Of a stretch of 64,000 bases of DNA, positions 1 to 64,000 are shown in pieces (the first letter of the stretch is position 1; every line of letters begins with the position of its first letter). This stretch comes from Actinocatenispora sera (GTDB lineage Bacteria; Actinomycetota; Actinomycetes; Mycobacteriales; Micromonosporaceae). The notes beneath the pieces were generated by a model, which had not been told where the DNA came from, did no database searches, and saw nothing but the letters and a program-made list of their open reading frames with translations. The position numbers and the translations under genes were made by a program. The stretch is taken from contig NZ_AP023354.1 in assembly GCF_018324685.1 (NCBI RefSeq), forward strand, positions 3,224,001 through 3,288,000, in the 5' to 3' direction.

Positions 1-178
1 GGCCGGGAAGAACCGGGTGCACGTGGACCTGCGTACCGACGATGTGCCGGCGCAGGTCGACCGGCTCGTCGCGATCGGCGCCAGCAAGGTCGCCGAGCAC
101 GCGATGCCCGGCCTGCACTGGACGGTCCTGACCGATCCCGCCGGCAACGAGTTCTGCGTCGGCTCCCGCGAGGCCTGA
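1..178 (+). CDS. VOC/glyoxalase-like protein, C-terminal fragment
   Basis: The reading frame is open from base 2 to a TGA at 176-178 and encodes the last 58 residues of a protein whose start lies outside the window. The tail has the pattern of a glyoxalase/bleomycin-resistance (VOC) domain: a strand with HVDL, a helix with DRLVAIGA, and an ending with LTDPAGNEFCV, where a metal-ligand Glu or similar residue usually sits. Such proteins are small cytosolic metal-dependent enzymes or binding proteins; the substrate cannot be told. It converges on the HxlR gene with only 7 bases between them. Confidence 0.75.
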   Translation, partial: AGKNRVHVDLRTDDVPAQVDRLVAIGASKVAEHAMPGLHWTVLTDPAGNEFCVGSREA

Positions 179-185
179 GGCGGCG

Positions 186-635
186 TCAGGAGGCGGCGGG
201 GCCGGGCAGGATGTCGACGTCGGTGGCGTGCATGGGCTCGCCGCAGTGGTTGCAGCGCAGGTCGACGCCGCTGATCTCGCCGCAGGTGTGGTGCCGGTAG
301 AGCACCGGGGGGCCGGCCTCGCCGGCGAGCCAGCGGTCGCCCCAGCCGACCATCACCATCAGCAGGTCGATCAGTTCGGTCCCCTTGCGCGTCAGGCGGT
401 ACTCGTAGCGCGGCCGCCGGTCGTACGGGTGGCGTTCGAGCACGCCGTGGTCGACCAGGTGGTTGAGCCGCTCGGTGAGGACCTTGCGGGAGATGCCGAG
501 GTCGGCCTGAAGGTCGTCGAACCGCCGCATCCCGACCCACACGTCGCGCAGGATCAGCGGCGACCAGGGCTCGCCGATCACGTCGAGGGTGCGGGCGATG
601 GAACAGACCATCGCGCCGAAGTTCGTGCGCTGCAT
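186..635 (-). CDS. HxlR-family winged-helix transcriptional regulator
   Basis: This 149-aa protein has the HxlR layout: an N-terminal Cys (CSIARTLDVIGEPWSPLILRD), a helix-turn-helix around residues 35-60 (LQADLGISRKVLTERL), and a wing with RPRYEYRLT. The tail carries a Cys/His cluster (HHTCGE, CNHCGEPM) that could bind a metal; many short HxlR proteins lack it. The family senses redox or electrophile stress and usually controls a neighbouring oxidoreductase. Here it is divergent from the RibD-like reductase at 724, and inverted half-sites lie between them. Family assignment is firm; the inducer is unknown. Confidence 0.92.
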   Translation of the reverse strand: MQRTNFGAMVCSIARTLDVIGEPWSPLILRDVWVGMRRFDDLQADLGISRKVLTERLNHLVDHGVLERHPYDRRPRYEYRLTRKGTELIDLLMVMVGWGDRWLAGEAGPPVLYRHHTCGEISGVDLRCNHCGEPMHATDVDILPGPAAS

Positions 636-669
636 GCGACCAGTCTAGCCATTGGGGTTCCCTTACGAA

Positions 670-711
670 ACTCCAACTGCTACGGTCATGGAGTCTCTTG
701 AAGGAACTCCA
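670..711. promoter_or_regulatory. Candidate HxlR operator with ACTCCA/TGGAGT half-sites
   Basis: Three half-sites occur in the divergent gap: ACTCCA at 670-675, TGGAGT at 689-694 and ACTCCA at 706-711. They form two overlapping inverted repeats with 13-base and 11-base spacers, just upstream of the RibD-like gene's ribosome site. Position and symmetry suggest an autoregulatory HxlR site. This is inference from symmetry only. Confidence 0.4.
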
Positions 712-723
712 AGGAGCGCGACG

Positions 724-1317
724 ATGAGCAAGGTCTTCAGTGCACTGGCGGTGTCGGTCGACGGGTTCATCACCGGCCGCGACCCCGGCGCCGATCGCGG
801 CCTCGGCGACGGTTCGGTGCTGTTCGACTGGTACGGCAGCGGCGACGTGCCCAGCCGGCTGTTCGACGGCTTCCGGCTCACCGAGCCCAGCGCGCGGGTC
901 TTCGACGACCTCGCCGGCCGCATCGGCGCGGTGATCGTCGGCCGCAACACCTACGAGGACTCCAGCCACTTCGGTGGCGGCAGTCCGCACCCGACCGCGC
1001 CGGTCTTCGTCGTCACGCACCGGCCCGCCCCGGACATCACCGACCGGCAGACGCTGGTCACCACCGGGATCGAGGACGCGGTCGCGGCCGCCCGCGACGC
1101 GGCCGGCGGCAAGGACGTCGGCCTGATGGGGGGCGGCGTGGTCACCGCCGCGCTGCGCGCCGGGCTCGTCGACGAGCTGGTGTTGCACCAGGTCCCGGTC
1201 CTGCTCGGCGCCGGCCGCCGCTACTTCCAGGGCCTCCCCGAGCACGTACGGCTGCGCCTGGTCGACGTGACCCCGGCACCCGACGTCACCCACCTGCACT
1301 ACCAGGTCGAACGCTGA
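724..1317 (+). CDS. Dihydrofolate reductase family protein (RibD C-terminal-like)
   Basis: The 197-aa product starts with FSALAVSVDGFITG and has the NRNTYED-like and LMGGGVV motifs of the RibD C-terminal/DHFR-like fold, an NAD(P)H-dependent reductase domain of cytosolic proteins. Actinobacterial members of this stand-alone type are mostly uncharacterised; they are not true folate reductases. The ATG at 724 is chosen because AAGGAG lies seven bases upstream. An earlier in-frame ATG at 652 would place the operator inside the gene. It is divergent from the HxlR regulator and followed by a flavin split-barrel gene after 46 bases, so a two-gene unit is likely. Confidence 0.88.
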   Translation: MSKVFSALAVSVDGFITGRDPGADRGLGDGSVLFDWYGSGDVPSRLFDGFRLTEPSARVFDDLAGRIGAVIVGRNTYEDSSHFGGGSPHPTAPVFVVTHRPAPDITDRQTLVTTGIEDAVAAARDAAGGKDVGLMGGGVVTAALRAGLVDELVLHQVPVLLGAGRRYFQGLPEHVRLRLVDVTPAPDVTHLHYQVER

Positions 1318-1363
1318 CCCGCCCGAACCCCGACCACCCTCGAACCCCCGAACGGAGCTGATC

Positions 1364-1741
1364 ATGATGGTGAACCCCGAGGTACAACGCGTGCTCGACG
1401 GCACCCCGATCGCGCACCTGGCCAGCCTGCTGCCCGACGGCGCCCCGCACAGCGTCCCGGTCTGGATCGGTACGCACGGCGACCACGTGGTGATCATGAC
1501 CGGTCCGGGCAGCCGGAAGGCCCGCAACCTGCGCCGCGACCCCCGCGTCGCGCTGTCGCTGACCGAACCGGACAACCCGTTCCGGCCGGTGATCCTGCGC
1601 GGGCGGGTGGTGGAGTGGGTGACCGGCGACGCCGGTTGGGAGATCGTCGACCGGATCGCGGCGAAGTACCTCGGCGGACCGTACTCGCGGGACGAGGAGC
1701 GGGTCGTCGCGCTGATCGAGCCGGACCACCAGCTCGCCTGA
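1364..1741 (+). CDS. Pyridoxamine 5'-phosphate oxidase-like / F420-dependent split-barrel protein
   Basis: This 125-aa protein shows the small split-barrel pattern of PPOX-class enzymes: GTPIAHLASLLPDGAPHSVPVW, then TGPGSRKARNLRRDPRVALSL and the RGRVVEW strand. In Actinobacteria such proteins often bind F420 or FMN and reduce small molecules. GGAG at 1354-1357 supports the tandem ATGs at 1364 and 1367, so the first Met is uncertain by one codon. It follows the RibD-like reductase in the same direction and may share its HxlR-controlled promoter. Confidence 0.88.
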   Translation: MMVNPEVQRVLDGTPIAHLASLLPDGAPHSVPVWIGTHGDHVVIMTGPGSRKARNLRRDPRVALSLTEPDNPFRPVILRGRVVEWVTGDAGWEIVDRIAAKYLGGPYSRDEERVVALIEPDHQLA

Positions 1742-1852
1742 CGCCGGGCGGCCGGTGTCGGAGTGCCGGCGCGGATGGCGCGCGGATCAGCAGCGCGTTA
1801 ACAGGCTGTGTCCCAGGGTGCCGCGGAGCGCGATGGCGGCTATGGTTCGGAC

Positions 1853-3079
1853 ATGGCACGCGGGGCACGGGTCTTGGGCATCGTTCTCGCCGGCGGCGAG
1901 GGCAAACGGCTGATGCCGCTGACCGCCGACCGGGCGAAGCCCGCGGTGCCGTTCGGCGGGCAGTACCGGTTGATCGACTTCGTGCTGTCCAACCTGGTCA
2001 ACGCCGGCTACCTCAAGCTGTGCGTGCTCACCCAGTACAAGTCGCACTCGCTGGACCGGCACATCTCGCAGACCTGGCGGATGAGCGCGATGCTCGGGCA
2101 GTACATCACGCCGGTGCCGGCGCAGCAGCGGCTCGGCCCCCGGTGGTACACCGGCTCGGCGGACGCGATCTTCCAGTCGCTCAACCTGGTGTACGACGAG
2201 GGTCCCGACTACATCATCGTGTTCGGCGCCGACCACGTGTACCGGATGGACCCGCGGCAGATGGTCGAGGCGCACATCGCCTCCGGTGTCGCCGCGACCG
2301 TCGCCGGCATCCGGGTACCGCGGGACGACGCGCGGGCGTTCGGGGTGATCGAGACCGGCGAGGACGGCAAGACCATCACCCGGTTCCTGGAGAAGCCGGC
2401 GCAGCCGCCGCCGATCCCCGGCGACGAGGCGCACGCGTACGCCTCGATGGGCAACTACGTGTTCACCGCGGACGCGCTGATCGACGCGCTGCGCACCGAC
2501 TCGGAGGACCCGGCATCGGCGCACGACATGGGCGGCAACATCATCCCGATGCTGGTCGACAAGGGCGACGCCGCGGTCTACGACTTCGCCGCGAACGACG
2601 TGCCCGGCGCCACCGAGCGCGACCGCGGCTACTGGCGCGACGTCGGCACCATCGACGCGTACTACGCCGCGCACCTCGACCTGGTCTCGCTGCACCCGGT
2701 GTTCAACCTGTACAACAGCGACTGGCCGATCCGCGGGCACGTGCCGCCGCTGCCGCCGGCGAAGTTCGTGCTCGGTGGCCGGGCGTACGAGTCGCTGGTG
2801 TCCGCCGGCTGCATCGTCACCGGTACGGTCGCCCGCTCGGTGCTGTCGCCCGACGTGATGGTCGAGGACGGCGCCTGGGTGGAGGACTCGGTGCTCTCCG
2901 ACGGGGTACGGGTCGGCCGCGGTGCGGTGGTCCAGCACGCCATCCTGGACAAGAACGTCGTCGTGCCGGCCGGCGCCCACCTCGGCACCGACCTGGGCCG
3001 CGACCGCGAGTTCCACACCGTCACCGACTCCGGCATCGTCGTGCTCGGCAAGGGCGAACCGGTCCACCGGCACCGCTGA
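1853..3079 (+). CDS. glgC: Glucose-1-phosphate adenylyltransferase
   Basis: The 408-aa enzyme makes ADP-glucose from ATP and glucose 1-phosphate, the committed step of bacterial glycogen and related alpha-glucan synthesis. The N-terminal nucleotidyltransferase motif ([14 protein letters not shown]), the PAVPFGG and RLIDFVLSN segments, the WYTGSADAI motif and the C-terminal left-handed helix repeats ([24 protein letters not shown]) are all present. Length matches the family. The ATG at 1853 places the nucleotide-binding motif at the usual distance from the start; upstream in-frame starts are less likely. No other glycogen gene is nearby. Confidence 0.97.
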
Positions 3080-3089
3080 GCCGCCGCGG

Positions 3090-3290
3090 TCAGTTCCCGC
3101 CCTTCGGCATCGGGACACCGCTGGTGATCTCGTGCTGGGAGGGCTGCTGCGAGTGGTGCGTGGGGCTGGCGGGAGCGGGCCCGTGGCCGGCGCCGTCCGA
3201 CGATGACCGCACCGCCCACGCGACACCGATGGCGATCGCGACCACCATGACGCCCACCAGCGCCCAACCGAGCACGCGCATCGTCGCCAC
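3090..3290 (-). CDS. Small single-pass membrane protein
   Basis: This 66-aa protein has one hydrophobic segment at residues 6-26 (LGWALVGVMVVAIAIGVAWAV) followed by a polar, Pro/His/Ser-rich tail. That suggests an N-terminal anchor with a short extracytoplasmic or disordered tail. AGGAAAGG lies about ten bases before the ATG, which supports translation. It sits between glgC and the secreted protease, 54 bases downstream of the protease start on the same strand's far side. No family is recognised. Confidence 0.6.
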   Translation of the reverse strand: MATMRVLGWALVGVMVVAIAIGVAWAVRSSSDGAGHGPAPASPTHHSQQPSQHEITSGVPMPKGGN

Positions 3291-3344
3291 CGCCTTTCCT
3301 GCCCGTCGCCGGCCGTGCGGAACGGCCGACGCCGATGCGGACCG

Positions 3345-4361
3345 TCACGTGGTGTAGGACGCCACCTCGTTGTAGAGGTTCATCACGTCGGTGTCGAAGT
3401 AGGGACTGTAGCTGACGTCGTCCGGGCCGTGGCTGACGATGCCGTCCACGTAGCCGAGATAGGTGCTGTTGTTGTACCGGTCGAAGAACGGTCCACCGCT
3501 GGAACCACCGGTCAGCAGGCAGTCGAAACCGATCTGCTCGCTGCCATGCGGATAGATGTTGTTCTGGCAGTAGTACTGCCATTCACCGTCGAACGGATCC
3601 TCCGCCGGGTAGGCAAGGATCGTGATGTACAGGTCCTTCGGGTAGTTGAACTCGATGCCGTCGCCGCCGACCGTGTCCACGAGCCGGGTGCCGTCGTTGC
3701 GCCAGACGTTGACGAAGCCGACGTCCCAGTCGCTGTCGCCGTCGCTGGTCCAGCCCTGGAAGGTGGTCAGCTGCGCGGCGTACCAGGTGCCGTAGGGACG
3801 ATCGCCGTGGTCGTAGTACGGCACGAACTGCCAGTTGGTCATCCACTTCGAATGGTCGGCGTCGTAGACGCAGTGCCCGGCGGTGGACACCAGGTTCTTC
3901 GCCGACCCGTTGACCGCGCTACCGGAGCAGACGTAGTCGAGCCCGTCGCCCGGATCGTGGAAGAAGACCTTACCGACGGTCGGCGACGCGTTGATCGTGG
4001 TCGCCGGCTGAATACCGGTACCGGCATGCGCCGCGGCCGCCGCGGCCGGCTGGTGTGTGGGCGTGGCCGGCGCGACGCTGCGGCGCGGCCCGGTCGGGGT
4101 CGGCTGGTCACGGGCCGAGCCGTGTGGTTTCGCGCCGTCGGCGGGGATGGCGCGCGCCATCCGTTCCGGCGTCCAGTACTTGGCGACGGCGTTGCGCACC
4201 GACGCGCGGTCGGTCGCCGCGGTGCCGGAGGCGTGGGCGGTCGCCGACACCGCCGCGGCTGGACTGGGTGCCGCGACGGCCGGGCTGCTGACGGCGACGG
4301 CGAGCAGGATCGTGGAGCACGCGCTCAGAGCGATGAGGGGGGCGCGAAGCGAGGGTCGCAC
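3345..4361 (-). CDS. Secreted trypsin-like serine protease
   Basis: The 338-aa product has a signal peptide (ALIALSACSTILLAVAVSSPAVA) and then a Pro/Ala-rich prodomain-like stretch of roughly 90 residues. A chymotrypsin-fold domain follows, with His in STAGHCVYD, Asp in SDWDVGFV and Ser in TGGSSGGPFF, so the triad looks complete. Two cysteines in CQNNIY and FDCLLTGG could pair. It probably cleaves proteins outside the cell; specificity is unknown. The GTG at 4361 is chosen because GGGAGGA lies seven bases upstream; an earlier ATG at 4421 would put 20 odd residues before the signal. Confidence 0.9.
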   Translation of the reverse strand: MRPSLRAPLIALSACSTILLAVAVSSPAVAAPSPAAAVSATAHASGTAATDRASVRNAVAKYWTPERMARAIPADGAKPHGSARDQPTPTGPRRSVAPATPTHQPAAAAAAHAGTGIQPATTINASPTVGKVFFHDPGDGLDYVCSGSAVNGSAKNLVSTAGHCVYDADHSKWMTNWQFVPYYDHGDRPYGTWYAAQLTTFQGWTSDGDSDWDVGFVNVWRNDGTRLVDTVGGDGIEFNYPKDLYITILAYPAEDPFDGEWQYYCQNNIYPHGSEQIGFDCLLTGGSSGGPFFDRYNNSTYLGYVDGIVSHGPDDVSYSPYFDTDVMNLYNEVASYTT

Positions 4362-4472
4362 GATGATCCTCCCGAACGTGAGGAGACGCCACAACGAGTG
4401 GCAGGTCGGCATCCTACGCACGATCTCGGGGGAAACAAACCTTCCGTTGCGAAGTTTGCCCTCGGTGGGATT

Positions 4473-6056
4473 TTACCGACATGGCGACCGTCGCGCAGGT
4501 CCGAACCAGGTCGTCAACGCCGTCGACAGCGCCGCCAGGTCGGCCGGTGCCGTACCGTCGGCGACCCAGGCGAGGTGGCCGTCCGGGCGGACCAGCAGGC
4601 CGGTGAGGTCGCCGACGTTCGTGGCCCGCGCGGTGACCACCCGGACCCTGCCGGCGTACCCGGCCGCCGCCGCGCCCACCGCCGGGTCGTCGGCCAGGTC
4701 CAGCAACAGGCCGGCGCGGTCGGTGGTCAGCTCGGCCAGCGGCACCGACCCGTCCGCGGTGACCAGCCCCGGATCCGGGCAGAACCGGCCGAGCAGCGGG
4801 TGCCCGTCGCTCGCGTACCGCACGTCCAGCCCGCCGATCATCGAGGTCAGGTACCAGTTGACCTGCTCCAGGTCCATCAGCTCGGTGAACAGGTCGCGCA
4901 GCGCGGCGGACTGCGGGTCCGGCCGCAGCAGCGCCAGCTGCGCCCGGGTGTTCGCGAGCACCCGCTCGGCGACCGGGTGCCGCTCCCCGCTGTAGCTGTC
5001 CAACAGCGTCTCGTCGGCGTCGCCGGCCAGCACCGCGGCGAGCTTCCAGCCGAGGTTCGCCGCATCCCCGATCCCCAGGTTCAGTCCCTGCCCGCCGAAC
5101 GGCGAGTGCACGTGCGCGGCGTCGCCGGCGAGCAGTACCCGGCCCCGCCGGTACCCGTCGGCCAGCCGGGCGTTGTCGGTGAACCGGGTGCCGGTGCGCA
5201 TCGCGGTGACCGTGACGTCGACGCCGCTGACCCGGCGGATGCTCGCCTGCACCTCTGCGGCGGTGACCGGCGCGTCCCGGTCCGCCGGCGGCCCGTCGAA
5301 CTCGACCGTGAGCACCCGGCCGGGGAACGGCCCGTACACCATCAGGCCGGTGTCGGTGCGGTTCCAGCCCATCGCCAGCCCGTCCGCACCGGTCAGCTCC
5401 ACGATCGCCTGGTGCCCGGTCATGGTCGGCGCCGTACCGGGGAACGCGAAGCCGGTGAGCCGCCGCACCGTGCTGCGGCCACCGTCGCAACCCACCAGGT
5501 ACCGGCACCGCACCGGCTCGCCGCTGGCCAGCGTGACGGTCACCCCGTCGTCGTCGGCGACCACGCCGGTGACCTCGGCGCCGCGCCGGACCGTCCCGCC
5601 GAGCCGGGCGACCCACCGGTCCAGCACCCGCTCCAGCTCCAGCTGCGGCATGATCATCATCGGCCGGCCGATCGACGCCCGGCCCGCCTCGCCGGCCTCG
5701 AACAGCCCGCGCGGCCGCAGCTCCAGCAGTTCCATCGCCACCGGCAGCTCCTCGGGCGTGAACCCGAGCTTGAAGATGCCGGCGAAGTGGCCGCGCGCGC
5801 CCGGCCTGCCCCCGCCCCGGGCCGGCTTCGCCACCGCCGCCATGATCCGCTGCTCGATCTCCGCCAGCTCGGCACCGAGCCCGGCCCGCTCCAGCACCTC
5901 GACGGTACGGCCGCTGATCGAACCTGCCTTGATCGTGTCGCTCGGTTCGGTCAACCGCTCCAGCACCGTCACCGACACACCTCGGGTGAGCAGCTCGCCG
6001 GCGACCATCAGGCCGACCGGACCGCCACCGACCACCACCACGTCTGCATCCGTCAT
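4473..6056 (-). CDS. FAD-dependent aromatic monooxygenase (PheA/TfdB type)
   Basis: The 527-aa protein starts with the Rossmann motif DVVVVGGGPVGLM and later has the class A flavoprotein hydroxylase signatures: a DG-type motif near LVGCDGGRSTVRR and the GD motif VLLAGDAAHVHSPFGGQGLNLG. A C-terminal thioredoxin-like domain without obvious cysteines follows, as in phenol and polyketide hydroxylases. It should hydroxylate an aromatic substrate with NAD(P)H and O2. No biosynthetic cluster surrounds it, so catabolism or detoxification is as likely as natural-product tailoring. The ATG at 6056 starts directly before the FAD motif; the ribosome site is weak. Confidence 0.92.
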   Translation of the reverse strand: MTDADVVVVGGGPVGLMVAGELLTRGVSVTVLERLTEPSDTIKAGSISGRTVEVLERAGLGAELAEIEQRIMAAVAKPARGGGRPGARGHFAGIFKLGFTPEELPVAMELLELRPRGLFEAGEAGRASIGRPMMIMPQLELERVLDRWVARLGGTVRRGAEVTGVVADDDGVTVTLASGEPVRCRYLVGCDGGRSTVRRLTGFAFPGTAPTMTGHQAIVELTGADGLAMGWNRTDTGLMVYGPFPGRVLTVEFDGPPADRDAPVTAAEVQASIRRVSGVDVTVTAMRTGTRFTDNARLADGYRRGRVLLAGDAAHVHSPFGGQGLNLGIGDAANLGWKLAAVLAGDADETLLDSYSGERHPVAERVLANTRAQLALLRPDPQSAALRDLFTELMDLEQVNWYLTSMIGGLDVRYASDGHPLLGRFCPDPGLVTADGSVPLAELTTDRAGLLLDLADDPAVGAAAAGYAGRVRVVTARATNVGDLTGLLVRPDGHLAWVADGTAPADLAALSTALTTWFGPARRSPCR

Positions 6057-6079
6057 GCCGCGAAGCGTCCGGCCCGACG

Positions 6080-6130
6080 CTGGCAGCATCCGCACCGCCG
6101 GCTGACAGCCGCTGCCAGGCCGCTGGCAGC
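6080..6130. promoter_or_regulatory. CTGGCAGC repeated half-sites upstream of the monooxygenase
   Basis: CTGGCAGC occurs at 6080-6087 and 6123-6130, and its complement GCTGCCAG at 6111-6118. The last two form a perfect 8-bp inverted repeat with a four-base GCCG centre. The cluster lies 24-74 bases upstream of the monooxygenase start and could be an operator; no regulator gene is adjacent. A small hairpin is the alternative reading. Confidence 0.35.
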
Positions 6131-6253
6131 GCGGCCCGGTCTGCCCGAGGCCAGTCGTTCCCTTTACTGCCGTTTCGTAGATACCGACACCGGTTTGCGA
6201 GGGTCTGCGGTGCGGGCCGGACGCAGCCCCCGCGACCGCTCTAGGATCCGCGG

Positions 6254-7810
6254 ATGGACGGTGCGCCGCCGCAGACGCGGCCGACCCCGCTGTACTGGCG
6301 CGCTCTGCTGCCGGTCGCCCTGGTACTGATCGCGGCGCTGCTCGCGCTCGCCACCCGGTACGGCTACCACCGCGACGAGCTCTACTTCCGGCTGCTCGGC
6401 CGGCATCTGGCCATCGGCTACGTCGACCAGCCGGTCGGCACGCCGGCGCTGGCCCGGCTGTTCACCGCGCTGTTCGGCGACAACCTCGTCGCGCTGCGGC
6501 TGCCCGCGGCCCTGGCCGCCGCCGGTATCGCCCTGCTTGCCGCGGCGCTCGCCGCCGAGTTCGGCGCCGGCCGCCGCGGCCAGCTGCTCGCCGCGATCGG
6601 TACCGCGACCGGGGTGTTCCCGTTGATCGGCGGGCACGTGCTGCTCACCTCGTCGGTCGATCTGCTGATCTGGCTCGGCACCATCCTGTGCTCGGTCCGG
6701 GCGCTGCTGCGCGACCCGCGCTGGTGGCTCGCGGCGGGCGCCGTCGCCGGGGTCGGGCTGCTCAACAAGCAGCTGATCGTGCTGCTCGCGATCGGGCTCG
6801 CGGTCGGCCTCGCCGCCCTCGGGCCACGCCGTACGCTGCGCGACCGGTACCTGTGGCTCGGCGTCGCGGTGGCCGCGGTGCTCGGCGCGCCGAGCATCGT
6901 CTACCAGATCGCCCACGGGTTCCCGCAGCTCGCGATGGCGTCCGCGCTGTCGGCCGACGACGGTACCGAGAACCGGATCGAGTTCGTCCCGTTCCAGCTG
7001 GTCCTGCTCGGACCGCTGCTGGCGCCGATCTGGTTCGCCGGGCTTGGCGCCCTCGCCCGCCGCCCGGCCTGGCGACCGGTGCGCTGCCTGGTGATCGCCT
7101 ACCCGGTGGCCGGGCTGATCGCGCTGATCGGGGGCGGTCGGGCCGACTACGTCATCGGCCTGGTCGTGGCGTTCTTCGCGACCGGCTGCGCCGTGCTCGA
7201 CGCCGACCCCGCCACCACCGGAGAGGTCGGTGCCCGGTCTGCCGGCTCGCCGTCCGCCGGTGCCGCGGACCGGGCCATGCCGGGTGCGCGGCGGCGGCGC
7301 TGGCTGCGGCTGGCGGTGGCCGCGGTCGCGGTCGACGCGGTGATCGCGACCCTGATCTCGCTGCCGGTCCTGCCGGTGCGGGTGGCTGGGCAGACCCCGA
7401 TCCCGGGGCTCAATCCGACCATGCGCGACGCGGTCGGCTGGCCGGCCTACGTCCACCAGGTCGAGGCGGTGTACCGCAGCGTGCCCGAGCCGGCCGCCAC
7501 CGCGCTGCTGGCCGCCAACTACGGCGAAGCCGGCGCCCTCGACCGGTTCGGCACCGGACTCCCCACTGTCCATAGTGGACAGAACGAGCTGTGGGAGCAG
7601 GGCCCGCCACCGGACACCGCCACCGCCGCGGTGGTCGTCGGCCTGGAGCCGGCCGACCTGCCCGGCGTGTTCGCGCACTGCGAGGTACGCGCCCGGCTGG
7701 ACAACGGCGTCGGCGTCGACAACGAGGAGCAGGGCCGCGCCGTGCTGTTCTGCACCGGTCGCACCGCCGGCTGGCCCGCCCTCTGGCCCCGCCTCCACCA
7801 CCTGGACTGA
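6254..7810 (+). CDS. PMT/ArnT-type membrane glycosyltransferase (GT39/83-like)
   Basis: This 518-aa polytopic protein starts with a transmembrane helix followed by YGYHRDELYFRLLGRHLAIGYVDQP. That is the conserved first-loop acidic motif (the DE of HRDE) of dolichyl/polyprenyl-phosphate-sugar-dependent transferases. About ten hydrophobic segments follow (VFPLIGGHVLLTSSVDLLIWLG, NKQLIVLLAIGLAVGLAAL and others) and then a soluble C-terminal domain. Such enzymes move a sugar from a polyprenyl phosphate carrier to a cell-envelope acceptor at the outer face of the membrane. Donor and acceptor cannot be read from sequence. Confidence 0.85.
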   Translation: MDGAPPQTRPTPLYWRALLPVALVLIAALLALATRYGYHRDELYFRLLGRHLAIGYVDQPVGTPALARLFTALFGDNLVALRLPAALAAAGIALLAAALAAEFGAGRRGQLLAAIGTATGVFPLIGGHVLLTSSVDLLIWLGTILCSVRALLRDPRWWLAAGAVAGVGLLNKQLIVLLAIGLAVGLAALGPRRTLRDRYLWLGVAVAAVLGAPSIVYQIAHGFPQLAMASALSADDGTENRIEFVPFQLVLLGPLLAPIWFAGLGALARRPAWRPVRCLVIAYPVAGLIALIGGGRADYVIGLVVAFFATGCAVLDADPATTGEVGARSAGSPSAGAADRAMPGARRRRWLRLAVAAVAVDAVIATLISLPVLPVRVAGQTPIPGLNPTMRDAVGWPAYVHQVEAVYRSVPEPAATALLAANYGEAGALDRFGTGLPTVHSGQNELWEQGPPPDTATAAVVVGLEPADLPGVFAHCEVRARLDNGVGVDNEEQGRAVLFCTGRTAGWPALWPRLHHLD

Positions 7811-7880
7811 CCGCCCCCGCCGTCCGGCGCACGTGCCGGAACGGGGCCGCTGGGGCCAGGGACCGGCGCCCGCCGGGAGG

Positions 7881-8273
7881 TCAGTGGCCGTACGGGCAGC
7901 GGGAGCCGCGCCAGTGGTCGACGCAGTAGGAGCGCTCGCAGACCGGGCAGAAGTACGGCGCCCAGGCCGGGTCCCGGTCGTACAGCACGCCGGGCAGGTC
8001 GTCGTCAGCCGACCGGACCCGGTGCGCCAGCCGCTCGTCGCCCAGCGGCTCGGCCACGTCGGTCGCGCCGAAGCCGGACACCATCAGGGTGGCGTTGTCG
8101 CCGGGGCCGGGCAGCAGCTCCACCATCGCAGCCGCCTGGCGGCAGCCGTGGTACTGGCAGGCGACGGCGGTGCGGGTTCGCGCCGGAGGTGTTGAGTCGA
8201 GCACCTGGCAAGTGTGCCGAAAGCCCACAACCTGATCTATTCGCAAGATCACTTTGATCAGATGTTGACACAT
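7881..8273 (-). CDS. Uncharacterised Cys/His-rich (zinc-ribbon-like) protein
   Basis: Up to 130 aa. The last 26 residues hold a compact Cys/His group (FCPVCERSYCVDHW..CPYGH), and a further pair lies earlier (CQYHGC), so a zinc-binding fold is likely. The centre resembles a short beta-rich segment. The first ATG at 8273 has no ribosome site; a GTG at 8207 would give a 108-aa product starting just before the first Cys group. No named family is recognised. It lies between the PMT-type enzyme and the O-methyltransferase, and its start is the uncertain part. Confidence 0.6.
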   Translation of the reverse strand: MCQHLIKVILRIDQVVGFRHTCQVLDSTPPARTRTAVACQYHGCRQAAAMVELLPGPGDNATLMVSGFGATDVAEPLGDERLAHRVRSADDDLPGVLYDRDPAWAPYFCPVCERSYCVDHWRGSRCPYGH

Positions 8274-8337
8274 CCGGCCCGGCGGCCAGCGGCGAAACGT
8301 GGGTGCATCGTCCCGCCCCGGGCCGCTCCGTGCCCGA

Positions 8338-8982
8338 TCAGCGGGCGCCGTTCGTGCGGACCGCGGTGAGCAGGCCGTCGGCGACCGGGAGCAGCGCGGG
8401 CAGCCAGTCGTCGCTGTCGCGTACCGACTTGGCCAGCTCGCGCAGCGTCACGCTCTGCGGGTCGCGCGCCGCCGGGTCGGGCACCCGGCCACCGCCGAGC
8501 GCGCCGGCCACCGCCACCACGCCGCCCGGTCGCAGCAGCCGGTACGCCTCCGCCACGTACTGCGGGTACTCGGTCCGGTCACCGTCGACGAACACCATGT
8601 CGTACGCGCCGTCGGCCAGCCGCGGCAGCACGTCCAGCGCGCGGCCGGCGATCAGCCGGGTCCGGGACGGGGTGAAGCCGCCCTCCCGGAACGCCAGCCT
8701 GGCCTGCCGCTGGTGCTCCGGCTCCAGATCGATGGTGGTGAGCACGCCGTCCGGGCGCATGCCGCGCAGCAGCCAGACCGAGCTGACGCCGACCCCGGTA
8801 CCGACCTCGACCACCGCCCGGGCACCGGCCGCCGCGGTGAGCAGGCGCAGTGCGGCGCCGGTACCGGTATCCACCGGATCGACGCCGATCTCGGTCGAAC
8901 GGGCACGGGCGTCCGCCAGTACGTAGTCTTCGGCAACGTACGACTCGGCGAAAACGTGGCTCTGCGGTCCCAGGGTGGCCAT
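8338..8982 (-). CDS. SAM-dependent O-methyltransferase
   Basis: The 214-aa protein has the class I methyltransferase signature VVEVGTGVGVSSVWLL near residues 57-72, the acidic TTIDLEPEHQRQA strand end and YDMVFVDGDRTEYP. These fit the catechol O-methyltransferase-like family 3, which uses a metal ion and SAM. In mycobacteria a gene of this type (Rv1220c) lies next to sigE, rseA, htrA and tatB. Here it is divergent from htrA with only 164 bases between them. The substrate is unknown. Confidence 0.9.
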   Translation of the reverse strand: MATLGPQSHVFAESYVAEDYVLADARARSTEIGVDPVDTGTGAALRLLTAAAGARAVVEVGTGVGVSSVWLLRGMRPDGVLTTIDLEPEHQRQARLAFREGGFTPSRTRLIAGRALDVLPRLADGAYDMVFVDGDRTEYPQYVAEAYRLLRPGGVVAVAGALGGGRVPDPAARDPQSVTLRELAKSVRDSDDWLPALLPVADGLLTAVRTNGAR

Positions 8983-9146
8983 GGCCTAGAGCCTAAGGAA
9001 TGATCCGTCCGACTCGGGGATGCCATGACGTGTAATCCTGGAATACGGCGCCACCGGGTTGTCCGACGCGGGCGAACGCGGTGCCACCGCACGCTCACCG
9101 CGTGCACGACCGGGATACCCGGACACTGGGGAGAGGTGGACCAAGG

Positions 9147-10493
9147 GTGACCGACGGCAGCACGAGCGGTTTCCCCGACCCGCAGTGGTCGAGTGGTGGG
9201 CAGCGCCCACCGACCGCGTGGCCGGGCGGCGCGCCGCAGCCCCCGACGCCACCGCCACCGTCCCCACCGCAGCGCTCGTCGGCCTGGTGGTCCAGCGGCG
9301 GCGGTCACGATCCGTGGCGAAACCCGCAGACCCCGGCGGTACTGCTGCACCAGACCAACGGTGAGCCGGGGCCGCCGCTCGATCCGGTCCCCGACCCGCC
9401 GGCGCCCGGTGCGGCGCCCCGCCGTTCGGTCGGGCTGGCGGTGACGATCGTGGTCGCGCTGCTCGCCGGGGCGCTGGGCGGAGCGCTCGGCTACCTCGGC
9501 GCCTCCGGCGGCGGCACCGGCCACGGCGTGCTCGGCGCCTCCGCGACCGACAAGCCGAAGGCCGCCGACCGGGCCCCCGAGTCGGTGTCGGCGGTGGTCA
9601 AGAAGGCGTTGCCGAGCGTGGTGACGATCCTGATCCGGACCGACAAGATGGAGGGCAACGGCTCCGGCTTCGTCATCTCCTCGTCCGGCTACATCCTGAC
9701 CAACAACCACGTCGCGGCGGCCGGTTCCGGCGGCGAGCTGAAGGTCGCGTTCTCCGACGGGACCACGGCCGACGCCACCGTCAAGGGCACCGACCCGGAG
9801 TCCGACCTGGCGGTGCTCAAGGTCGACAAGAGCGGGCTGACCCCGATCAAGTTCGGCGACTCCGACCGGATCGCGGTCGGTGATCCGGTGATCGCGATCG
9901 GCGCGCCGTACGGGCTGTCCAACACCGTCACCACCGGCATCATCAGCGACCTCGACCGGCCGGTGATCACCGGCAAGGACGAGAGCAGCGAGGCGTACAT
10001 GGCGGCGATCCAGACCGACGCCGCCATCAACCACGGCAACTCCGGCGGCCCGCTGCTGGACGGTGCCGGCCGGGTCATCGGCGTCAACACCGCCATCCGC
10101 ACCGCGGACGAGTCCGGCTCGGACGAGAACAGCGGGGGGAACATCGGCCTCGGCTTCTCCATCCCGATCAACCAGGCCAAACGGGTCGCCGACGACATCA
10201 TCCAGACCGGCAAGGCACGCCGCACCGTGATCGGCGCCACCGTGGACAGCTCGTACGACAGCACCGCCGGCGCGCGAATCAACAAGGTCGTCGGCGGTGG
10301 CCCCGCGGACAAGGCCGGGCTCGAGGACGGCGACGTGATCGTGCGCTACGACGGCCAGCTCGTCGGCTCCGGCACCGATCTGATCGCGTTCGTGCGCAAG
10401 GACGCGCCGGGCACGGTCGTCCCGGTCGAGTACGAGCGGGACGGCGCCAAGCACAGCGCCAACGTCACCCTCGGTGCCGCCACCCAGAACTGA
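9147..10493 (+). CDS. htrA: HtrA/DegP-like membrane-anchored serine protease with PDZ domain
   Basis: The 448-aa protein has a Pro/Gly-rich cytoplasmic N-terminus, one membrane span at about residues 95-117, and an S1C protease domain with His188 (TNNHVAA), Asp220 (ESDLAVLKV) and Ser299 (HGNSGGPLL). One PDZ domain occupies about 365-445. It should degrade or refold damaged proteins outside the membrane and take part in envelope stress. The GTG at 9147 follows GGGGAGAGGTGG; an upstream GTG at 9102 is possible. tatB follows after 170 bases. Confidence 0.94.
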   Translation: MTDGSTSGFPDPQWSSGGQRPPTAWPGGAPQPPTPPPPSPPQRSSAWWSSGGGHDPWRNPQTPAVLLHQTNGEPGPPLDPVPDPPAPGAAPRRSVGLAVTIVVALLAGALGGALGYLGASGGGTGHGVLGASATDKPKAADRAPESVSAVVKKALPSVVTILIRTDKMEGNGSGFVISSSGYILTNNHVAAAGSGGELKVAFSDGTTADATVKGTDPESDLAVLKVDKSGLTPIKFGDSDRIAVGDPVIAIGAPYGLSNTVTTGIISDLDRPVITGKDESSEAYMAAIQTDAAINHGNSGGPLLDGAGRVIGVNTAIRTADESGSDENSGGNIGLGFSIPINQAKRVADDIIQTGKARRTVIGATVDSSYDSTAGARINKVVGGGPADKAGLEDGDVIVRYDGQLVGSGTDLIAFVRKDAPGTVVPVEYERDGAKHSANVTLGAATQN

Positions 10494-10663
10494 CCCGGTC
10501 GGCCGATCCGATACCTCCGGTTCGTCGTCGGTGCCGGGTTCGCGCGGCGAGGTCGGCGAAGAGGCACCGACCGCGGAGTCCCACACCGGTCGGCCCGGTG
10601 CGTAAGGTGGGTGCGTTGCCCGGGGTTCGCGACGACCCCGGGCCCGCAGGGTGAGGAGCGTGG

Positions 10664-11053
10664 ATGTTCGACAGTCTCGGCTGGCCGGAGATCTTGGTGC
10701 TCGTCCTCATCGGCCTGTTCATCTTCGGCCCGGACAAGCTGCCGAAGTTGATCTCCGACGGGGTCAACATGATCCGGCAGTTGCGCCGGATGGCCACCAA
10801 CGCCACCGGCGACCTGTCCCGCGAGCTCGGCACCGACATCTCGCTGGAAGACCTGCACCCGAAGACGTTCGTGCGCAAGCACATCCTGTCCGAGGACGAC
10901 CAGGACGCCATCCTGCGGCCGTTCAAGGAGGTCTACTCGGAGGCCAGCGACACCGCCGGCTCCCTCGACCTCAACTCGGCACTCAACGACGACGAGCCGG
11001 CGGCCGACGCCGGCCCGCGCCGGCGCCCCCGCTTCGACGTCGACGCCACCTGA
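10664..11053 (+). CDS. tatB: Sec-independent translocase subunit TatB
   Basis: The 129-aa product has the TatA/B pattern: a short N-terminal membrane helix (WPEILVLVLIGLFIFGPDKLPKL), the FGP hinge, an amphipathic helix and a charged, disordered tail. The extended second helix and the position directly after htrA point to TatB rather than TatA. TatB is the receptor, with TatC, for twin-arginine signal peptides such as that on the hydrolase at 13595. GAGGAG stands seven bases before the ATG. Confidence 0.93.
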   Translation: MFDSLGWPEILVLVLIGLFIFGPDKLPKLISDGVNMIRQLRRMATNATGDLSRELGTDISLEDLHPKTFVRKHILSEDDQDAILRPFKEVYSEASDTAGSLDLNSALNDDEPAADAGPRRRPRFDVDAT

Positions 11054-11056
11054 GCG

Positions 11057-12013
<957 letters not shown>

Positions 12014-12146
12014 GCGTCCCCCCGGCGTCGAGTCGGCCACCTCGGCCGATCAGGGCGCCGAGTCTACGACGGCCCCCCGACGTTTTCGGGCTGCTCGCGT
12101 CAGCTCCGACCGAATGACCGATGACGATCCCGCGGCCGAGGAGAAC

Positions 12147-12214
12147 GAGCGGGCGATCAGGCTCGGGAGGGCGAGCGGGCGATCAGGCTCGGGAGGGCGA
12201 GCGGGCGATCAGGC
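12147..12214. repeat. 26-bp tandem repeat overlapping the end of mrp
   Basis: A 26-bp unit beginning GAGCGGGCGATCAGGC occurs at 12147-12172 and, identically, at 12173-12198, then in part at 12199-12214. The partial copy contains the mrp stop codon (TCA at 12209-12211 on this strand). So the gene end has been duplicated outward twice. No coding role is seen for the extra copies. Confidence 0.85.
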
Positions 12215-13357
12215 GGGGGAGAGGCCCAGGGAACGGCCGGCCAGGCTCTCCCGGCGCACCGCGAGCCGGTCGGCCACCGCCGACAACGCCACCGCGGCGG
12301 GCGACTCGGCATCGGACAGCACGACCGGGTCACCGGCGTCGCCGGCCTCCCGTACCCGGGTGTCCAGCGGGATCTGGCCGAGCAGCGGCACCTCGGCGCC
12401 GATCGTGGTGGACAGCGTCTCGGCGACCCGGGCGCCCCCGCCGGCGCCGAAGACCTCCATCCGCTCCCCGGACGGCAGCTCCAGCCAGGACATGTTCTCC
12501 ACCACGCCGACCAGCCGTTGGTGGGTCTGCAGCGCGATCGCGCCGGCCCGCTCCGCCACCTCGGCGGCGGCCAGCTGCGGCGTGGTCACGACCAGCAGCT
12601 CGGCGGTGGGCAGCAGCTGGGCGATGGAGATCGCCACGTCGCCGGTGCCCGGCGGCAGGTCGAGCAGCAGCACGTCCAGATCGCCCCAGTACACGTCGGC
12701 GAGGAACTGGGTGAGCGCCCGGTGCAGCATCGGGCCGCGCCACACCACCGCCGCGTTGCCCTGGGTGAACATCCCGATGGAGATGACCTTCAGCCCGTGC
12801 GCCGCCTGCGGCGGCATGATCATGTCCTCGACCCGGGTCGGGCGGTCGGTGACGCCGAGCATCCGCGGCACCGAGTGGCCGTAGATGTCCGCGTCGACCA
12901 CGCCGACCGACAGGCCGCGGGCGGCCAGCGCCGCGGCCAGGTTGACCGTCACGCTGGACTTGCCGACGCCACCCTTGCCGGAAGCCACCGCGTACACCCG
13001 GGTGCGCGAGCCGGGCTGGGCGAACGGGATGACCGGCTCGCCGCCACCCGCGCTGCCGCGCAGCTTGGACTGCAGGTCGCGGCGCTGCTGCTCGGTCATC
13101 ACGCCGAAGTCGACCCGGACCGAGGTCACCCCCGGCACCGCGCCGACCTCGCGCGAGATGTCGGTCTGCAGGGTGTCGCGCAGCGGGCAGCCGGCGACGG
13201 TCAGCAGCAGGCCGACGGTGACGCCGCCGTCCGCGTCGATGTCGATCGAGCGGACCATGTCCAGCTCGGTGACGGGGCGGCGGATCTCCGGGTCCTGCAC
13301 CTTCGACAGTGCGGTGCGGATCTGCGGTTCGAGCTCGGCAATGGCAGGGGCGGACAT
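12209..13357 (-). CDS. mrp: Mrp/NBP35-family iron-sulfur carrier ATPase
   Basis: The 382-aa protein has an N-terminal MIP18 (DUF59) domain at residues 8-95 with the conserved Cys of VAGCPLRD. A deviant Walker A motif of the MinD/Mrp class (ASGKGGVGKSS, residues 125-135) follows, then DADIYGHS and DLPPGTGD. The family carries or assembles Fe-S clusters. The segment where Mrp proteins often have CxxC reads NMSWLELPSGERMEVFG and lacks cysteines, which I also recall for mycobacterial Mrp. The ATG at 13357 is preceded by GGGGA. Its position downstream of tatB matches the mycobacterial order. Confidence 0.95.
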   Translation of the reverse strand: MSAPAIAELEPQIRTALSKVQDPEIRRPVTELDMVRSIDIDADGGVTVGLLLTVAGCPLRDTLQTDISREVGAVPGVTSVRVDFGVMTEQQRRDLQSKLRGSAGGGEPVIPFAQPGSRTRVYAVASGKGGVGKSSVTVNLAAALAARGLSVGVVDADIYGHSVPRMLGVTDRPTRVEDMIMPPQAAHGLKVISIGMFTQGNAAVVWRGPMLHRALTQFLADVYWGDLDVLLLDLPPGTGDVAISIAQLLPTAELLVVTTPQLAAAEVAERAGAIALQTHQRLVGVVENMSWLELPSGERMEVFGAGGGARVAETLSTTIGAEVPLLGQIPLDTRVREAGDAGDPVVLSDAESPAAVALSAVADRLAVRRESLAGRSLGLSPA

Positions 13358-13594
13358 GTTCCCCATGCTACGAGCCCGTTCGCGGTTCGCCCGCCGAGGT
13401 CGACGTGACCCGCGGCTCGTCACCCTCGGACCGGCCGCCGGCTCCTGCCCGGTCGTGCCCGACTCGTACCGTTCCCTGGGGGATGTTCCGATCCCGGACT
13501 GCGCTGGCAAGGGGGAAAGCCCGCGGAAAGGGTTTACCTGGCCCATTCGACTGGTGCAGGATTCCTTCGACATCTGGACGGATGGAGGACACGC

Positions 13595-15403
13595 ATGTCC
13601 GAGATTTCCCGACGGTCATCGGTTTCCCGGCGGTCGCTGCTGCTCGGCGGTGCCGGTGGAGCCGCCGCCATCGCGCTCGGCGGTACCGGCGCCCTCGCGC
13701 CCGGCGCCGCCGCCCAGGCCGCGCCGGTCGGCCACCGGGGCGACCCACCCACCGCCACCGAGGCCGACATCCGGTTCAGCCCGGGCCGCACCCTGCGCAG
13801 CGGCCGGCCCGGCCAGGTCGGCCTGGTCGGCGACACCGTCCAGGCGATGCCGGACGACCTCGCCCGCTACCTGACCACCACCCCGGAGAACCCCAGCCAC
13901 CCGATGTACGCCGGCGCCGCGGTCATCGCCGTCAAGGACGGCGTGATCGTGCAGCACGCCGCCGTCGGCGACGCGGTGCGCTACACCCTCGACGGCACCA
14001 CCGTGGTGGAACTGCCGGAGTCCCAGCGCATCGCCGCCAGCACCGACACCATCTGGGACCTCGCCTCGATGTCCAAGCTGTTCACCGCCACCTCGGTGAT
14101 GCAGCTGATCGAGCAGGGCAAGGTCGACCTGAACGCGCCGGTCGTCACCTACCTGCCGGCGTTCGCCTCGCACGGCAAGTCCGACATCACCGTGCGCAAC
14201 CTGCTCTGCCACACCAGCGGGCTGATCCCCGACCCGATTCCGTCGCTGTGGGCGGGCTACCAGACGATCCCGGAGCGCAAGGCCGCGATCCTGGACACCA
14301 CGCCGTCGGCGCCGCCGGACACCCAGTACGTCTACTCCGACCTCAACTTCCTCACGCTCGGGCTGATCATCGAGACGATCAGCGGGCAGAGCCTGGACGT
14401 GTACGTCCGGGAGCACATCACCGAGCCGCTCGGCCTGCACGACACCATGTACAACCCGCCCGCCGCGCTCAGGCACCGCGTCGCGGCCGAGGAGTACGAG
14501 CCGTGGGCCGACCGCGGGCTGGTCTGGGGCCAGGTGCACGACGAGAACGCGTGGGCGCTCGGCGGCGTCGCCGGACATGCCGGCGTCTTCTCCACCACCC
14601 ACGACCTCGCCATCTTCGCCCAGATGTACCTCAACGGCGGCCGGTACGGCCGGGCCCGGATCCTGAAGGACGAGACCGTGCGGCTGATGCTGCACGACTA
14701 CAACGGCGCCCAGTTCCCGTACGACACGCACGGGCTCGCCTGGGAACTCGGCCTCAACTGGTACATGGGTGCGCTCGGCTCGCCGGTCACCTTCGGGCAC
14801 ACCGGCTACACCGGTACCTCGATCGTGGTGGACCCGCTGTCGCACTCGTTCGTCATCCTGCTCACCAACCGGGTGCACCCGAGTCGCGACTGGGGCTCCA
14901 ACAACATCTCCCGCCGCGTCGCCGCCGACGACCTCGGCCTGGCGCTGCCGGTGCAGGCCACCCACCACGCGTACTACAGCCGCACCGACCACGCGGACAG
15001 CACGCTGACCGTGCCGGTCCCGGACGGGGCGACCACGCTGCGGTTCCGCCTCTGGTACGACACCGAGCCGCTGTCGGACTTCCTCACCCTGCAGGCGTCC
15101 GCCAACGGCACCGACTTCACCGGGCTGTCCTGCGACCTCGCCGGCGGCCCGTGGTCGTGGACGGCCGGGGACGGCTCGGTCAACGGGTACGGCGGCCGGC
15201 GCTGGCTGTCCGGCACCGCGCAGGTACCGGCCGGCACCACGGCGCTGCGCTGGCTGTACGCCACCGACCCGAACTCGCAGGGCCGCGGCGTCTACGTCGA
15301 CGACGTCACCGTACTGGGCAGCCACGGCGTCCTGTTCGACTCGCGCCGATCCGCCGACGCGGCACGGATTTCGCTCATCGGCTGGACGCGGCTCGACGGC
15401 TGA
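13595..15403 (+). CDS. Tat-exported serine hydrolase (beta-lactamase/esterase family, class C fold)
   Basis: The 602-aa protein starts with a twin-arginine leader (SRRSSVSRRSLLLGG) followed by an Ala/Gly-rich hydrophobic stretch. The hydrolase domain has SMSK at 158-161 as the Ser/Lys pair, YSDLN as the Tyr motif and HTGYTGTS near residue 400 as a KTG equivalent. This is the fold of DD-peptidases, esterases and AmpC. About 150 C-terminal residues form a beta-rich module resembling extracellular binding domains. GGAGG lies nine bases before the ATG. A true beta-lactamase role is not implied. Confidence 0.9.
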   Translation: MSEISRRSSVSRRSLLLGGAGGAAAIALGGTGALAPGAAAQAAPVGHRGDPPTATEADIRFSPGRTLRSGRPGQVGLVGDTVQAMPDDLARYLTTTPENPSHPMYAGAAVIAVKDGVIVQHAAVGDAVRYTLDGTTVVELPESQRIAASTDTIWDLASMSKLFTATSVMQLIEQGKVDLNAPVVTYLPAFASHGKSDITVRNLLCHTSGLIPDPIPSLWAGYQTIPERKAAILDTTPSAPPDTQYVYSDLNFLTLGLIIETISGQSLDVYVREHITEPLGLHDTMYNPPAALRHRVAAEEYEPWADRGLVWGQVHDENAWALGGVAGHAGVFSTTHDLAIFAQMYLNGGRYGRARILKDETVRLMLHDYNGAQFPYDTHGLAWELGLNWYMGALGSPVTFGHTGYTGTSIVVDPLSHSFVILLTNRVHPSRDWGSNNISRRVAADDLGLALPVQATHHAYYSRTDHADSTLTVPVPDGATTLRFRLWYDTEPLSDFLTLQASANGTDFTGLSCDLAGGPWSWTAGDGSVNGYGGRRWLSGTAQVPAGTTALRWLYATDPNSQGRGVYVDDVTVLGSHGVLFDSRRSADAARISLIGWTRLDG

Positions 15404-15471
15404 GCCAAGATGACGGCAACCGGCCGCGTGCCCTTTCCACCCCTTGGGGCGCGCGGCCGTCGTCTCGGCTC
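15402..15471. terminator. Long imperfect hairpin after the serine hydrolase
   Basis: GAGCC..AGA.GACG and CGGCCGCG on the left pair with CGCGGCCG and CGTC.TCTCGGCTC on the right, around a centre of CTTTCCACCCCTT. No U-tract follows, which is normal for high-GC actinomycetes. The hairpin begins at the stop codon of the hydrolase and ends 46 bases before the GNAT start. Confidence 0.45.
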
Positions 15472-15516
15472 CGGCGCAGCACCCTGCCCGGGCCGTACCG
15501 GACGGGGGTGGTGCGG

Positions 15517-16056
15517 GTGAGCCGGGAGATCGTGACGTGGTCGGCCGACGAGGTGCTGGCCAACGCCGATCGGCTGGCCGCCGTCTACGGCGTCGCGTTC
15601 GCCGCATACGGCGAGACCGACGACGACACCGCCGCGTTCCGGCACCGGTCGCTGCCCACCCACGCCCGCCGCGACGACTTCCGCTGCGTCGTCGTGCTCG
15701 ACGACGACGAGCTGATCGGCTTCGGCTACGGCTACCAGGGCGCGCCCGGGCAGTACTGGACCGACCGGGTCGCCGACCTCGCCCCGCCCGCGGTGGTCCG
15801 CGGCTGGCTCGGCGGGCACTTCGAGGTGGTGGAGCTCGCCGTACTGCCGGCCAGCCAGGGCCGCGGCCTCGGCGGCGCGCTGCACGACGCGCTGCTCGCC
15901 GACCTGCCCCACCCGGCCGCGCTGCTGTCCACCTGGCAGTACGACACGCCCGCCCGGCGGCTCTACCTGCGCCGCGGCTGGCAGCCGCTGGCCGAGCTGC
16001 CCGACGCCACCCTGATGGGTACCCGCCTCCCGTTCGGCGCCGCTCGACCCGCCTGA
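15517..16056 (+). CDS. GNAT-family N-acetyltransferase
   Basis: This 179-aa protein carries the GNAT acetyl-CoA loop in ELAVLPASQGRGLGGALHDALL (motif A, Q/RxxGxG/A) and the C-terminal strand pattern ARRLYLRRGW. It transfers an acyl group from acetyl-CoA to an amine on an unknown substrate in the cytosol. The GTG at 15517 has GGGGG at a suitable distance; GTGs at 15511 and 15532 are alternatives. It stands alone, convergent with the membrane protein at 16129. Confidence 0.88.
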   Translation: MSREIVTWSADEVLANADRLAAVYGVAFAAYGETDDDTAAFRHRSLPTHARRDDFRCVVVLDDDELIGFGYGYQGAPGQYWTDRVADLAPPAVVRGWLGGHFEVVELAVLPASQGRGLGGALHDALLADLPHPAALLSTWQYDTPARRLYLRRGWQPLAELPDATLMGTRLPFGAARPA

Positions 16057-16128
16057 CCCGGCCACCACGTCGATCGAGGTCCCGTGCTCGGCGGGCCGGG
16101 TGCGACCCGCCGATCGGCGGGCGCGGCC

Positions 16129-17388
16129 TCAGCCGGCGTCGCCGGCGTCCGCGCTCGCCGGAGGGTTGGCGGGCTGCGTCGTCGGCGCCTCGCTGCTCGG
16201 CGCCTCGCTCGGCGAGGGCGCGGTGCTGTGCGTCGGGGTCGGTGTGCCGGTGCGCGCCGGCCCGGTACTCGGCTGGCGGCCGGGCGACGTGCTGTCGCTC
16301 GGGCTCGGCGCGTTCGAGCCGCTCGGACTCGGGGATCCGCCGCTGTCGCCGCCGTCGTTCGCCCCGGTGGTCGACCGCCCGTGGTGGCTGCCGCCAAGGA
16401 CCGCGCCGGCGGTACTGCCGCTGTCGCCGTGACCCCACAGCGCCGAGAACGACGTACCCATCAGCGCCTCGATCCCGGTCAACGCGCCGAAGGCGAGCAC
16501 GAAGATCAGCGCGGCGCTGCCGGCCAGGATCGCCACCCGCCGGGGCAGCGACCGCCGGCGCGGCGCCCCGTAGACCCCACCCGGCCGGCGCGAACCGCCC
16601 GTCCTGGCGCTCTCCGCCGCCCGCTGGAGCGGCCGGGTCGGCGAACCGCCCGCCCGGGCGCCCACCGCCGTCCGCCCGAGCGGCCGGGTCGGTTCGTTGC
16701 TCGGGTCGAGCGGGTGGGTCGGTTCGATGGTCGTGTCGAGCGGTCGGGTGGCCTCGTCGTTCGGGTCGAGCGGGCGGCTCGGTTCGCCGCCGTCGGGCTG
16801 CGGTACCGCGGCGCGCAACGGCTGGCTGGGTATCCGCGCCGTCGCCGACACGACCGGGGCGGAACCCGTACCGGCCCTGCCGGGCGCCGTCGCGCCCGTG
16901 CCACCGGCCGCCGCGACGCCCTGGCCGGCCTCGGCGCCCCGGACGGTCCCGTGGCCCTGGCCAGGCTCGGCGCCCCGTACCGGTGCCGTGCCCCGGCCCG
17001 CCGGGTCGGTGCCCGTGGCGGTACGGCTGGTCCCGGCGGTCGTGGCGCCGGCGAGGGCGGCGGCGACGCTGCCGATCGCGGCCTGCGCGTCGCCCGCGGC
17101 GGCCCTGGTGGCGCCGTTGCGCCGCAGCACCTTGACCTGCGCGCCCTTGAGCGTCTCCGCGCCGCGCTTGAGCGACGCGGTGTAGAGCGCGTTGCCCACC
17201 GTGGCGACGACGCTGACCAGCGCGGTACCCACGATGGTGCCGGCGACGCCGAGCGCGGACGCGGCGACCGCGGCCGAGACGGTGGCGGCGACCGACGCGA
17301 CGATCTGTACCCCGGACAGCTCGATGCGGCGCCGCTTGCTGCGAGTCGCGGGCTCGCCGGTGGCGGCTCGGGTCTCGTCGGGGGGCAC
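16129..17388 (-). CDS. Membrane protein with RPLD-type repeats and Ser/Pro-rich tail
   Basis: The 419-aa product has a first hydrophobic region at about residues 28-68 (VASVAATVSAAVAASALGVAGTIVG..) and a second at about 285-307 (VAILAGSAALIFVLAFGALTG). Between them lies a low-complexity segment with repeats of the type TRPLD/THPLD/TRPLG, and after them a Ser/Thr/Pro-rich tail probably outside the membrane. I do not recognise a family. AGAGGA precedes the GTG. In the mycobacterial equivalent of this neighbourhood, between Mrp and DUF1003, a membrane protein gene also occurs, but I cannot show that they are homologous. Confidence 0.75.
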   Translation of the reverse strand: MPPDETRAATGEPATRSKRRRIELSGVQIVASVAATVSAAVAASALGVAGTIVGTALVSVVATVGNALYTASLKRGAETLKGAQVKVLRRNGATRAAAGDAQAAIGSVAAALAGATTAGTSRTATGTDPAGRGTAPVRGAEPGQGHGTVRGAEAGQGVAAAGGTGATAPGRAGTGSAPVVSATARIPSQPLRAAVPQPDGGEPSRPLDPNDEATRPLDTTIEPTHPLDPSNEPTRPLGRTAVGARAGGSPTRPLQRAAESARTGGSRRPGGVYGAPRRRSLPRRVAILAGSAALIFVLAFGALTGIEALMGTSFSALWGHGDSGSTAGAVLGGSHHGRSTTGANDGGDSGGSPSPSGSNAPSPSDSTSPGRQPSTGPARTGTPTPTHSTAPSPSEAPSSEAPTTQPANPPASADAGDAG

Positions 17389-17581
17389 CGTCGTCCTCTC
17401 TGGGGGCAGGGGAGGACCGGCACATCGGTGGTCGTGGCCGGACCTCGTGGCCCTTCTACTGTGGCCGCGACCTGCTGGTTCGTTCAGTGGTTCGGGACCG
17501 ATGTGGGAGACGACACCGGATCCCGGTTACGCACGCCACTGCAACCGCGACGCACCGTGTCGACGCCGACGCGGACCGACG

Positions 17582-18103
17582 TCACGGCTCGGGCGTGGCC
17601 GCCGGTACCGGGTTCGGTGGGTCCCGGCGGTCGATCTCCTCGATGAGCCGGGACAGCTCCGAGCGGACGAAGTCGCGGGTGGCCACCTCGCTCAGCGCGA
17701 TCCGCAGGGCGGCGATCTCCCGGGCCAGGTAGTCGGTGTCCGCCTTCTGCGCGGCGGCCCGGCGGCGGTCCGCGTCCGCCTGGATCCGGTCCCGGTCGTC
17801 CTGCCGGTTCTGCGCCAGCAGGATCAGCGGCGCCGCGTACGACGCCTGGGTGGAGAAGAACAGGTTGAGCAGGATGAACGGGTACGGATCCCAGCGCATC
17901 CCGGCCAGCCCGATCAGGTTGAAGCTCACCCAGAGGATCACCACCACCGTCATCACCACGATGAACTGGGCGGTACCCATGAACCGGGCGGCGGCCTCGG
18001 CGAACCGGCCGAACGTGTCCGCATCCCAGCGCGGCAGCCGGAACCGGCCCGGGACCCGCGGCTGGTCCAGCCGGCCACGTACCGGCCGCTCCCCGTCAGG
18101 CAC
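17582..18103 (-). CDS. DUF1003 membrane protein
   Basis: The 173-aa protein has the DUF1003 core: two membrane helices (QFIVVMTVVVILWVSFNLIG and PFILLNLFFSTQASYAAPLILLAQNRQ) with the signature YPFILLNLFFS. A charged coiled-coil tail of about 60 residues follows. Function is unknown. The GTG start lies inside the last codons of the MgtE-like gene (8-base overlap), so the two are probably translated together. Their pairing, seen in many Actinobacteria, hints at a shared role in divalent-cation handling. Confidence 0.92.
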   Translation of the reverse strand: MPDGERPVRGRLDQPRVPGRFRLPRWDADTFGRFAEAAARFMGTAQFIVVMTVVVILWVSFNLIGLAGMRWDPYPFILLNLFFSTQASYAAPLILLAQNRQDDRDRIQADADRRRAAAQKADTDYLAREIAALRIALSEVATRDFVRSELSRLIEEIDRRDPPNPVPAATPEP

Positions 18104-19346
18104 GGTCCCGGTCCCGCCAGTCCTCGGGCAGCAGATGGTCGAGCACGTCGTCCACCGTCACCACCCCGACCAGCCGGTTCAACTCGTCCACCACCGGCAT
18201 CGCGACCAGGTCGTAGGTCGCCATCTGCCGGGTCACCTCGGCGATCGGCGTCTGCGGACCGACCGGGTCCAGGTCGTCCACCACCACGCCGCCGACCAGG
18301 TCCGACGGCGGTTCCCGGAGCAGCCGCTGGAAGTGCACCATGCCCAGGAACCGGCCGCTCGGGGTCGCCGCCGGCGCCCGGCTGACGAACACCTGCGCGG
18401 CCACCACCGGCGACCGCTTCGGCTCCCGGATCGCGGCCAGCGCCTCGGCGATCGTCACGTCCGGCAGCAGGATCACCGGATTGGTCGTCATGATCGACCC
18501 GGCGGTACCGGCCGCGTAGTCCATCAGCCGCCGCACCGGCGCCGCCTCCGCCGGCTCCATCAGCGCGAGCAGCTCGTCCTTCTCCGGCTCCGGCAGTTCG
18601 GCCAGCACGTCGGCGGCGTCGTCCGGGTCCATCGACTCCAGTACGTCCGCGGCACGCTCGACGCCGAGCGACTCCAGGATCTCCACCTGGTCGTCGTTGG
18701 GCAGCTCCACCAGCACGTCGGCCAGCCGGTCGTCGTGCAGCGCGCCCGCCACCTCCAGCCGGCGCCGGCCGGACAGGTCCTGCAGCGTGTTCGCCAGATC
18801 CGCGGCGCGCATCTGGTCCAGCACCGCGAGCAGGTTCGCGGTGCCCTGCTCACCGGCCGCGTCGGACAACCCGGTGACCTGCTCCCAGTCGACCTGGCGC
18901 AGGTGGCCGCGCCGGCCCAGGTGGGTCGGCGTCGCGCGCACCGCCAGCCGGCGCAACGTCCACTCGCCGGACCGCTCCTGCTCCATCCCGACGTCCACCA
19001 CGCTGCCCGGCCGCGGGTCGCTGCCCGGCTCGGTGACGCTCACCCGCCGGTCCAGCAGGTCCTCCAGGACCAGCACCTCGCCCGGCTTCTTCTCGAACCG
19101 CTTCAGGTTGAGGGTGCCGGTCGACAGCAGCACCGCGTCCGCCTCGATCGTGGTGACCCGGCCGATCGGTACGAAGATCCGGCGCCGAACCCCGATCTCG
19201 ACCACCAGGCCGACCACCCGCGGCGGGGCGTTGCCGGGGCGCATCCGGGCCACCGCGTCGCGCACCCGGCCGACCTGGTCGCCGTTCGGGTCGTACACGA
19301 CGATGCCGGCCAGGCGCGCCACGTACACCCTGGTCGCCGCTGCCAC
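18096..19346 (-). CDS. MgtE N-domain/CBS protein without transporter domain
   Basis: The 416-aa protein has an N-terminal PRC-barrel-like part (residues 1-90, RLAGIVVYDPNGDQVGRV), the MgtE intracellular N domain of helical repeats (LADVLVELPNDDQVEILESL, AADVLESMDPDDAADVLAELP), and two CBS domains at about 285-405. The five-helix MgtE channel domain is missing, so this is a soluble Mg2+-sensor-like protein rather than a transporter. It overlaps the downstream DUF1003 membrane gene, which could be its partner. The GTG start has only a weak ribosome site. Confidence 0.92.
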   Translation of the reverse strand: MAAATRVYVARLAGIVVYDPNGDQVGRVRDAVARMRPGNAPPRVVGLVVEIGVRRRIFVPIGRVTTIEADAVLLSTGTLNLKRFEKKPGEVLVLEDLLDRRVSVTEPGSDPRPGSVVDVGMEQERSGEWTLRRLAVRATPTHLGRRGHLRQVDWEQVTGLSDAAGEQGTANLLAVLDQMRAADLANTLQDLSGRRRLEVAGALHDDRLADVLVELPNDDQVEILESLGVERAADVLESMDPDDAADVLAELPEPEKDELLALMEPAEAAPVRRLMDYAAGTAGSIMTTNPVILLPDVTIAEALAAIREPKRSPVVAAQVFVSRAPAATPSGRFLGMVHFQRLLREPPSDLVGGVVVDDLDPVGPQTPIAEVTRQMATYDLVAMPVVDELNRLVGVVTVDDVLDHLLPEDWRDRDRA

Positions 19347-19509
19347 GCCGCCAGCCTAACGACTCGGTGGACGGTAGCGGCGCAAACGCCGCGCCAGGCG
19401 CATTCGGCGTGTGCCGCGCGTCCCACTCCGGTACCGCTGGCCGCGCTCGGGGTCCACTGTGGCCGGAGTGGCACTGTCCGGACCCGGCCCGGGGCTCTAC
19501 GGTTTCGGC

Positions 19510-20361
19510 ATGCTTCGGTACGAGATCGTCGACGTGTTCACCGACCGGCCCTACGCCGGCAACCCGCTCGCCGTGGTGTTCGGCGCCGACGCGCTGGACG
19601 ACGCCCAGCTGCTGTCGATCGCCGGCGAGTTCAACCTGTCCGAGACCGCGTTCGTGCTGCCGGCGGCCGCCGGAGGCAGCTACCGGGTGCGCATCTGCAC
19701 GCCGCAGACCGAGCTGCCGTTCGCCGGCCACCCCAGCGTCGGCACCGCCGCCACCCTGGTACGGCTCGGCCGGCTCGCGGCGGGAGCGCTGATCCAGGAG
19801 TGCGGCGCGGGCAACCTGCCGGTCGAGGCGACCGCGCAGCGGGCCACGCTGACCGGTGGCGAGCCGAGCGTCGGGCCCGACCTCGACCCGGCGCCCTACC
19901 TCGACGCCGTCGGGCTGACCGCCGCCGACCTCGCCGGCCCGGCGCCGCGGCTCGCCGGTTCCGGGATCGACTCGGTACACCTGCTGGTGCGACCGGACGC
20001 GCTGGCCCGCACCGCGCCCGAGGTGGCGAAGATCCGCGCGGCGGCACACACCATCTCGGTCAGTGCCTGGGATCCGGCCACCGCCACCTCCCGGGCCCGG
20101 GTGTTCGCCGGCGATCTCGGCGTACCGGAGGATCCGGCGACCGGCTCGGCGGCGCTGGCGCACGGCGCGTACCTGGTGGCGGTCGGGCTGCTCCCGGCCG
20201 ACGGCGTCACCGGCTACACCGTCCGGCAGGGCGTCGAGATGGGTCGACCATCCACACTGGAATGTGAGGTCACCGCGGTTGCCGGCCGCGCCACCCGCTG
20301 CCGGGTCACCGGCGAGGTCGTCCCCGTCGCCGCGGGCGAACTGCGCGAACCACCGCGCTGA
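19510..20361 (+). CDS. PhzF-family isomerase/epimerase
   Basis: The 283-aa protein has the PhzF hallmarks: FTDRPYAGNPLAVVF at the start, the catalytic Glu in FNLSETAFVLP, the RICTPQTELPFAGHPSVGTA motif and the second-domain EDPATGSAALAHG. The family folds like diaminopimelate epimerase and includes PhzF, which isomerises a phenazine precursor. No phenazine genes are near, so this is one of the many PhzF-like proteins of unknown substrate. The ATG at 19510 gives the standard length. Confidence 0.93.
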   Translation: MLRYEIVDVFTDRPYAGNPLAVVFGADALDDAQLLSIAGEFNLSETAFVLPAAAGGSYRVRICTPQTELPFAGHPSVGTAATLVRLGRLAAGALIQECGAGNLPVEATAQRATLTGGEPSVGPDLDPAPYLDAVGLTAADLAGPAPRLAGSGIDSVHLLVRPDALARTAPEVAKIRAAAHTISVSAWDPATATSRARVFAGDLGVPEDPATGSAALAHGAYLVAVGLLPADGVTGYTVRQGVEMGRPSTLECEVTAVAGRATRCRVTGEVVPVAAGELREPPR

Positions 20362-20500
20362 CCGACATCCACCGCGGCGCCGCCCCCACGACGCGATCGG
20401 CCGGCCCCGCCAGTGGTGTCGCCGCCCGCCGACCGCGTGCGTTGCCGGCCATCGTCAACGCCGCGCGGGTCGGCGGCGGCGTGGCGGCCGGCCGCTCGGG

Positions 20501-21010
20501 TCAGCGGCGGCGCGGGGTGCGGTGCAGGTGGAACGGGGTTGCGGTGCGCCGCGCCGCCGGCGTCTCCGGCGCCGGTGCGGCAAGCGATGCGTCGGGCAGC
20601 GGCGCCGGCGCACCGGCCGGCGTCAGCCGCGACACCACACATTCGGCTGCCCAGCGCGCCCCGGTGTCCTCGTCCGCGGGCAGGTTGAGCCGCTTGGCCG
20701 CGAGTTGCGGGACCACCCGCTCCCATTCCTCGCCGCCCGGCTCGACCCGCCGTACCGACGCCGGCCAGGTCACGATCCGTCCGCCGCTGTCGCCGCGTGC
20801 GGTCACCGTGCACCGCTGCGCCTCCGCCAGCCCCGGCACCGGCTGCTCGCCCGGCCCGGACACCACGTACAGCGCGCCGTCCAGCCACGCGCACCACACC
20901 GTGCTGGCCTGCTCCGGCGGCCGGCCGGGCAACTCGGCGAGCCACGCCACCGACGCCTTCCGCATCGCCTCGACGACCAGCGGTACCGGTTCCTCCGGGG
21001 AGTTCGTCAC
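20501..21010 (-). CDS. Uncharacterised protein, possibly flavin split-barrel-like
   Basis: This 169-aa protein begins with a helix (VPLVVEAMRKASVAWLAEL), then strands with STVWCAWLDGALYVVSGPGEQPVP and CTVTARGDSGGRIVTWPASV. The order resembles the PNPOx-like split barrel, but the flavin-binding residues are not clear. The C-terminal 40 residues are Pro/Ala-rich and look disordered. AGGATGG lies before the GTG at 21010. It runs in the same direction as the AMMECR1 gene, 47 bases downstream of it, so both may be one unit. Confidence 0.7.
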   Translation of the reverse strand: MTNSPEEPVPLVVEAMRKASVAWLAELPGRPPEQASTVWCAWLDGALYVVSGPGEQPVPGLAEAQRCTVTARGDSGGRIVTWPASVRRVEPGGEEWERVVPQLAAKRLNLPADEDTGARWAAECVVSRLTPAGAPAPLPDASLAAPAPETPAARRTATPFHLHRTPRRR

Positions 21011-21057
21011 CGCACCATCCTGACCGATCCGGGCCCAACCGTCAGCCGCGCCGCCTG

Positions 21058-21684
21058 TCACCGGCCGAGCGGGCCGCGCGGCGCACGATCGTGGAACTCG
21101 ACCGTGCGGTACCGGCTCGCGGCGAGTCCCGCCGGCCAGCCGCCGGCCGGCCAGCCGCCCTTGACCAGCAGCCGGTCCAGGAACACGGCCGGATCGGCGA
21201 TCTTCGCCCACACCGCCGGCAGGAACGTCGAGCGCCGCACCCCGTCGGTCAACACCAGGCCGTCGATGCCCGGACGCAGCGCGGCGAGCAGCTCCGCCCG
21301 GCCGGCCACCGCCAGCGGCTCGGCCGGGGTCAGCACCGACACCTCGACGTCCAGCTCCGGCCAGTCGTCCGCGGACACCGGCGGCAGCCGCGGGTCACGC
21401 ATCGCCCGGGCCGCGTTGCGGGCCACGTCCAGAAACAGCGGCCGCACCGGCCGCAGCGACCCGATGCAGCCGAGCAGCCGGCCGCGCCGCTCCAGCGTCA
21501 CGAACGACGCCCCCGGCTCCGACAGCACGGGCTCCCCGGGCGGCGCCACCGCGGGCTCGGCGCCGACCAGGCGGCGCCGTACGGTCTCCACCGCCAGCCC
21601 GGTCAGCGCCGCGCCCTGCGCCTCGGTCAGCGTGCCGGCACCCGCCACCCGCTCGCTCGGTTCGGCTTCTGGGTCGATTGTCAT
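21058..21684 (-). CDS. amrA: AMMECR1-domain protein
   Basis: The 208-aa protein has the AMMECR1 hallmark LGCIGSLRP (the conserved LRGCIG-like motif), then DPRLPPVSADDWPELDVEVSVLTP and the C-terminal RRSTFLPAVWAKI..FLDRLLVKGGWP. This is the AmrA component of the AmmeMemoRadiSam set. The Memo and AmmeMemo-type radical SAM partners are not next to it; the radical SAM gene 2 kb away belongs to another family. The role is unknown. The symbol reflects domain identity only. Confidence 0.88.
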   Translation of the reverse strand: MTIDPEAEPSERVAGAGTLTEAQGAALTGLAVETVRRRLVGAEPAVAPPGEPVLSEPGASFVTLERRGRLLGCIGSLRPVRPLFLDVARNAARAMRDPRLPPVSADDWPELDVEVSVLTPAEPLAVAGRAELLAALRPGIDGLVLTDGVRRSTFLPAVWAKIADPAVFLDRLLVKGGWPAGGWPAGLAASRYRTVEFHDRAPRGPLGR

Positions 21685-21938
21685 GATTCACCCGCAGCTT
21701 TCCGATCGATGAGGCCGATCCACGGCGCCGTCCCGGCGGTGGCCCCCAGCACCGTGGTACCGCACCCGGTCCACTCCCGCCACCGCGGTTCACCGGGTCG
21801 GCCGACCCGGCATCCGGATGCCGCCGGCGCGGCCAAACGCCGTACCGGACCGGGTCGGACACCGTAGGTTCGCACTACCGCGGAGAAGGGCCGCGCGAGT
21901 CGTTGCGCCGTCGCGCACGGAAAAGGGAGGATCACGGC

Positions 21939-22739
21939 ATGACCGACCAGACGAGGCAGGACCTCCCGGCTCCGCTGACCGACGACCTGACCGGGCGCAC
22001 CGCCCTGGTCACCGGCGCCGGCAGCCCCAACGGCATCGGCTTCGCCACCGCTCGCCGGCTGGCCGCGATGGGTGCCCAGGTGGCGATCGTGTCCACCACC
22101 CGCCGCATCCACGACCGGGCCAAGGAACTCGGCGCCACCGGCTTCGTCGCCGACCTCACCGACGAGTCGGAGGTCGGCGCGCTCGCCGACGCGGTCACCG
22201 ACCAGCTCGGCGACGTCGACGTGCTGGTCAACAACGCCGGTCTCGCCTCCAAGACCAGCCCGGAGGTGTTCCGGCCGGTCACCCAGCTCAGTCACGAGCA
22301 GTGGCGGGCCGAACTGGACCGCAACCTGACCAGCGCGTTCCTGATGAGCCGGGCGGTGGTCGGGGCGATGGCCGAACGCGGCTGGGGCCGGGTCGTCAGC
22401 GTGTCCGCCACCGAAGGGCCGATCAACGCGATGCCCACCGAAGGCGCGTACGCCGCGGCCAAGGCCGGCGTGCTCGGCCTGACCCGGGCGCTGTCGATGG
22501 AGCTGGTCGCCGACAACGTCACCGTCAACGCGGTCGCCCCCGGGCTGGTGCACACCGACGCGTCCACCCTCACCGAACTGCGGCAGGGCCTCGACACACC
22601 GATGGGGCGGCCCGGTACCGCCGACGAGGTCGCCGCCGTGATCGCGTTCCTGTGCACCCCGTCGGCCTCGTACGTCACGGGGCAGCTGATCGTGGTCGAC
22701 GGCGGCAACAGCATCCGCGAGTCGCACTACCGCGGCTGA
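21939..22739 (+). CDS. Short-chain dehydrogenase/reductase (3-oxoacyl-ACP reductase-like)
   Basis: The 266-aa enzyme has a classical SDR Rossmann motif ([12 protein letters not shown]), NNAG at about residue 95, the catalytic Ser in VVSVSATEG and YAAAK as the Tyr/Lys pair, then the PG motif [10 protein letters not shown]. It should reduce or oxidise a carbonyl/alcohol with NAD(P). AAAAGGGAGG stands eight bases before the ATG, an unusually good ribosome site for this window. It has no operon partner, and the substrate cannot be stated. Confidence 0.93.
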
Positions 22740-22760
22740 GCCGATCGCCTGCCGGCCGGG

Positions 22761-23261
22761 TCAGCCGCCGAACAGGCCGGTGAGCACCGGCAGCACGAAG
22801 CTGTAGCCGTCCGAGCCGCTGTCGTAGCTGCTGCTGCTCGCCGTCGCACCCACGATCAGCACCAGGAAGCCGATGTAGCCGAGGCAGCCCAGCACGTACA
22901 GCCCGGCGAAGACGTAGCCGACGATCAGCCCGGCGATGGCCAGCCCGTCGCCCTGCTCGCCGGAGACCCTGATCTGCTTCTTCGCGATGTGCCCGAAGAT
23001 GATGCCGAGTATCGACCCGATGATCGGCACCACGAAGGCGCCACACAGCGCGCAGACCAGCGAGGCGATGGCCATCGAGTTGGTCGTGGTCGACTGCACC
23101 TGGTAGCCGTAGCCGGCCTGGCCGTACGGCGGCGGCCCGTACGGCGGCGGCGGCCCGTACGGCGGGGGCTCGCTGCCGGAGGGCAGCGCGTACGGCGAGT
23201 AGGGCTGCTCGTCGTAGTAGGGGCCGCCCGGTGGCTCGCCCTGGGGCGTTGGCCAGCTCAT
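22761..23261 (-). CDS. DUF4190 membrane protein
   Basis: The 166-aa protein begins with a Pro/Tyr/Gly-rich cytoplasmic region containing the repeat PPPYGPPP. A DUF4190 pair of membrane helices follows (MAIASLVCALCGAFVVPIIGSILGIIFGHIAKKQI and GLAIAGLIVGYVFAGLYVLGCLGYIGFL). Such proteins are common in actinomycetes and have no known function; Pro/Tyr-rich tails often drive protein-protein contact. AAGGA lies nine bases before the ATG. Confidence 0.88.
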   Translation of the reverse strand: MSWPTPQGEPPGGPYYDEQPYSPYALPSGSEPPPYGPPPPYGPPPYGQAGYGYQVQSTTTNSMAIASLVCALCGAFVVPIIGSILGIIFGHIAKKQIRVSGEQGDGLAIAGLIVGYVFAGLYVLGCLGYIGFLVLIVGATASSSSYDSGSDGYSFVLPVLTGLFGG

Positions 23262-23491
23262 CGGTGTGTCCTTCCGTGCCAGCCCCGTTCGGAGCGTGAC
23301 CCGTCTCGCCCGAGCGCAGACCGGGTCCTGTGGGGGTGCGCCCGAGGTTACCTGTCGCGTGCACGTCGACGCTCGTGGCACGGACGTGTCCGGCGTTGTC
23401 GGTCAGCCGGGCGGGCCCGGCACGCCACTGCCCTCCGCCAGCCGGCGCGCACGGGCGACTCGCCTCGCTCGGCCGGGGTTCCCGACGCGCT

Positions 23492-25123
23492 CTAGACCAG
23501 GCGCAGCTGTTCTGCCGGCGGCGCCTGCGGGGCGGTGTCGCCGACTTCGCGAAAGTTGCCGGCCGACCGGTCCGGCAGCCCGTGCCGGCGGCACGCGGAC
23601 CGCACCCGGGCGACGACGGTGCGCTGGTAGGCGGCCGGGGCGTAGCTGCCGTTGCGGTAGAGCCGCCGGTACGGCTGGACCAGTCGCGGGAAGTGCCGCT
23701 CCAGGAACGCCTGGTACCACTCGCGGGCACCGGGTCGCAGGTGCAGCACGATCGGCGTGATGCTGGTGACGCCCGCCTCGACCAGCGCCGCCACGGTGCG
23801 GTCCAGCTCGGCCTCCTGGTCGGTGAGGCCGGGCAGGATCGGTGCCATCAGCACCGAGCAGCCGATGCCCGCGTCGGTGAACCGGCGGACCAGGTCGAGC
23901 CGGCGTGACGGCGCCGGGGTGCCCGGCTCGACCAGCCGCCACAGCGTCTCGTCCAGGAACCCGATGGAGAAGGCGACCGACACGTCGGTGACCGCCGCGG
24001 CCTGGGTGAGCAGGTCCTGGTCTCGCTGGATCAGCGTGCCCTTGGTCAGGATCGAGAACGGGTTGGCGTGGTCGCGCAGCGCGCCGAGGATCTCGCGCAT
24101 CAGCCGGTAGCGCCCCTCGACCCGCTGGTACGGATCGACGTTGGTGCCCATCGCGATCGGCTCGCCGCACCACCGGGGCGAGGCCAGCTCGCGCCGCAAC
24201 AGTGCCCCCGCATTGACCTTCACGATGATCTTCGAATCGAAGTCGTGCCCCGCATCCAGATCCAGATAGGTGTGCGTGTTCCGGGCGAAGCAGTTGTGGC
24301 TGACCACGCCGTTCGCGAGGAAATCCCCGGTTCCGGTGGTGATGTCGTACATCACGCGTTCCTCGGCGAGATCCTCGATCGAGACGACCCGCAGATCCGC
24401 GCCGCACTCGACCCCGGTACCGATCGGCGTCCGCACAGGGTCGACCGGGTACAGGTGCGTCGCAAGGGCCCCGTCGCCTCGGCTGGTACCGGACCGGTAC
24501 CCGCGGCGGTGGTCCGGCCGTGCGGCGGCCGGGACGGGATGCGAACCGAGGCCGAGCAACGTGTCGCCGGTGCCGAGGTGCGGCCGCCGTGCGGAGCCGC
24601 CCGCCGCTTCGCGGACGTGTTTCCAGCCGCGCTCGGTCAGGAACCGGTGATCGCCGCTGGCCACGATGGTCGTGCCGTCGGCGAGCGTGACCCGGTGCGC
24701 CCGCTTCACGGTGCGCCAGTGCGCCAGCACCCGGGTCGGGACGTATCGCCGGTCGACGCCGTCCCGGCGGGTTCCGCAGATCTGGTCACCGACGTGTAGC
24801 TCGGCGATCGGGCGCGAACGCCCGTCCGCGAGCAGCACCCGTGTCGCGCCGTCCAGGCAGTAGACGCAGGCATGGGTGCAGCCCCGGTAGGGGTTGATGG
24901 TCCAGCGGAAGGGCATGGCCGACTCGCCGGGGACGCGGTTGATCAGCGACTTGGCCTGGATCTCGATCGCCATCGCGTCTTCGGTGCCGGCGATGACCGG
25001 CCCGGTCGGGGCGAGGTGCAGGCCCGCCCGACCCGAACCGCGCCGCTGCGCCGCCGGATCGGGCAGGTCGAGCGGCAACGCCTGCTCGGCCAGGTGGTCG
25101 GCCCGCTGCTGTTCCCAACGCAT
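23492..25123 (-). CDS. Rv2578c-family radical SAM protein interrupted by an intein
   Basis: The 543-aa precursor splices to about 354 aa. The extein is a COG1533/SplB-like radical SAM protein. Its cluster motif CxxxCxxC is split: YRGCTHACVY is before the intein and CFARNTHTY after it, so splicing restores the third Cys. Other extein motifs are ALLRRELASPRWCGEPIA and TKGTLIQRD. The substrate is unknown; SplB relatives repair DNA. The ATG at 25123 is preceded by GGAGGG one base away; an ATG at 25132 is the alternative. A perfect LexA box lies ten bases upstream of the start, so DNA-damage induction is likely. Confidence 0.92.
   Translation of the reverse strand: MRWEQQRADHLAEQALPLDLPDPAAQRRGSGRAGLHLAPTGPVIAGTEDAMAIEIQAKSLINRVPGESAMPFRWTINPYRGCTHACVYCLDGATRVLLADGRSRPIAELHVGDQICGTRRDGVDRRYVPTRVLAHWRTVKRAHRVTLADGTTIVASGDHRFLTERGWKHVREAAGGSARRPHLGTGDTLLGLGSHPVPAAARPDHRRGYRSGTSRGDGALATHLYPVDPVRTPIGTGVECGADLRVVSIEDLAEERVMYDITTGTGDFLANGVVSHNCFARNTHTYLDLDAGHDFDSKIIVKVNAGALLRRELASPRWCGEPIAMGTNVDPYQRVEGRYRLMREILGALRDHANPFSILTKGTLIQRDQDLLTQAAAVTDVSVAFSIGFLDETLWRLVEPGTPAPSRRLDLVRRFTDAGIGCSVLMAPILPGLTDQEAELDRTVAALVEAGVTSITPIVLHLRPGAREWYQAFLERHFPRLVQPYRRLYRNGSYAPAAYQRTVVARVRSACRRHGLPDRSAGNFREVGDTAPQAPPAEQLRLV
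24293..24859 (-). other. Mini-intein within the radical SAM gene
   Basis: The 189-residue insertion (precursor residues 89-277) begins with Cys in block A (CLDGATRVLLADGR, PIAELHVGD). It has a block B-like TTIVASGDHRFLT and ends with block F/G (VMYDITTGTGDFLANGVVSHN), followed by Cys as the +1 extein residue. All residues for standard splicing are present: Cys1, block B His, His-Asn and Cys+1. The space between blocks is too short for a LAGLIDADG endonuclease, so it is a mini-intein that cannot home by itself. Confidence 0.92.
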
Positions 25124-25132
25124 GCCCTCCAT

Positions 25133-25148
25133 TCGAACACACGTTCGA
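25133..25148. promoter_or_regulatory. LexA (SOS) box
   Basis: TCGAAC-ACAC-GTTCGA is a perfect 16-bp match to the actinobacterial/Gram-positive LexA operator TCGAAC-N4-GTTCGA. It lies ten bases upstream of the radical SAM start codon, where a bound repressor would block transcription. I recall Rv2578c being listed among LexA-controlled genes in M. tuberculosis, which fits. Confidence 0.85.
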
Positions 25149-25469
25149 TCCATCGTCCACCGAAACGGCTGATCCGATCGCCGCGAAGGGCGAGCCTGAC
25201 CTGCCCGGACCGGCGCCGGCTGCGCGACGTGCCGGCCGCGCCGCACGTGCCGGCCGCCGGTACGGCGGAAACGGTCGCTGGGAAATTCGGCGGGTGGACG
25301 AGCTGCGCAGGATCTTCGACCAGGCCGGGTGCCGGGGCACGATCCGGGTGTCGTCGTCGACCGACGGCGCCTCGGCCTGAGCGGCCGCGGCGACCGGTGC
25401 CGAGCCGGTGTCGGGGGACACCGGCGTCTTCGGTGGCCGGGGAAACCGAACAGGGGCAGGATTGGCGGT
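25149..25469. other. Intergenic region between radical SAM and DCC genes
   Basis: These 321 bases separate two divergent genes. Apart from the promoter that must accompany the LexA box at the left edge and the AGGGGCAGG ribosome site at the right edge, I see no convincing gene or RNA. Open frames here have the composition of shadows. Confidence 0.5.
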
Positions 25470-25853
25470 ATGACCGGCGATCGCCCCACGTTTCTGTTCG
25501 ATGGCGACTGCGCGTTCTGCTCGAGCTGCGCGGGGTTCATCGAGCGGCACATCCCGACCCGGGCCGCCGTGCTGCCCTGGCAGCGGGTCGACCTCGACGC
25601 GCTCGGCGTCAGCCAGCAGCAGGTCGACGAGTCGGTGCAGTGGATCGACGCGGCCGGAGTCGCGTCCGGGCCGGACGCGATCGCCCGGCTGCTGCGCGAT
25701 GCCGGTTCGTTCTGGCGGCCGCTGGGCGTGGTGCTCGGCGCGCCGCCGGTGCGCTGGCTGGCCTGGCCGGTGTACCGGTGGATCTCCCGGCACCGTGACC
25801 TGATGCCCGGCGGTACCGCCGCCTGCGCGCTCCCCGCCGCCGACCGCCACTGA
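25470..25853 (+). CDS. DCC-family thiol-disulfide oxidoreductase
   Basis: The 127-aa protein begins with FLFDGDCAFCSSCAGFI. The DxDCxxC segment (DGDCAFC) gives the DCC family its name, with two cysteines in CxxC spacing as a likely redox pair. It ends with the family's WPVYRWISRHRD segment. Related proteins are often neighbours of HTTM membrane proteins, and one lies convergent 92 bases downstream. It probably acts on thiols near the membrane; the substrate is unknown. Confidence 0.9.
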   Translation: MTGDRPTFLFDGDCAFCSSCAGFIERHIPTRAAVLPWQRVDLDALGVSQQQVDESVQWIDAAGVASGPDAIARLLRDAGSFWRPLGVVLGAPPVRWLAWPVYRWISRHRDLMPGGTAACALPAADRH

Positions 25854-25902
25854 CCACCGCCGATCCGCGACTGACCCGCCGCCGACCCGCCGCCGACCAC
25901 TG
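25837..25902. repeat. 20-bp degenerate tandem repeat at the end of the DCC gene
   Basis: CCGCCGACCGCCACTGACC at 25837-25855 contains the stop codon (TGA 25851-25853). It is followed at 25857-25876 by CCGCCGATCCGCGACTGACC, which has the same TGA, and then by a third, more degraded copy. This resembles the end-of-gene duplications elsewhere in the window. Confidence 0.55.
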
Positions 25903-25945
25903 GCCCGCCCCGCCCACCGGCTGGCGCCGGCCGAGCCAGACGACG

Positions 25946-26821
25946 CTAGCCGGGCAGCGGGGGAGCGGGGTCGGTGCCGCGGCGCAGCAGCCGGGCCGCC
26001 CAGCGCACCGGCCGCACCCGCTCCAGCGGCAGGAAGCTCGTCATCGCGATCAGGTGCGGGACGAAGCTGATCGTCACCGCCGCGAACACCATCAGGTGGA
26101 ACGCGTACATCAGCGCGACCTGCAGGTAGTACCAGCGGCCGCGGAGCAGGAACACGACCGGTGTGGTCAGCTCGAACGCGACGATCAGGAACTGCACCAC
26201 GACCAGCAGATGCGGTACGTGGGTGGACCACTCGACGAGTTCCGTGCCGCGGCGCAGCACCGCGCGGGTCATGGTGGCGCCGGTCAACCACTCCAGCCCG
26301 CCGAACCGGAACTTCGCCCAGGACGACAGGAAGTAGGTGGCGACCACCGCGAGCTGGGTGCACCGCAGCGCCCACCCGGCCCGCTCCGACCGGGTCGGGT
26401 CGCCGTGCCGCGCGGCACCGACGGTCGGCAGTACGGCCAGCGCCACCAGCAGGTCGAACCGGTCGTGGTCGACCTTGCCGTAGCTCATCGCGACGAGCAT
26501 CCACTCCAGGTACAGCGCGAAGACGAGCCAGCCGAGCAGCCGGGGCGCGCGACCGGTGGCGGCCAGCAGCGCGGCCGCCAGCAGTACCCAGAACAGGGCG
26601 GTGATCAGCAGGTGTCCGGGGGTGGGCAGCGGCAGCAGCCGGCCGATCAGCAGCGGCTGGTAGAGCGTGCCCGGCACGTCGGCGTGCAGCCGTACCCACG
26701 GCGTGAACAGCACCAGGTCGGCGGCCACGAACAGGTAGACGAGGGTACGGAACGCGGCGATCCGGCCCAGCGGCATCGGGCTGGTGAACCAGCGCCCGAG
26801 CGCGCGAACGGCCGCGGTCAC
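25946..26821 (-). CDS. HTTM (vitamin K-dependent carboxylase-like) membrane protein
   Basis: This 291-aa protein has about six membrane helices. It shows the HTTM pattern: PLGRIAAFRTLVYLFVAADLVL at the start, then LEWMLVAMSYGKVDHDRFDLLVALAVLP, YFLSSWAKFRFGGLEWL and the FHLMVFAAVTISFVPHLIAM segment. HTTM proteins are related to the membrane part of gamma-glutamyl carboxylase, but the bacterial forms are uncharacterised. The GTG at 26821 overlaps the stop of the upstream gene by four bases (GTGA), so translation is coupled to it. Confidence 0.88.
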   Translation of the reverse strand: MTAAVRALGRWFTSPMPLGRIAAFRTLVYLFVAADLVLFTPWVRLHADVPGTLYQPLLIGRLLPLPTPGHLLITALFWVLLAAALLAATGRAPRLLGWLVFALYLEWMLVAMSYGKVDHDRFDLLVALAVLPTVGAARHGDPTRSERAGWALRCTQLAVVATYFLSSWAKFRFGGLEWLTGATMTRAVLRRGTELVEWSTHVPHLLVVVQFLIVAFELTTPVVFLLRGRWYYLQVALMYAFHLMVFAAVTISFVPHLIAMTSFLPLERVRPVRWAARLLRRGTDPAPPLPG

Positions 26822-27315
26822 CGGGCCCGCCAGGTGGCCTCGGTACGTTCGGTGTAGGCGCCGGTGGGCCGGCCGTCGCGCAGCGCCAGCAGCCGGACCA
26901 CGACGTCGATGCGCACCAGCCGCGGCGCGTCCGGCTGGCGCCGGTGGTACGCGGTGGCGATCGCGCCGAGCAGCTCCGGGTGCTGCTCGATGCGCGGCAG
27001 CTGCCCTTCCAGCTCGGCGCGGCGGAACCCGGTCTGGGTGTCGGTGAGCTGCAGGTGCCGGCCGGACGCGTCGACCGCGTGCAGCCGGGTGTCGTGCACC
27101 GGCGCGTTCAGCCTGTCGGCGGTCGCGTACATCCGGAACGGGCCGAACGGGAAGTCGTCGTCCTGCCCGACCAGGGTGCCGGCCAGCAGCAGCGCCACAC
27201 CGGCGAGCGCCACCACGACCCGCAGGGCGCGGCCGCGCGGGCTCAGCCGCCGCACCGGCGGGTCGTCCGGTACCTCGTCGCCGGTGCCGGCCCGGGTGGT
27301 GATCTGCCCCTGCAT
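26818..27315 (-). CDS. Single-pass membrane protein coupled to HTTM
   Basis: The 165-aa protein has one membrane helix at about residues 31-49 (LRVVVALAGVALLLAGTLVG) and a soluble domain with DDFPFGPFRMYATADRLNAPV and VRIDVVVRLLALRDGRPTGAYTERTEATW. It is not a named family I know. The GTGA overlap with the HTTM gene makes a partner role for the HTTM protein very likely. The ATG at 27315 has a weak ribosome site, so the start is approximate. Confidence 0.75.
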   Translation of the reverse strand: MQGQITTRAGTGDEVPDDPPVRRLSPRGRALRVVVALAGVALLLAGTLVGQDDDFPFGPFRMYATADRLNAPVHDTRLHAVDASGRHLQLTDTQTGFRRAELEGQLPRIEQHPELLGAIATAYHRRQPDAPRLVRIDVVVRLLALRDGRPTGAYTERTEATWRAR

Positions 27316-27514
27316 GCGCAGAGTCTGGCACGCCGCTCGCACCCGCGGGTGGACCCCTGCCCGCCGTACCGCCACGGTCGACAGGTGTCGTGCCGGCCGG
27401 GCGGGCGGGCGGCCGGTACGGCAGACTTGCCGGCGGTGGCCGGGTACGGTCGCCGCGTCGACGGGCCGTTCGCCGGCCCGGCAGCACATCGTTCCGCTCG
27501 AGGGAGTCGCCGTC

Positions 27515-28294
27515 GTGCCGCTGTTCCGCCGCAACAAGCCGAGCTGGGAGCCGGACTGGCAGACCTTCCCGGGCCGGGTACCGGCGTCCGCGGACCGGCC
27601 GGAGGCCGACGCGATGCTGCACGCCGACCTGGCCGCGGTCGCCGCCGCGCCGGTCGCGGAGCTGCCGGTACGGCTGACGGTGCGGGTCGCCTTCGGCGCC
27701 ACCCGGCCGGACGGCTCGCCGGCGGCGGGCGCGGCGCACCAGCTCTACGTGTTCGAGGACAAGCTGGCCGCCGAGGTGGCCAAGCGCGCCGACGGGCAGT
27801 ACGTGGGCCGGGTGATCAGCGCCGGCGAGTGCACGTTCGTGTTCCAGCTGCCGGCCGAGCCGGGGGAGCTGAAGCTGCCGGCCGGCCCGGAGCTCGCGAC
27901 CGGTCCGGCGGTACCGGTGCAGCACGTCGAGGCCGACCCGGACTGGAGCTACGCGCGGGCGGTGTTCACCAAGGACCCGGCGGCCGAGCAGCGCAGCTAC
28001 AATCGTCCGCTGGTGGCGGCGCTCGTGGCCCGGGGCGACCGGGCGGAAATACCCCGGCCGATCGAGCACTCGGCGCACTTCGCCGACCAGGCCGGCGCCG
28101 GCGCGAGCGGCAAGGAGCTGGGCGCGCTGGGCTACCGGGTCACCGCGAGCACCGATCCGGAGGGCGGCGTCACGCTCACCGCGGTACGGGCCGCGCCGCT
28201 CACCGCCGTCGACGAGGCGTCGGTGCAGGTACAGGCGGTCGTGCAGGCACACGGCGGCGACTACGACGGGTGGGGCAGCGACCTGGTCCGCTGA
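27515..28294 (+). CDS. DUF695/RraB-like domain protein
   Basis: The 259-aa protein begins with a DUF695-like domain (EPDWQTFPGRVPASADRPEADAMLHADL, LTVRVAFGATRPDGSPAAG, HQLYVFEDKL). It ends with a region like the RraB regulator domain (RPIEHSAHFADQ, LGYRVTASTDPEGGVTLTAVRAAPL). RraB inhibits RNase E in E. coli; whether this protein touches RNA decay is unknown. GAGGGA stands about eight bases before the GTG. It is monocistronic as far as can be seen. Confidence 0.78.
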   Translation: MPLFRRNKPSWEPDWQTFPGRVPASADRPEADAMLHADLAAVAAAPVAELPVRLTVRVAFGATRPDGSPAAGAAHQLYVFEDKLAAEVAKRADGQYVGRVISAGECTFVFQLPAEPGELKLPAGPELATGPAVPVQHVEADPDWSYARAVFTKDPAAEQRSYNRPLVAALVARGDRAEIPRPIEHSAHFADQAGAGASGKELGALGYRVTASTDPEGGVTLTAVRAAPLTAVDEASVQVQAVVQAHGGDYDGWGSDLVR

Positions 28295-28430
28295 CCGGCG
28301 GGTACCGCACGGCAGCCTGACGTATCGTCGTCGATCCGACACCTGACGTGGTGGCACCGGGTCGGGAACGCCCCGTCATCGGACATTCCGGCTCTATGCT
28401 GAGACCGGAGCCGAGGGTGCGGAGGCGAAC

Positions 28431-28949
28431 ATGACCAGTCAGACGCAGCACCGGGACGTCACCGACTTCACCCCGCACGAGTGGCAGCTGCTCGTCGAGC
28501 TGCCGGAGCGGGTGGTGATCGCGGCGACCTCCGCCGAGGCGGACGGGATGCGCCGCACCATCGACGAGGGGCTCGCCGGCGATCGCGCCATCGAGACCGG
28601 CCGGCACTCGGACAGCCCGCTGGTGCGCCGGGTCGCCGCCGAGTTGTGGACCGACGACGACACCGAGGCGCCGCGGCCGGCCGCGGTCGAGTTCAACGAC
28701 CGGGCGCGCGGCGTCGCCGACGTGCTCGCTGCCTGCCGCCGGGCGGCGGACGTGCTCGCCGCCAAGGCCGCGCCGGCCGACGCCGCGGCGTACCGGGACT
28801 GGATCGGCGCGATCGCCGACCGGGTCTGCGCGGCGGCCCGGTCCGGTGGCTTCCTGGGTATCGGCGGCGAGGCGGTCTCCGCGGCCGAGCGGCGCTTCCT
28901 GGCCGAGCTGGCCGCCGCCTTCGGCGACCCGTTCGACCGTGCTCGCTGA
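28431..28949 (+). CDS. Uncharacterised helical protein
   Basis: The 172-aa product is predicted largely alpha-helical and cytosolic, with no signal, membrane helix or cysteine motif. Recognisable features are FTPHEWQLLVELPERVVIAATSAEAD near the start and ARGVADVLAACRRAADVLAAKAAPADAAAYRDWI in the centre. I do not recognise the family. GGAGGCGAAC precedes the ATG, and TATGCT at 28395-28400 is a candidate -10 box. Its last codons are duplicated downstream of the stop. Confidence 0.72.
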   Translation: MTSQTQHRDVTDFTPHEWQLLVELPERVVIAATSAEADGMRRTIDEGLAGDRAIETGRHSDSPLVRRVAAELWTDDDTEAPRPAAVEFNDRARGVADVLAACRRAADVLAAKAAPADAAAYRDWIGAIADRVCAAARSGGFLGIGGEAVSAAERRFLAELAAAFGDPFDRAR

Positions 28950-29018
28950 TCGCGCTGCGCCGGGCAGCGGTCGACCATGCTCGCTGATCGCGCCGCTCCC
29001 GGGGCAGCGTTCGACCGG
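28931..29018. repeat. 39/40-bp tandem repeat over the end of the helical-protein gene
   Basis: Copy one (28931-28969) contains the gene's last codons and stop (TGA 28947-28949). Copy two (28970-29009) repeats it with few changes, including GCTCGCTGATCGCGC and GGGCAGCG. A third copy starts with TTCGACCGG at 29010. The TrmH-like gene begins shortly after. Confidence 0.8.
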
Positions 29019-29072
29019 GTCTGCTGGCTGCGGCCGGTCGGCGGGCCGGGCGCCGCGCCGTATCGTCGGATC

Positions 29073-29804
29073 GTGCACGACGAACAGGACAGCGGCGTCG
29101 GCGTCGGCCCCTGGGCGGGCCCGTGGCCGGACGATCCCCGGCTCGACCCGGAGTTGCTCGCCGGCGGTGACCGGCGCAACGTGGTCGACCGCTACCGGTA
29201 CTGGCGGCGCGAGGCGATCGTGGCCGACCTGGACACTCGCCGGCACGACTTCCACGTGGCGGTGGAGAACTGGCAGCACGACTTCAACATCGGCACCGTG
29301 GTGCGCACCGCGAACGCGTTCCTCGCCCGCGAGGTGCACATCGTCGGCCGGCGCCGCTGGAACCGCCGCGGCGCCATGGTGACCGACCGGTACCAGCACG
29401 TCCGGTACCACCCGGGCATCGAGGAGCTGCTGGCGTACGCGGCGGATGCGGGCCTCACCCTGGTCGGCATCGACAACCTGGCCGGGTCGGTACCGCTGGA
29501 GTCGGTGACGCTGCCCCGGCGCAGCCTGCTGCTGTTCGGGCAGGAGGGGCCGGGACTGTCCGAGCCGGCCCGGCGGGCGGCGAGCCTGGTCTGTTCGATC
29601 GCCCAGTACGGCTCGACCCGGTCGATCAACGCGGGCGTGGCGAGCGGCATCGCCATGCACGCCTGGATCCGGCAGCACGCGACGCCGCCGACCGAGCCGG
29701 CGGCCGGCAGCGTGCCCGCCGGTGCCGGTGCCGGTGCCGGTGCCGGTGCCGGTGCCGGTGCCGGTCCGGGGCCGGTCGGGCCGATGCCGGTGGCGTCGAC
29801 TTGA
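29073..29804 (+). CDS. TrmH/SpoU-family RNA 2'-O-methyltransferase
   Basis: The 243-aa protein shows the SPOUT knot motifs: NIGTVVRTANAFLAREVHIVG (motif 1), LLLFGQEGPGLSEPA (motif 2) and SIAQYGSTRSINAGVASGIAMHAW (motif 3). It methylates a ribose in tRNA or rRNA with SAM; the site is not deducible. The C-terminus is a Gly-Ala run encoded by a hexanucleotide repeat. The GTG at 29073 is chosen over an ATG at 28977 because the latter lies inside the tandem repeat. Confidence 0.9.
   Translation: MHDEQDSGVGVGPWAGPWPDDPRLDPELLAGGDRRNVVDRYRYWRREAIVADLDTRRHDFHVAVENWQHDFNIGTVVRTANAFLAREVHIVGRRRWNRRGAMVTDRYQHVRYHPGIEELLAYAADAGLTLVGIDNLAGSVPLESVTLPRRSLLLFGQEGPGLSEPARRAASLVCSIAQYGSTRSINAGVASGIAMHAWIRQHATPPTEPAAGSVPAGAGAGAGAGAGAGAGPGPVGPMPVAST
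29721..29762. repeat. Seven tandem GGTGCC hexamers
   Basis: Seven perfect GGTGCC copies run from 29721 to 29762 inside the 3' end of the TrmH-like gene and encode alternating Gly and Ala. Gain or loss of units keeps the reading frame, so length may vary between strains without harming the enzyme. Confidence 0.9.
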
Positions 29805-29836
29805 CGCGACCGGTGCAGACGATCACCGTGGGATGA

Positions 29837-30478
29837 GTGAGCGGGGCGAGGTGCCCACGATGCGGACGACCGGTCCACCGGTCGGACACCGGGCACGCCG
29901 AGTGGGTCTGCGCGCGGCACGGCTCGGTGCCGCCGCTGCAGATTCCGGCCGGGGTCGGCCCGGCCGAGGTGGACGCGGTGCGTGCCGGCGGCCGGGTACC
30001 GCTGTGGTGCCCGTGGCCGCCGCTGCCGGACTGGATGCTCACCGGTGTCGGCTGGGCCGGTGACGTGCCGGCCGGCGCGGTGGCGACCGTGTCGGCCTGC
30101 TCGGGCCCGGCGCCGCTGGGTGGCCCGGCCGACGTGGTCCTGGTGGCCGAGGAGCCGGGTGTCGGGCTCGGCTGCTGGTTCGCCGGGATCGGTGGCACCG
30201 ACCCCGGCCCGGTGCTCGGCGCGGCGGTGTCCGCGGGCGTGGCGCACGCCAAGATCGTCGCGGGTGGCCATCCGACGCCGCTGTGGTCCGTGCCGTCGAT
30301 CGACGACCGCAGCGTCTACGTCGGCGAGGCGAAGGGCCTCTGGCTGTACGCGATAGCCCATCCGGCCTCGGCCGGCTACGTGCTCGCCGAGCACGTCGTG
30401 CTGCACGATCTCACCGATTCCCGACCTGCGGAACTCAGGTACGGAGCGTTGTCGCCGTACCTGTCCGCGGTGCGCTGA
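29837..30478 (+). CDS. DUF6758 protein with N-terminal zinc ribbon
   Basis: The 213-aa protein starts with CPRCG and a following CARHG, a likely zinc ribbon. It contains the conserved stretches VPLWCPWPPLPDWMLTGVGWAGD, ACSGPAPLGGPADVVLVAEEPGVGLG and GGHPTPLWSVP, which match the actinobacterial DUF6758 family as I recall it from Streptomyces. Function is unknown. It begins 32 bases after the TrmH-like gene in the same direction and ends before the small membrane peptide gene. Confidence 0.85.
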   Translation: MSGARCPRCGRPVHRSDTGHAEWVCARHGSVPPLQIPAGVGPAEVDAVRAGGRVPLWCPWPPLPDWMLTGVGWAGDVPAGAVATVSACSGPAPLGGPADVVLVAEEPGVGLGCWFAGIGGTDPGPVLGAAVSAGVAHAKIVAGGHPTPLWSVPSIDDRSVYVGEAKGLWLYAIAHPASAGYVLAEHVVLHDLTDSRPAELRYGALSPYLSAVR

Positions 30479-30655
30479 GCGGATCCGGCCCTACCAGCGA
30501 CGTCGGTCGAATGGCCGAGGATGCCCGAACACTGTGCGTACCGGCGCGGTACGTGGCGACCGACCGTGCCCGGATCGTCGGGTACCGTGTTGGAGGGCGA
30601 CGTGACGCGGTGCCGGAATAGTGTGGGATTACCCTGGTGAATTCAGGGCTGGAGA

Positions 30656-30684
30656 TTCACAGTATGGCGTCTAGCTGATACGCT
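30656..30684 (+). promoter_or_regulatory. Candidate sigma-70-type promoter for the 52-aa gene
   Basis: TTCACA (30656-30661) and TACGCT (30679-30684) are separated by exactly 17 bases. Transcription would start near 30691, giving a 24-base leader with the ribosome site GGGGAGGGA. The spacing and position are good; the sequences match the consensus only in part. Confidence 0.5.
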
Positions 30685-30714
30685 CAGTAGCGATAGTGAC
30701 GTCGGGGAGGGACA

Positions 30715-30873
30715 ATGATCAAGAAGATCCTCACCTGGGGTGGCCTGGCCTTCCTGATTTTCTTCATCGCCTACAAGCCCACTTCGGCCGCGACGGTCGC
30801 CAAGACCATCGGCGGTGGCATTGTCGACATTCTGACCGGCGTGGGTAACTTCTTCTCCAGCCTCGTGGGTTAA
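30715..30873 (+). CDS. 52-aa small membrane protein
   Basis: The product starts MIKKILTWGGLAFLIFFIAY and continues with a stretch rich in Gly/Ala/Val (ATVAKTIGGGIVDILTGVG). It has one N-terminal membrane helix with a positively charged start, then an amphipathic segment. Similar tiny proteins occur in many actinomycetes, in my recollection next to PH-domain genes. GGGGAGGGA is placed ideally before the ATG. The PH-domain gene begins eight bases after its stop, so they form one unit. Confidence 0.85.
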   Translation: MIKKILTWGGLAFLIFFIAYKPTSAATVAKTIGGGIVDILTGVGNFFSSLVG

Positions 30874-30881
30874 TTTGAGGG

Positions 30882-31670
30882 ATGCACCGCGACGAGGCCG
30901 ACCGGTCGGCGGATGACGCTCGGCGCGACACCGAGCCCATCCCCGGAATGGCGCATCCCCCAAACCTGGCCGACGATCTGCTGGGCGACGGCGACTCGCC
31001 GCCACCCAGCGGTCGGGCCGACATTCCACCGCCGATCGAACCGGCCGGCGGCTACTCCGACACCGACGACTTCGACACGGCCACCGGGCTGCCCCACGAC
31101 GGCCCGCGCCGGGTCACCTCGGTCGAGCCGGAGCCCAGCGCCTATGTCGCGCGCTACCTGTTCCCGACGGAGAAATACCGCGGCGAGTGGCGTCGGCACT
31201 GGATCCACATCATCGTGCCGATCATCGTGCTGATCGTCGCGACGTTCCTGATGGGCTTCGTCAGCAGCCTGCTCGCCCACTACAAGGCCGACATCGCGGT
31301 CACGGTCGTGGTGCTGCTGTGGGTGCTGTCGCTGATCTGGGTCGGCTGGCGCGCGTTCGACTGGTTCCAGGACAGGTTCATCCTGACCAACAAGCGGGTC
31401 ATGCTGATCAACGGGCTGATCACCCGCAAGGTGGCGATGATGCCGCTGCTGCGGGTCACCGACATGAAGTACCAGCAGTCCCCGCTGGGCCGGATGCTCA
31501 ACTACGGCACGTTCGTCCTGGAGTCGGCCGGTCAGGACCAGGCGCTGCGCGAGGTGCCGCACCTGCCCAACCCGAACGAGCTCTACCTGCGCGTCGTCGA
31601 GGAGATGTACGAGCCGGAGGCGGTCGAGGCCCGGCTGGGCGAGTCCGAGGCGGACGGCAGCGACGCCTGA
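30882..31670 (+). CDS. PH-domain membrane protein
   Basis: The 262-aa protein has an acidic, disordered N-terminus of about 95 residues, two membrane helices (HIIVPIIVLIVATFLMGFVSSLL and VVVLLWVLSLIWVGWRAFDWF), and a bacterial PH domain (FILTNKRVMLINGLITRKVAMMPLLRVTDMKYQQSPLGRMLNYGTFVLES). Such proteins may bind lipid or proteins at the membrane; function is unknown. GAGGG is only two bases from the ATG at 30882, and 30948 is an alternative start. It is transcribed with the 52-aa gene. Confidence 0.9.
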   Translation: MHRDEADRSADDARRDTEPIPGMAHPPNLADDLLGDGDSPPPSGRADIPPPIEPAGGYSDTDDFDTATGLPHDGPRRVTSVEPEPSAYVARYLFPTEKYRGEWRRHWIHIIVPIIVLIVATFLMGFVSSLLAHYKADIAVTVVVLLWVLSLIWVGWRAFDWFQDRFILTNKRVMLINGLITRKVAMMPLLRVTDMKYQQSPLGRMLNYGTFVLESAGQDQALREVPHLPNPNELYLRVVEEMYEPEAVEARLGESEADGSDA

Positions 31671-31752
31671 CCCGATCGGCCGGCAGCGACGCCGCCCCGG
31701 TCGTCCGGATCGGTCGGCAGCGACGCCGCCCCGGTCGGCCGGCAGCGACGCC
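31656..31752. repeat. Four copies of GGCAGCGACGCC at and after the PH-gene end
   Basis: GGCAGCGACGCC occurs at 31656-31667 (last codons before the TGA), 31682-31693, 31716-31727 and 31741-31752. The later copies lie in longer similar units such as GCCGCCCCGGTCG. The gene end thus seems to have been copied three times into the gap before the PHP gene. Confidence 0.8.
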
Positions 31753-31801
31753 GCGCCGATCGGTACCGACCGGCGCGGGTCGCCCCGGCACAATGAGCGG
31801 C

Positions 31802-32680
31802 ATGCGCATCGACCTGCACGTGCACTCCTCGGCCAGCGACGGTACCGATTCGCCGGCGGCGCTGCTGAGGCTGGCCGGTGAGGTCGGTCTCGACGTGGTC
31901 GCGCTGACCGACCACGACACCACGGCCGGCTGGGCGGAGGCGACCGCGGCGGTACCGCCGGGATTGACGCTGGTGCCCGGCATCGAGATCTCGGCCCGCT
32001 GGTGGGAGGCGCCCGGCTCGCCGATCGGTCTGCACCTGCTCGCCTACCTGCCCGACCCGGACGAGCCGGAGCTGGCCGCGGCGCTCGCCGGGGTCCGGCA
32101 CAACCGCAGCACCCGCGCCCAGCGGATGGTCGACCTGCTGCGCGCCGGCGGCATCGACGTCACCTGGGACGAGGTGCTCTCCGACGCGGCCGGCGCGCCG
32201 GTCGGCCGGCCGCACCTGGCGCAGGCGCTGATCCGGCGCGGGCTGGTCGACACGGTCAGCGAGGCGTTCGCACCGCAGTGGCTGGGGCAGCAGTTCCGGC
32301 TTCCGAAGGACGATCTGGAGGTCTTCCACGCGCTGCGGCTGATCCGTGGCGCCGGCGGGGTGCCCGTGTTCGCCCACCCGCTCGCGCACCGGCGCGGCCG
32401 GGTCGTACCGGATGCGGTGATCGCCGAGATGGCCGCGGCGGGCCTGGCCGGGCTGGAGGCCGACCACCCCGACCACGGGCCGGCCGAACGCGACCACGCC
32501 CGGCGGTTGGCCGCCGACCTCGGCCTGTTCGTCACCGGCTCCAGCGACTACCACGGCAGCAACAAGCCGACCGGTATCGCGGTCGAGCTGACTAGCCCCG
32601 CCTCGTACGAGCAGATCCTCGCCCAGGCGACCGGCACCACACCGGTGGCGAGCCCGGTCACCCCGGACCGCACCGGCTGA
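31802..32680 (+). CDS. PHP-domain phosphoesterase
   Basis: The 292-aa protein has the PHP metal motifs: DLHVHSSASDGT (motif 1), LTDHDTTAGW (motif 2), GIEISARW, PVFAHPLAHRRG (motif 3) and GSSDYHGSNKP (motif 4). Members of this type hydrolyse phosphate esters such as 3',5'-bisphosphonucleotides or short RNA ends with a trinuclear metal site. The ATG at 31802 starts at the family's usual MRIDLH; an ATG at 31793 would add three residues. It is followed by marC after 56 bases. Confidence 0.93.
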   Translation: MRIDLHVHSSASDGTDSPAALLRLAGEVGLDVVALTDHDTTAGWAEATAAVPPGLTLVPGIEISARWWEAPGSPIGLHLLAYLPDPDEPELAAALAGVRHNRSTRAQRMVDLLRAGGIDVTWDEVLSDAAGAPVGRPHLAQALIRRGLVDTVSEAFAPQWLGQQFRLPKDDLEVFHALRLIRGAGGVPVFAHPLAHRRGRVVPDAVIAEMAAAGLAGLEADHPDHGPAERDHARRLAADLGLFVTGSSDYHGSNKPTGIAVELTSPASYEQILAQATGTTPVASPVTPDRTG

Positions 32681-32736
32681 TCACACCGGCGATCGAGCTG
32701 GTATCCGTGTGTGGTCGCAGGAGGGGGTGGCGGGGG

Positions 32737-33345
32737 ATGGATCTGCAGCTGTTCGGCACGGCGGTGGTGACGCTGTTCGTCATCGTCGACCCGCCCGGTT
32801 CGGTACCGATCTTCCTCGCACTGACCCGCAGCATGGACTTCCGCGCCCGGAACAGGGCCGCCTGGCAGGCGGTGTGGTTGTCGTTCGGGGTGATCGTGGC
32901 GTTCGCGGTCGCGGGCGGCCAGATCCTCAAGTACCTCGGCATCTCGCTGCCGGCGATGCAGGCGGCCGGCGGCTTGCTGCTGCTGCTGGTGGCGTTGGAG
33001 CTGCTGACCGGTAAGCAGGACGACCCGGACTCGACCGCCACCTCGAACGTCGCCCTGGTACCGCTGGGTACCCCGCTGCTCGCCGGCCCCGGCGCGATCG
33101 TGGCGTCGATCGTGTTCGTCCGGCAGGGCGACGGGATCGCCGACTACGTGGCGATCGCCGCCGCGATCGTCGCGGTGCACGCGATCATCCTCGGCTTCCT
33201 GCGTTTCTCCAACGTCATCGTCCGGGTGCTCAAGCAGGGCGGCATCGAGGTGCTGACCCGGATCTCCGGTCTGCTGGTCGCCGCGATCGCGGTGCAGCTG
33301 ATCGCCGATGCGATCGCGAGCTTCGTGCACCAGTACGGCGGCTGA
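32737..33345 (+). CDS. marC: MarC-family membrane protein
   Basis: The 202-aa protein has six hydrophobic segments and the MarC signature near the start (FVIVDPPGSVPIFLALT), then GGLLLLLVALELL and ALVPLGTPLLAGPGAIVASIVF. MarC proteins were once linked to multiple antibiotic resistance, but that role was not upheld; they are inner-membrane proteins of unknown transport function. GGAGGGGG precedes the ATG at 32737. Confidence 0.93.
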   Translation: MDLQLFGTAVVTLFVIVDPPGSVPIFLALTRSMDFRARNRAAWQAVWLSFGVIVAFAVAGGQILKYLGISLPAMQAAGGLLLLLVALELLTGKQDDPDSTATSNVALVPLGTPLLAGPGAIVASIVFVRQGDGIADYVAIAAAIVAVHAIILGFLRFSNVIVRVLKQGGIEVLTRISGLLVAAIAVQLIADAIASFVHQYGG

Positions 33346-33406
33346 GCCGCAGCCCGCCGCGCCGGCTGGTCACGGGCGCCTCTCCCGGCGTGCCGGCCGC
33401 GGCGGC

Positions 33407-33991
33407 TCAGCCGGCGATCCGGCGCACCATGGCCACCAGCGCGGCGCGCCGGCCCGCGGGGGTGTCCGCGTCGGCCCCGGCGGTCATCATCCGCACGATC
33501 TGCGGTACCGAGAGCCACCAGACGGTCAGCGCGACCACGGCGTAGAGCAGGTACGCCGGGTTTTCTGCGGCGTTGACGGTGCCGCGGCGCTGCGCCTGCG
33601 CGAGCGCGGCCACCTTGCCGGCGTAGTACCGGGTGCGGTCGGCCTCGGCGGGGACCGGCTCGTCGCCGGCCTGCAGCCCCTCCCAGTGCATCAGCCGGAC
33701 CAGGTGCGGGTGCTCGGCGTGGTAGTCGTAGACCCGCCCGGCGTACTCGCCGAGGTCGTCGGCGAGCGCGTCGGTGAGCGGTACCGCGGCGGCGAGCCGG
33801 CCGAGTTCCTGGTCGAGCACGACGCCGAACAGCTGCTGCTTGTTGCCGAAGTACTGGTAGATGCGTTCCTTGTTGACGCCGGCCGAGCTCGCGATGCGAT
33901 CCATCCGGGCGCCGACCGGGCCGTGTTGCGCGTACTCCTGGACTGCGGCGTCGAGCAGGAGCTGTCGGGTGCGTGCGGTGTCCCAGGCCAT
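33407..33991 (-). CDS. TetR-family transcriptional repressor
   Basis: The 194-aa protein has the TetR N-terminal helix-turn-helix (LLLDAAVQEYAQHGPVGARMDRIASSAGVNKERIYQYFGNKQQLFGVVL, residues 12-60) and an all-helical ligand domain that resembles the TetR_C group with WEGLQ. It should repress itself and the divergent small membrane protein gene, since two palindromic sites lie in the gap. The ATG at 33991 starts directly before the DNA-binding domain. Confidence 0.93.
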   Translation of the reverse strand: MAWDTARTRQLLLDAAVQEYAQHGPVGARMDRIASSAGVNKERIYQYFGNKQQLFGVVLDQELGRLAAAVPLTDALADDLGEYAGRVYDYHAEHPHLVRLMHWEGLQAGDEPVPAEADRTRYYAGKVAALAQAQRRGTVNAAENPAYLLYAVVALTVWWLSVPQIVRMMTAGADADTPAGRRAALVAMVRRIAG

Positions 33992-34012
33992 GCGTCGAGC
34001 ATACGGCAATTC

Positions 34013-34026
34013 CAACTGCCCAGTTG
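34013..34026. promoter_or_regulatory. TetR operator candidate 1
   Basis: CAACTG-CC-CAGTTG is a perfect inverted repeat 22 bases upstream of the TetR start. It shares the half-site CCAGTTG/CCAACT with the site at 34053, as expected for one repressor. Confidence 0.6.
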
Positions 34027-34052
34027 CATTTCCGGTCGCCGCCGTGGCAGTA

Positions 34053-34070
34053 TCCAACCAGCCAGTTGGA
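34053..34070. promoter_or_regulatory. TetR operator candidate 2
   Basis: TCCAACCAGCCAGTTGGA has matching outer arms (TCCAAC and GTTGGA) and lies 23 bases before the start of the divergent membrane gene. The centre-to-centre distance from site 1 is about 42 bases, or four helix turns, so both could be bound on the same face. Confidence 0.6.
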
Positions 34071-34092
34071 AATTGCTCCGAGAGGGAACACG

Positions 34093-34365
34093 ATGACTGA
34101 GCCGTCCGCCACCGTCGCCCGCACCGCCTGCCCCGCGGCGCCTACCGTCCCGTCGGTGCACCGGCGCGCGGCACTGACCTGGATCGCCGTGTACGGCGCG
34201 ATCACCACGGCGCAGTTGCTGTTGGGCGACCTGATCGGCGCGCTGCCGCTGCCGCTGCGCACCCTGGTACTCACCGGGTTGGTGGTGCCGCTGGTGGTCT
34301 ACGTGCTGGTGCCCCGGCTGCTACGGCTCGACGCCGCAGTGACCCGCCGCAGCCCCCGGCGTTGA
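34093..34365 (+). CDS. Two-helix membrane protein, TetR target
   Basis: The 90-aa protein has two membrane helices (LTWIAVYGAITTAQLLLGDL and PLPLRTLVLTGLVVPLVVYVLVPRLLRL). The motif LPLPLRTL..VVPL..YVLVP resembles the membrane tail found on COG3224 antibiotic-biosynthesis-monooxygenase-like proteins, but the enzymatic domain is absent here. AGAGGGA lies six bases before the ATG. It is divergent from, and probably repressed by, the TetR protein. Confidence 0.8.
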   Translation: MTEPSATVARTACPAAPTVPSVHRRAALTWIAVYGAITTAQLLLGDLIGALPLPLRTLVLTGLVVPLVVYVLVPRLLRLDAAVTRRSPRR

Positions 34366-34503
34366 GTCGGTGCGGTGCGGTGCGGTGCGGCCGGAGGTGG
34401 TGGTCGCACCGGATCAGGCGGTGCCGGCGTTGAGTCGATCGGTGCGGTGCGGTGCGGTGCGGCGGCGGCCGGAGTGTGGTGGTCGCGCCGGATCAGGCGG
34501 TGC
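34357..34503. repeat. Duplicated convergent intergenic segment
   Basis: A unit that begins CGGCGTTGAGTCG (stop of the left gene) and ends GGATCAGGCGGTGC (stop of the right gene, complementary strand) occurs twice, at 34357-34424 and 34425-34503. Both copies hold runs of four GGTGC pentamers. The whole gap, with both stop codons, has been copied in tandem. Confidence 0.88.
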
Positions 34504-34837
34504 CCTCGGCGGCACGCTCGGCCGCGGCGGCGCGGGCGGCGGCGATCGCCTCGGAGCTGCGCCGGCCCAGCCGGGCCGCGCCGTGGACGGCGGCGCTCGC
34601 ACCGTCGGTGTCGGTGTCGGTGCCGCGAGACCTGATCACGGCGACGCCGCGCTCCAGATCTACACCGCCCGGAGCATCGTTGCCGATGTCCTGCCGTTTG
34701 CTCTTGAGCTCCTGGATCAGCTCGGTCTGCTTGCGTTTGCCCGGCTGCAACAGACCAGCGAGCTCACCGAGACCGGCCGCAGCCATCGCGGCCGAGGGCG
34801 AGTCGCTGTCGCCGCGCATCCACTTCAACAGACCCAT
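34493..34837 (-). CDS. DUF6191 protein
   Basis: The 114-aa protein has a middle segment (LLQPGKRKQTELIQELKSKRQDIGNDAPGGVDLERGVAVIR) that matches the DUF6191 family as I remember it: a basic stretch, then GDDAP-like, then VDLxxGVAVIR. The start MGLLKWMRG and Ala-rich tail are typical of small actinomycete proteins. GGAGGT is placed before the ATG. Function is unknown. Confidence 0.72.
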   Translation of the reverse strand: MGLLKWMRGDSDSPSAAMAAAGLGELAGLLQPGKRKQTELIQELKSKRQDIGNDAPGGVDLERGVAVIRSRGTDTDTDGASAAVHGAARLGRRSSEAIAAARAAAAERAAEGTA

Positions 34838-35150
34838 GGACACCTCCGAGGGGATCGCCGCCACAGTACTCCACGCAACGTTCCCGCCGCCTTGCCAGCG
34901 GGGCGGCGGCCGGCGGCCGGCGTGACCAAGGTACGGGCGTCGCCGCCCGGGGTGAGCCGAGTGCGTTCCGTACCCGCGGCGCCTCGCTCGCGGGATCGGC
35001 CCGGCGCGACCGGCGCCGGTCTGGCCGGCGCGGGGCGGTCCGGGCGACCCGCGCGATGCGGGTCGGCCCGGCTGCGCCGTAACGTCACACCCTGCTGGCA
35101 GGATCGACGGTGTCCGGGTTTGTGGCGTGGCGAGCGGTTGAGGGGTGCTG
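34838..35150. other. Intergenic region before the RecB-like gene
   Basis: These 313 bases separate two divergent genes. They must hold promoters for both; I see TAACGT around 35080 as a possible -10 box without a clear -35. There is no convincing gene, repeat or RNA structure. Confidence 0.45.
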
Positions 35151-36059
35151 ATGTCGGAGCAGGTGCGGCCGCGGGCGGCGGTGCCGGAGCAGCTGGCGCT
35201 GGGCGGGATGCCGGAGAAGCTGTTCGTGTGCACGCCGAGCAAGCTCGGGGCGTACGAGGACTGTCCGCGCCGCTTCCGCTACCAATATGTCGACCGGCCG
35301 CAGCCGCAGAAGGGGCCGCCGTGGGCGCACAACTCCCTCGGGGCCAGCGTGCACACCGCCCTGAAGAACTGGTACGCGCTGGATGTCGCGGCGCGCACCG
35401 TCGAGGCGCTGCCCCGGCTGCTGCGCGCCACCTGGGTCGCGGAGGGCTACCGGGACGGCGCGCAGGAGCGGGCGGCGTTCGACGTGGCGCTGCGTTGGCT
35501 GGAGGAATACGTCGGGACCCTCGATCCGGCCGACGACCCGGTCGGCGTCGAGCGGGTGGTCGCGACCCGCACCCCGGTGCTCGCCTTCAACGGCCGGGTC
35601 GACCGCATCGACCGGCGCGGTGACGAGCTCGTCATCGTCGACTACAAGACCGGTCGTGCGCCGCTGACCAGCGACGATGCCCGCGGCTCGCGCGCGCTGG
35701 CGCTGTACGCGTTCGCTGCCGAGCGCACCATTCACCGGCGCTGCCGCAGCGTCGAACTGCACCACCTGCCGACCGGCTCGGTGGCCGCGCACGAGCACAC
35801 CGAGGAGTCCCTGCGCCGGCACGTGAGCCGCGCCGAGGACACCGCCCGCGACATCGTCGCGGCGCAGCGGCGGATGGCGGCCGGCGAGGACCCCGACGCC
35901 GCCTTCCCGACCGCGCCGTCGAACCGGTGCTCCTGGTGCGACTGGCGGCGGGTCTGCCCGGTCGGGCGGGACGCGGTCGAACGGGAGCCGTGGTCGTCGG
36001 TGCAGCGGGCGCTCGACCCCGCCGGCGATGCCGCGGAATCGACCCCCGCGGCCGGCTGA
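35151..36059 (+). CDS. RecB-like PD-(D/E)XK nuclease with Fe-S staple
   Basis: The 302-aa protein starts with the motif CTPSKLGAYEDCPRRFRYQYV, has GASVHTALKNW and the catalytic core GRVDRIDRRGDELVIVDYKTG (Asp and DxK), and ends with CSWCDWRRVC. One Cys early plus three late is the arrangement of the iron-sulfur staple of AddB/Cas4-like nucleases. It probably trims DNA in repair, as a stand-alone RecB-family exonuclease. GAGGGG lies five bases before the ATG at 35151. No Cas genes are near. Confidence 0.92.
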   Translation: MSEQVRPRAAVPEQLALGGMPEKLFVCTPSKLGAYEDCPRRFRYQYVDRPQPQKGPPWAHNSLGASVHTALKNWYALDVAARTVEALPRLLRATWVAEGYRDGAQERAAFDVALRWLEEYVGTLDPADDPVGVERVVATRTPVLAFNGRVDRIDRRGDELVIVDYKTGRAPLTSDDARGSRALALYAFAAERTIHRRCRSVELHHLPTGSVAAHEHTEESLRRHVSRAEDTARDIVAAQRRMAAGEDPDAAFPTAPSNRCSWCDWRRVCPVGRDAVEREPWSSVQRALDPAGDAAESTPAAG

Positions 36060-36090
36060 AAAGCGAGTAATTTTCGGATACGCTGCGCGG

Positions 36091-36121
36091 CACCGGCGCC
36101 GGGAACGTCCCGGCACCGGTG
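36091..36121. terminator. Hairpin between the nuclease and MFS genes
   Basis: CACCGGCGCCGGGA and TCCCGGCACCGGTG pair over 14 positions with one mismatch around an ACG loop. It lies 32 bases after the nuclease stop and can end its transcript. There is no U-tract. Confidence 0.5.
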
Positions 36122-36176
36122 GTCCGATCGGCGATCGTCCGCGCACCGGCCGGGCGGTGGCGAAACGGAGGCGGCG

Positions 36177-37391
36177 ATGGGGCAGTCGGGCCAGGCTTCG
36201 GCGGGCGCCGGTGCATACCGGGACCCGGTGACGCGCTGCGCGATCGGCGTCGCGTACGCGGTGCAGGGGTTGTGTTTCGCCGCGCTGCTGACCCAGGTGC
36301 CGGTGCTGCAGGACAAGTTCGACTTCTCCGACGGTGCGCTGACCCTGCTGCTGCTGGCGGTGCCGGTGGTGGCCGGGCTGGGCAGCGTGCTGGCCGGCCT
36401 CCTCGCCGAGCGGTTCGGCAGCGCGGTGGTGCTGCGCGTCGCCCAGCCGCTGGTGTGCCTGGCGGTCCTCGGCGCCGGCGCGGTCGGCGACCGTCCCCTG
36501 CTGTACGGCGTGCTCGCGGTGTTCGGGCTGTCGGTCGGCGCGGTCGACGCCACCATGAACATGCAGGGCGTGAGCCTCGAACGGCGGTACGGGCGGTCCA
36601 TCCTCGCCTCGTTCTACGCGGTGTGGAGCGCGGCGGGCATCGTCGGCGCGCTCAGCTCGTCGGCGAACGAGCACTGGCGCCAGCCGCTGTGGGTCGGGTT
36701 CGGGGTGGTCGCCACGCTCGGCATCGTGGCGTCGGCGGCAACCGGTCGGCGACTGATCCGGCGCGACGCCGAGCGGGCGCTCGCGGTCGATCCGAGCGCG
36801 GGGCCGGCGGTGCCGTGGCGGCCGATCGTGCTGATCGGTATCGGCGTCGCCCTGATGTACGTGGCGGACTCCGCGACGTCCAACTGGAGCGCGGAGTACC
36901 TGCGCCGCGGGCTGTCCTCGCCGGCGGAGTTCGCGGCCTGGGGTTACGCGGTCTACCAGGCGTGCATGGTGCTCGGCCGGCTCGGCGCCGACCAGGCGGC
37001 CCGGCGGTGGGGCCCGGTCGCCGCGGTGCGGGCCGGGGTCGCGGTCGGCGTGGTCGGTCTGGCGGTGGTGGTCGCCGCGCCCGGCACCGCGGTGGCCATC
37101 GTCGGCTTCGGCATTCTCGGCTTCGGTCTCAGCGTGGTGGTGCCGCAGTCGTTCTCGGCGGCCGGGCAGTACGACCCGGCCGGCACCGGGCTGGCCATCG
37201 CCCGGGTCAACCTGTTCAACTACGTGGGTTTCCTGGTCGGTGCGCCGCTGGTCGGCGCGGTCGAGCAGCTGACCACCTGGCGGATCGGGTTCGCCGTCCC
37301 GCTGGTGCTGGTCGCCGTGATCATTCCGCTCGCGACGGCGTTTCGGCCGGCTCGTCGGCAGTCGGCATCGGCCGTGCCAGTCGGCGAATGA
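36177..37391 (+). CDS. MFS transporter
   Basis: The 404-aa protein has about twelve membrane helices. The loop 2-3 motif reads GLLAERFGSAVVLRVAQP (MFS motif A type), and the second half contains FGLSVVVPQSFSAAGQYDPAGTG. The pattern resembles the YbjJ/fucose-permease-like branch; the substrate is unknown. CGGAG lies before the ATG. Its last 71 bases overlap the end of the convergent TetR gene. Confidence 0.92.
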   Translation: MGQSGQASAGAGAYRDPVTRCAIGVAYAVQGLCFAALLTQVPVLQDKFDFSDGALTLLLLAVPVVAGLGSVLAGLLAERFGSAVVLRVAQPLVCLAVLGAGAVGDRPLLYGVLAVFGLSVGAVDATMNMQGVSLERRYGRSILASFYAVWSAAGIVGALSSSANEHWRQPLWVGFGVVATLGIVASAATGRRLIRRDAERALAVDPSAGPAVPWRPIVLIGIGVALMYVADSATSNWSAEYLRRGLSSPAEFAAWGYAVYQACMVLGRLGADQAARRWGPVAAVRAGVAVGVVGLAVVVAAPGTAVAIVGFGILGFGLSVVVPQSFSAAGQYDPAGTGLAIARVNLFNYVGFLVGAPLVGAVEQLTTWRIGFAVPLVLVAVIIPLATAFRPARRQSASAVPVGE

Positions 37392-37968
37392 TGCCGACCA
37401 GCGTCTCGCCGTAGCGCCAGCGAAACTCCGGGTCGCTCGGGTCGGTGCCGAACAGGCGGCGGGCCAGCTGCGGCATGATCACCGGCGCCATCACCATGCC
37501 GCGGATGGCCAGCAGCACCGCGGCGGTGTCGACGTCGGCGGCAAGCTCGCCGCGCTGCTGCCAGGCGCGGGCGCGCGGCTCGTCGTCCTCGTCGGCGAGC
37601 ACGTCGGGTGAGCCGTCGTCGCCGAGGCCGCTCCAGGCGATCAGCCGGGCCGGGCACGGATCGGTCAGGCCGGCCGCGAGGTAGCTGAGCACCGCCTGTT
37701 CCAGCGGCGTGTCGGGACCGGCGAACTCGTGCTCGCGCTCCCGCCAGCGGTCGTGCAGGGCGCGGTAGATGCCCTCCTTGCCGCCGAAGTAGTAGCTGAT
37801 CAGCTGCTTGTTGACGCCGGCGCGGGCGGCGATGTCGGCGACCTTGGTACCCGCGTACCCGTGCGCGGCGAACTCGTGCAGCGCGGCGTCGAGCAGCAGC
37901 CGCTGGGACCGCTCGGCATCGCGTTGCCGCTCGTCCGGGTTCGGGGTGCGGCGGGGACCTGCGGGCAT
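37321..37968 (-). CDS. TetR-family transcriptional repressor
   Basis: The 215-aa protein has a TetR helix-turn-helix (LLLDAALHEFAAHGYAGTKVADIAARAGVNKQLISYYFGGKEGIYRAL) and a helical ligand domain. It is divergent from the NmrA-like gene, with an inverted repeat in the gap. AGGATGG is six bases before the ATG at 37968; the ATG at 37977 is an alternative. The 3' end overlaps the MFS gene on the other strand by 71 bases, so antisense effects between the two are possible. Confidence 0.92.
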   Translation of the reverse strand: MPAGPRRTPNPDERQRDAERSQRLLLDAALHEFAAHGYAGTKVADIAARAGVNKQLISYYFGGKEGIYRALHDRWREREHEFAGPDTPLEQAVLSYLAAGLTDPCPARLIAWSGLGDDGSPDVLADEDDEPRARAWQQRGELAADVDTAAVLLAIRGMVMAPVIMPQLARRLFGTDPSDPEFRWRYGETLVGIIRRLARPMPTADEPAETPSRAE

Positions 37969-38003
37969 GGCCGCCATCCTAATCCGCCACCCGGTCCAGT
38001 TAG

Positions 38004-38019
38004 TCATCCATCGAGATGA
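38004..38019. promoter_or_regulatory. TetR operator candidate upstream of the NmrA-like gene
   Basis: TCATC-CATCGA-GATGA is an inverted repeat with 5-bp arms midway between the divergent starts. Its position makes it the likely site for the TetR protein at 37321. Confidence 0.5.
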
Positions 38020-38058
38020 TTATGCTGGCTGGTAAGTTGATTAACGAGAGGAGTCATC

Positions 38059-38874
38059 ATGATCGTCGTGACCGGGGCGACCGGCGGAGTCGGTGCGGAG
38101 GTGGTCCGCGGGCTCGTCGAGTCCGGCCACCGGGTTCGTGCCCTGTCCCGCCGCCCGGACGAGTTGGCCGTGCCCGCCGGGGTCGAGACCGCCCGGGCCG
38201 ACGCCGAGTCTCTCGCCGCAGCGTTCGCCGGCGGTACCGCCCTGTTCCTGTACTCGACGTTCGGCGATCCGGCGATCCCGGTCGCCGCCGCGAGGGCCGC
38301 CGGCATCGCGCGGATCGTGCTGCTGTCCTCGGCCGCGGTACGAGACGGCGCCGACGACCCGATCGCCCGGCACCACCGAGCCGTGGAACAGGCGGTCGAG
38401 TCGTCCGGCCTGGCCTGGACGCACCTGCGGCCCGGCGGGTTCGCGAGCAACGCCCGCTGGCTCGCCCCGCAGGTACGGGACGGGGTGGTGCGGTTGGCCT
38501 ACCCCCAGGTGGGCACCGCGCCGATCGATCCGGCGGACATCGCCGCGGTGGCCGTCCGGGCCCTGACCGAGGACGGCCACGCCGGCCGGGCGTACCCGCT
38601 GACCGGGCCGGAGTGGCTCACCCAGGCCGACGAGATCTGCATCCTCTCCGCCGCGCTCGGCGTGCCGGTTCGGGTGGAGCAGGTCGACCCCGAGGCGGAG
38701 ATCGCCGTGCTCACCGGCTCGATCCCGGAGCGCTTCGCCCGCGGCCGCCTGGAGATCCAGGCGGCCATGGTCGACCAGCCCTCCTCCGTGGTGGACACGG
38801 TCGAGCGCCTCCTCGGCCGCCCGGCCAGGACGTTCGCCGAGTGGGCCGCCACGCACGCCACCGAGTTCAAGTAG
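38059..38874 (+). CDS. NmrA-like NAD(P)H-binding protein
   Basis: The 271-aa protein begins IVVTGATGGVGAEVVRGL, the atypical-SDR nucleotide motif. It has LRPGGFASNARW and the C-terminal layout of NmrA/QOR2-type quinone reductases or regulators; the classical YxxxK pair is not evident. It may reduce quinones or sense NADP(H). GAGAGGAG stands before the ATG, and the divergent TetR gene likely controls it. Confidence 0.9.
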   Translation: MIVVTGATGGVGAEVVRGLVESGHRVRALSRRPDELAVPAGVETARADAESLAAAFAGGTALFLYSTFGDPAIPVAAARAAGIARIVLLSSAAVRDGADDPIARHHRAVEQAVESSGLAWTHLRPGGFASNARWLAPQVRDGVVRLAYPQVGTAPIDPADIAAVAVRALTEDGHAGRAYPLTGPEWLTQADEICILSAALGVPVRVEQVDPEAEIAVLTGSIPERFARGRLEIQAAMVDQPSSVVDTVERLLGRPARTFAEWAATHATEFK

Positions 38875-38910
38875 CTCGGATCAGGCCACCGGTTCGGCGA
38901 GGGCGGCGAG

Positions 38911-39774
38911 TCAGAGCCGCGGGTCGTGGCCGGCGAGCCGGGCGCGCTGCAGGCCGTCGCGGACCCGGGGGGAGTGCCGGTACCGCTCGGGCAGCGCGCC
39001 GGCCGCGAGCCGCAGCGACCGGGCGGCGAGGCTCGCGCCGACGTCGCCAACCGGCAGGCCGAGCCCGCCGTAGCGGCGCCGGGCCCAGCCGGGCAGCAGC
39101 CCGAACGCGACCGCGGCGATCCCCATCCAGCCGCCGCGGGCCGGCGTGTACCCGAGGCCGCGCGGCATCGTCGGCCAGAACAGGAACGCGGCCGCGGCCG
39201 CCGCGTCCCGAGTGAGGGCCAGCCGCGGCTGCATCGCCGCGTAGTACTCGGCGATCTCGGCCGCGGAGGCCGGCACGGTGCCGGGGTCCAGTCCGACCAG
39301 CTCGGCGGCGCGCAACTGCTCGGTGTAGTACCGGTCGACGTCGGCGTCGGTGAGCCGGACGCCGCCGCGCCGGGCGGTGGACACGAACGACTCGACCTCG
39401 CAGACGTGCGTCCAGCGCAGCAGCTCCGGCTCGTCGACCCGGAACTCCGCCCCGGAGTACGGGTCGTGCCCGCGCAGCCGCCGATGGATGCCGCGCACCT
39501 TCGCGCCGGCCCGGCGCGCCTCGTCGCTGGTACCGAAGGTCACGGTCGCGACGTAGTCCCCGGTGCGGTACAGCCGCCCCCACGGGTCGGTCCGGAAGTC
39601 GGAGTTCTGCGCGACGCCGGCCATCGCCCGCGGGTGCAACGCCTGCAGGAACAGCGCGCGCAGCCCGCCGACGGCGAGCAGCAGGTTGCCGTGCACCCGC
39701 CAGCTGACGCTGCCGGGCCCGAACAGGCCGAGGTCGACGGGCGTCGAGCCATCGACCGACTTCGCTACGTCCAC
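38911..39774 (-). CDS. MpaB-like oxygenase (DUF2236)
   Basis: The 287-aa protein contains DUF2236 signatures: WRVHGNLLLAVGGLRALFLQALHPRAMAGVAQNS near residues 25-58 with the conserved HP, then YRTGDYVATVTFGTSDEA, RVHGxDP-like RLRGHDPYSG and LLRWTHVCEVESF. The family includes latex-clearing protein and MpaB haem enzymes that cleave carbon chains with O2. The conserved His residues fit haem binding. The GTG at 39774 has no strong ribosome site. Confidence 0.9.
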   Translation of the reverse strand: MDVAKSVDGSTPVDLGLFGPGSVSWRVHGNLLLAVGGLRALFLQALHPRAMAGVAQNSDFRTDPWGRLYRTGDYVATVTFGTSDEARRAGAKVRGIHRRLRGHDPYSGAEFRVDEPELLRWTHVCEVESFVSTARRGGVRLTDADVDRYYTEQLRAAELVGLDPGTVPASAAEIAEYYAAMQPRLALTRDAAAAAAFLFWPTMPRGLGYTPARGGWMGIAAVAFGLLPGWARRRYGGLGLPVGDVGASLAARSLRLAAGALPERYRHSPRVRDGLQRARLAGHDPRL

Positions 39775-40047
39775 CGGGCCAGCGTGCCACGGTCGTGCCG
39801 GGCGCCGGTCCGGCCCCCGAGCCGTGCGTGGCCCACCACGCCGGGCTGGATCCCCACCGAACGCAACATCACCCGTACGGTGACGCTCGGTGTTGGATGG
39901 TTTGCGGTTAGGCGTCCGTAAAAACCGGCCGCGCGGCGTCGCGCTGACCTGATGCGGGGCGTTTCGGGAGGTAACTTGGGCTGTGTCGACGGTGGTAGCG
40001 AGCCCTCGGCGGTGCCGAGAGCCCTCGGACGAAGGGCACGATGCGAC

Positions 40048-40401
40048 ATGCTGACGGATCTTGCGCACGGCGATCTGGCGACCGCACCGTATGTCTTCCT
40101 GACCACGCATGGTCGCGGTGAGGGGCGCTCGCAGACCGTCGAGCTGTGGTTCGCGGCCTATCACGACACCGTGTACCTGCTCTCGTCGAGCGGGGACCGG
40201 CCCGAGTGGGTCCGCAACATCGCCCGTGACCCCGACGCGGAGCTTCGCATCGGCCGCTACACCCGGTCCGGGAAGGGCCGCATCATCGACGACCCGGACG
40301 AGGCGAACCGGGCCCGCCGCCTGGTGGCGTGCAAGTATGCGCCGCACGCACCGAGTGGCTGGGGCAGTGAGTGCCTCGCCGTGGCGGTCGACCTGAGCTG
40401 A
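40048..40401 (+). CDS. Deazaflavin-type nitroreductase-like protein
   Basis: The 117-aa protein resembles the Ddn/PNPOx-like F420-binding family: PYVFLTTHGRGEGRSQTVELWFAAYHDTVYLLSSSGDRPEWVRNIARDPDAELRI holds the usual TTGR..G..RTVPLW-type and W..N..A.P motifs. It would reduce quinones or other acceptors with F420H2. It is shorter than Ddn at the N-terminus, and the ribosome site (GAAGGG) is a little far from the ATG at 40048. Confidence 0.85.
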   Translation: MLTDLAHGDLATAPYVFLTTHGRGEGRSQTVELWFAAYHDTVYLLSSSGDRPEWVRNIARDPDAELRIGRYTRSGKGRIIDDPDEANRARRLVACKYAPHAPSGWGSECLAVAVDLS

Positions 40402-40403
40402 CC

Positions 40404-40718
40404 TCAGCCCACCAGCCGGGCGCACACCACGATGATCAGCACCAGTACGACGGCGCCGGCGACCAGGCCCACGCCGTAGGTGATGGTGCGCGCGGCGCGC
40501 TCCTCCTCGTCGAGCGCGGCGTGCTGCTGCACCGGCATCTCCCGCGGCGGCGCCGTCGGCACCACCTCCTGCGGGCGCCACCCCGGCGGCGGCGGCGTGC
40601 TCGGCGGCGGCGGTTCGTACCGGGGCTCCGGCGCGGCGGCCGGCTCGCGCCGTGGCGCGGCGGCACCGTTCGGTGGCCGCCGCCAGTACGCGTCGTCGGC
40701 GCGGTCCGCGTTCGTCAC
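40404..40718 (-). CDS. Tail-anchored membrane protein, Pro-rich
   Basis: The 104-aa protein has a Pro/Arg/Ala-rich cytoplasmic part (PPPPSTPPPPGW) and a single C-terminal membrane helix (ITYGVGLVAGAVVLVLIIVVCARLVG), so it is probably tail-anchored. The segment ALDEEERAART before the helix could be a short amphipathic helix. No family is recognised. The GTG at 40718 is the best start, though the ribosome site is weak. Confidence 0.6.
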   Translation of the reverse strand: MTNADRADDAYWRRPPNGAAAPRREPAAAPEPRYEPPPPSTPPPPGWRPQEVVPTAPPREMPVQQHAALDEEERAARTITYGVGLVAGAVVLVLIIVVCARLVG

Positions 40719-40742
40719 GGCATCGACGCTACCAACCGGGTG

Positions 40743-40868
40743 CCGACCGGCCGCCCGCGCCACGGCGAGCGCCGGGCGCCCGCGCGACAGGGAGCGCCGG
40801 GGCCGACCGGGCGCCCGCCACAGCGTGCGCCGGTGTCGACCGGGCGCCCGCGCCACAGCGAGCGCGGG
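40743..40868. repeat. Four degenerate 26-34 bp tandem units
   Basis: Units built on CGACCGGGCGCCCGCGCCACAG followed by CGAGCGC lie at about 40743-40774, 40775-40801 (shortened), 40802-40834 and 40835-40868. They occupy the gap between the helicase end and the small membrane gene. They do not include a stop codon, unlike the end-of-gene repeats. Confidence 0.7.
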
Positions 40869-40878
40869 CGTACCGGCA

Positions 40879-42684
40879 TCAGTCGGTGCCGGGATCGATC
40901 GACGGGTCGGCGTTGCCGCCGCGCGCCTGCGCCGGCCGGCGGCGACGCCGCCGGTTGCGGCGGGCGGCCGAACCGCCCTCTGCCGTCGTCGCGGTGTCCG
41001 CCGGGCCGGCCGGCTCGGCCGGCGTGCCGGTGTCGGCGGCGCGCTCGGCCACCGTTCCGTCGTCCAGGCGCCGACGGCGCCGCCGGCGGCCACCGGTCGC
41101 CTCGGCGGCCGGCTCGGCCCGATGACCGGGCCCGTCGGTACGCGCCGGGGCGTCCGGGCGCTCGCCGCGACCCCGGCCGCGGCGAGCGCCGCCGGCGGAC
41201 CGCCGGCGACCCGCCGCCGGGCGGCGGTGCGGCTCGATGTCCTCTTCCTCCTCGGCCGCGAGGCCGGCCCGGGTGCGCTGCTCGGGAGCCAGCGTGCCGG
41301 GCGCGCCGGCCGGGATGTCCAGGTCGGCGTAGAGGTGCTCGGAGGTGTGGTAGGTCTCCGGCGGATCGGCCACCCCGGCGCCCAGCGCCTTGTGGATCAG
41401 CTTCCAGCGGGGCAGATCCTCCCAGTCCACGAACGTCACCGCGACGCCGTGCGCGCCGGCGCGGCCGGTACGGCCGATGCGGTGGGTGTAGGTGTCCGGG
41501 TCCTCCGGGCAGTCGTAGTTGATCACGTGCGTGACGCCGGTCACGTCCAGCCCGCGGGCCGCGACGTCGGTGGCCACCAGCACGTCGATCTTGCCGGTAC
41601 GAAACGCCCGCAGCGCCTGCTCGCGCGCGCCCTGCCCGAGGTCACCGTGCACCGCGGCGGCCGCGTACCCGCGGAAGTCGAGGTCGTCGGCGAGCTTCTG
41701 GGCGGCCCGCTTGGTGCGGCAGAACACCATCGTCAGCCCACGGCCGCGCGCCTGCAGGATGCGCGCCACGACCTCCGCCTTGTTCAGCGAGTGGGTGCGG
41801 TACACGTACTGCTCGGTGAGCGGGTTGGGTCCGGTCTCGGCGGTGTGCGTGGCGTGGATGGTGATCGGCCGGTGCAGGTAGTTGCGCGACAGGGCGACGA
41901 TCGGGTCCGGCATGGTGGCCGAGAACAGCATCGTCTGCCGCTTCGTCGGCAGCATCTTGACCAGCTTCTCGATGTCCTCCTGGAAACCCAGGTCGAGCAT
42001 CCGGTCGGCCTCGTCGAGCACCAGGATCTTGATCCCGGTGAACACCAGGTGCTTGGACTTCGCCAGGTCGAGCAGCCGTCCCGGGGTGCCGACGACCACG
42101 TCGACGCCGGTGGCCAGCGCCTCGATCTGCGGCTCGTACGCCCGGCCGCCGTAGACCGGCAGCACCCGGATGCCGCGCAGCTTGCCCGCGGTCTCGATGT
42201 CCCGGGCGACCTGCAGGCCGAGCTCGCGGGTCGGGAGTACGACGAGGGCCTGCGGCCGGCCGTCGGCGCCCTCGGCGGGCCCGACGATGCGCTGCAGGAT
42301 CGGCACCCCGAACCCGAGCGTCTTGCCGGTGCCGGTCGGTGCCTGGCCGATCACGTCGGAGCCGCGCAACGCGATCGGGATCGCGTCCTGCTGGATGGCG
42401 AACGCGTGCTCGATGCCGACGTTCGCCAGCGCCTGCACCGTCTCGTCCCGCACGCCCAGCGCGCGGAAGGTGGGGCTGTCGGGCCGGACCGGCGCGCTCG
42501 CGGCGAGCTCGTGCACCGTCTCGGCGGGGGAATCGTCTGAATTGTTGGGGTAGTCGAGCGACCCGGCCGGGGCGGCGACGGCGTCCGCGGGGGCCGCGCC
42601 CGGCGTGTCGCCGGCGGCCTCGTCCCGGTCCGGACGCGGGTCGCTCTCGGTGTGTGTCTGCAGTGTGTGTCCCTCTCCCGCCAC
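40879..42684 (-). CDS. rhlE: DEAD-box RNA helicase (RhlE type)
   Basis: The protein (601 aa from the GTG at 42684) has the full DEAD core: Q motif (FRALGV..FAIQQDAIP), APTGTGKT, PTRELGLQV, GTPGRLLD, VLDEADRMLD, SATMPD, ARGLDV and HRIGRTGRAG. Its C-terminal 130 residues are Arg/Gly-rich and should bind RNA. The start is unclear: the best ribosome site, GGGAGAGGG, is seven bases before a CTG at 42663. It unwinds RNA in decay or ribosome assembly. The neighbours match Rv3208-Rv3211 order. Confidence 0.93.
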   Translation of the reverse strand: MAGEGHTLQTHTESDPRPDRDEAAGDTPGAAPADAVAAPAGSLDYPNNSDDSPAETVHELAASAPVRPDSPTFRALGVRDETVQALANVGIEHAFAIQQDAIPIALRGSDVIGQAPTGTGKTLGFGVPILQRIVGPAEGADGRPQALVVLPTRELGLQVARDIETAGKLRGIRVLPVYGGRAYEPQIEALATGVDVVVGTPGRLLDLAKSKHLVFTGIKILVLDEADRMLDLGFQEDIEKLVKMLPTKRQTMLFSATMPDPIVALSRNYLHRPITIHATHTAETGPNPLTEQYVYRTHSLNKAEVVARILQARGRGLTMVFCRTKRAAQKLADDLDFRGYAAAAVHGDLGQGAREQALRAFRTGKIDVLVATDVAARGLDVTGVTHVINYDCPEDPDTYTHRIGRTGRAGAHGVAVTFVDWEDLPRWKLIHKALGAGVADPPETYHTSEHLYADLDIPAGAPGTLAPEQRTRAGLAAEEEEDIEPHRRPAAGRRRSAGGARRGRGRGERPDAPARTDGPGHRAEPAAEATGGRRRRRRRLDDGTVAERAADTGTPAEPAGPADTATTAEGGSAARRNRRRRRRPAQARGGNADPSIDPGTD

Positions 42685-43064
42685 GGCGCTGACGGCGCGG
42701 CCTTCGCGGCGCGCCGCGGCCGACCGATGCGTCGGCCACAATCAACCACCGACCCTCGCCGCCACGCCGAAAGACTCGGCGTGCGCTCGGCGCTGCGGCC
42801 GGGGGGCCAGACCCGGCGCCGGTGCCACCATGGCTGGTGCTCCGGCGTGCGGGGCGGCGTCGCGGGTATCCGTGGCGTCTTCTGTGTGGGTCCGTTGTCC
42901 CCACCTCACGCGCCATGGTACGTGCTGATCGGATGATCTGCCGAACCGGCGGTGACCGGGCGGCGGCCGTCCGGCGTCCCGGGCGGTAACCTGCCGTCGA
43001 CACGCGCGCCGGTTCGCCCCGGGGCGCGAGCAGATCGGCCGGGGGCGTGGAGGAGGCTGGCGGG
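42685..43064. other. Divergent promoter region, helicase / ferritin-like gene
   Basis: These 380 bases separate the helicase and the ferritin-like gene. TAACCT near 42982 is a possible -10 box for the right-hand gene. DEAD-box helicase leaders are often long and regulated, but I see no clear structure here. Confidence 0.4.
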
Positions 43065-43754
43065 GTGGCAGAGGACACGCAGGACGGGCCGGTGACCGAC
43101 GACGGGTACGTGCCGCCGACCGAGGCGGTGGTCGCGCTGCTCGGCGTGCTGGCGTACGGCACGCTGGTGGCGTTCGACCGGATCGCGGCAGACGCCCGCA
43201 TGGCCCCTGACCTGCGACGACGGGCCATGCACTCGGCGATGGCCGCGGTCGAGATCGGCAACTACCAGCGGCTCGCCGACCGGCTCACCGAGCTGGGTGC
43301 CGACCCGGACGGTGCAATGGCCCCGTTCGCCGGGCCGCTGGACGCGTACCACGACTCCACCCAGCCACGCGACTGGCTGGAAGGGCTGGTCAAGGCGTAC
43401 GTGGGGGACGGCATCGCGGACGACTTCTACCGCGAGGTGGCCCGGGTGCTCGCGCCGCGCGACCGCGAGCTGGTGCTCGACGTGCTGCACGACACCCGGT
43501 ACGAGGACTTCGCCTCGGCCGAGATCCGGGCCGCGATCGCGGCCGACCCGAAGGTGGCCAACCGGCTGGCGCTGTGGGCGCGGCGGTTGATGGGCGAGGC
43601 GCTCAGCCAGGCCCAGCACGTCGCCGCCGAACGCGACGAGTTGACCATGCTGGTGCTGCACGGGTCGGGTGACATCGCCGGGGTGATGGACCTGATCAAG
43701 CGGCTGACCGCGGCGCACACCGACCGGATGACCAGCCTCGGCCTCAACAACTGA
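43065..43754 (+). CDS. Ferritin-like fold protein (MiaE-like)
   Basis: The 229-aa protein is helical, with ALLGVLAYGTLVAFDRIAADARM, HSAMAAVEIGNYQRLADRL and DGIADDFYREVARVLAPRDRELVLDVLHD. The order of E..H-type residues fits the ferritin-like family related to tRNA hydroxylase MiaE, which would hold a di-iron site. Actinobacterial members of this group lie next to RhlE helicases. GGAGGAGG is nine bases before the GTG at 43065; a GTG at 43047 overlaps the site itself. Confidence 0.85.
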   Translation: MAEDTQDGPVTDDGYVPPTEAVVALLGVLAYGTLVAFDRIAADARMAPDLRRRAMHSAMAAVEIGNYQRLADRLTELGADPDGAMAPFAGPLDAYHDSTQPRDWLEGLVKAYVGDGIADDFYREVARVLAPRDRELVLDVLHDTRYEDFASAEIRAAIAADPKVANRLALWARRLMGEALSQAQHVAAERDELTMLVLHGSGDIAGVMDLIKRLTAAHTDRMTSLGLNN

Positions 43755-43779
43755 GCCGCCGGAGGCCGGCCCGCTGCGA

Positions 43780-43835
43780 GGTCGCCGCCGGCCCGGCCCG
43801 GCCGGTCCTCCGCGAGGCCCGGGCCGGCGGCGACC
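43780..43835. terminator. Hairpin 1 between convergent genes
   Basis: GGTCGCCGCCGGCCCGG (left, 43780-43798) pairs with CCGGGCCGGCGGCGACC (right, 43816-43835) with small bulges. It lies 26 bases after the ferritin-like gene and probably ends its transcript. Confidence 0.6.
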
Positions 43836-43864
43836 GTGGTGTTTTCGAGCCGGTGCCAGAACGA

Positions 43865-43912
43865 CCGAGGGGCCGTCGACGGTCGCGAACGCGACCGTCG
43901 ACGGCCCCTCGG
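43865..43912. terminator. Perfect 22-bp hairpin, bidirectional terminator
   Basis: The left arm 43865-43886 (CCGAGGGGCCGTCGACGG..) is perfectly complementary to the right arm 43891-43912, with a GAAC loop. It starts 11 bases beyond the DUF3107 stop on the opposite strand. It should stop transcription from either side. Confidence 0.85.
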
Positions 43913-43922
43913 TGCCGCCGGC

Positions 43923-44150
43923 TCAGCCGGCGGAGAAACCGATCGGCCGCGGGCTGGACTCGGCGATCTCCACGTAACCGATCTTGTCGACCGGGACGAT
44001 CACCCGCCGGCCCTTCTCGTCCTCCAGCGCCAGCACACCGGACTTGCCGGCCAGCGCTTCGGTGACGGCCTGCTCCACCTCGGCCGGAGTCTGCTTGCTC
44101 TCCAGCACGAGCTCCCGCGGTGCATATTGCACACCGACCTTGACCTCCAC
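43923..44150 (-). CDS. DUF3107 protein
   Basis: The 75-aa protein (VKVGVQYAPRELVLESKQTPAEVEQAV..GVLALEDEKGRRVIVPVDKIGYVEI) matches DUF3107, a small actinobacterial family known in mycobacteria as TB9.4. Its fold looks like a small beta sheet with one helix. AAGGAGG stands before the GTG. In mycobacteria it is next to a TetR gene; here an SDR remnant lies between them. Confidence 0.92.
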   Translation of the reverse strand: MEVKVGVQYAPRELVLESKQTPAEVEQAVTEALAGKSGVLALEDEKGRRVIVPVDKIGYVEIAESSPRPIGFSAG

Positions 44151-44232
44151 GGCCGCCTCCTTGCTCGCTTCACGCTGCGATCAGAAGCGTATCCGACCGA
44201 TCACCGGGACACGGGCGTTGGGGCGTGCACGC

Positions 44233-44500
44233 TCAGCGCCAGGCCAGCACCTTGCCGAACCGGACCAGCTCGCCGTACGTCTCCGGCCGCACCGGATCGA
44301 GAGCCAGCCGCAGCGGTGCGGCCGCCGCCTCGGCCGGCGACCGCGCGCCGGACATGTCCTCGAACCACGGCCGGGACGCGTCGGTGTCGATCAACCCCGG
44401 GCATACCGCGGCGATCAGCGTGCCGTCCCGGGTGTCGGCCGCCCGCCGGTCCCGGGCGAGTACCCGGACCGCCGCGACCTGGCCGACCGGGCCGGCCTGG
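44233..44500 (-). pseudogene. SDR oxidoreductase remnant (C-terminal part)
   Basis: The frame ends at a TGA at 44233-44235. It reads QVAAVRVLARDR..TLIAAVCPGLIDTDASRPWFEDM and then SPAEAAAAPLRLALDP..YGELVRFGKV. This is the C-terminal third of a carbonyl-reductase-like SDR (VNAVCPG.V.TD). The Rossmann motif and the YxxxK part are missing; further upstream the same strand is occupied by the end of the TetR gene. It has no start of its own. Confidence 0.7.
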
Positions 44501-44503
44501 CGG

Positions 44504-45160
44504 TCAGTCGTCCGGGCGGCCGTCGGCCAGCGGAAAGTTCGAGATACCGCGCCAGGCGAGCGCCGCGACCAGCGCGATCGCGTCCGGCTTGGGCACCGCG
44601 CGGGCCGACGCGAGCCAGAACCGGGCGGCGTTCTCGGCGGCACCGGTCAGCGCCACGGCGAGCAGCTCGGCACGGTCCCGACTGACCCCGGTGTCGGCCA
44701 TGATCGTCTCGGTCACCGCCTCGATGCAGCCCCGTTCGGCCCGCTCCACCCGTTCGGCCACCGCCGGGTCGTTGCGCAGGTCGGACTCGAAGACCAGCCG
44801 GTACGCCTCGCCCTCACCGTCGACGAAGTCGAAGTAGGCCTGCATGGCGCCGGCCACCCTGACCTTGTTGTCGCTGGTCGCGGCCATCGCCTCGCGTACC
44901 CGGCTGACCAGGGCGTCGCAGTGCTTGTCCAGCAGCGCCAGGTAGAGCTCGAGCTTGCCGGGGAAGTGCTGGTACAGCACCGGCTTGGAGACGCCGGCCC
45001 GCTCGGCGATGTCATCCATCGCGGCGGCGTGGTAGCCCTGCGCGACGAACACCTCCTGGGCGGCGGCGAGCAGCTGGGCGCGGCGCTGGGATCGCGGCAT
45101 CCGGACCGGCTGCGGCCGGGTCGCGCCGGAGCGCGCCGCCGGGCCGGGATGCGCGGTCAT
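44504..45160 (-). CDS. TetR-family transcriptional regulator
   Basis: The 218-aa protein has a helix-turn-helix (LLAAAQEVFVAQGYHAAAMDDIAERAGVSKPVLYQHFPGKLELYLALLDKH) and a helical ligand domain ending with WRGISNFPL. It matches the regulator that neighbours DUF3107 in mycobacteria (Rv3208 group), whose role is unclear. The ATG at 45160 is favoured, with ATGs at 45175 and 45100 as alternatives. None has a strong ribosome site. Confidence 0.92.
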   Translation of the reverse strand: MTAHPGPAARSGATRPQPVRMPRSQRRAQLLAAAQEVFVAQGYHAAAMDDIAERAGVSKPVLYQHFPGKLELYLALLDKHCDALVSRVREAMAATSDNKVRVAGAMQAYFDFVDGEGEAYRLVFESDLRNDPAVAERVERAERGCIEAVTETIMADTGVSRDRAELLAVALTGAAENAARFWLASARAVPKPDAIALVAALAWRGISNFPLADGRPDD

Positions 45161-45790
45161 GCCGACACCCGGCATGCCGCGGGCACCCGACAGGGGCACC
45201 TGGTCGGTAACACGTATGCCCGCATGAGTGGCCTCGCTTTGCTGCGGCGGACCCGGCCACGTCGCGGGGCTGCGGTGCGGTCCATGGCCGGCTGTTCTCT
45301 GTGAGCCTAACGGAGTCCGGGAGCGTCCCCTCCCGACCCGCGCAGTACCGGACGAGTCGCTGTGCGCCGTCAGGCGCCGGACAGACGTGATCTTCCGGTA
45401 CCGACGGGTAACGGCGGCCTGCACGATAGCCTGCGGGCCGCGCCGCCCCAGGTGCCTGCCGGCCGCGTTGCCGGCACGAGCGCGTGCGACACCGGTCCGC
45501 ACCCGTACCTCCGCCTTGCCGGCGGACGAAGGGGACTCGCCGCGACTCCACCGCTGTCGCGCACCAAGTCGTACCGTTGCCGTGGTTTCGGTGCGACCGC
45601 CGTCGCTGTGCCACGCCGAGCCAGCGGCGCATAATGTTCGCCGATCCGGCACAATCGGCGGACACCGGCGGGCACGGCACGGCACGACCCGCTCCGGCAG
45701 GTCGACCCGCGCGGGCGGGGCGAGCAGCGGCGGCCCGTGCGGCCGAGCCGGTGTGGCCGAGGACGGGACAACCGGGTGGGGAGCGTGCGG
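45161..45790. other. 630-base intergenic region
   Basis: This is the longest gap in the window, between the divergent TetR gene and the disordered-protein gene. Open frames on both strands have shadow-like composition (Arg/Pro/Ala-rich, no motif), and I find no RNA gene. It presumably holds two promoters; neither is recognisable with confidence. Confidence 0.45.
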
Positions 45791-48337
45791 GTGTACGAGC
45801 CGACCAGACCAGATCCGCCGGCGCCGGACGACTCCGGTTCGCGCGGCTACCGGATCGGTCCGTGGCCGCCGGTGCCCGCCGAGCCGTCGGGGGCGCCGGA
45901 CACCGAGTCCACCGCCCGGCTGTCTCGCCGGCACCAGCGAGCCGAGCCCGAACCGCCGGCCGAGCCGCCCGCGCCGGCCCGGCCGCGGCGCCGGCACGGC
46001 CGCGACGACACCACCCAGACACCGATCCTCGGGCAGATGCCCGCCGCGTTCGGCGCCCCCGGCCCGGTCCCGCAGTGGGCCTCGCCGGAGCCCACCGAAC
46101 CGGTGCCGCCCGCCTCCGCTGGGCCGTGGCCGCCGACCGAGCCGTCCGGCCCGCGGTCCGCACCCGGACCGGGTCAGTGGCCCGCGCCGGAGCCGTCCGG
46201 TCAGTGGGCCGAGCCGGAGCCGTCCGGCCAGTGGTCCGCTCCGGTCCAGGACGGCCAGTGGCTCGCGCCGGGCGGGTTCGCGGCGCCGCCGGAGCTGCCG
46301 GCCGCACCGGTCGATCGGTCGAGTCGCTGGCCGGCACCGCCGGCCGAGGCGGCGGACGACTGGTTGGCGCTGCCCGAGCAGCCCGGATGGGGCGCGCCGG
46401 GGCAGCCAGGGCAGCCGGCACGACCTGGCCAGCCGGATCAACCGGGCCAGCCGGATCAACCGGGCCAGCCGGATCGACCCGGCCAGCCGGCACCGTCCGG
46501 CCACTGGTCCGCGCCACCCGCGCCGTCGGCGCCACCCGGGCCGTCCGAGACGCCGGCGCCACCCGGGCCGTCCGAGCCGTCCGGCCAGTGGTCGGCGCCG
46601 CCCGCCGCGGCGGCGGCCCGGCGGGCCCGGCACGCGCACCCGGACACCGCCCCCGGGCCGGGCGACGGATCGTCGATGTTCGGCTTCGAGCCGACCACCC
46701 GGCACGCGCCGGCAGGGCCGGACGAGCCCGCGCCGGCCCTGCCGGTGCGGCTCGGGCCGTTGCCGCCGAGGCTCGAACCGCCGACCGGGCGACCGCCGGC
46801 CGGGCCCCCCGCGTTCGGACAACCAGGCGCGTTCGGCCAGCCCGGCGCGTTCGGCCAACCAGGCGCGTTCGGTCAACCAGGTGCGCCCGGCCAGCCCGGC
46901 GCCGCCCCGGCCGGCCCGCAGTCCGGGAACGGCGCGGCTGCCGGGCGCCAGCCCGAAGCGGCCCACCCCGGGCCCGGCCAGCCGGGGCCGGAGGCGCCGG
47001 ACGCCGCGGTGTGGGGGACACCGCCCGCCTCGATCCCGCCGTACCCGCAGCGGCCGGGGGACCAGCCGCACGCCTCGGCGTATCCGGACGGCTCGACCTC
47101 GGCGCTGCCGTACGTGCCGACGCCGGAGACGGCGGAGTTCACCTCGCCGTTCCCGCCGCCCGCCAGCGGGCCGACGCCGGCGGCCGGTGCGACCGCGCCG
47201 CCGGAGTACGGGCCGGCCGGTGACACCGGGCCGACGTCCACCGGCGCGCTGCCGCCGGCGGTGGACCCGTTCGGACGGCATGCGGCGCCGGCCGAGGACG
47301 GGAAGTGGACGGTGCCGCCGCGGGTGCAGTCCGCGATCGACGCGGTACGAGCGTCGCGCCCGGGCCGGCACGGCGCCGATCGCGCCCCCGCCGGTGGAGC
47401 GGACGTCGGCGGGCCGGCGCCGGAACGGTTCGGTGCGCCCGCCGACGGCGGGAGCGGGCCGGAACGCGCGGACCGCGCCAGCGAACCGGGCACCGAGGCC
47501 GCCGTCCCCACCCGTACGACGCCGGGCCCGGCAGGGGCGGGAGGGCGGCGCTCCCGGGCGGCCACCGGTGATGCCGCGGCGCGGGGTGGCGCGGACACGC
47601 CGACCACCGAGACGCCGGTGCTGGCCACCCCGACCCGGGTGGACGCCGAGAGCGTGCTGGCAGCCGTACGGGACGTGCCCGGGGTGCGCGGTGCCGACCT
47701 GCGCACCGACGCCTCCGGCGGCCGCACGCTGCGGCTGGACGTGGCGGACGGGGTGAACGCCGAGGAGATCACCGCCGCCGCCGGGGACGCGCTGCGCGAC
47801 CGGCTCGGGGTGGAGGCGAGGCTGACCGTCGCCGATGTCGACGAGGAGCTGGACGCCGCCCCGGACGACCGGGCCGAGCTGGACCGGACCGCCGCCGGCG
47901 CCGCGACGCCGGCGCTACGCGCACCCGGCCGGGGGGGCGATCCACGGGCGGTGATCGAACGCATCCAGGTCGCCACCGCCGGCTCGGAGTGCGCGGTCGA
48001 GGTGTGCCTGACCGCCGAGGGGGTGCGCGCGGTCGGCCGGGCCGGCGGCCCGGCGCTCGACCCGTACCTGTTGCGGGTGGCGGCGCAGGCGACGGCCGAC
48101 GCGGTCGGGGTGTTGGTGGCCGGCCGGGCCCGCTGCGCGGTCGAACACGTCGACGTGGTGACCGCCGGTCCGTGCCGGGTGGTGGTGGTCGTGCTGGTGC
48201 TGCTCGCCGGCGACACGGCGGAGCGGCTGGTCGGCTCGGCGGTCGCCGGCGGTGACCCGCGGCAGGCCACGGTGCGGGCCACCATGGCCGCGCTCAACCG
48301 CCGGCTGGTCCCGCTGCTGGACGCGGTCCTCGCCTGA
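45791..48337 (+). CDS. Large Pro-rich disordered protein with conserved C-terminal domain
   Basis: The 848-aa protein has about 600 residues of Pro/Gly/Ala/Gln-rich disorder with the repeats SGQWxAPEP, GQPDQP (18-bp DNA repeat near 46430) and FGQPGA (four copies near 46810-46880). About 220 ordered residues follow, with RVDAESVLAAVRDVPGVRGADLRTD and RAVIERIQVATAGSECAVEVCLTAEG and a hydrophobic stretch VVVVVLVLLAG. No signal peptide is seen, so it is probably a cytosolic scaffold. GGGGAG precedes the GTG at 45791 by seven bases; 45776 is an alternative. Confidence 0.75.
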   Translation: MYEPTRPDPPAPDDSGSRGYRIGPWPPVPAEPSGAPDTESTARLSRRHQRAEPEPPAEPPAPARPRRRHGRDDTTQTPILGQMPAAFGAPGPVPQWASPEPTEPVPPASAGPWPPTEPSGPRSAPGPGQWPAPEPSGQWAEPEPSGQWSAPVQDGQWLAPGGFAAPPELPAAPVDRSSRWPAPPAEAADDWLALPEQPGWGAPGQPGQPARPGQPDQPGQPDQPGQPDRPGQPAPSGHWSAPPAPSAPPGPSETPAPPGPSEPSGQWSAPPAAAAARRARHAHPDTAPGPGDGSSMFGFEPTTRHAPAGPDEPAPALPVRLGPLPPRLEPPTGRPPAGPPAFGQPGAFGQPGAFGQPGAFGQPGAPGQPGAAPAGPQSGNGAAAGRQPEAAHPGPGQPGPEAPDAAVWGTPPASIPPYPQRPGDQPHASAYPDGSTSALPYVPTPETAEFTSPFPPPASGPTPAAGATAPPEYGPAGDTGPTSTGALPPAVDPFGRHAAPAEDGKWTVPPRVQSAIDAVRASRPGRHGADRAPAGGADVGGPAPERFGAPADGGSGPERADRASEPGTEAAVPTRTTPGPAGAGGRRSRAATGDAAARGGADTPTTETPVLATPTRVDAESVLAAVRDVPGVRGADLRTDASGGRTLRLDVADGVNAEEITAAAGDALRDRLGVEARLTVADVDEELDAAPDDRAELDRTAAGAATPALRAPGRGGDPRAVIERIQVATAGSECAVEVCLTAEGVRAVGRAGGPALDPYLLRVAAQATADAVGVLVAGRARCAVEHVDVVTAGPCRVVVVVLVLLAGDTAERLVGSAVAGGDPRQATVRATMAALNRRLVPLLDAVLA

Positions 48338-48447
48338 GCAGCGGACCCGCCCGGGACGCTCGTCGCTGGCCGCGGCGATCGGTACCCAGTCGCTGGTCGC
48401 TGGCCGGGCAACCGGACCGGGGCGCCGGACCCGCCCGTGGACGCGAA

Positions 48448-48480
48448 ACGGCCGGTGCCCCGTGGCGGGGCACCGGCCGT
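48448..48480. terminator. 14-bp perfect hairpin between convergent genes
   Basis: ACGGCCGGTGCCCC (48448-48461) pairs perfectly with GGGGCACCGGCCGT (48467-48480) around GTGGC. It lies 14 bases beyond the NlpC/P60 gene's stop and should terminate that gene; the disordered-protein transcript also ends towards it. Confidence 0.8.
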
Positions 48481-48493
48481 GCCGGTACTGCGA

Positions 48494-49477
48494 TCAGGGG
48501 CGACCGATGCCGTAGACCGGCATCATGTCGATCGACGACACCTTGACCACCTCGCCGAACGTCGGCGCGTGGATCACCTTGCCGCCGCCGACGTAGATCG
48601 CGACGTGCCCGAGATTCTCGTAGAACACGAGGTCACCGGGGGCGATCTGGCTGCGGCTGAGGTGCGTGATCTGGTTGTACTGGTCGGCCGCCACGTGCGG
48701 CAGGCTCACCCCGGCCTTCGCCCACGCGGCGAGCGTGAGCCCGGAGCAGTCGTACGAGTCGGGCCCGGCCGCGGCCCACGCGTACGGCTTGCCGAGCTGC
48801 GCGTAGGCGAAGTCGACGACCGCGCCGGCGCGACCGGACACCTTCGGCGGGGTCTGCCCGGAGCCGGTGCCGGTCGTCTCGGTGGCGCTGCCGTACGCCT
48901 CCTCGCGCAGCTTCTTGAGCTTGTCGACCTTGGCCGAGATCGACGCCTTCTTCTTCTTCAGGTCCTTGACCTGCTTGCTCTGCTTGGCGTACAGCGCGGC
49001 GAGCTTCTCGTGCTGCCCGTCGAGCTTGCGCTTCGCGGTGATCAGCGAGCGGATCTGGTCGGACTGCTGTGCGCTGAGCCGGTTGAGCGTGGCGATGTTG
49101 TTCAGCGTGTCGCTGGAGCTGCCGTTCAGTACCGCGTTCCAGGCGGTGGCCGGGCCACCCTTGTACGCGGCGGCGGCGATCGCGTCGACCTGCTTCTGCG
49201 CGGTGGCGACCTTGCCGGACAGCGGCTTGAGCTTCTTGTCGACCGCGGCGATGCGCTTCTTGGTCTTCTTCTGCTCTTCGGTGATCTTGTTGTACTGCTC
49301 GACGACCTTCTCGAACTGGGTCGACTGCTGCTTGATCTGCTGCTCCAGATCGGCCTGCGACGGTGCGCCGTGTGCCGGCGTGGTACCGACGAGGGATGCG
49401 GCGGCCACCGCGGCGGCCGCGACCGCGGCCAGTCCGATCGCGCGCAGCGACGCCCACCGGGGGCGTGCAGTGTCCAT
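48494..49477 (-). CDS. Secreted NlpC/P60 peptidoglycan hydrolase
   Basis: The 327-aa protein has a signal peptide (GLAAVAAAAVAAASLVGTTPAHGA) and a long coiled-coil region (residues 40-195, Lys/Gln/Glu-rich, as in RipA- and PcsB-like proteins). Its C-terminal NlpC/P60 domain has Cys244 (YDCSGLT), His291 (GHVAIYVGG) and His303 (VIHAP) as the catalytic triad. It cleaves peptide bonds of the cell wall, usually D-Glu to the diamino acid. A c-di-AMP riboswitch lies in its leader, linking it to osmotic and wall homeostasis. Confidence 0.95.
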   Translation of the reverse strand: MDTARPRWASLRAIGLAAVAAAAVAAASLVGTTPAHGAPSQADLEQQIKQQSTQFEKVVEQYNKITEEQKKTKKRIAAVDKKLKPLSGKVATAQKQVDAIAAAAYKGGPATAWNAVLNGSSSDTLNNIATLNRLSAQQSDQIRSLITAKRKLDGQHEKLAALYAKQSKQVKDLKKKKASISAKVDKLKKLREEAYGSATETTGTGSGQTPPKVSGRAGAVVDFAYAQLGKPYAWAAAGPDSYDCSGLTLAAWAKAGVSLPHVAADQYNQITHLSRSQIAPGDLVFYENLGHVAIYVGGGKVIHAPTFGEVVKVSSIDMMPVYGIGRP

Positions 49478-49502
49478 GCGGGTCTGCGCCCTTCTTCCTC
49501 AG

Positions 49503-49632
49503 ACCGCCTACCGGGTTAGCTGACGGGTTCGGACGGGAAGAGCGCCCTACCGGGACTATGGCCTGTCCATGGCCCCGGATTCACCCCGTGGTACGGGTGG
49601 GTCCTCGGCTCGCCTGGCGGCGACTCGGCGGT
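49503..49632 (-). ncRNA. c-di-AMP (ydaO/yuaA) riboswitch
   Basis: On the minus strand the leader reads ACCGCCGAGTCGCCGCC, then GAGGACCCACC, CGGGGTGAATCC, GGTAGGGCGCTCTTCCC and finally CGAACCCGTCAGCTAACC before GGTAGGCGGT. These are the signature pieces of the ydaO aptamer. P1 closes with ACCGCC (plus 49627-49632) against GGCGGT (plus 49503-49508). The hydrolase start is 26 bases further on, so translation or early transcription can be controlled. Such riboswitches are known before actinobacterial wall hydrolase genes. Confidence 0.85.
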
Positions 49633-49802
49633 GCCGTCCGGAGCTGCCCGACGGGGCGGCGGGGGGCCGGACGACCCCGTTACCGTAGCCGCTGGCGCGA
49701 CGTGGTCAACGCCGTCGCGACCGGGTCGGTGACCATCCCCACAACACGGTGACCGACCGTCGGTGACTGACTGCGGATCCGTTGGTACGAGCGGAACTCG
49801 CG

Positions 49803-49825
49803 CGCCGCACCGTGGTCGTGCGGCG
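49803..49825. terminator. Hairpin after the prenyltransferase gene
   Basis: CGCCGCAC and GTGCGGCG pair over 8 bp around a 7-base loop (CGTGGTC). It lies 15 bases beyond the prenyltransferase stop on the minus strand. Confidence 0.5.
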
Positions 49826-49839
49826 GCACGGCGTGAGCG

Positions 49840-50598
49840 TCACGCACCGAAGCGGCGCTGCCGCTCCGCGTACGAACGGAGCGCGCGCAGGAAGTCCACC
49901 CGGCGGAAGGCCGGCCAGTAGACGTCACAGAAGTACAGCTCGGAGTAGGCGGACTGCCACAGCAGGAATCCGGAGAGTCGCCGCTCGCCGCTGGTACGGA
50001 TGACGAGGTCGGGGTCGGGCAGGTCGGCCGTGTAGAGGTGCGCGGCGATGTCGTCCGCGGACAGCGTCGCGGCCAGCTCGTCCATCCCGGTACCGGCCGC
50101 GGCGGCGTCGGTCAGCAGCGAGCGGAACGCGTCCACCAGCTCCTGCCGGCCGCCGTACCCGATCGCGATCGTCAGGCACGGCCCGGTCTCCGGGCTCTGG
50201 TCGGCGGCGAGCTTCAGCGCGTGCGCGGTCGAGTCCGGCAGCAGTTCCAGCCGGCCCGCCACCCGCAGCCGCCACCCGGCCCGCGGGTTGGTCGCGCGCT
50301 GCTCGATCATCCGCATCAGCGAGTCGAGCTCGCCCCGGTCGCGCCGGGCCAGGTTCTCGGTGGACGCGACGAACACGGTGACGTGGTCGATGCCCAGCTC
50401 CGTGCACCAGTCGAGCAGGTCGTCGATGTGGTCGGCGCCGGCCTGGTGGCCCATGCTGACGCTGGCCAGGCCGGCGGCGCGGGCCCAGCGCCGGTTGCCG
50501 TCCATGATCAGACCGACGTGCCGCGGGCAGTCGGTGCGGGCGAGCGCGGCGAACAGCCGCCGCTCGTACAGGCGGTAGAGCAGGTCGCGGGGCGTCAT
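49840..50598 (-). CDS. uppS: Isoprenyl (cis-prenyl) diphosphate synthase
   Basis: The 252-aa enzyme shows the cis-prenyltransferase motifs HVGLIMDGNRRWARAAG with catalytic Asp, HQAGADHIDDLLDWC, TVFVASTENLARRDRGEL, IAIGYGGRQELVDA and DLVIRTSGERRLSGFLLWQSAYSELYF. It condenses isopentenyl diphosphate into Z-polyprenyl diphosphate, the carrier of wall building blocks. The MTPRDLLYRLYERR start resembles the second, short-chain type in actinobacteria (Rv1086-like), so the product may be short-chain. The ATG at 50598 is favoured over 50628. Confidence 0.93.
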   Translation of the reverse strand: MTPRDLLYRLYERRLFAALARTDCPRHVGLIMDGNRRWARAAGLASVSMGHQAGADHIDDLLDWCTELGIDHVTVFVASTENLARRDRGELDSLMRMIEQRATNPRAGWRLRVAGRLELLPDSTAHALKLAADQSPETGPCLTIAIGYGGRQELVDAFRSLLTDAAAAGTGMDELAATLSADDIAAHLYTADLPDPDLVIRTSGERRLSGFLLWQSAYSELYFCDVYWPAFRRVDFLRALRSYAERQRRFGA

Positions 50599-50658
50599 CC
50601 GGCCAGCCAACCAGCCGGATGTGTGCATTCGGCGAAGAACCTGTGCGCGTAGCGCAGA

Positions 50659-50690
50659 AGGCCCGGCACCGCAGCCGCGGTGCCGGGCCT
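50659..50690. terminator. 14-bp hairpin terminator
   Basis: AGGCCCGGCACCGC (50659-50672) pairs perfectly with GCGGTGCCGGGCCT (50677-50690), loop AGCC. It lies between the calcium-repeat gene's stop and the prenyltransferase, both on the minus strand, so it ends the upstream gene's transcript. Confidence 0.8.
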
Positions 50691-50728
50691 CGGGGCGGCC
50701 GGCGGGTCCCCGCTCGCGGGTGACCGGG

Positions 50729-51280
50729 TCAGCGCGCGAACGGGTTCAGCGTCGGGTCGTCCGGGTCGCTCACGCCGTCCGAGTAGTGCACGGTGTCGAG
50801 CGTGCCGTCGCCGTCGGTGTCGGTGGCGACCGCGTCGATGTTGCCGTCCTCGTTCCGGTCGACGCCCACCTGGTCGAGGTTGCCGTCGCCGTTGCTGTCC
50901 ACCGCGTAGGTGTCGGCGGTGCCGTCGTAGTTCTGGTCCGCGACGACCTGGTCGACGTTGCCGTCGCCGTCGGTGTCGCGCCCCACCAGGTCGATGTGGC
51001 CGTCGCCGTCGCGGTCGGCGTAGACGGTGTCGGCGGTGCCGTCGCCGTTGCTGTCGACCACCTCGGTGTCGAGCCGGCCATCACCGTTGGTGTCGTAGAA
51101 GACCTCGTTGGCGACGCCGTCGCCGTCGGTGTCGACCATGACCATGTCCGCCACGCCGTCGTGGTCGGTGTCGACGATCATCGTCTCGCTGCCGTCGGTG
51201 TGCTGCTCGACGACCACGTCGTCGGCCAGACCGTCGCCGTTCACGTCGACCGAGCTGTCGCCGCTGTCGAAGTCGCTCAT
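50729..51280 (-). CDS. Acidic calcium-binding repeat protein
   Basis: The 183-aa protein is almost entirely made of 11 motifs of the type DTDGDGVAD or DSNGDGTAD, the DxDxDG calcium loop of EF-hand and thrombospondin type 3-like repeats, spaced about 13-15 residues apart. It is very acidic and has no signal peptide or membrane helix. GGAGGGGACC precedes the ATG at 51280. It probably binds several Ca2+ ions and folds on binding; the location and partner are unknown. Confidence 0.88.
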   Translation of the reverse strand: MSDFDSGDSSVDVNGDGLADDVVVEQHTDGSETMIVDTDHDGVADMVMVDTDGDGVANEVFYDTNGDGRLDTEVVDSNGDGTADTVYADRDGDGHIDLVGRDTDGDGNVDQVVADQNYDGTADTYAVDSNGDGNLDQVGVDRNEDGNIDAVATDTDGDGTLDTVHYSDGVSDPDDPTLNPFAR

Positions 51281-51494
51281 GGTCCCCTCCATGGAGAACC
51301 CGCGTGCCGCGGGAGGTCGAGATCCCGCGCTGCCGCGGGGCCGTTGGCTGCGACGGTTTCGCCGGTCGCGATCCGTTGCTGGGGCCAACAGTGCCAGAGG
51401 GGTACCAGCCGGGCCATCGCGGATTCGTGCCACGTCCTCCCGGCCGGCGTAGGCCGGGTTCCCGCTGGTGAGCGCGGGCGGCGGGTGCGATGGG

Positions 51495-51860
51495 TCAGCC
51501 GGCGCTGGAGGCCGAGCCGAGCAGTGCCTCGATCGCCTCGTCCAGGTCGGGGTAGAGGTTGAAGATCGTGGTCAGCTGGGTCAGCTCCAGGATGTCCAGC
51601 ACCCGGCGCGGGGCGGCGGCGATCGCCAGCCGGTGGCCGGAGTTACGACCCTGCTGGTATCCGGCGACGAGCACACCCAGCCCGGTGGAGTCGAGGAAAT
51701 CGACGCCGGACATCTCGACCACGGCGTCCCGCTCGGCGAGCGCCGTGGTCAACTCCTCGCGCAGCCGCCACGCGGTGTCCACGTCGATGTCGCCGGAGAC
51801 CGTGAGCACGGCGAGTTCGTCGCGGTCGGCGCGGGCCAGCTCGAACGTCGGGCGGCTCAT
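51495..51860 (-). CDS. STAS-domain anti-sigma factor antagonist
   Basis: The 121-aa protein is a single STAS domain: LAVLTVSGDIDVDTAWRLREEL at the start and VVEMSGVDFLDSTGLGVLVAGYQQ in the centre, with DSTG holding the phosphorylated Ser/Thr. It matches the SpoIIAA/RsbV family, which frees a sigma factor by binding an anti-sigma kinase. No such kinase or sigma factor is next to it. Confidence 0.93.
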   Translation of the reverse strand: MSRPTFELARADRDELAVLTVSGDIDVDTAWRLREELTTALAERDAVVEMSGVDFLDSTGLGVLVAGYQQGRNSGHRLAIAAAPRRVLDILELTQLTTIFNLYPDLDEAIEALLGSASSAG

Positions 51861-52127
51861 CGCCCAGGCTCCAGCCCTGCGGTACGCAGCATTCCCATCC
51901 TCATGAGCATGTCCCGATTCTCCCTGAGCCGCCGGACAACACAGTGTCTCCTACCCGCCGACGGGCAGTTCCTAACGGGTTGCCACGGAAGAACTTGCGG
52001 GGAGCAACCGCATCAACCAGTTACTGTCCGACGTCACGGTGAGGGTACGGCACGCGCCGCCCGAACGGGCACGTTCCGGGGCCGGCCGGTATGCCGGCCG
52101 ACCGGCCGTGCCGGCACCCGCGGGCCG

Positions 52128-53000
52128 TCAGCGCAGCGTGTCGGCGAGTTCGAAGACGGCCCGGACCAGCCGGGACCGGCTCGCGTCGCGCCGGCAGGCG
52201 AGGTACTGGGTCAGGTCGAGGTCGAGACCGGGCAGCGCCAGCACGGCGAGGCGCGGATCGGGTGGCAGTTCGGCGTCCGAGACCACCCCGACGCCGAGGC
52301 CGACGGCGACCGCGGAGTGCACCGCCTCCCGGCTGTCGACCTCGATCAGCTCCGGCCACTCGGCGAGCGACCGGCCGGCGGCGGCAAGGGCCCGTTCGAA
52401 CACCCGGCGGGTGGTCGAGCCGCTTTCCCGGATGACCAGCTGGGTACCGGCCAGCTCGTCCAGCGTCACCTCGGTGCGCGCGCCGAGCGGGTGCCGGCGC
52501 GCGACGAACGCGACGACCCGGTCCCGCCGTACCGGCACGGCATGCAGCCGCGGATCGTGCCCGCCGGCGGCAGTGAGCGCCACGTCGACCCGGTCGGCCA
52601 CCAGCTCGGCGAGCACCTGCTCGGAGTTGCCGGTCGACAGCGCGACCCGCACCCCCGGGTACCGGTCGCGCAGCGCGGCGAGCAGCGGCATCACGTGCAT
52701 CGGCGCGTCGGCGCCCAGGCGCAGCCGGCCGGTACGCAGCCGGGCGCCGTCGTCGAGGATCTGGTCGGCCTCGTCGGCGGTGGCGAACAGCCGGCCGGTG
52801 CACTCGTGCAGCACGGCGCCGAGTTCGGTCAGCGTGACGCGGCGGCCGGTGCGATGGAACAGCACCACACCGTAGCTGCGCTCCAACGCCCTGACCTGCT
52901 CGGACAGCGTGGGCTGGCTGATGTGCAGGCGTTGCGCGGCGCGGCCGAAGCTGCCCTCGGTCGCCACCGCGTGGAACGACCGCAGGTGGAGGAGATTCAT
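52128..53000 (-). CDS. LysR-family transcriptional regulator
   Basis: The 290-aa protein has a LysR winged helix at the N-terminus (LLHLRSFHAVATEGSFGRAAQRLHISQPTLSEQVRALERSYGVVLFHRT) and a periplasmic-binding-like effector domain (LRLGADAPMHVMPLLAALRDRYPGV). It is divergent from the alkaline-phosphatase-like/EamA pair, which it probably regulates. The inducer is unknown; LysR proteins next to such pairs sometimes respond to phosphonates. Confidence 0.93.
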   Translation of the reverse strand: MNLLHLRSFHAVATEGSFGRAAQRLHISQPTLSEQVRALERSYGVVLFHRTGRRVTLTELGAVLHECTGRLFATADEADQILDDGARLRTGRLRLGADAPMHVMPLLAALRDRYPGVRVALSTGNSEQVLAELVADRVDVALTAAGGHDPRLHAVPVRRDRVVAFVARRHPLGARTEVTLDELAGTQLVIRESGSTTRRVFERALAAAGRSLAEWPELIEVDSREAVHSAVAVGLGVGVVSDAELPPDPRLAVLALPGLDLDLTQYLACRRDASRSRLVRAVFELADTLR

Positions 53001-53015
53001 AGATCAGACCGATCT
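53001..53015. promoter_or_regulatory. AGATC-N5-GATCT inverted repeat at the LysR start
   Basis: AGATC (53001-53005) and GATCT (53011-53015) flank AGACC directly before the LysR ATG. It is a likely LysR-type autoregulatory site, judged by position and symmetry only. Confidence 0.4.
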
Positions 53016-53165
53016 CGACCATAGGAAGTTTCGACTGGACCGATCGTAGCGGCTCTCCCAGAATGGCGTTGGCTGCCTGCGAGCCGGGCGCCGGCGGTCC
53101 GTTCAACTCACGTAGCTCAGCCGTGCCGGACGCATGCGCGAGACGTGTTACCCCGGAGGAGACCG

Positions 53166-53993
53166 ATGTCGCCCGTGCTCGTCCTCGGTATCGACGGTGT
53201 CCGGCACGACGCGCTGTGCGCGGCGTCGACCCCGGAACTGGATCGGCTCGCCACGGCCGGCTTCCGGGTCCCGGTACCGGTCGCCGCCGACTCGCCGACG
53301 ATCTCCGGCCCGTGCTGGACCACGATCGCCACCGGGCTGCCCGCACCGGTACACGGGGTGCGGGACAACGCGACGCCGGGGAATCCGGTACGGCCGGACT
53401 TCCTCAGCCGGATCCGCGCCGCACGACCCGGCACGACCACGTTCGCGGCCGCCGGCTGGGCGCCGCTGGTCCGGCCGGTCGGCTGCGGGCCGATCTTCGC
53501 CGGGCACGGCTTCCGGCCGCTGGCACCGGACGAGCGGTACGACGTGGCCGCCGCGAACCGGGCCGACGAGGCGATCGTCGCCGCCACCGTCGACGTGCTG
53601 TCCGCCGGCACCGAAGCCGGCACCCCGGCGGCGGCGTTCGTGCACCTGGGTACGCCGGATCTGGTGGCGCACCGGGACGGGGTGGCCATCGGGTACCGGC
53701 AGGCGATCGAGACCGCCGACCGGCGGGCCGGCCGGATCCTCGCCGCGGTGCGTGCCCGGGCCGCGGCCACCGGCGAGGACTGGACGGTCCTGGTCGCCAC
53801 CGACCACGGGCATCGCGACGGCGGCGGCCACGGTGGCGACTCGGTGGCCGAGCGCGCCGCCTGGCTGATCGCCGCCGGCCCGGGCGTACCGCGCCGGCCG
53901 CCGAGCATGCCGACCCAGGCGGACATCTACCCTCTCGTACTGTCCGCCGCCGGAGTACGGCCGGCCGATGCCGGCGGCGAGGCGGACGGGTGA
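53166..53993 (+). CDS. Alkaline-phosphatase-superfamily hydrolase
   Basis: The 275-aa protein has the superfamily order: VLGIDGVRHDAL (metal Asp), SPTISGPCWTTIATGLPAPVHGV (nucleophile region), VHLGTPDLVAHRDG and VLVATDHGHRDGGGHGG (metal Asp/His). The nucleophile is Thr or Ser of TISGP, as in phosphodiesterases, not the CxPxR of formylglycine sulfatases. It should hydrolyse a phosphate ester or phosphonate. GGAGGAG lies five bases before the ATG. The GTGA overlap with the EamA gene shows coupling. Confidence 0.9.
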   Translation: MSPVLVLGIDGVRHDALCAASTPELDRLATAGFRVPVPVAADSPTISGPCWTTIATGLPAPVHGVRDNATPGNPVRPDFLSRIRAARPGTTTFAAAGWAPLVRPVGCGPIFAGHGFRPLAPDERYDVAAANRADEAIVAATVDVLSAGTEAGTPAAAFVHLGTPDLVAHRDGVAIGYRQAIETADRRAGRILAAVRARAAATGEDWTVLVATDHGHRDGGGHGGDSVAERAAWLIAAGPGVPRRPPSMPTQADIYPLVLSAAGVRPADAGGEADG

Positions 53994-54829
53994 GCGTGCT
54001 GGTGTTCGCCGTGGTGCTCGCCTCCGCGGTGCTGCACGCGAGCTGGAACGCGGTGGCGAAGGCGATCCCGGACCGGTTGGTGGCGTCCGCGCTGATCGGC
54101 CTCGGCTACCTGGTCGGCGGGGTGGCCGGGATCGTGGCGTTCGGGCTGCCCGCGGCCCGGTCGCTGCCGTACGCGGTGGGCTCGGCGCTGCTGCAGGCCG
54201 GGTACCTGCTGCTGCTGACCGCGGCGTACCGGCACGGCGAGTTCGCCCGGGTGTACCCGCTGGCCAGGGGCATGTCGCCGCTGCTGGTCACCGTGGTCAC
54301 GGTGACCGTGCTGGGTGCCCACCTGTCGCCGGGCGAGCTGGCCGGGATCGCGCTGATCGTCGGCGCGCTGGGAGCGCTGGTGCTGGTCGGCGGCCGGCCG
54401 CGGCGCGGCGACGGGCTCGGGTTGGCCGCCGCCACCGGCGTGGTGATCGCCTCGTACACGCTGGTCGACGGGATCGGCGTGCGCGGGTCCGGCGACGCGC
54501 TCGGGTACGCGTCGCTGCTGTTCGCGCTGCAGGGTCCGGTGCTGCCGGTGGTGTGCCGGCTGCTGTCTGGGCCCGGCTTCACCGCCCGGCTGGTGCCGCG
54601 CGCCCCGCTCGGGCTGCTCGGCGGGCTGCTGTCGCTGCTGTCCTACGGCGCGGTGGTGTGGGCGCAGAGCCTCGGCAGCCTGGCGTTGGTGTCGGCGTTG
54701 CGGGAGACCTCGGTGCTGTTCGCGGGCCTGATCGGTGCGCTGTTCTTCGCCGAACGGTTCAGCCGGCTGCGGATGCTGGTCACCGGCGTCGCGGTCGGCG
54801 GCATCGTCCTGCTGCAGCTGGCCCGTTGA
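53990..54829 (+). CDS. EamA/DMT-type transporter
   Basis: The 279-aa protein has about ten membrane helices in two EamA repeats. The start reads VLVFAVVLASAVLHASWNAVAKAIPDR, with the HAxWN motif of a branch associated by annotation with phosphonate-related loci (TIGR03340). It overlaps the preceding hydrolase gene by four bases, so both proteins probably handle the same compound, which I infer to be a phosphorylated or phosphonate molecule. Confidence 0.88.
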   Translation: MSVLVFAVVLASAVLHASWNAVAKAIPDRLVASALIGLGYLVGGVAGIVAFGLPAARSLPYAVGSALLQAGYLLLLTAAYRHGEFARVYPLARGMSPLLVTVVTVTVLGAHLSPGELAGIALIVGALGALVLVGGRPRRGDGLGLAAATGVVIASYTLVDGIGVRGSGDALGYASLLFALQGPVLPVVCRLLSGPGFTARLVPRAPLGLLGGLLSLLSYGAVVWAQSLGSLALVSALRETSVLFAGLIGALFFAERFSRLRMLVTGVAVGGIVLLQLAR

Positions 54830-54941
54830 CCGGTGCCGCGGTGGCGCTCCGGTGGCTGGCACGCGGTGCCATGGTGGCTGCGGAGGCGGGCGAGCGGGTG
54901 CCGCGGTGCCGCGGTGCGTGGCGGGGGCGACAATGGCGGCG

Positions 54942-55898
54942 ATGAGCACCGACGAGACACCCCACTGCTGCGCTCCGACCAGGCCGGACGCGCCCCCCGA
55001 GCAGGCACCGCGGCCGGTCGCCGCCGCGAGCGGGCGACCGCGCTTCGGCGGGCTGGTCGCGCTGCCGGGCGGGACGTTCCGGATGGGTACCGACGATCCG
55101 GACGGGTTCCCGGCCGACGGTGAGGGCCCGGTCCGCGAGGTGACCGTGGCGCCGTTCCGCATCTCGGCGACGACGGTGACCAACGCCCAGTTCGCCGCGT
55201 TCGTGCGGGAGACCGGCTTCCGCACCGACGCCGAGCGGTACGGCTGGTCGTTCGTGTTCCACCTGCTGGTGCCGCCCGCACTGCGTCGCTCCGGTACCCC
55301 GGTGGCCGGGCCGGCGCCGTGGTGGCTGGGCATCGCCGGGGCGAGCTGGCAGGCGCCGGAGGGGCCGGGCTCGGACGTGTCCCGGCGCTCCAACCACCCG
55401 GTCGTGCACGTCTCGTACGACGACGCGGTGGCGTACTGCGGCTGGGCCGGGGTGCGGCTGCCGACCGAGGCGGAGTGGGAGTACGCGGCGCGCGGCGGCC
55501 TGGAGGCGGCCCGGTTCCCGTGGGGCGAGGAGCTGACGCCCCGCGGCCAGCACCGGTGCAACGTCTGGCAGGGCACGTTCCCGACGCGCAACACCGAGGA
55601 GGACGGCTACCTCGGTACCGCGCCGGTGAAGTCCTTTCGCCCCAACGCGTTCGGGCTCTACAACGTGTCCGGCAACGTGTGGGAGTGGTGCGCGGACTGG
55701 TTCACGGTGGACCGGGCGCAGCTGCCCGACCACGACCCGATCGGCCCGGCCGAGGGCACCACTCGGGTGATCAAGGGCGGTTCGTACCTGTGCCACGATT
55801 CCTACTGCAACCGGTACCGGGTGGGCGCGCGCAGCAACAACACGCCGGACTCCTCGACCGGGAACATGGGTTTCCGGGTGGCCGCGGACCCTGCCTGA
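54942..55898 (+). CDS. Formylglycine-generating enzyme
   Basis: The 318-aa protein has the FGE-sulfatase fold: LPGGTFRMGTDDPDGFPADGEGPVREV, NHPVVHVSYDDAVAYCGWAG, RLPTEAEWEYAARGG and the active-site segment SYLCHDSYCNRYRVGARSNNTPDSS, with Cys284 and Cys289 as the copper-binding catalytic pair. It converts Cys to formylglycine in a CxPxR motif of sulfatases, using O2. No CxPxR sulfatase occurs in the window, so its substrate is elsewhere. The ATG at 54942 is used, with 54933 as the alternative. Confidence 0.93.
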   Translation: MSTDETPHCCAPTRPDAPPEQAPRPVAAASGRPRFGGLVALPGGTFRMGTDDPDGFPADGEGPVREVTVAPFRISATTVTNAQFAAFVRETGFRTDAERYGWSFVFHLLVPPALRRSGTPVAGPAPWWLGIAGASWQAPEGPGSDVSRRSNHPVVHVSYDDAVAYCGWAGVRLPTEAEWEYAARGGLEAARFPWGEELTPRGQHRCNVWQGTFPTRNTEEDGYLGTAPVKSFRPNAFGLYNVSGNVWEWCADWFTVDRAQLPDHDPIGPAEGTTRVIKGGSYLCHDSYCNRYRVGARSNNTPDSSTGNMGFRVAADPA

Positions 55899-55970
55899 AC
55901 CGACCGGGCGCCGGCCGGAGGTGCGGCCCGCCACACCGCAGAAGCGGCGCGCGGCATTATTCCGCGGCCC

Positions 55971-56000
55971 TATACTTGACCGGTTCAGTTGAACGGTCAA
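55971..56000 (+). promoter_or_regulatory. LacI promoter -10 box and overlapping operator
   Basis: TATACT (55971-55976) is a good -10 box. TTGACCGGTTCAGTTGAACGGTCAA (55976-56000, broken here as TTGACCGGTTCA-G-TTGAACGGTCAA) overlaps its end and is a near-perfect palindrome built on the same CGGTTCA/TGAACGG half-sites as the transporter operators. Binding would block the promoter, so LacI is autoregulated. Confidence 0.65.
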
Positions 56001-56019
56001 AAAAGGGAAGGCGGCGCGG

Positions 56020-57048
56020 ATGAAGCGGCCGACGATTCTGGACATCGCCCGCGCTGCCGGGGTGTCCAAGGGTGCCGTGTCGTACGCATTGAACGGCCGA
56101 CCCGGCGTGTCCGCGGCGACCCGGGCGAAGATCCTGGGGATCGCCGAGGAGATGGGCTGGGTGCCGTCCAGTGCCGCCCGGGCGCTGTCCTCCGACCGGG
56201 CGGACGCGGTCGGCCTGGTCGCCGCCCGCACCCCCGAACTGCTCGCCACCGAGCCGTACTTCATGCGGGTGGTGGCCGGCATCGAGGAGACGCTCGCCGG
56301 TCGCGGTACCGCGCTGCTGCTGACCACGGTGCGCGACGAGGCGACCGAACTGGACACCTATCGCCGCTGGTGGGTGGGCCGGCGGGTGGACGGCGTGCTG
56401 CTGCTCGACATGCGTACCGACGATCCACGGCCGGCGCTGCTGCGCGAGCTCGGTGCGCCGGGCGTGGTGATGGGCGCGCAGCGCGGGTACGAGAACCTCG
56501 CGTCCACGAGGGTGGACGACCACGACGCGATGCTGCGCGCGGTCGGCCACCTCAGCGGGCTCGGCCACCGGCGGATCGCCCGGGTCTCCGGCCCGCAGCG
56601 GCTGGAGCACGCGGCGCGGCGCAGCCGGTACTTCGACGAGGCCTGCCGGTCGCTGCTGGGCGCCGAGCAGGTGCAGGTGGAGGCGGACTACACCGCGCAC
56701 GGCGGCCTGGTGGCCACCCGCGGGCTGCTGGCCCAGCCGGACCCGCCGACCGCGATCATCTTCGACAACGACGTGATGGCGGTGGCCGCGGTCAGCGAGC
56801 TGACCAGTGCCGGTGTCCGGATTCCGGCCGATCTTGCGGTGCTGGCCTGGGACGACTCGCCGCTGTGCGAGCTGGTCCGGCCGGCGGTCACCGCGTTCGA
56901 GCACGACGTCTCCGCGGAGGCGGGCGCCGCGGCCCGGCTGCTGCTGGCCCGGCTGGCGACCGGTACCGCCGAGGACGTCTGGCTCGGCCCGCGGCAGCTG
57001 CGGGTGCGTGACTCCACCGCGCCGGTCGGCGTGAGCAGGTCCGCCTAG
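56020..57048 (+). CDS. LacI-family sugar-responsive repressor
   Basis: The 342-aa protein has the LacI helix-turn-helix and hinge (TILDIARAAGVSKGAVSYALNGRPGVSAATRAKILGIAEEMGWVPSSAARAL) and a periplasmic-binding-like sugar domain ending with AVLAWDDSPLCELVRPAVTAFEHD. It controls the transporter and glycosidase operon downstream. Operators TGAACCGGTTCA lie before both promoters. GGGAAGG precedes the ATG. The sugar is unknown, probably a beta-linked oligosaccharide given the glycosidases. Confidence 0.95.
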   Translation: MKRPTILDIARAAGVSKGAVSYALNGRPGVSAATRAKILGIAEEMGWVPSSAARALSSDRADAVGLVAARTPELLATEPYFMRVVAGIEETLAGRGTALLLTTVRDEATELDTYRRWWVGRRVDGVLLLDMRTDDPRPALLRELGAPGVVMGAQRGYENLASTRVDDHDAMLRAVGHLSGLGHRRIARVSGPQRLEHAARRSRYFDEACRSLLGAEQVQVEADYTAHGGLVATRGLLAQPDPPTAIIFDNDVMAVAAVSELTSAGVRIPADLAVLAWDDSPLCELVRPAVTAFEHDVSAEAGAAARLLLARLATGTAEDVWLGPRQLRVRDSTAPVGVSRSA

Positions 57049-57169
57049 GCTCGGTTCGAAGTGCGCGTGGGCGGGATCTGGTGGCGGCTCCGCGGGCCGT
57101 GGGGGACCTCACGGCAGACCCTGGGTACCACTCCTGTCACCACCCGGTCACCGCGACGTATCGTCCAGG

Positions 57170-57228
57170 TGAACCGGTTCAGAAATCGGCTCGAGTGGGT
57201 TAACATCAGCGACACCTGAACCGGTTCA
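57170..57228 (+). promoter_or_regulatory. Transporter-operon promoter bracketed by two LacI operators
   Basis: TGAACCGGTTCA occurs perfectly at 57170-57181 and 57217-57228. Between and over them lie TTCAGA (57178-57183) and TAACAT (57201-57206), with a 17-base spacer, as -35 and -10 boxes. Operator one overlaps the -35 box, and operator two lies just after the expected start site. The operators are 47 bp apart centre to centre, which allows both to be occupied or a small loop to form. Confidence 0.8.
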
Positions 57229-57297
57229 TGTCGTATGCCGGACGGACCGGCGAGCGGCACGGACGCCGCGTGGCAGCGCGGTGCGAAGGAGTCGATC

Positions 57298-58616
57298 GTG
57301 CGTAAACGGATTCTTGGGGTGGTGGCCCTGTCGGCGGCGCTCGTCGCCGGGGCCGGCGGGCTGACGGCCTGCGGCTCGTCCGACAGCGGCTCGGACTCGA
57401 AGACCATCACCTACTGGGCAAGCAACCAGGGTTCCAGCATCCAGAACGACAAGGATGTGCTGGGCCCGGAGTTGAAGAAGTTCACCAAGCAGACCGGCAT
57501 CAAGGTCAAGCTGCAGGTCATCGGCTGGAACGACCTGCTCAACAAGATCACCACCGCGACGACCTCCGGCCAGGGGCCGGACGTGGTCAACATCGGCAAC
57601 ACCTGGTCGGCCTCCCTGCAGGCGACCGGGGCGTTCGTCGACTTCGACAAGTCGCACATGGACAAGATCGGCGGCCAGGACAAGTTCCTCGCCACCAGCA
57701 TGAGCTCGACCGGTGCGGCCGGCAAGACGCCCACCTCGGTCCCGCTGTACGGGCTGAGCTACGGGTTGTTCTACAACAAGAAGATGTTCGCCGACGCGGG
57801 CATCAAGAATCCGCCGGCCAGCTGGCAGGAGCTCGTCAGCGACGCGAAGAAGCTGACCAAGCCGGGCGGCAAGCAGTACGGAATCACCCTGGCCGGCGCG
57901 AGCTACACGGAGAACGCGCACTTCGCGTTCATCTTCGGCCAGCAGCAGGGCGGCACGTTCTTCGACAAGTCGGACAAGCCGACCTTCAACACGCCGCAGA
58001 ACGTCAAGGCGGTCCAGCAGTACATCGACCTGATCAGCAAGGACAAGGTCGCCACGCCGGCGTCGGCCGAGCACACCACGACCATGGACGCGGTGAGTGA
58101 CTTCACCGGTGGCAAGGCGGCCATGCTGCTCGGCCAGAACAACACCGGTACCACCATCCAGGCCAACGGCATGAAGACGTCGGACTACGCGGTCGCGCCG
58201 ATCCCGGTGCTGACCCCGCTGCCGGCCGGCGGCAAGAAGATCAACTCGCACGTGGCCGGTATCAACATCGCCGCGTTCAAGGGCGGCAACGAGACCGGCG
58301 CGATGAAGTTCATCAAGTTCATGACCAGCGCCAAGGAGCAGGTGATCCTGGACAAGGCGTACCAGGCCCTGCCGGTCACCGCCGAGGCGGCCAAGGATCC
58401 GGCCTTCCAGACCCCGAGAACAAGATGTTCGTCGACGTACTGGCGAACACCGCGGCGCCGATGCCGATGATCACCGACGAGTCGCAGTTCGAGACCACCG
58501 TCGGCAACGCCATGAAGGACCTGATCGCGAAGGCGGCCACCGGCAAGACGGTGAGCGCGGCCGACGTGAAGAAGTCCCTCGACGACGCTCAGCAGAAGAT
58601 GCAGAGCGGCGGCTGA
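57298..58616 (+). pseudogene. Sugar ABC transporter substrate-binding lipoprotein, frameshifted
   Basis: The frame from the GTG at 57298 has a lipoprotein signal (ILGVVALSAALVAGAGGLTAC) and a family 1 sugar-binding protein of the MalE type (WASNQGSSIQNDKD, DVVNIGNTWSASLQATG, YGLFYNKKMFADAGI). At 58412-58415 one C is missing in CAGACCCCGAG. The frame then shifts and ends at 58470, while the true C-terminus (MFVDVLANTAAPMPMITDE to the TGA at 58616) continues in the next frame. One extra C restores a normal 440-aa protein. This is either a sequencing error or a real loss. AAGGAG precedes the start. Confidence 0.85.
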
Positions 58617-58641
58617 CCGGTAAGTAAGGCGGAATCGTCTG

Positions 58642-59619
58642 ATGACGGCAACTGACAATGCCGTCCGGGAAGGGCGACGCGCCGGCAAGGGGTCCGCGAA
58701 GACCCCGCGCCGCCGGCGCGTCGCCCAGAACCGGTGGCTGCCGTACGTGCTGCTCGCGCCGGCGATCATCTTCGAACTGCTGGTGCACGTGATCCCGATG
58801 TTGACCGGGATCGGTATCAGCTTCCTCAAGCTCAACCAGTTCTTCCTGCGCAACTGGGTGGAGGCGCCGTTCGCGGGGCTGTCCAACTACCGCTATGCGA
58901 TCGACGTCAACGGCAGCATCGGCAAGGCGCTGCTCTGGTCGTTCGCGGTGACGATCGCGTTCACCGTCCTGGTCGTCGGCATCTCCTGGGTGCTCGGCAT
59001 GTTCGCCGCGGTGATGCTGCAGCGTTCGTTCCGCGGCCGGGCGCTGCTGCGCACGATCTTCCTGATCCCCTACGCCCTGCCGGTCTACGCGGCCGTGATC
59101 GTCTGGAAGTTCATGCTCTCCCGGGACAACGGGATGGTGAACCACCTGCTGGCGCAGCTGCACATCACCGACGGGCACACGTTCTGGCTGATCGGCAACA
59201 ACGCGTTCGCGTCGATCGTGGTGGTGGCGGTGTGGCGGCTGTGGCCGTTCGCGCTGCTGACCCTGATGGCCGGGATGCAGTCGCTGCCCACCGACGTGTA
59301 CGAGGCGGCCTCGGTGGACGGCGCCGGCATGTGGCAGCAGTTCCGCAAGCTGACGCTGCCGATGCTGCGCGGCATCAACCAGGTGCTCATCCTGGTGCTG
59401 TTCCTGTGGACGTTCAACGACTTCAACGTGCCGTACACACTGTTCTCGGCATCGATCCCGAAGTCGGCGGACCTGATCTCGATCCACGTCTACCAGTCCT
59501 CGTTCCAGAACTTCAACTTCGGCCTCGGCTCGGCCATGAGCGTGCTGCTGCTGTTGTTCCTGCTGGTGGTGACCGGGTTGTACCTGCTGTTCACGTCGAG
59601 GAGGTCGCGCCGTGCGTGA
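58642..59619 (+). CDS. Sugar ABC permease, MalF type
   Basis: The 325-aa protein has six membrane helices and the EAA loop EAASVDGAGMWQQFRKLTLP (residues 229-248), the contact for the ATPase. A basic N-terminal extension of about 30 residues precedes the first helix. With the binding lipoprotein and the second permease it imports a sugar. It starts 25 bases after the binding-protein end and overlaps the second permease. Confidence 0.95.
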   Translation: MTATDNAVREGRRAGKGSAKTPRRRRVAQNRWLPYVLLAPAIIFELLVHVIPMLTGIGISFLKLNQFFLRNWVEAPFAGLSNYRYAIDVNGSIGKALLWSFAVTIAFTVLVVGISWVLGMFAAVMLQRSFRGRALLRTIFLIPYALPVYAAVIVWKFMLSRDNGMVNHLLAQLHITDGHTFWLIGNNAFASIVVVAVWRLWPFALLTLMAGMQSLPTDVYEAASVDGAGMWQQFRKLTLPMLRGINQVLILVLFLWTFNDFNVPYTLFSASIPKSADLISIHVYQSSFQNFNFGLGSAMSVLLLLFLLVVTGLYLLFTSRRSRRA

Positions 59620-60451
59620 GTCCACGTCGTTCAAGGTGATCCGGGTGGTCGGGCTGGCGCTGCTGACCCTGTTCACGCTCGCCCCGCTGTACGTGATGAT
59701 CGTGTCCGGGCTCAAGCCGCTGTCCGACGTGCAGGGCGCGTTCTCCTGGATACCCAGTCACGTCACGCTGCAGCCGTTCGTGGACATCTGGCGCACGATC
59801 CCGCTGGCGCGGTACTTCAGCAACAGCGTCATCGTGTCGGTGTCGGCCGCCGCGTTCTCGGTGCTGATCGCGATCTTCGCGTCGTACGCGGTGAGCCGGT
59901 GGAACTTCCGCGGCCGGCGGCTGTTCCAGATCACCGTGCTGAGCACGCAGATGTTCCCGGGCATCCTGTTCCTGCTGCCGCTGTACCTGATCTTCGTCAA
60001 CATCGGTCAGGCCACCGGCTTCGCGCTGCAGGGCTCCCGGATCGGGCTGATCATCACCTACCTGACGTTCTCGCTGCCGTTCTCGATCTGGATGCTCGTC
60101 GGGTACTTCGACACCATCCCGCACGGCCTGGACGAGGCCGCGAAGGTCGACGGCGCCGGCCCGATGCGCACCCTGTGGTCGGTGGTGATCCCGGCGGCCA
60201 AGCCGGGCATCGTCGCGGTGGGCATCTACTCGTTCATGACCGCCTGGGGCGAGACGCTGTTCGCCTCGGTGATGACGAACGACTCGTCCAAGACGCTCGC
60301 CATCGGGCTGCGCGAGTACTCCACCCAGATCTCGGTCTACTGGAACCAGGTGATGGCCGCGTCGCTGGTGGTCAGCGTCCCGGTGGTCGTCGGGTTCCTG
60401 CTGCTCCAGCGGTATCTCGTCCAGGGACTGACGGCCGGCGCGGTCAAGTAA
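59612..60451 (+). CDS. Sugar ABC permease, MalG type
   Basis: The 279-aa protein has six membrane helices and the EAA loop EAAKVDGAGPMRTLWSVVIP. It forms the second half of the membrane channel. Its GTG start overlaps the end of the first permease by 8 bases, and GGAGG lies before it. No ATPase gene follows; in actinomycetes a shared MsiK-type ATPase usually serves such importers. Confidence 0.95.
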   Translation: MRESTSFKVIRVVGLALLTLFTLAPLYVMIVSGLKPLSDVQGAFSWIPSHVTLQPFVDIWRTIPLARYFSNSVIVSVSAAAFSVLIAIFASYAVSRWNFRGRRLFQITVLSTQMFPGILFLLPLYLIFVNIGQATGFALQGSRIGLIITYLTFSLPFSIWMLVGYFDTIPHGLDEAAKVDGAGPMRTLWSVVIPAAKPGIVAVGIYSFMTAWGETLFASVMTNDSSKTLAIGLREYSTQISVYWNQVMAASLVVSVPVVVGFLLLQRYLVQGLTAGAVK

Positions 60452-60479
60452 CTCAGCACAACTGTGGAAGAGGGAAAAC

Positions 60480-62429
60480 ATGCGGCGTAACTCCGCGAAG
60501 GTCATGGTCGGGGATCGGCCGGTGGCCTGGCTCGGCGCCAACTTCTGGTCGCGTACGGGCGGACCGCTGATGTGGCGCAGCTACGACCCGGCGGTGGTAC
60601 GGGCCGAGCTGCGGGTCCTGGCGGAGCACGGGTTGCGGCAGACCCGGTCGTTCTTCTACTGGCCGGACTTCCATCCCGAGCCGTCCACTGTGGACGAGGA
60701 GAAGGTGGCGCACTACCGGGACTTCCTGGACGCGCATGCCGAGCTCGGGATGAGCTCGATCCCGACGTTCATCGTCGGCCACATGTCCGGGGAGAACTGG
60801 GACCCGGCCTGGCGCGGCGGGATCGAACGAGACCTCTACGCCGACGTCTGGCTGGTCAGCCGGCAGGCCTGGTTCGTCGAGCAGATGGTGCGCCGGCTGC
60901 ACGACCACCCGGCCGTCGCCGGCTGGCTGATCAGCAACGAGATGCCGATCTACGGCCGGCGCCGGGGCCAGCCGACCGCGCCGCAGTCGGACGTGACGAG
61001 CTGGGCGACGCTGATGGTGCAGGCGGTCCGGGCCGGCGGCGGGCACCAGCCGGTGTCGCTCGGCGACGGCGCCTGGGGCATCGAGGTCACCGGCGAGGAC
61101 AACGGGTTCTCCGTCCGCGAGACCGGCGAGCTGGTCGACTTCGTCGGCCCGCACGTGTACAAGATGGAGTCCGACCAGGTGCGGCAGCACCTCAACGCCG
61201 CGTTCCTGTGCGAGCTCGCGGCGGTGGCGAACAAGCCGGTGGTGCTGGAGGAGTTCGGACTGTCCACCGACTTCGTCTCCGAACCCAACCAGGGCCACTA
61301 CTACCGGCAGAGCCTGCACAACTCGCTGCTGGCCGGGGCGACCGGCTGGATCGCCTGGAACAACACCGACTACGACCACCTGAACACCCAGGATCCGTAC
61401 CGGCATCACCCGTTCGAGATGCACTTCGGCATCACCACCAACACCGGGGAGCCGAAGGAACCGCTGCGCGAACTGGATGCGTTCGCCAAGGTGCTGGCCG
61501 AGGTCGACTTCGTCAACACGCACCGGGTCGACACCGACGCCGCGCTGGTCGTCTCGTCGTACCTGGAGCGCGACTACCCGATCTCGACGGCGCCCGACCG
61601 CGCGCTGGTGTTCCACACCCTGCGGCAGGGCTACGTCGCGGCGCGCGAGGCGCACCTGCCGGTGGCGCTCAGCCGCGAGGAGGACGGCCTGGCCACCGAC
61701 GCGAAGCTGTACCTGCTGCCCTCGACCCGGCAGATCCTCGCCCCGACCTGGCTGCAGCTGCACGAGTTCGCCAACGACGGTGCGGTCGTCTACCTGTCGT
61801 ACTGCTCGGGCGAGCACGCGTTCCACCGCGGGCCCTGGTTCCAGAAGCTGAACGACATGTTCGGCGTCGAGCACCAGCTGGCCTACGGCCTGAACAACCC
61901 GATCGACGACGACGTCGTCGAGTTCACCTTCACCGAGGACTTCGGTGGGATCAAGACGGGGGAGACGCTGCGGTTCGCCGCGGCGGGCAACGAGAACAGC
62001 CGGGCGTACCTGCCGGTGCGGGCCAACGGCGCCACGGTCGTGGCGACCGACCAGCACGGCAACCCGGCGCTGCTGCGGTACCGGGTGGGTGCCGGCGAGA
62101 CGATCCTGTGCACGTACCCGTTGGAACACATGGCATCGAAGCAGGGCCGGGTCAATCCGGAGGACACCCATCGGATCTACGACGCGCTGGCCACGGTGGC
62201 CGGCGTTTCTCGTGCGGTGACGGTCGACGATCCGAGCGTGTTCACCGACGTGCTGGAGCACACCGACGGGCGGCGGTTCGTCTGGTTCGTCAGCCAGCAC
62301 GCGGCCGAGCACAAGGTGACCCCGGTACTGCCCGGTGGCGGCACGCTGCGCCCGATCGGTGGCGGCGAGCCGGTGTCGCAGTTCACCCTGCCGGCGTACG
62401 GCGTCGGCGTGTATGCGCTGGAGGTCTGA
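60480..62429 (+). CDS. Glycoside hydrolase, GH5-like (clan A) with C-terminal GATase-like domain
   Basis: The 649-aa enzyme has a TIM barrel with acid/base Glu154 (WLISNEMP) and nucleophile Glu258 (VVLEEFG), as in clan GH-A. From about residue 340 follows a domain with ALVVSSYLERDYP, VALSREEDGLATDAKLYLLPS and LHEFANDGAVVYLSY, like the glutaminase-like domain of GH42, then a beta-rich end. No signal peptide is seen, so it acts on imported oligosaccharides. GAGGGAAAAC precedes the ATG. The exact GH family is uncertain. Confidence 0.88.
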   Translation: MRRNSAKVMVGDRPVAWLGANFWSRTGGPLMWRSYDPAVVRAELRVLAEHGLRQTRSFFYWPDFHPEPSTVDEEKVAHYRDFLDAHAELGMSSIPTFIVGHMSGENWDPAWRGGIERDLYADVWLVSRQAWFVEQMVRRLHDHPAVAGWLISNEMPIYGRRRGQPTAPQSDVTSWATLMVQAVRAGGGHQPVSLGDGAWGIEVTGEDNGFSVRETGELVDFVGPHVYKMESDQVRQHLNAAFLCELAAVANKPVVLEEFGLSTDFVSEPNQGHYYRQSLHNSLLAGATGWIAWNNTDYDHLNTQDPYRHHPFEMHFGITTNTGEPKEPLRELDAFAKVLAEVDFVNTHRVDTDAALVVSSYLERDYPISTAPDRALVFHTLRQGYVAAREAHLPVALSREEDGLATDAKLYLLPSTRQILAPTWLQLHEFANDGAVVYLSYCSGEHAFHRGPWFQKLNDMFGVEHQLAYGLNNPIDDDVVEFTFTEDFGGIKTGETLRFAAAGNENSRAYLPVRANGATVVATDQHGNPALLRYRVGAGETILCTYPLEHMASKQGRVNPEDTHRIYDALATVAGVSRAVTVDDPSVFTDVLEHTDGRRFVWFVSQHAAEHKVTPVLPGGGTLRPIGGGEPVSQFTLPAYGVGVYALEV

Positions 62430-62430
62430 C

Positions 62431-63807
62431 GTGACCGGGCAACTTCCCCGTCTCCCCAAGGGTTTCCTGTTCGGCGCGGCCACCGCGTCGTACCAGATCG
62501 AGGGCGCCGTCGATGCCGACGGCCGCGGACCGTCCATCTGGGACACGTTCGCGCACACCCCGGGCGCCGTCGCCGGTGGCGACACCGGCGACGTGGCCTG
62601 CGACCACTACCACCGGTACGCCGAGGACGTCGAGCTGCTCAAGCAGCTCGGCGCCGGCGCGTACCGCTTCTCGATCGCCTGGCCGCGGATCCAGCCGGAC
62701 GGCAAGGGCGGCGTCAACGCGGCCGGGCTGGACTTCTACCAGCGGTTGGTCGACGAGCTGATCGACGCCGGCATCACCCCGATGGCGACGCTGTACCACT
62801 GGGACCTGCCGCAGCCGCTGGAGGACGCCGGCGGTTGGCGGGAGCGCGACACCGCGGAGCGGTTCGCCGACTACGCGGCGATCGTGCACGAGGCGCTGGC
62901 CGACCGGGTGCCGTACTGGATCACCCTGAACGAGCCGTTCTGCAGCTCGTTCATCGGGTACGCCGAGGGCCGGCACGCGCCGGGCGCCCGGGAGGGCCAC
63001 GGCGCGCTCGCCGCCGCACACCACCTGCTCGTCGCCCACGGCCTCGCGGTACGGGCGATGCGCGCGCAGCGCAAGAACGACGAGCGGTTCGGCATCACGC
63101 TCAACATGAACCACGTGACGCCGGCGACCGACGCGCCGGCCGACGTAGCCGCCGCCGCCCGGGCCGAGCTGCTGGCCAACCGGGTCTTCTCCGACCCGGT
63201 CCTCGCCGGTCGATACCCGGAGGGCGAGGTCGAGCTGTGGGGCGAGATCAGCGACTTCTCCTTCCGCCGCGACGGTGACCTGGCACTCGCGCACGAGCCG
63301 ATCGACTTCCTCGGCGTGAACAACTACTTCCCGCAGTACGCCAAGGACGCGCCGTCGCAGGAGCCGGACCTGTCCCGCCGGGTGGCCACCGACATCGGGG
63401 TGGTCGACGTGCCGCCGGGGAGCCTGCCGCAGACCGCGATGCCGTGGCCGGCCGAGCCGGACGGGCTGCGCCGGCTGCTCGTCTGGCTGCGCGACACGTA
63501 CCGGGACCTCCCGCCGATCTACATCACCGAGAACGGCGCGGCCTACCCGGACACCGTCGCCGACGGCGCGGTCGACGACCGGGCGCGGATCGGTTACCTG
63601 GACGGGCACCTGCGCGCCGTCGGCCAGGCGATCGAGGCGGGCGTGGACGTGCGCGGCTACTTCTGCTGGTCGCTGCTGGACAACTTCGAGTGGGCGTACG
63701 GCTATGCCAAGCGGTTCGGCCTGATCTACGTCGACTACCAGACGCAGCAACGCATCCCGAAGGCCAGCTACCACTGGTACCGCCAGCTGATCGAGCAGCA
63801 CGCCTGA
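62431..63807 (+). CDS. GH1 beta-glucosidase
   Basis: The 458-aa enzyme has the GH1 signatures GFLFGAATASYQIEGAV at the start, TLNEP with acid/base Glu168 and YITENGAA with nucleophile Glu367, plus WSLLDNFEWAYGY. It splits terminal beta-glucose or related sugars from imported oligosaccharides in the cytosol. The GTG at 62431 follows one base after the preceding stop, and GGAGGTC in that gene's last codons serves as the ribosome site. It completes the LacI operon. Confidence 0.96.
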   Translation: MTGQLPRLPKGFLFGAATASYQIEGAVDADGRGPSIWDTFAHTPGAVAGGDTGDVACDHYHRYAEDVELLKQLGAGAYRFSIAWPRIQPDGKGGVNAAGLDFYQRLVDELIDAGITPMATLYHWDLPQPLEDAGGWRERDTAERFADYAAIVHEALADRVPYWITLNEPFCSSFIGYAEGRHAPGAREGHGALAAAHHLLVAHGLAVRAMRAQRKNDERFGITLNMNHVTPATDAPADVAAAARAELLANRVFSDPVLAGRYPEGEVELWGEISDFSFRRDGDLALAHEPIDFLGVNNYFPQYAKDAPSQEPDLSRRVATDIGVVDVPPGSLPQTAMPWPAEPDGLRRLLVWLRDTYRDLPPIYITENGAAYPDTVADGAVDDRARIGYLDGHLRAVGQAIEAGVDVRGYFCWSLLDNFEWAYGYAKRFGLIYVDYQTQQRIPKASYHWYRQLIEQHA

Positions 63808-63819
63808 CCCCCGGCCGCC

Positions 63820-63867
63820 CCGTTGATCACGATGGTGCCGCCGGTACGCGCGGCCCGTGGTCAACGG
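63820..63867. repeat. Inverted repeat CCGTTGATCACG / CGTGGTCAACGG
   Basis: Arms at 63820-63831 and 63856-63867 match at 11 of 12 positions. They lie at the convergent gene ends between the GH1 gene and the ROK-like gene, so a terminator is likely; the left arm overlaps the ROK-like stop. Confidence 0.5.
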
Positions 63868-64000
63868 GGTGGGCGGTGGCGAACAGGTCGTCGCGCAGCA
63901 GGTCGAGGGCGGTGAGGACGGCGCCGCGGCGCGCCGGATCACCGGTGACGGTGCCGGCCAGTACCTGGGTGGGCAGCGGGATCGCGGCGGCGACCTCGGC
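63827..64000 (-). CDS. ROK-family-like protein, C-terminal fragment
   Basis: The 57 residues run from the window edge to a TGA at 63827-63829 on the minus strand. The pattern (IPLPTQVLAGTVTGDPARRGAVLTALDLLRDDLF) resembles the end of ROK repressors/kinases, where a lone Gly-Ala-Val/Leu helix follows a short loop. Its place next to a sugar operon supports a ROK regulator or sugar kinase. The domain itself is outside the window. Confidence 0.55.
   Translation of the reverse strand, partial: AEVAAAIPLPTQVLAGTVTGDPARRGAVLTALDLLRDDLFATAHPVDHGPRVPAAPS

What the first reader, a model, noticed from the sequence alone, without database searches (positions are those of the whole stretch)
23492..25148. 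Intein splits the radical SAM cluster motif of a LexA-controlled gene
The intein sits between the second and third Cys of CxxxCxxC. The precursor therefore cannot assemble the usual [4Fe-4S] cluster, and activity requires splicing; the +1 Cys is the third cluster ligand itself. Together with the LexA box this would make two gates, damage-induced transcription and a splicing step whose catalytic Cys may respond to redox state. Inteins of this family are known in Rv2578c-like proteins, so the insertion site is not new; the combined control is the point of interest.
Basis: partly seen in the sequence, partly recalled or inferred. Interest (0 to 1): 0.7.

Follow-up and report, generated by a model that had tools for sequence, protein, structure and literature searches.

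The report
Intein in an SOS radical-SAM gene
A self-removing protein segment sits inside the active-site motif of an actinobacterial enzyme whose gene carries a DNA-damage switch; both features are real, but relatives show that the switch belongs to the enzyme gene and that the segment comes and goes without it, so this is a new example of something already catalogued rather than a new control device.

Summary
Window 23492-25123 (-) encodes an Rv2578c-family radical SAM protein interrupted by a 189-aa mini-intein (24293-24859). It passes NCBI's existing model for this arrangement (NF038136, 736 vs cut-off 700 bits). The +1 residue is the third Cys of CxxxCxxC. A perfect LexA box (25133-25148) ends 9 nt before the conserved ATG, one of seven exact copies in the 7.04-Mb genome; others lie by lexA, ruvC and imuA'.

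(1) The precursor's motif is not broken in sequence: intein Cys1 stands in the third position (58 of 58 inteins), so 'cannot assemble the cluster' does not follow. (2) LexA control belongs to the host gene: boxes with at most 2 mismatches precede 46 of 48 intein-bearing and 32 of 35 scored intein-free family genes (background 6 of 2306), while the intein changes at least 15 times on the host tree. (3) A Cys-3/Cys1 redox trap is already published for the Pyrococcus abyssi MoaA intein.

Most likely: a splicing-competent element that lost its homing endonuclease at a conserved active-site codon. Regulated splicing is untested. New member of a known kind.

The parts
23492..25123 (-). Rv2578c-family radical SAM gene with in-frame intein, conserved ATG (MRW) to stop
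   Evidence: NF038136.1 736.1 bits (cut-off 700)
24860..25123 (-). N-extein, ends ...GCTHACVY (Cys-7 = C92, Cys-3 = C96 of P0001)
24293..24859 (-). 189-aa mini-intein: Cys1 (C99), SGDH block-B motif, C-terminal VVSHN; remnant of LAGLIDADG motif 1 (GYRSGTSRGDG), motif 2 not found
23495..24292 (-). C-extein, begins with +1 Cys (C288, codon 24290-24292) = third cluster Cys, then FARNTHT
25133..25148 (.). LexA (SOS) box, perfect palindrome TCGAAC-N4-GTTCGA, 25 to 10 nt before the conserved ATG

Best explanation
An intein of the already catalogued rSAM_Rv_intein kind occupies the codon boundary before the third cluster Cys of an SOS-regulated Rv2578c radical SAM (SplB-like) protein. LexA represses the gene and DNA damage releases it (inferred from the box). 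The precursor is translated, Cys1 attacks the Tyr-Cys1 bond, the +1 Cys takes over the N-extein, Asn287 cyclises, and the joined exteins carry the authentic CxxxCxxC with Cys288 as third ligand (inferred from conserved splicing residues and the known mechanism of such inteins). The element came by homing or descent into a very conserved active-site codon, has lost its endonuclease in this lineage, and stays because only an exact deletion removes it without harming the host (inference). LexA control and intein are independent: the first belongs to the host gene, the second comes and goes. Splicing may be slowed by oxidation through Cys-3/Cys1, as in P. abyssi MoaA, but nothing here shows that it is, or that it is selected for.
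For: Family models over cut-off. Cys1 and C-terminal His-Asn in 58 of 58 inteins at this site (window + 57 loci); CxxxCx[YF]C, then C[FY]A directly or after the intein, in 139 of 139 unnamed-genome loci. Exact empty site in same-genus L113. Host tree (quick method) of 85 rows: 49 with, 36 without intein, at least 15 changes, 7 forced by well-supported branches. LexA box with at most 2 mismatches within 60 nt of the start: 46 of 48 intein-bearing and 32 of 35 scored intein-free family genes, 6 of 2306 random 60-nt stretches; 9 of 9 intein-bearing named loci (one of them, Hamadaea, repeats a family locus). Of the six other exact boxes of the genome, four lie by SOS-type genes: lexA with a YneA-like neighbour, ruvC, imuA', a SAV_6107-like gene. 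Same-genus series: 283 aa with both LAGLIDADG motifs (L116), 205 (L115), 189 (window), none (L113). dN/dS 0.03-0.07 in exteins, 0.20-0.39 in the splicing part. Radical SAM proteins are reported in LexA regulons (PMC7739468, PMC9380542; passages).
Against: No splicing, induction or redox data exist for this gene here. Pfam Intein_splicing misses its cut-off. 13 of 48 family inteins are 143-171 aa long: such persistence without endonuclease could also be read as host benefit. Of five scorable intein-bearing loci outside the family, one has a box with 3 mismatches (L124) and one none (L128). The radical SAM gene reported for S. venezuelae has a printed box (at -61) unlike the one that I find in most Streptomyces loci, so it may be another gene.
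Confidence: 0.85

Rival explanations
1. Redox-gated splicing: under oxidising stress Cys-3 (second cluster Cys) and Cys1 form a disulfide that holds the precursor inactive until the cell is reducing again, protecting an oxygen-labile [4Fe-4S] enzyme that LexA has just induced.
For: Cys-3 beside Cys1 is present in the window and the 57 other intein-bearing loci; the Cys-3/Cys1 trap is published for the P. abyssi MoaA intein (PMC3922620, PMC10663303; passages); 3nzm, a DnaE intein with N-extein in redox trap, is among the weak sequence matches (E 0.024) and the fold matches (rank 15).
Against: Cys-3 is a cluster Cys in intein-free proteins too, so its conservation is no evidence of a switch. No data on this protein.
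Confidence: 0.2
2. The intein is a host-recruited second gate that evolution keeps together with LexA control.
For: Both features occur in one gene; short inteins without endonuclease persist in several clades.
Against: LexA boxes are as common without the intein; the intein changes at least 15 times on the host tree; the independent-pairs test found no link, but with 6 pairs on well-supported branches it had little power (median p 1).
Confidence: 0.06
3. Degenerate, non-splicing intein: the gene is inactive in this strain.
For: Endonuclease region mostly deleted; intein evolves faster than exteins.
Against: Junction and block residues kept, dN/dS under 0.4 in the splicing part and about 0.06 in the exteins, open frame.
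Confidence: 0.04

Closest known systems
NCBIfam NF038136 (intein-containing Rv2578c family radical SAM protein)
   Same: Same host family and a match over the curated cut-off; inteins at the same boundary in 57 other loci.
   Different: The window's intein is short (189 aa) because most of the endonuclease region is gone; the model has 574 positions in all.
Pyrococcus abyssi MoaA intein (redox trap, Callahan et al. 2011)
   Same: Intein Cys1 three residues after an N-extein Cys; a Cys-3/Cys1 disulfide blocks splicing there (reviews PMC3922620, PMC10663303; passages). That MoaA is a radical SAM enzyme is recalled.
   Different: Archaeal host, other enzyme; there the disulfide was shown, here it is only possible. 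The original paper (PMC3087850) was not held and was not seen.
RecA intein of Mycobacterium tuberculosis
   Same: An intein inside an SOS-induced gene (recalled), so LexA plus intein in one gene has a precedent; its splicing domain is among the fold matches.
   Different: Other host protein and insertion site; no cluster motif (recalled).
M. smegmatis DnaB intein 1 (oxidative stress sensor, PMC6195587)
   Same: Disulfide of the catalytic Cys that halts splicing under H2O2 in an actinobacterium (passages).
   Different: Class 3 intein; the disulfide lies within the intein, not with an extein Cys.
Intein-free Rv2578c proteins with a LexA box
   Same: Same enzyme family and, in the window's family, the same box at about the same distance.
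   Different: No intein. In Streptomycetaceae the box is mostly a variant farther upstream.

Membership tests
NF038136 intein-containing Rv2578c radical SAM protein | Whole-protein score over the curated cut-off | tested here: met
   736.1 vs 700 bits
NF038136 intein-containing Rv2578c radical SAM protein | Intein between CxxxCx[YF] and the third Cys | tested here: met
   same boundary in the 57 other intein loci
Class-1 intein | Cys1 nucleophile, block-B His, C-terminal His-Asn, +1 Cys/Ser/Thr (definition recalled) | tested here: met
   C99, SGDH, VVSHN, C288
Class-1 intein | Autocatalytic splicing | not testable with these tools
   needs expression of the precursor
Homing (mobile) intein | LAGLIDADG endonuclease with both motifs | tested here: not met
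   window keeps only a motif-1 remnant; same-genus L116 has both
LexA (SOS) regulon gene | LexA box next to the start, conserved in orthologues | tested here: met
LexA (SOS) regulon gene | Damage induction and LexA binding | not testable with these tools
   reported for a radical SAM gene of S. venezuelae (PMC9380542, table passage); whether that gene is the orthologue was not checked, and its box differs
Redox-trapped intein (Cys-3/Cys1, MoaA type) | Cys at -3 and at 1 | tested here: met
   C96 and C99
Redox-trapped intein (Cys-3/Cys1, MoaA type) | Disulfide forms and blocks splicing | not testable with these tools
   biochemistry needed

The most novel reading that the evidence does not exclude
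Because the intein's Cys1 stands exactly where the third cluster ligand belongs, the precursor itself presents CxxxCxxC. It might take up iron or an Fe-S cluster on Cys-7, Cys-3 and Cys1; a ligated Cys1 could not start splicing, so cluster or metal occupancy (or a Cys-3/Cys1 disulfide) would hold the precursor as a reserve, made in bulk by SOS induction and released only when the ligand leaves. Splicing would then swap one cluster ligand (Cys1) for another (Cys288) in the same place.
Probability: 0.07. Interest if true: 0.7.

Novelty: new member of a known kind. Interest (0 to 1): 0.27.

Why it matters
The arrangement itself is already in NCBI's family models. Its use is as a natural system: one genus offers alleles with a 283-aa intein, two differently shortened forms and an exact empty site, all with an exact LexA box in front, so the question whether an active-site intein delays or gates an SOS enzyme can be asked directly. 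The swap of cluster ligand (Cys1 for +1 Cys) in radical SAM inteins is a testable chemical point that I did not find stated in the passages seen.

Tried and rejected
Rejected: an association of LexA box and intein. Rejected: a second intein in the genome by the model intein_Nterm; its only other match (L227) is a pretoxin Hint domain.

Literature (9 of 10 searches, open-licence papers only): intein + radical SAM + LexA gave 1 paper, on Thermus viruses, listing only; Rv2578c + intein 0; intein + MoaA + redox 3 (two opened for passages); Rv2578c + LexA 0; intein with iron-sulfur terms 18, 15 listed, one opened for passages; Rv2578c alone 2, one opened; LexA regulon / radical SAM / actinobacteria 206, 15 listed, two opened; intein + radical SAM + actinobacteria 2, listing only; 'RecA intein' + LexA 1 review, where LexA is part of a marker construct. 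No paper was read whole.

Weak points. The scripts located inteins by searching for CxxxCx[YF]C and for C[FLYM]AR after N or Q, so Cys1 and the final Asn are partly built into the search; no locus of the 139 failed it. The end of L104's intein was first set wrongly (CLAR inside the intein) and corrected; the start of a few loci was mis-set (LRF for MRW) and reset. 13 of 139 loci without a recognisable MRW start were left out of the box counts, one of them (L079) in the family. G002 (gene in two fragments) and secondary matches were left out of the family set. In one search, 2 of 80 named loci (L161, L193) had no readable motif and were dropped, and starts were set by a looser rule. At least four named loci repeat unnamed ones, judged by equal contig length (Planosporangium, Virgisporangium, Hamadaea, Stackebrandtia).

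The AlphaFold2 precursor model (33-row alignment, mean pLDDT 76.5, pTM 0.60) has pLDDT under 50 at residues 80-85 and 279-297 (numbering from the conserved Met), in the cluster loop, and in three other stretches; it neither shows nor excludes cluster binding.

Full report
What is there. The minus-strand gene 25123-23492 encodes a 543-residue precursor (residues 11-553 of P0001). It passes NCBI's model for 'intein-containing Rv2578c family radical SAM protein' (NF038136.1, 736.1 bits, cut-off 700), the parent model NF038135.1 (465.7, cut-off 430) and both generic intein end models. Pfam Radical_SAM passes; Pfam Intein_splicing lies under its cut-off. The intein is residues 99-287, window 24293-24859. 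It follows GCTHACVY and precedes CFARNTHT, so the +1 Cys is the third Cys of the radical SAM motif CxxxCxxC. In a relative of the same genus without intein (L113) the two flanks meet exactly there.

The precursor motif. In sequence it does not: intein Cys1 occupies the third position, so the precursor reads CTHACVYC. Splicing exchanges Cys1 for Cys288 at the same place. Whether the precursor can bind a cluster is therefore open; a 189-residue domain in the cluster loop makes activity before splicing unlikely (inference). In the AlphaFold2 model of the precursor the Hint domain and most of the C-terminal half are confident, the cluster loop is not. Foldseek ranks Hint-fold chains first (a T. 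thermophila BIL domain, then DnaB, gp41-1, DnaE and RecA inteins), with 3nzm, the DnaE intein with N-extein in redox trap, at rank 15 and the radical SAM enzyme SuiB at rank 50 of the 50 rows shown.

The intein. Cys1 and C-terminal His-Asn occur in 58 of 58 inteins at this site (window and 57 loci). Of 48 family inteins 13 are 143-171 aa long, one is 205 (L115) and 34 are 283-379. Within the window's genus the series is 283 aa with both LAGLIDADG motifs (L116), 205 (L115), 189 (window, motif-1 remnant only) and none (L113). By simple patterns both motifs were recognised in only 7 of 34 long family inteins, so decay is common or the patterns are too strict. Pairwise dN/dS between the three same-genus alleles with intein is 0.03-0.07 in the exteins and 0.20-0.39 in the splicing part of the intein, which suggests that splicing is still under selection. 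The window's intein is predicted to splice but not to home by itself.

The LexA box. TCGAACACACGTTCGA at 25133-25148 lies 25 to 10 nt before the conserved ATG. The genome holds seven exact boxes against 0 for the reversed control. Four of the six others lie by SOS-type genes: lexA (TIGR00498, 95.7 bits on a 121-residue piece, whole-protein cut-off 110.95) with a divergent gene weakly like YneA (51.1, cut-off 60), ruvC (TIGR00228 over cut-off), ImuA' (NF058630 over cut-off) and a SAV_6107-like HEPN gene (PF18726 over cut-off); for L001 and L002 the target is unclear. The box thus belongs to an SOS regulon by sequence; binding was not measured. Papers report a radical SAM protein in the Gram-positive core SOS regulon (PMC7739468, passages) and a radical SAM gene induced 20-fold by mitomycin C with a LexA peak in S. 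venezuelae (PMC9380542, table passage); the box printed for the latter (at -61) is unlike the one I find in most Streptomyces loci, so it may be another gene. The Rv2578c family is described as annotated SplB in several strains, with low similarity to B. subtilis SplB, in PMC12924846 (passage).

Are the two controls linked? A search of 101 genomes of the window's family gave a match in 86, 85 over the cut-off. 84 loci besides the window were analysed, 48 with and 36 without intein. Within 60 nt upstream of the start, a box with at most 2 mismatches stands before 46 of 48 intein-bearing and 32 of 35 scored intein-free genes; the five others have 3 mismatches at -24 to -26. Random 60-nt stretches from the loci analysed gave 6 of 2306. 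Fisher p for a difference is 0.65. With the core GAAC-N4-GTTC and at most 1 mismatch the counts are 47 of 48 and 32 of 35, background 40 of 2277. On the host tree of 85 rows the intein needs at least 15 changes, 7 of them forced by well-supported branches; it is clustered (0 of 500 shuffles as low, mean 27.6), as expected for descent. The independent-pairs test shows no link but has only 6 pairs on supported branches.

Outside the family. Of 80 named loci (the best 80 of at least 594 matching stretches), 78 were readable: 9 have the intein, all 9 with a box of at most 2 mismatches (one repeats a family locus); 47 are Streptomycetaceae, none with intein, 33 with a 3-mismatch variant box mostly 46-58 nt upstream, 8 with at most 2 mismatches, 6 with none within 60 nt. 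In the phylum sample (396 genomes, 174 with a match, 45 over the cut-off) 55 loci were analysed: 9 with intein, of which five could be scored (three with at most 2 mismatches, one with 3, one none), and of 38 scored intein-free ones 26 have at most 2 mismatches, 10 have 3 and 2 none. So the LexA gate belongs to the host gene and the intein is laid over it by its choice of insertion site.

Redox gate. Cys-3 beside Cys1 is the geometry of the redox trap shown for the P. abyssi MoaA intein (reviews PMC3922620 and PMC10663303, passages; the original paper was not held); another Cys pair does the like in M. smegmatis DnaB (PMC6195587, passages). Here Cys-3 is conserved for the cluster anyway, so its presence says nothing about selection for a switch. 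This step is possible, not shown.

Verdict. Observation confirmed; interpretation partly supported; new member of a known kind. The bold reading that remains open is that the precursor's CxxxCxxC, with Cys1 as a surrogate ligand, binds metal or cluster and thereby locks splicing.

Noticed in passing
window 25470-25850 (+): The divergent neighbour is a DCC1-like thiol-disulfide oxidoreductase (PF04134, 58.2 vs 27.8 bits). A relative lies near the radical SAM gene in 35 of the 219 loci then held (flanks of different length): 18 with intein, 11 without, 6 named ones not split, so it does not go with the intein.
   Followed up: partly
family loci, residue -2 before the insertion site: Arg at -2 (CxxxCRYC) occurs in 7 of 36 intein-free but 1 of 48 intein-bearing family genes (Fisher p 0.019, not corrected for descent or for choosing this residue). 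It may reflect the homing site or splicing compatibility.
   Followed up: no
Streptomyces loci among L037-L050 and L150-L222: In Streptomycetaceae the box in front of this gene is mostly GGGAAC-N4-GTTCTA some 46 nt upstream, keeping the GAAC-N4-GTTC core (33 of 47 named loci have such a 3-mismatch box, where the organism is inferred).
   Followed up: partly
L227 (G000:C1:4112271-4112495): The only other intein_Nterm match in the genome is a pretoxin Hint domain (PF07591), not an intein.
   Followed up: partly
L002 (G000:C1:1042794-1042809): An exact LexA box lies at the start of a frame with a weak match to an F420-dependent PPOX oxidoreductase (TIGR03618, 30.2 vs cut-off 79.05), a possible unexpected SOS target.
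   Followed up: no
L161, L193 (Streptomyces): Two named Streptomyces copies lack a readable cluster motif (altered, or after a stop codon); possible sequencing errors or damaged genes. PMC12924846 reports this gene family as the integration site of phage Samy in Streptomyces (passage).
   Followed up: no
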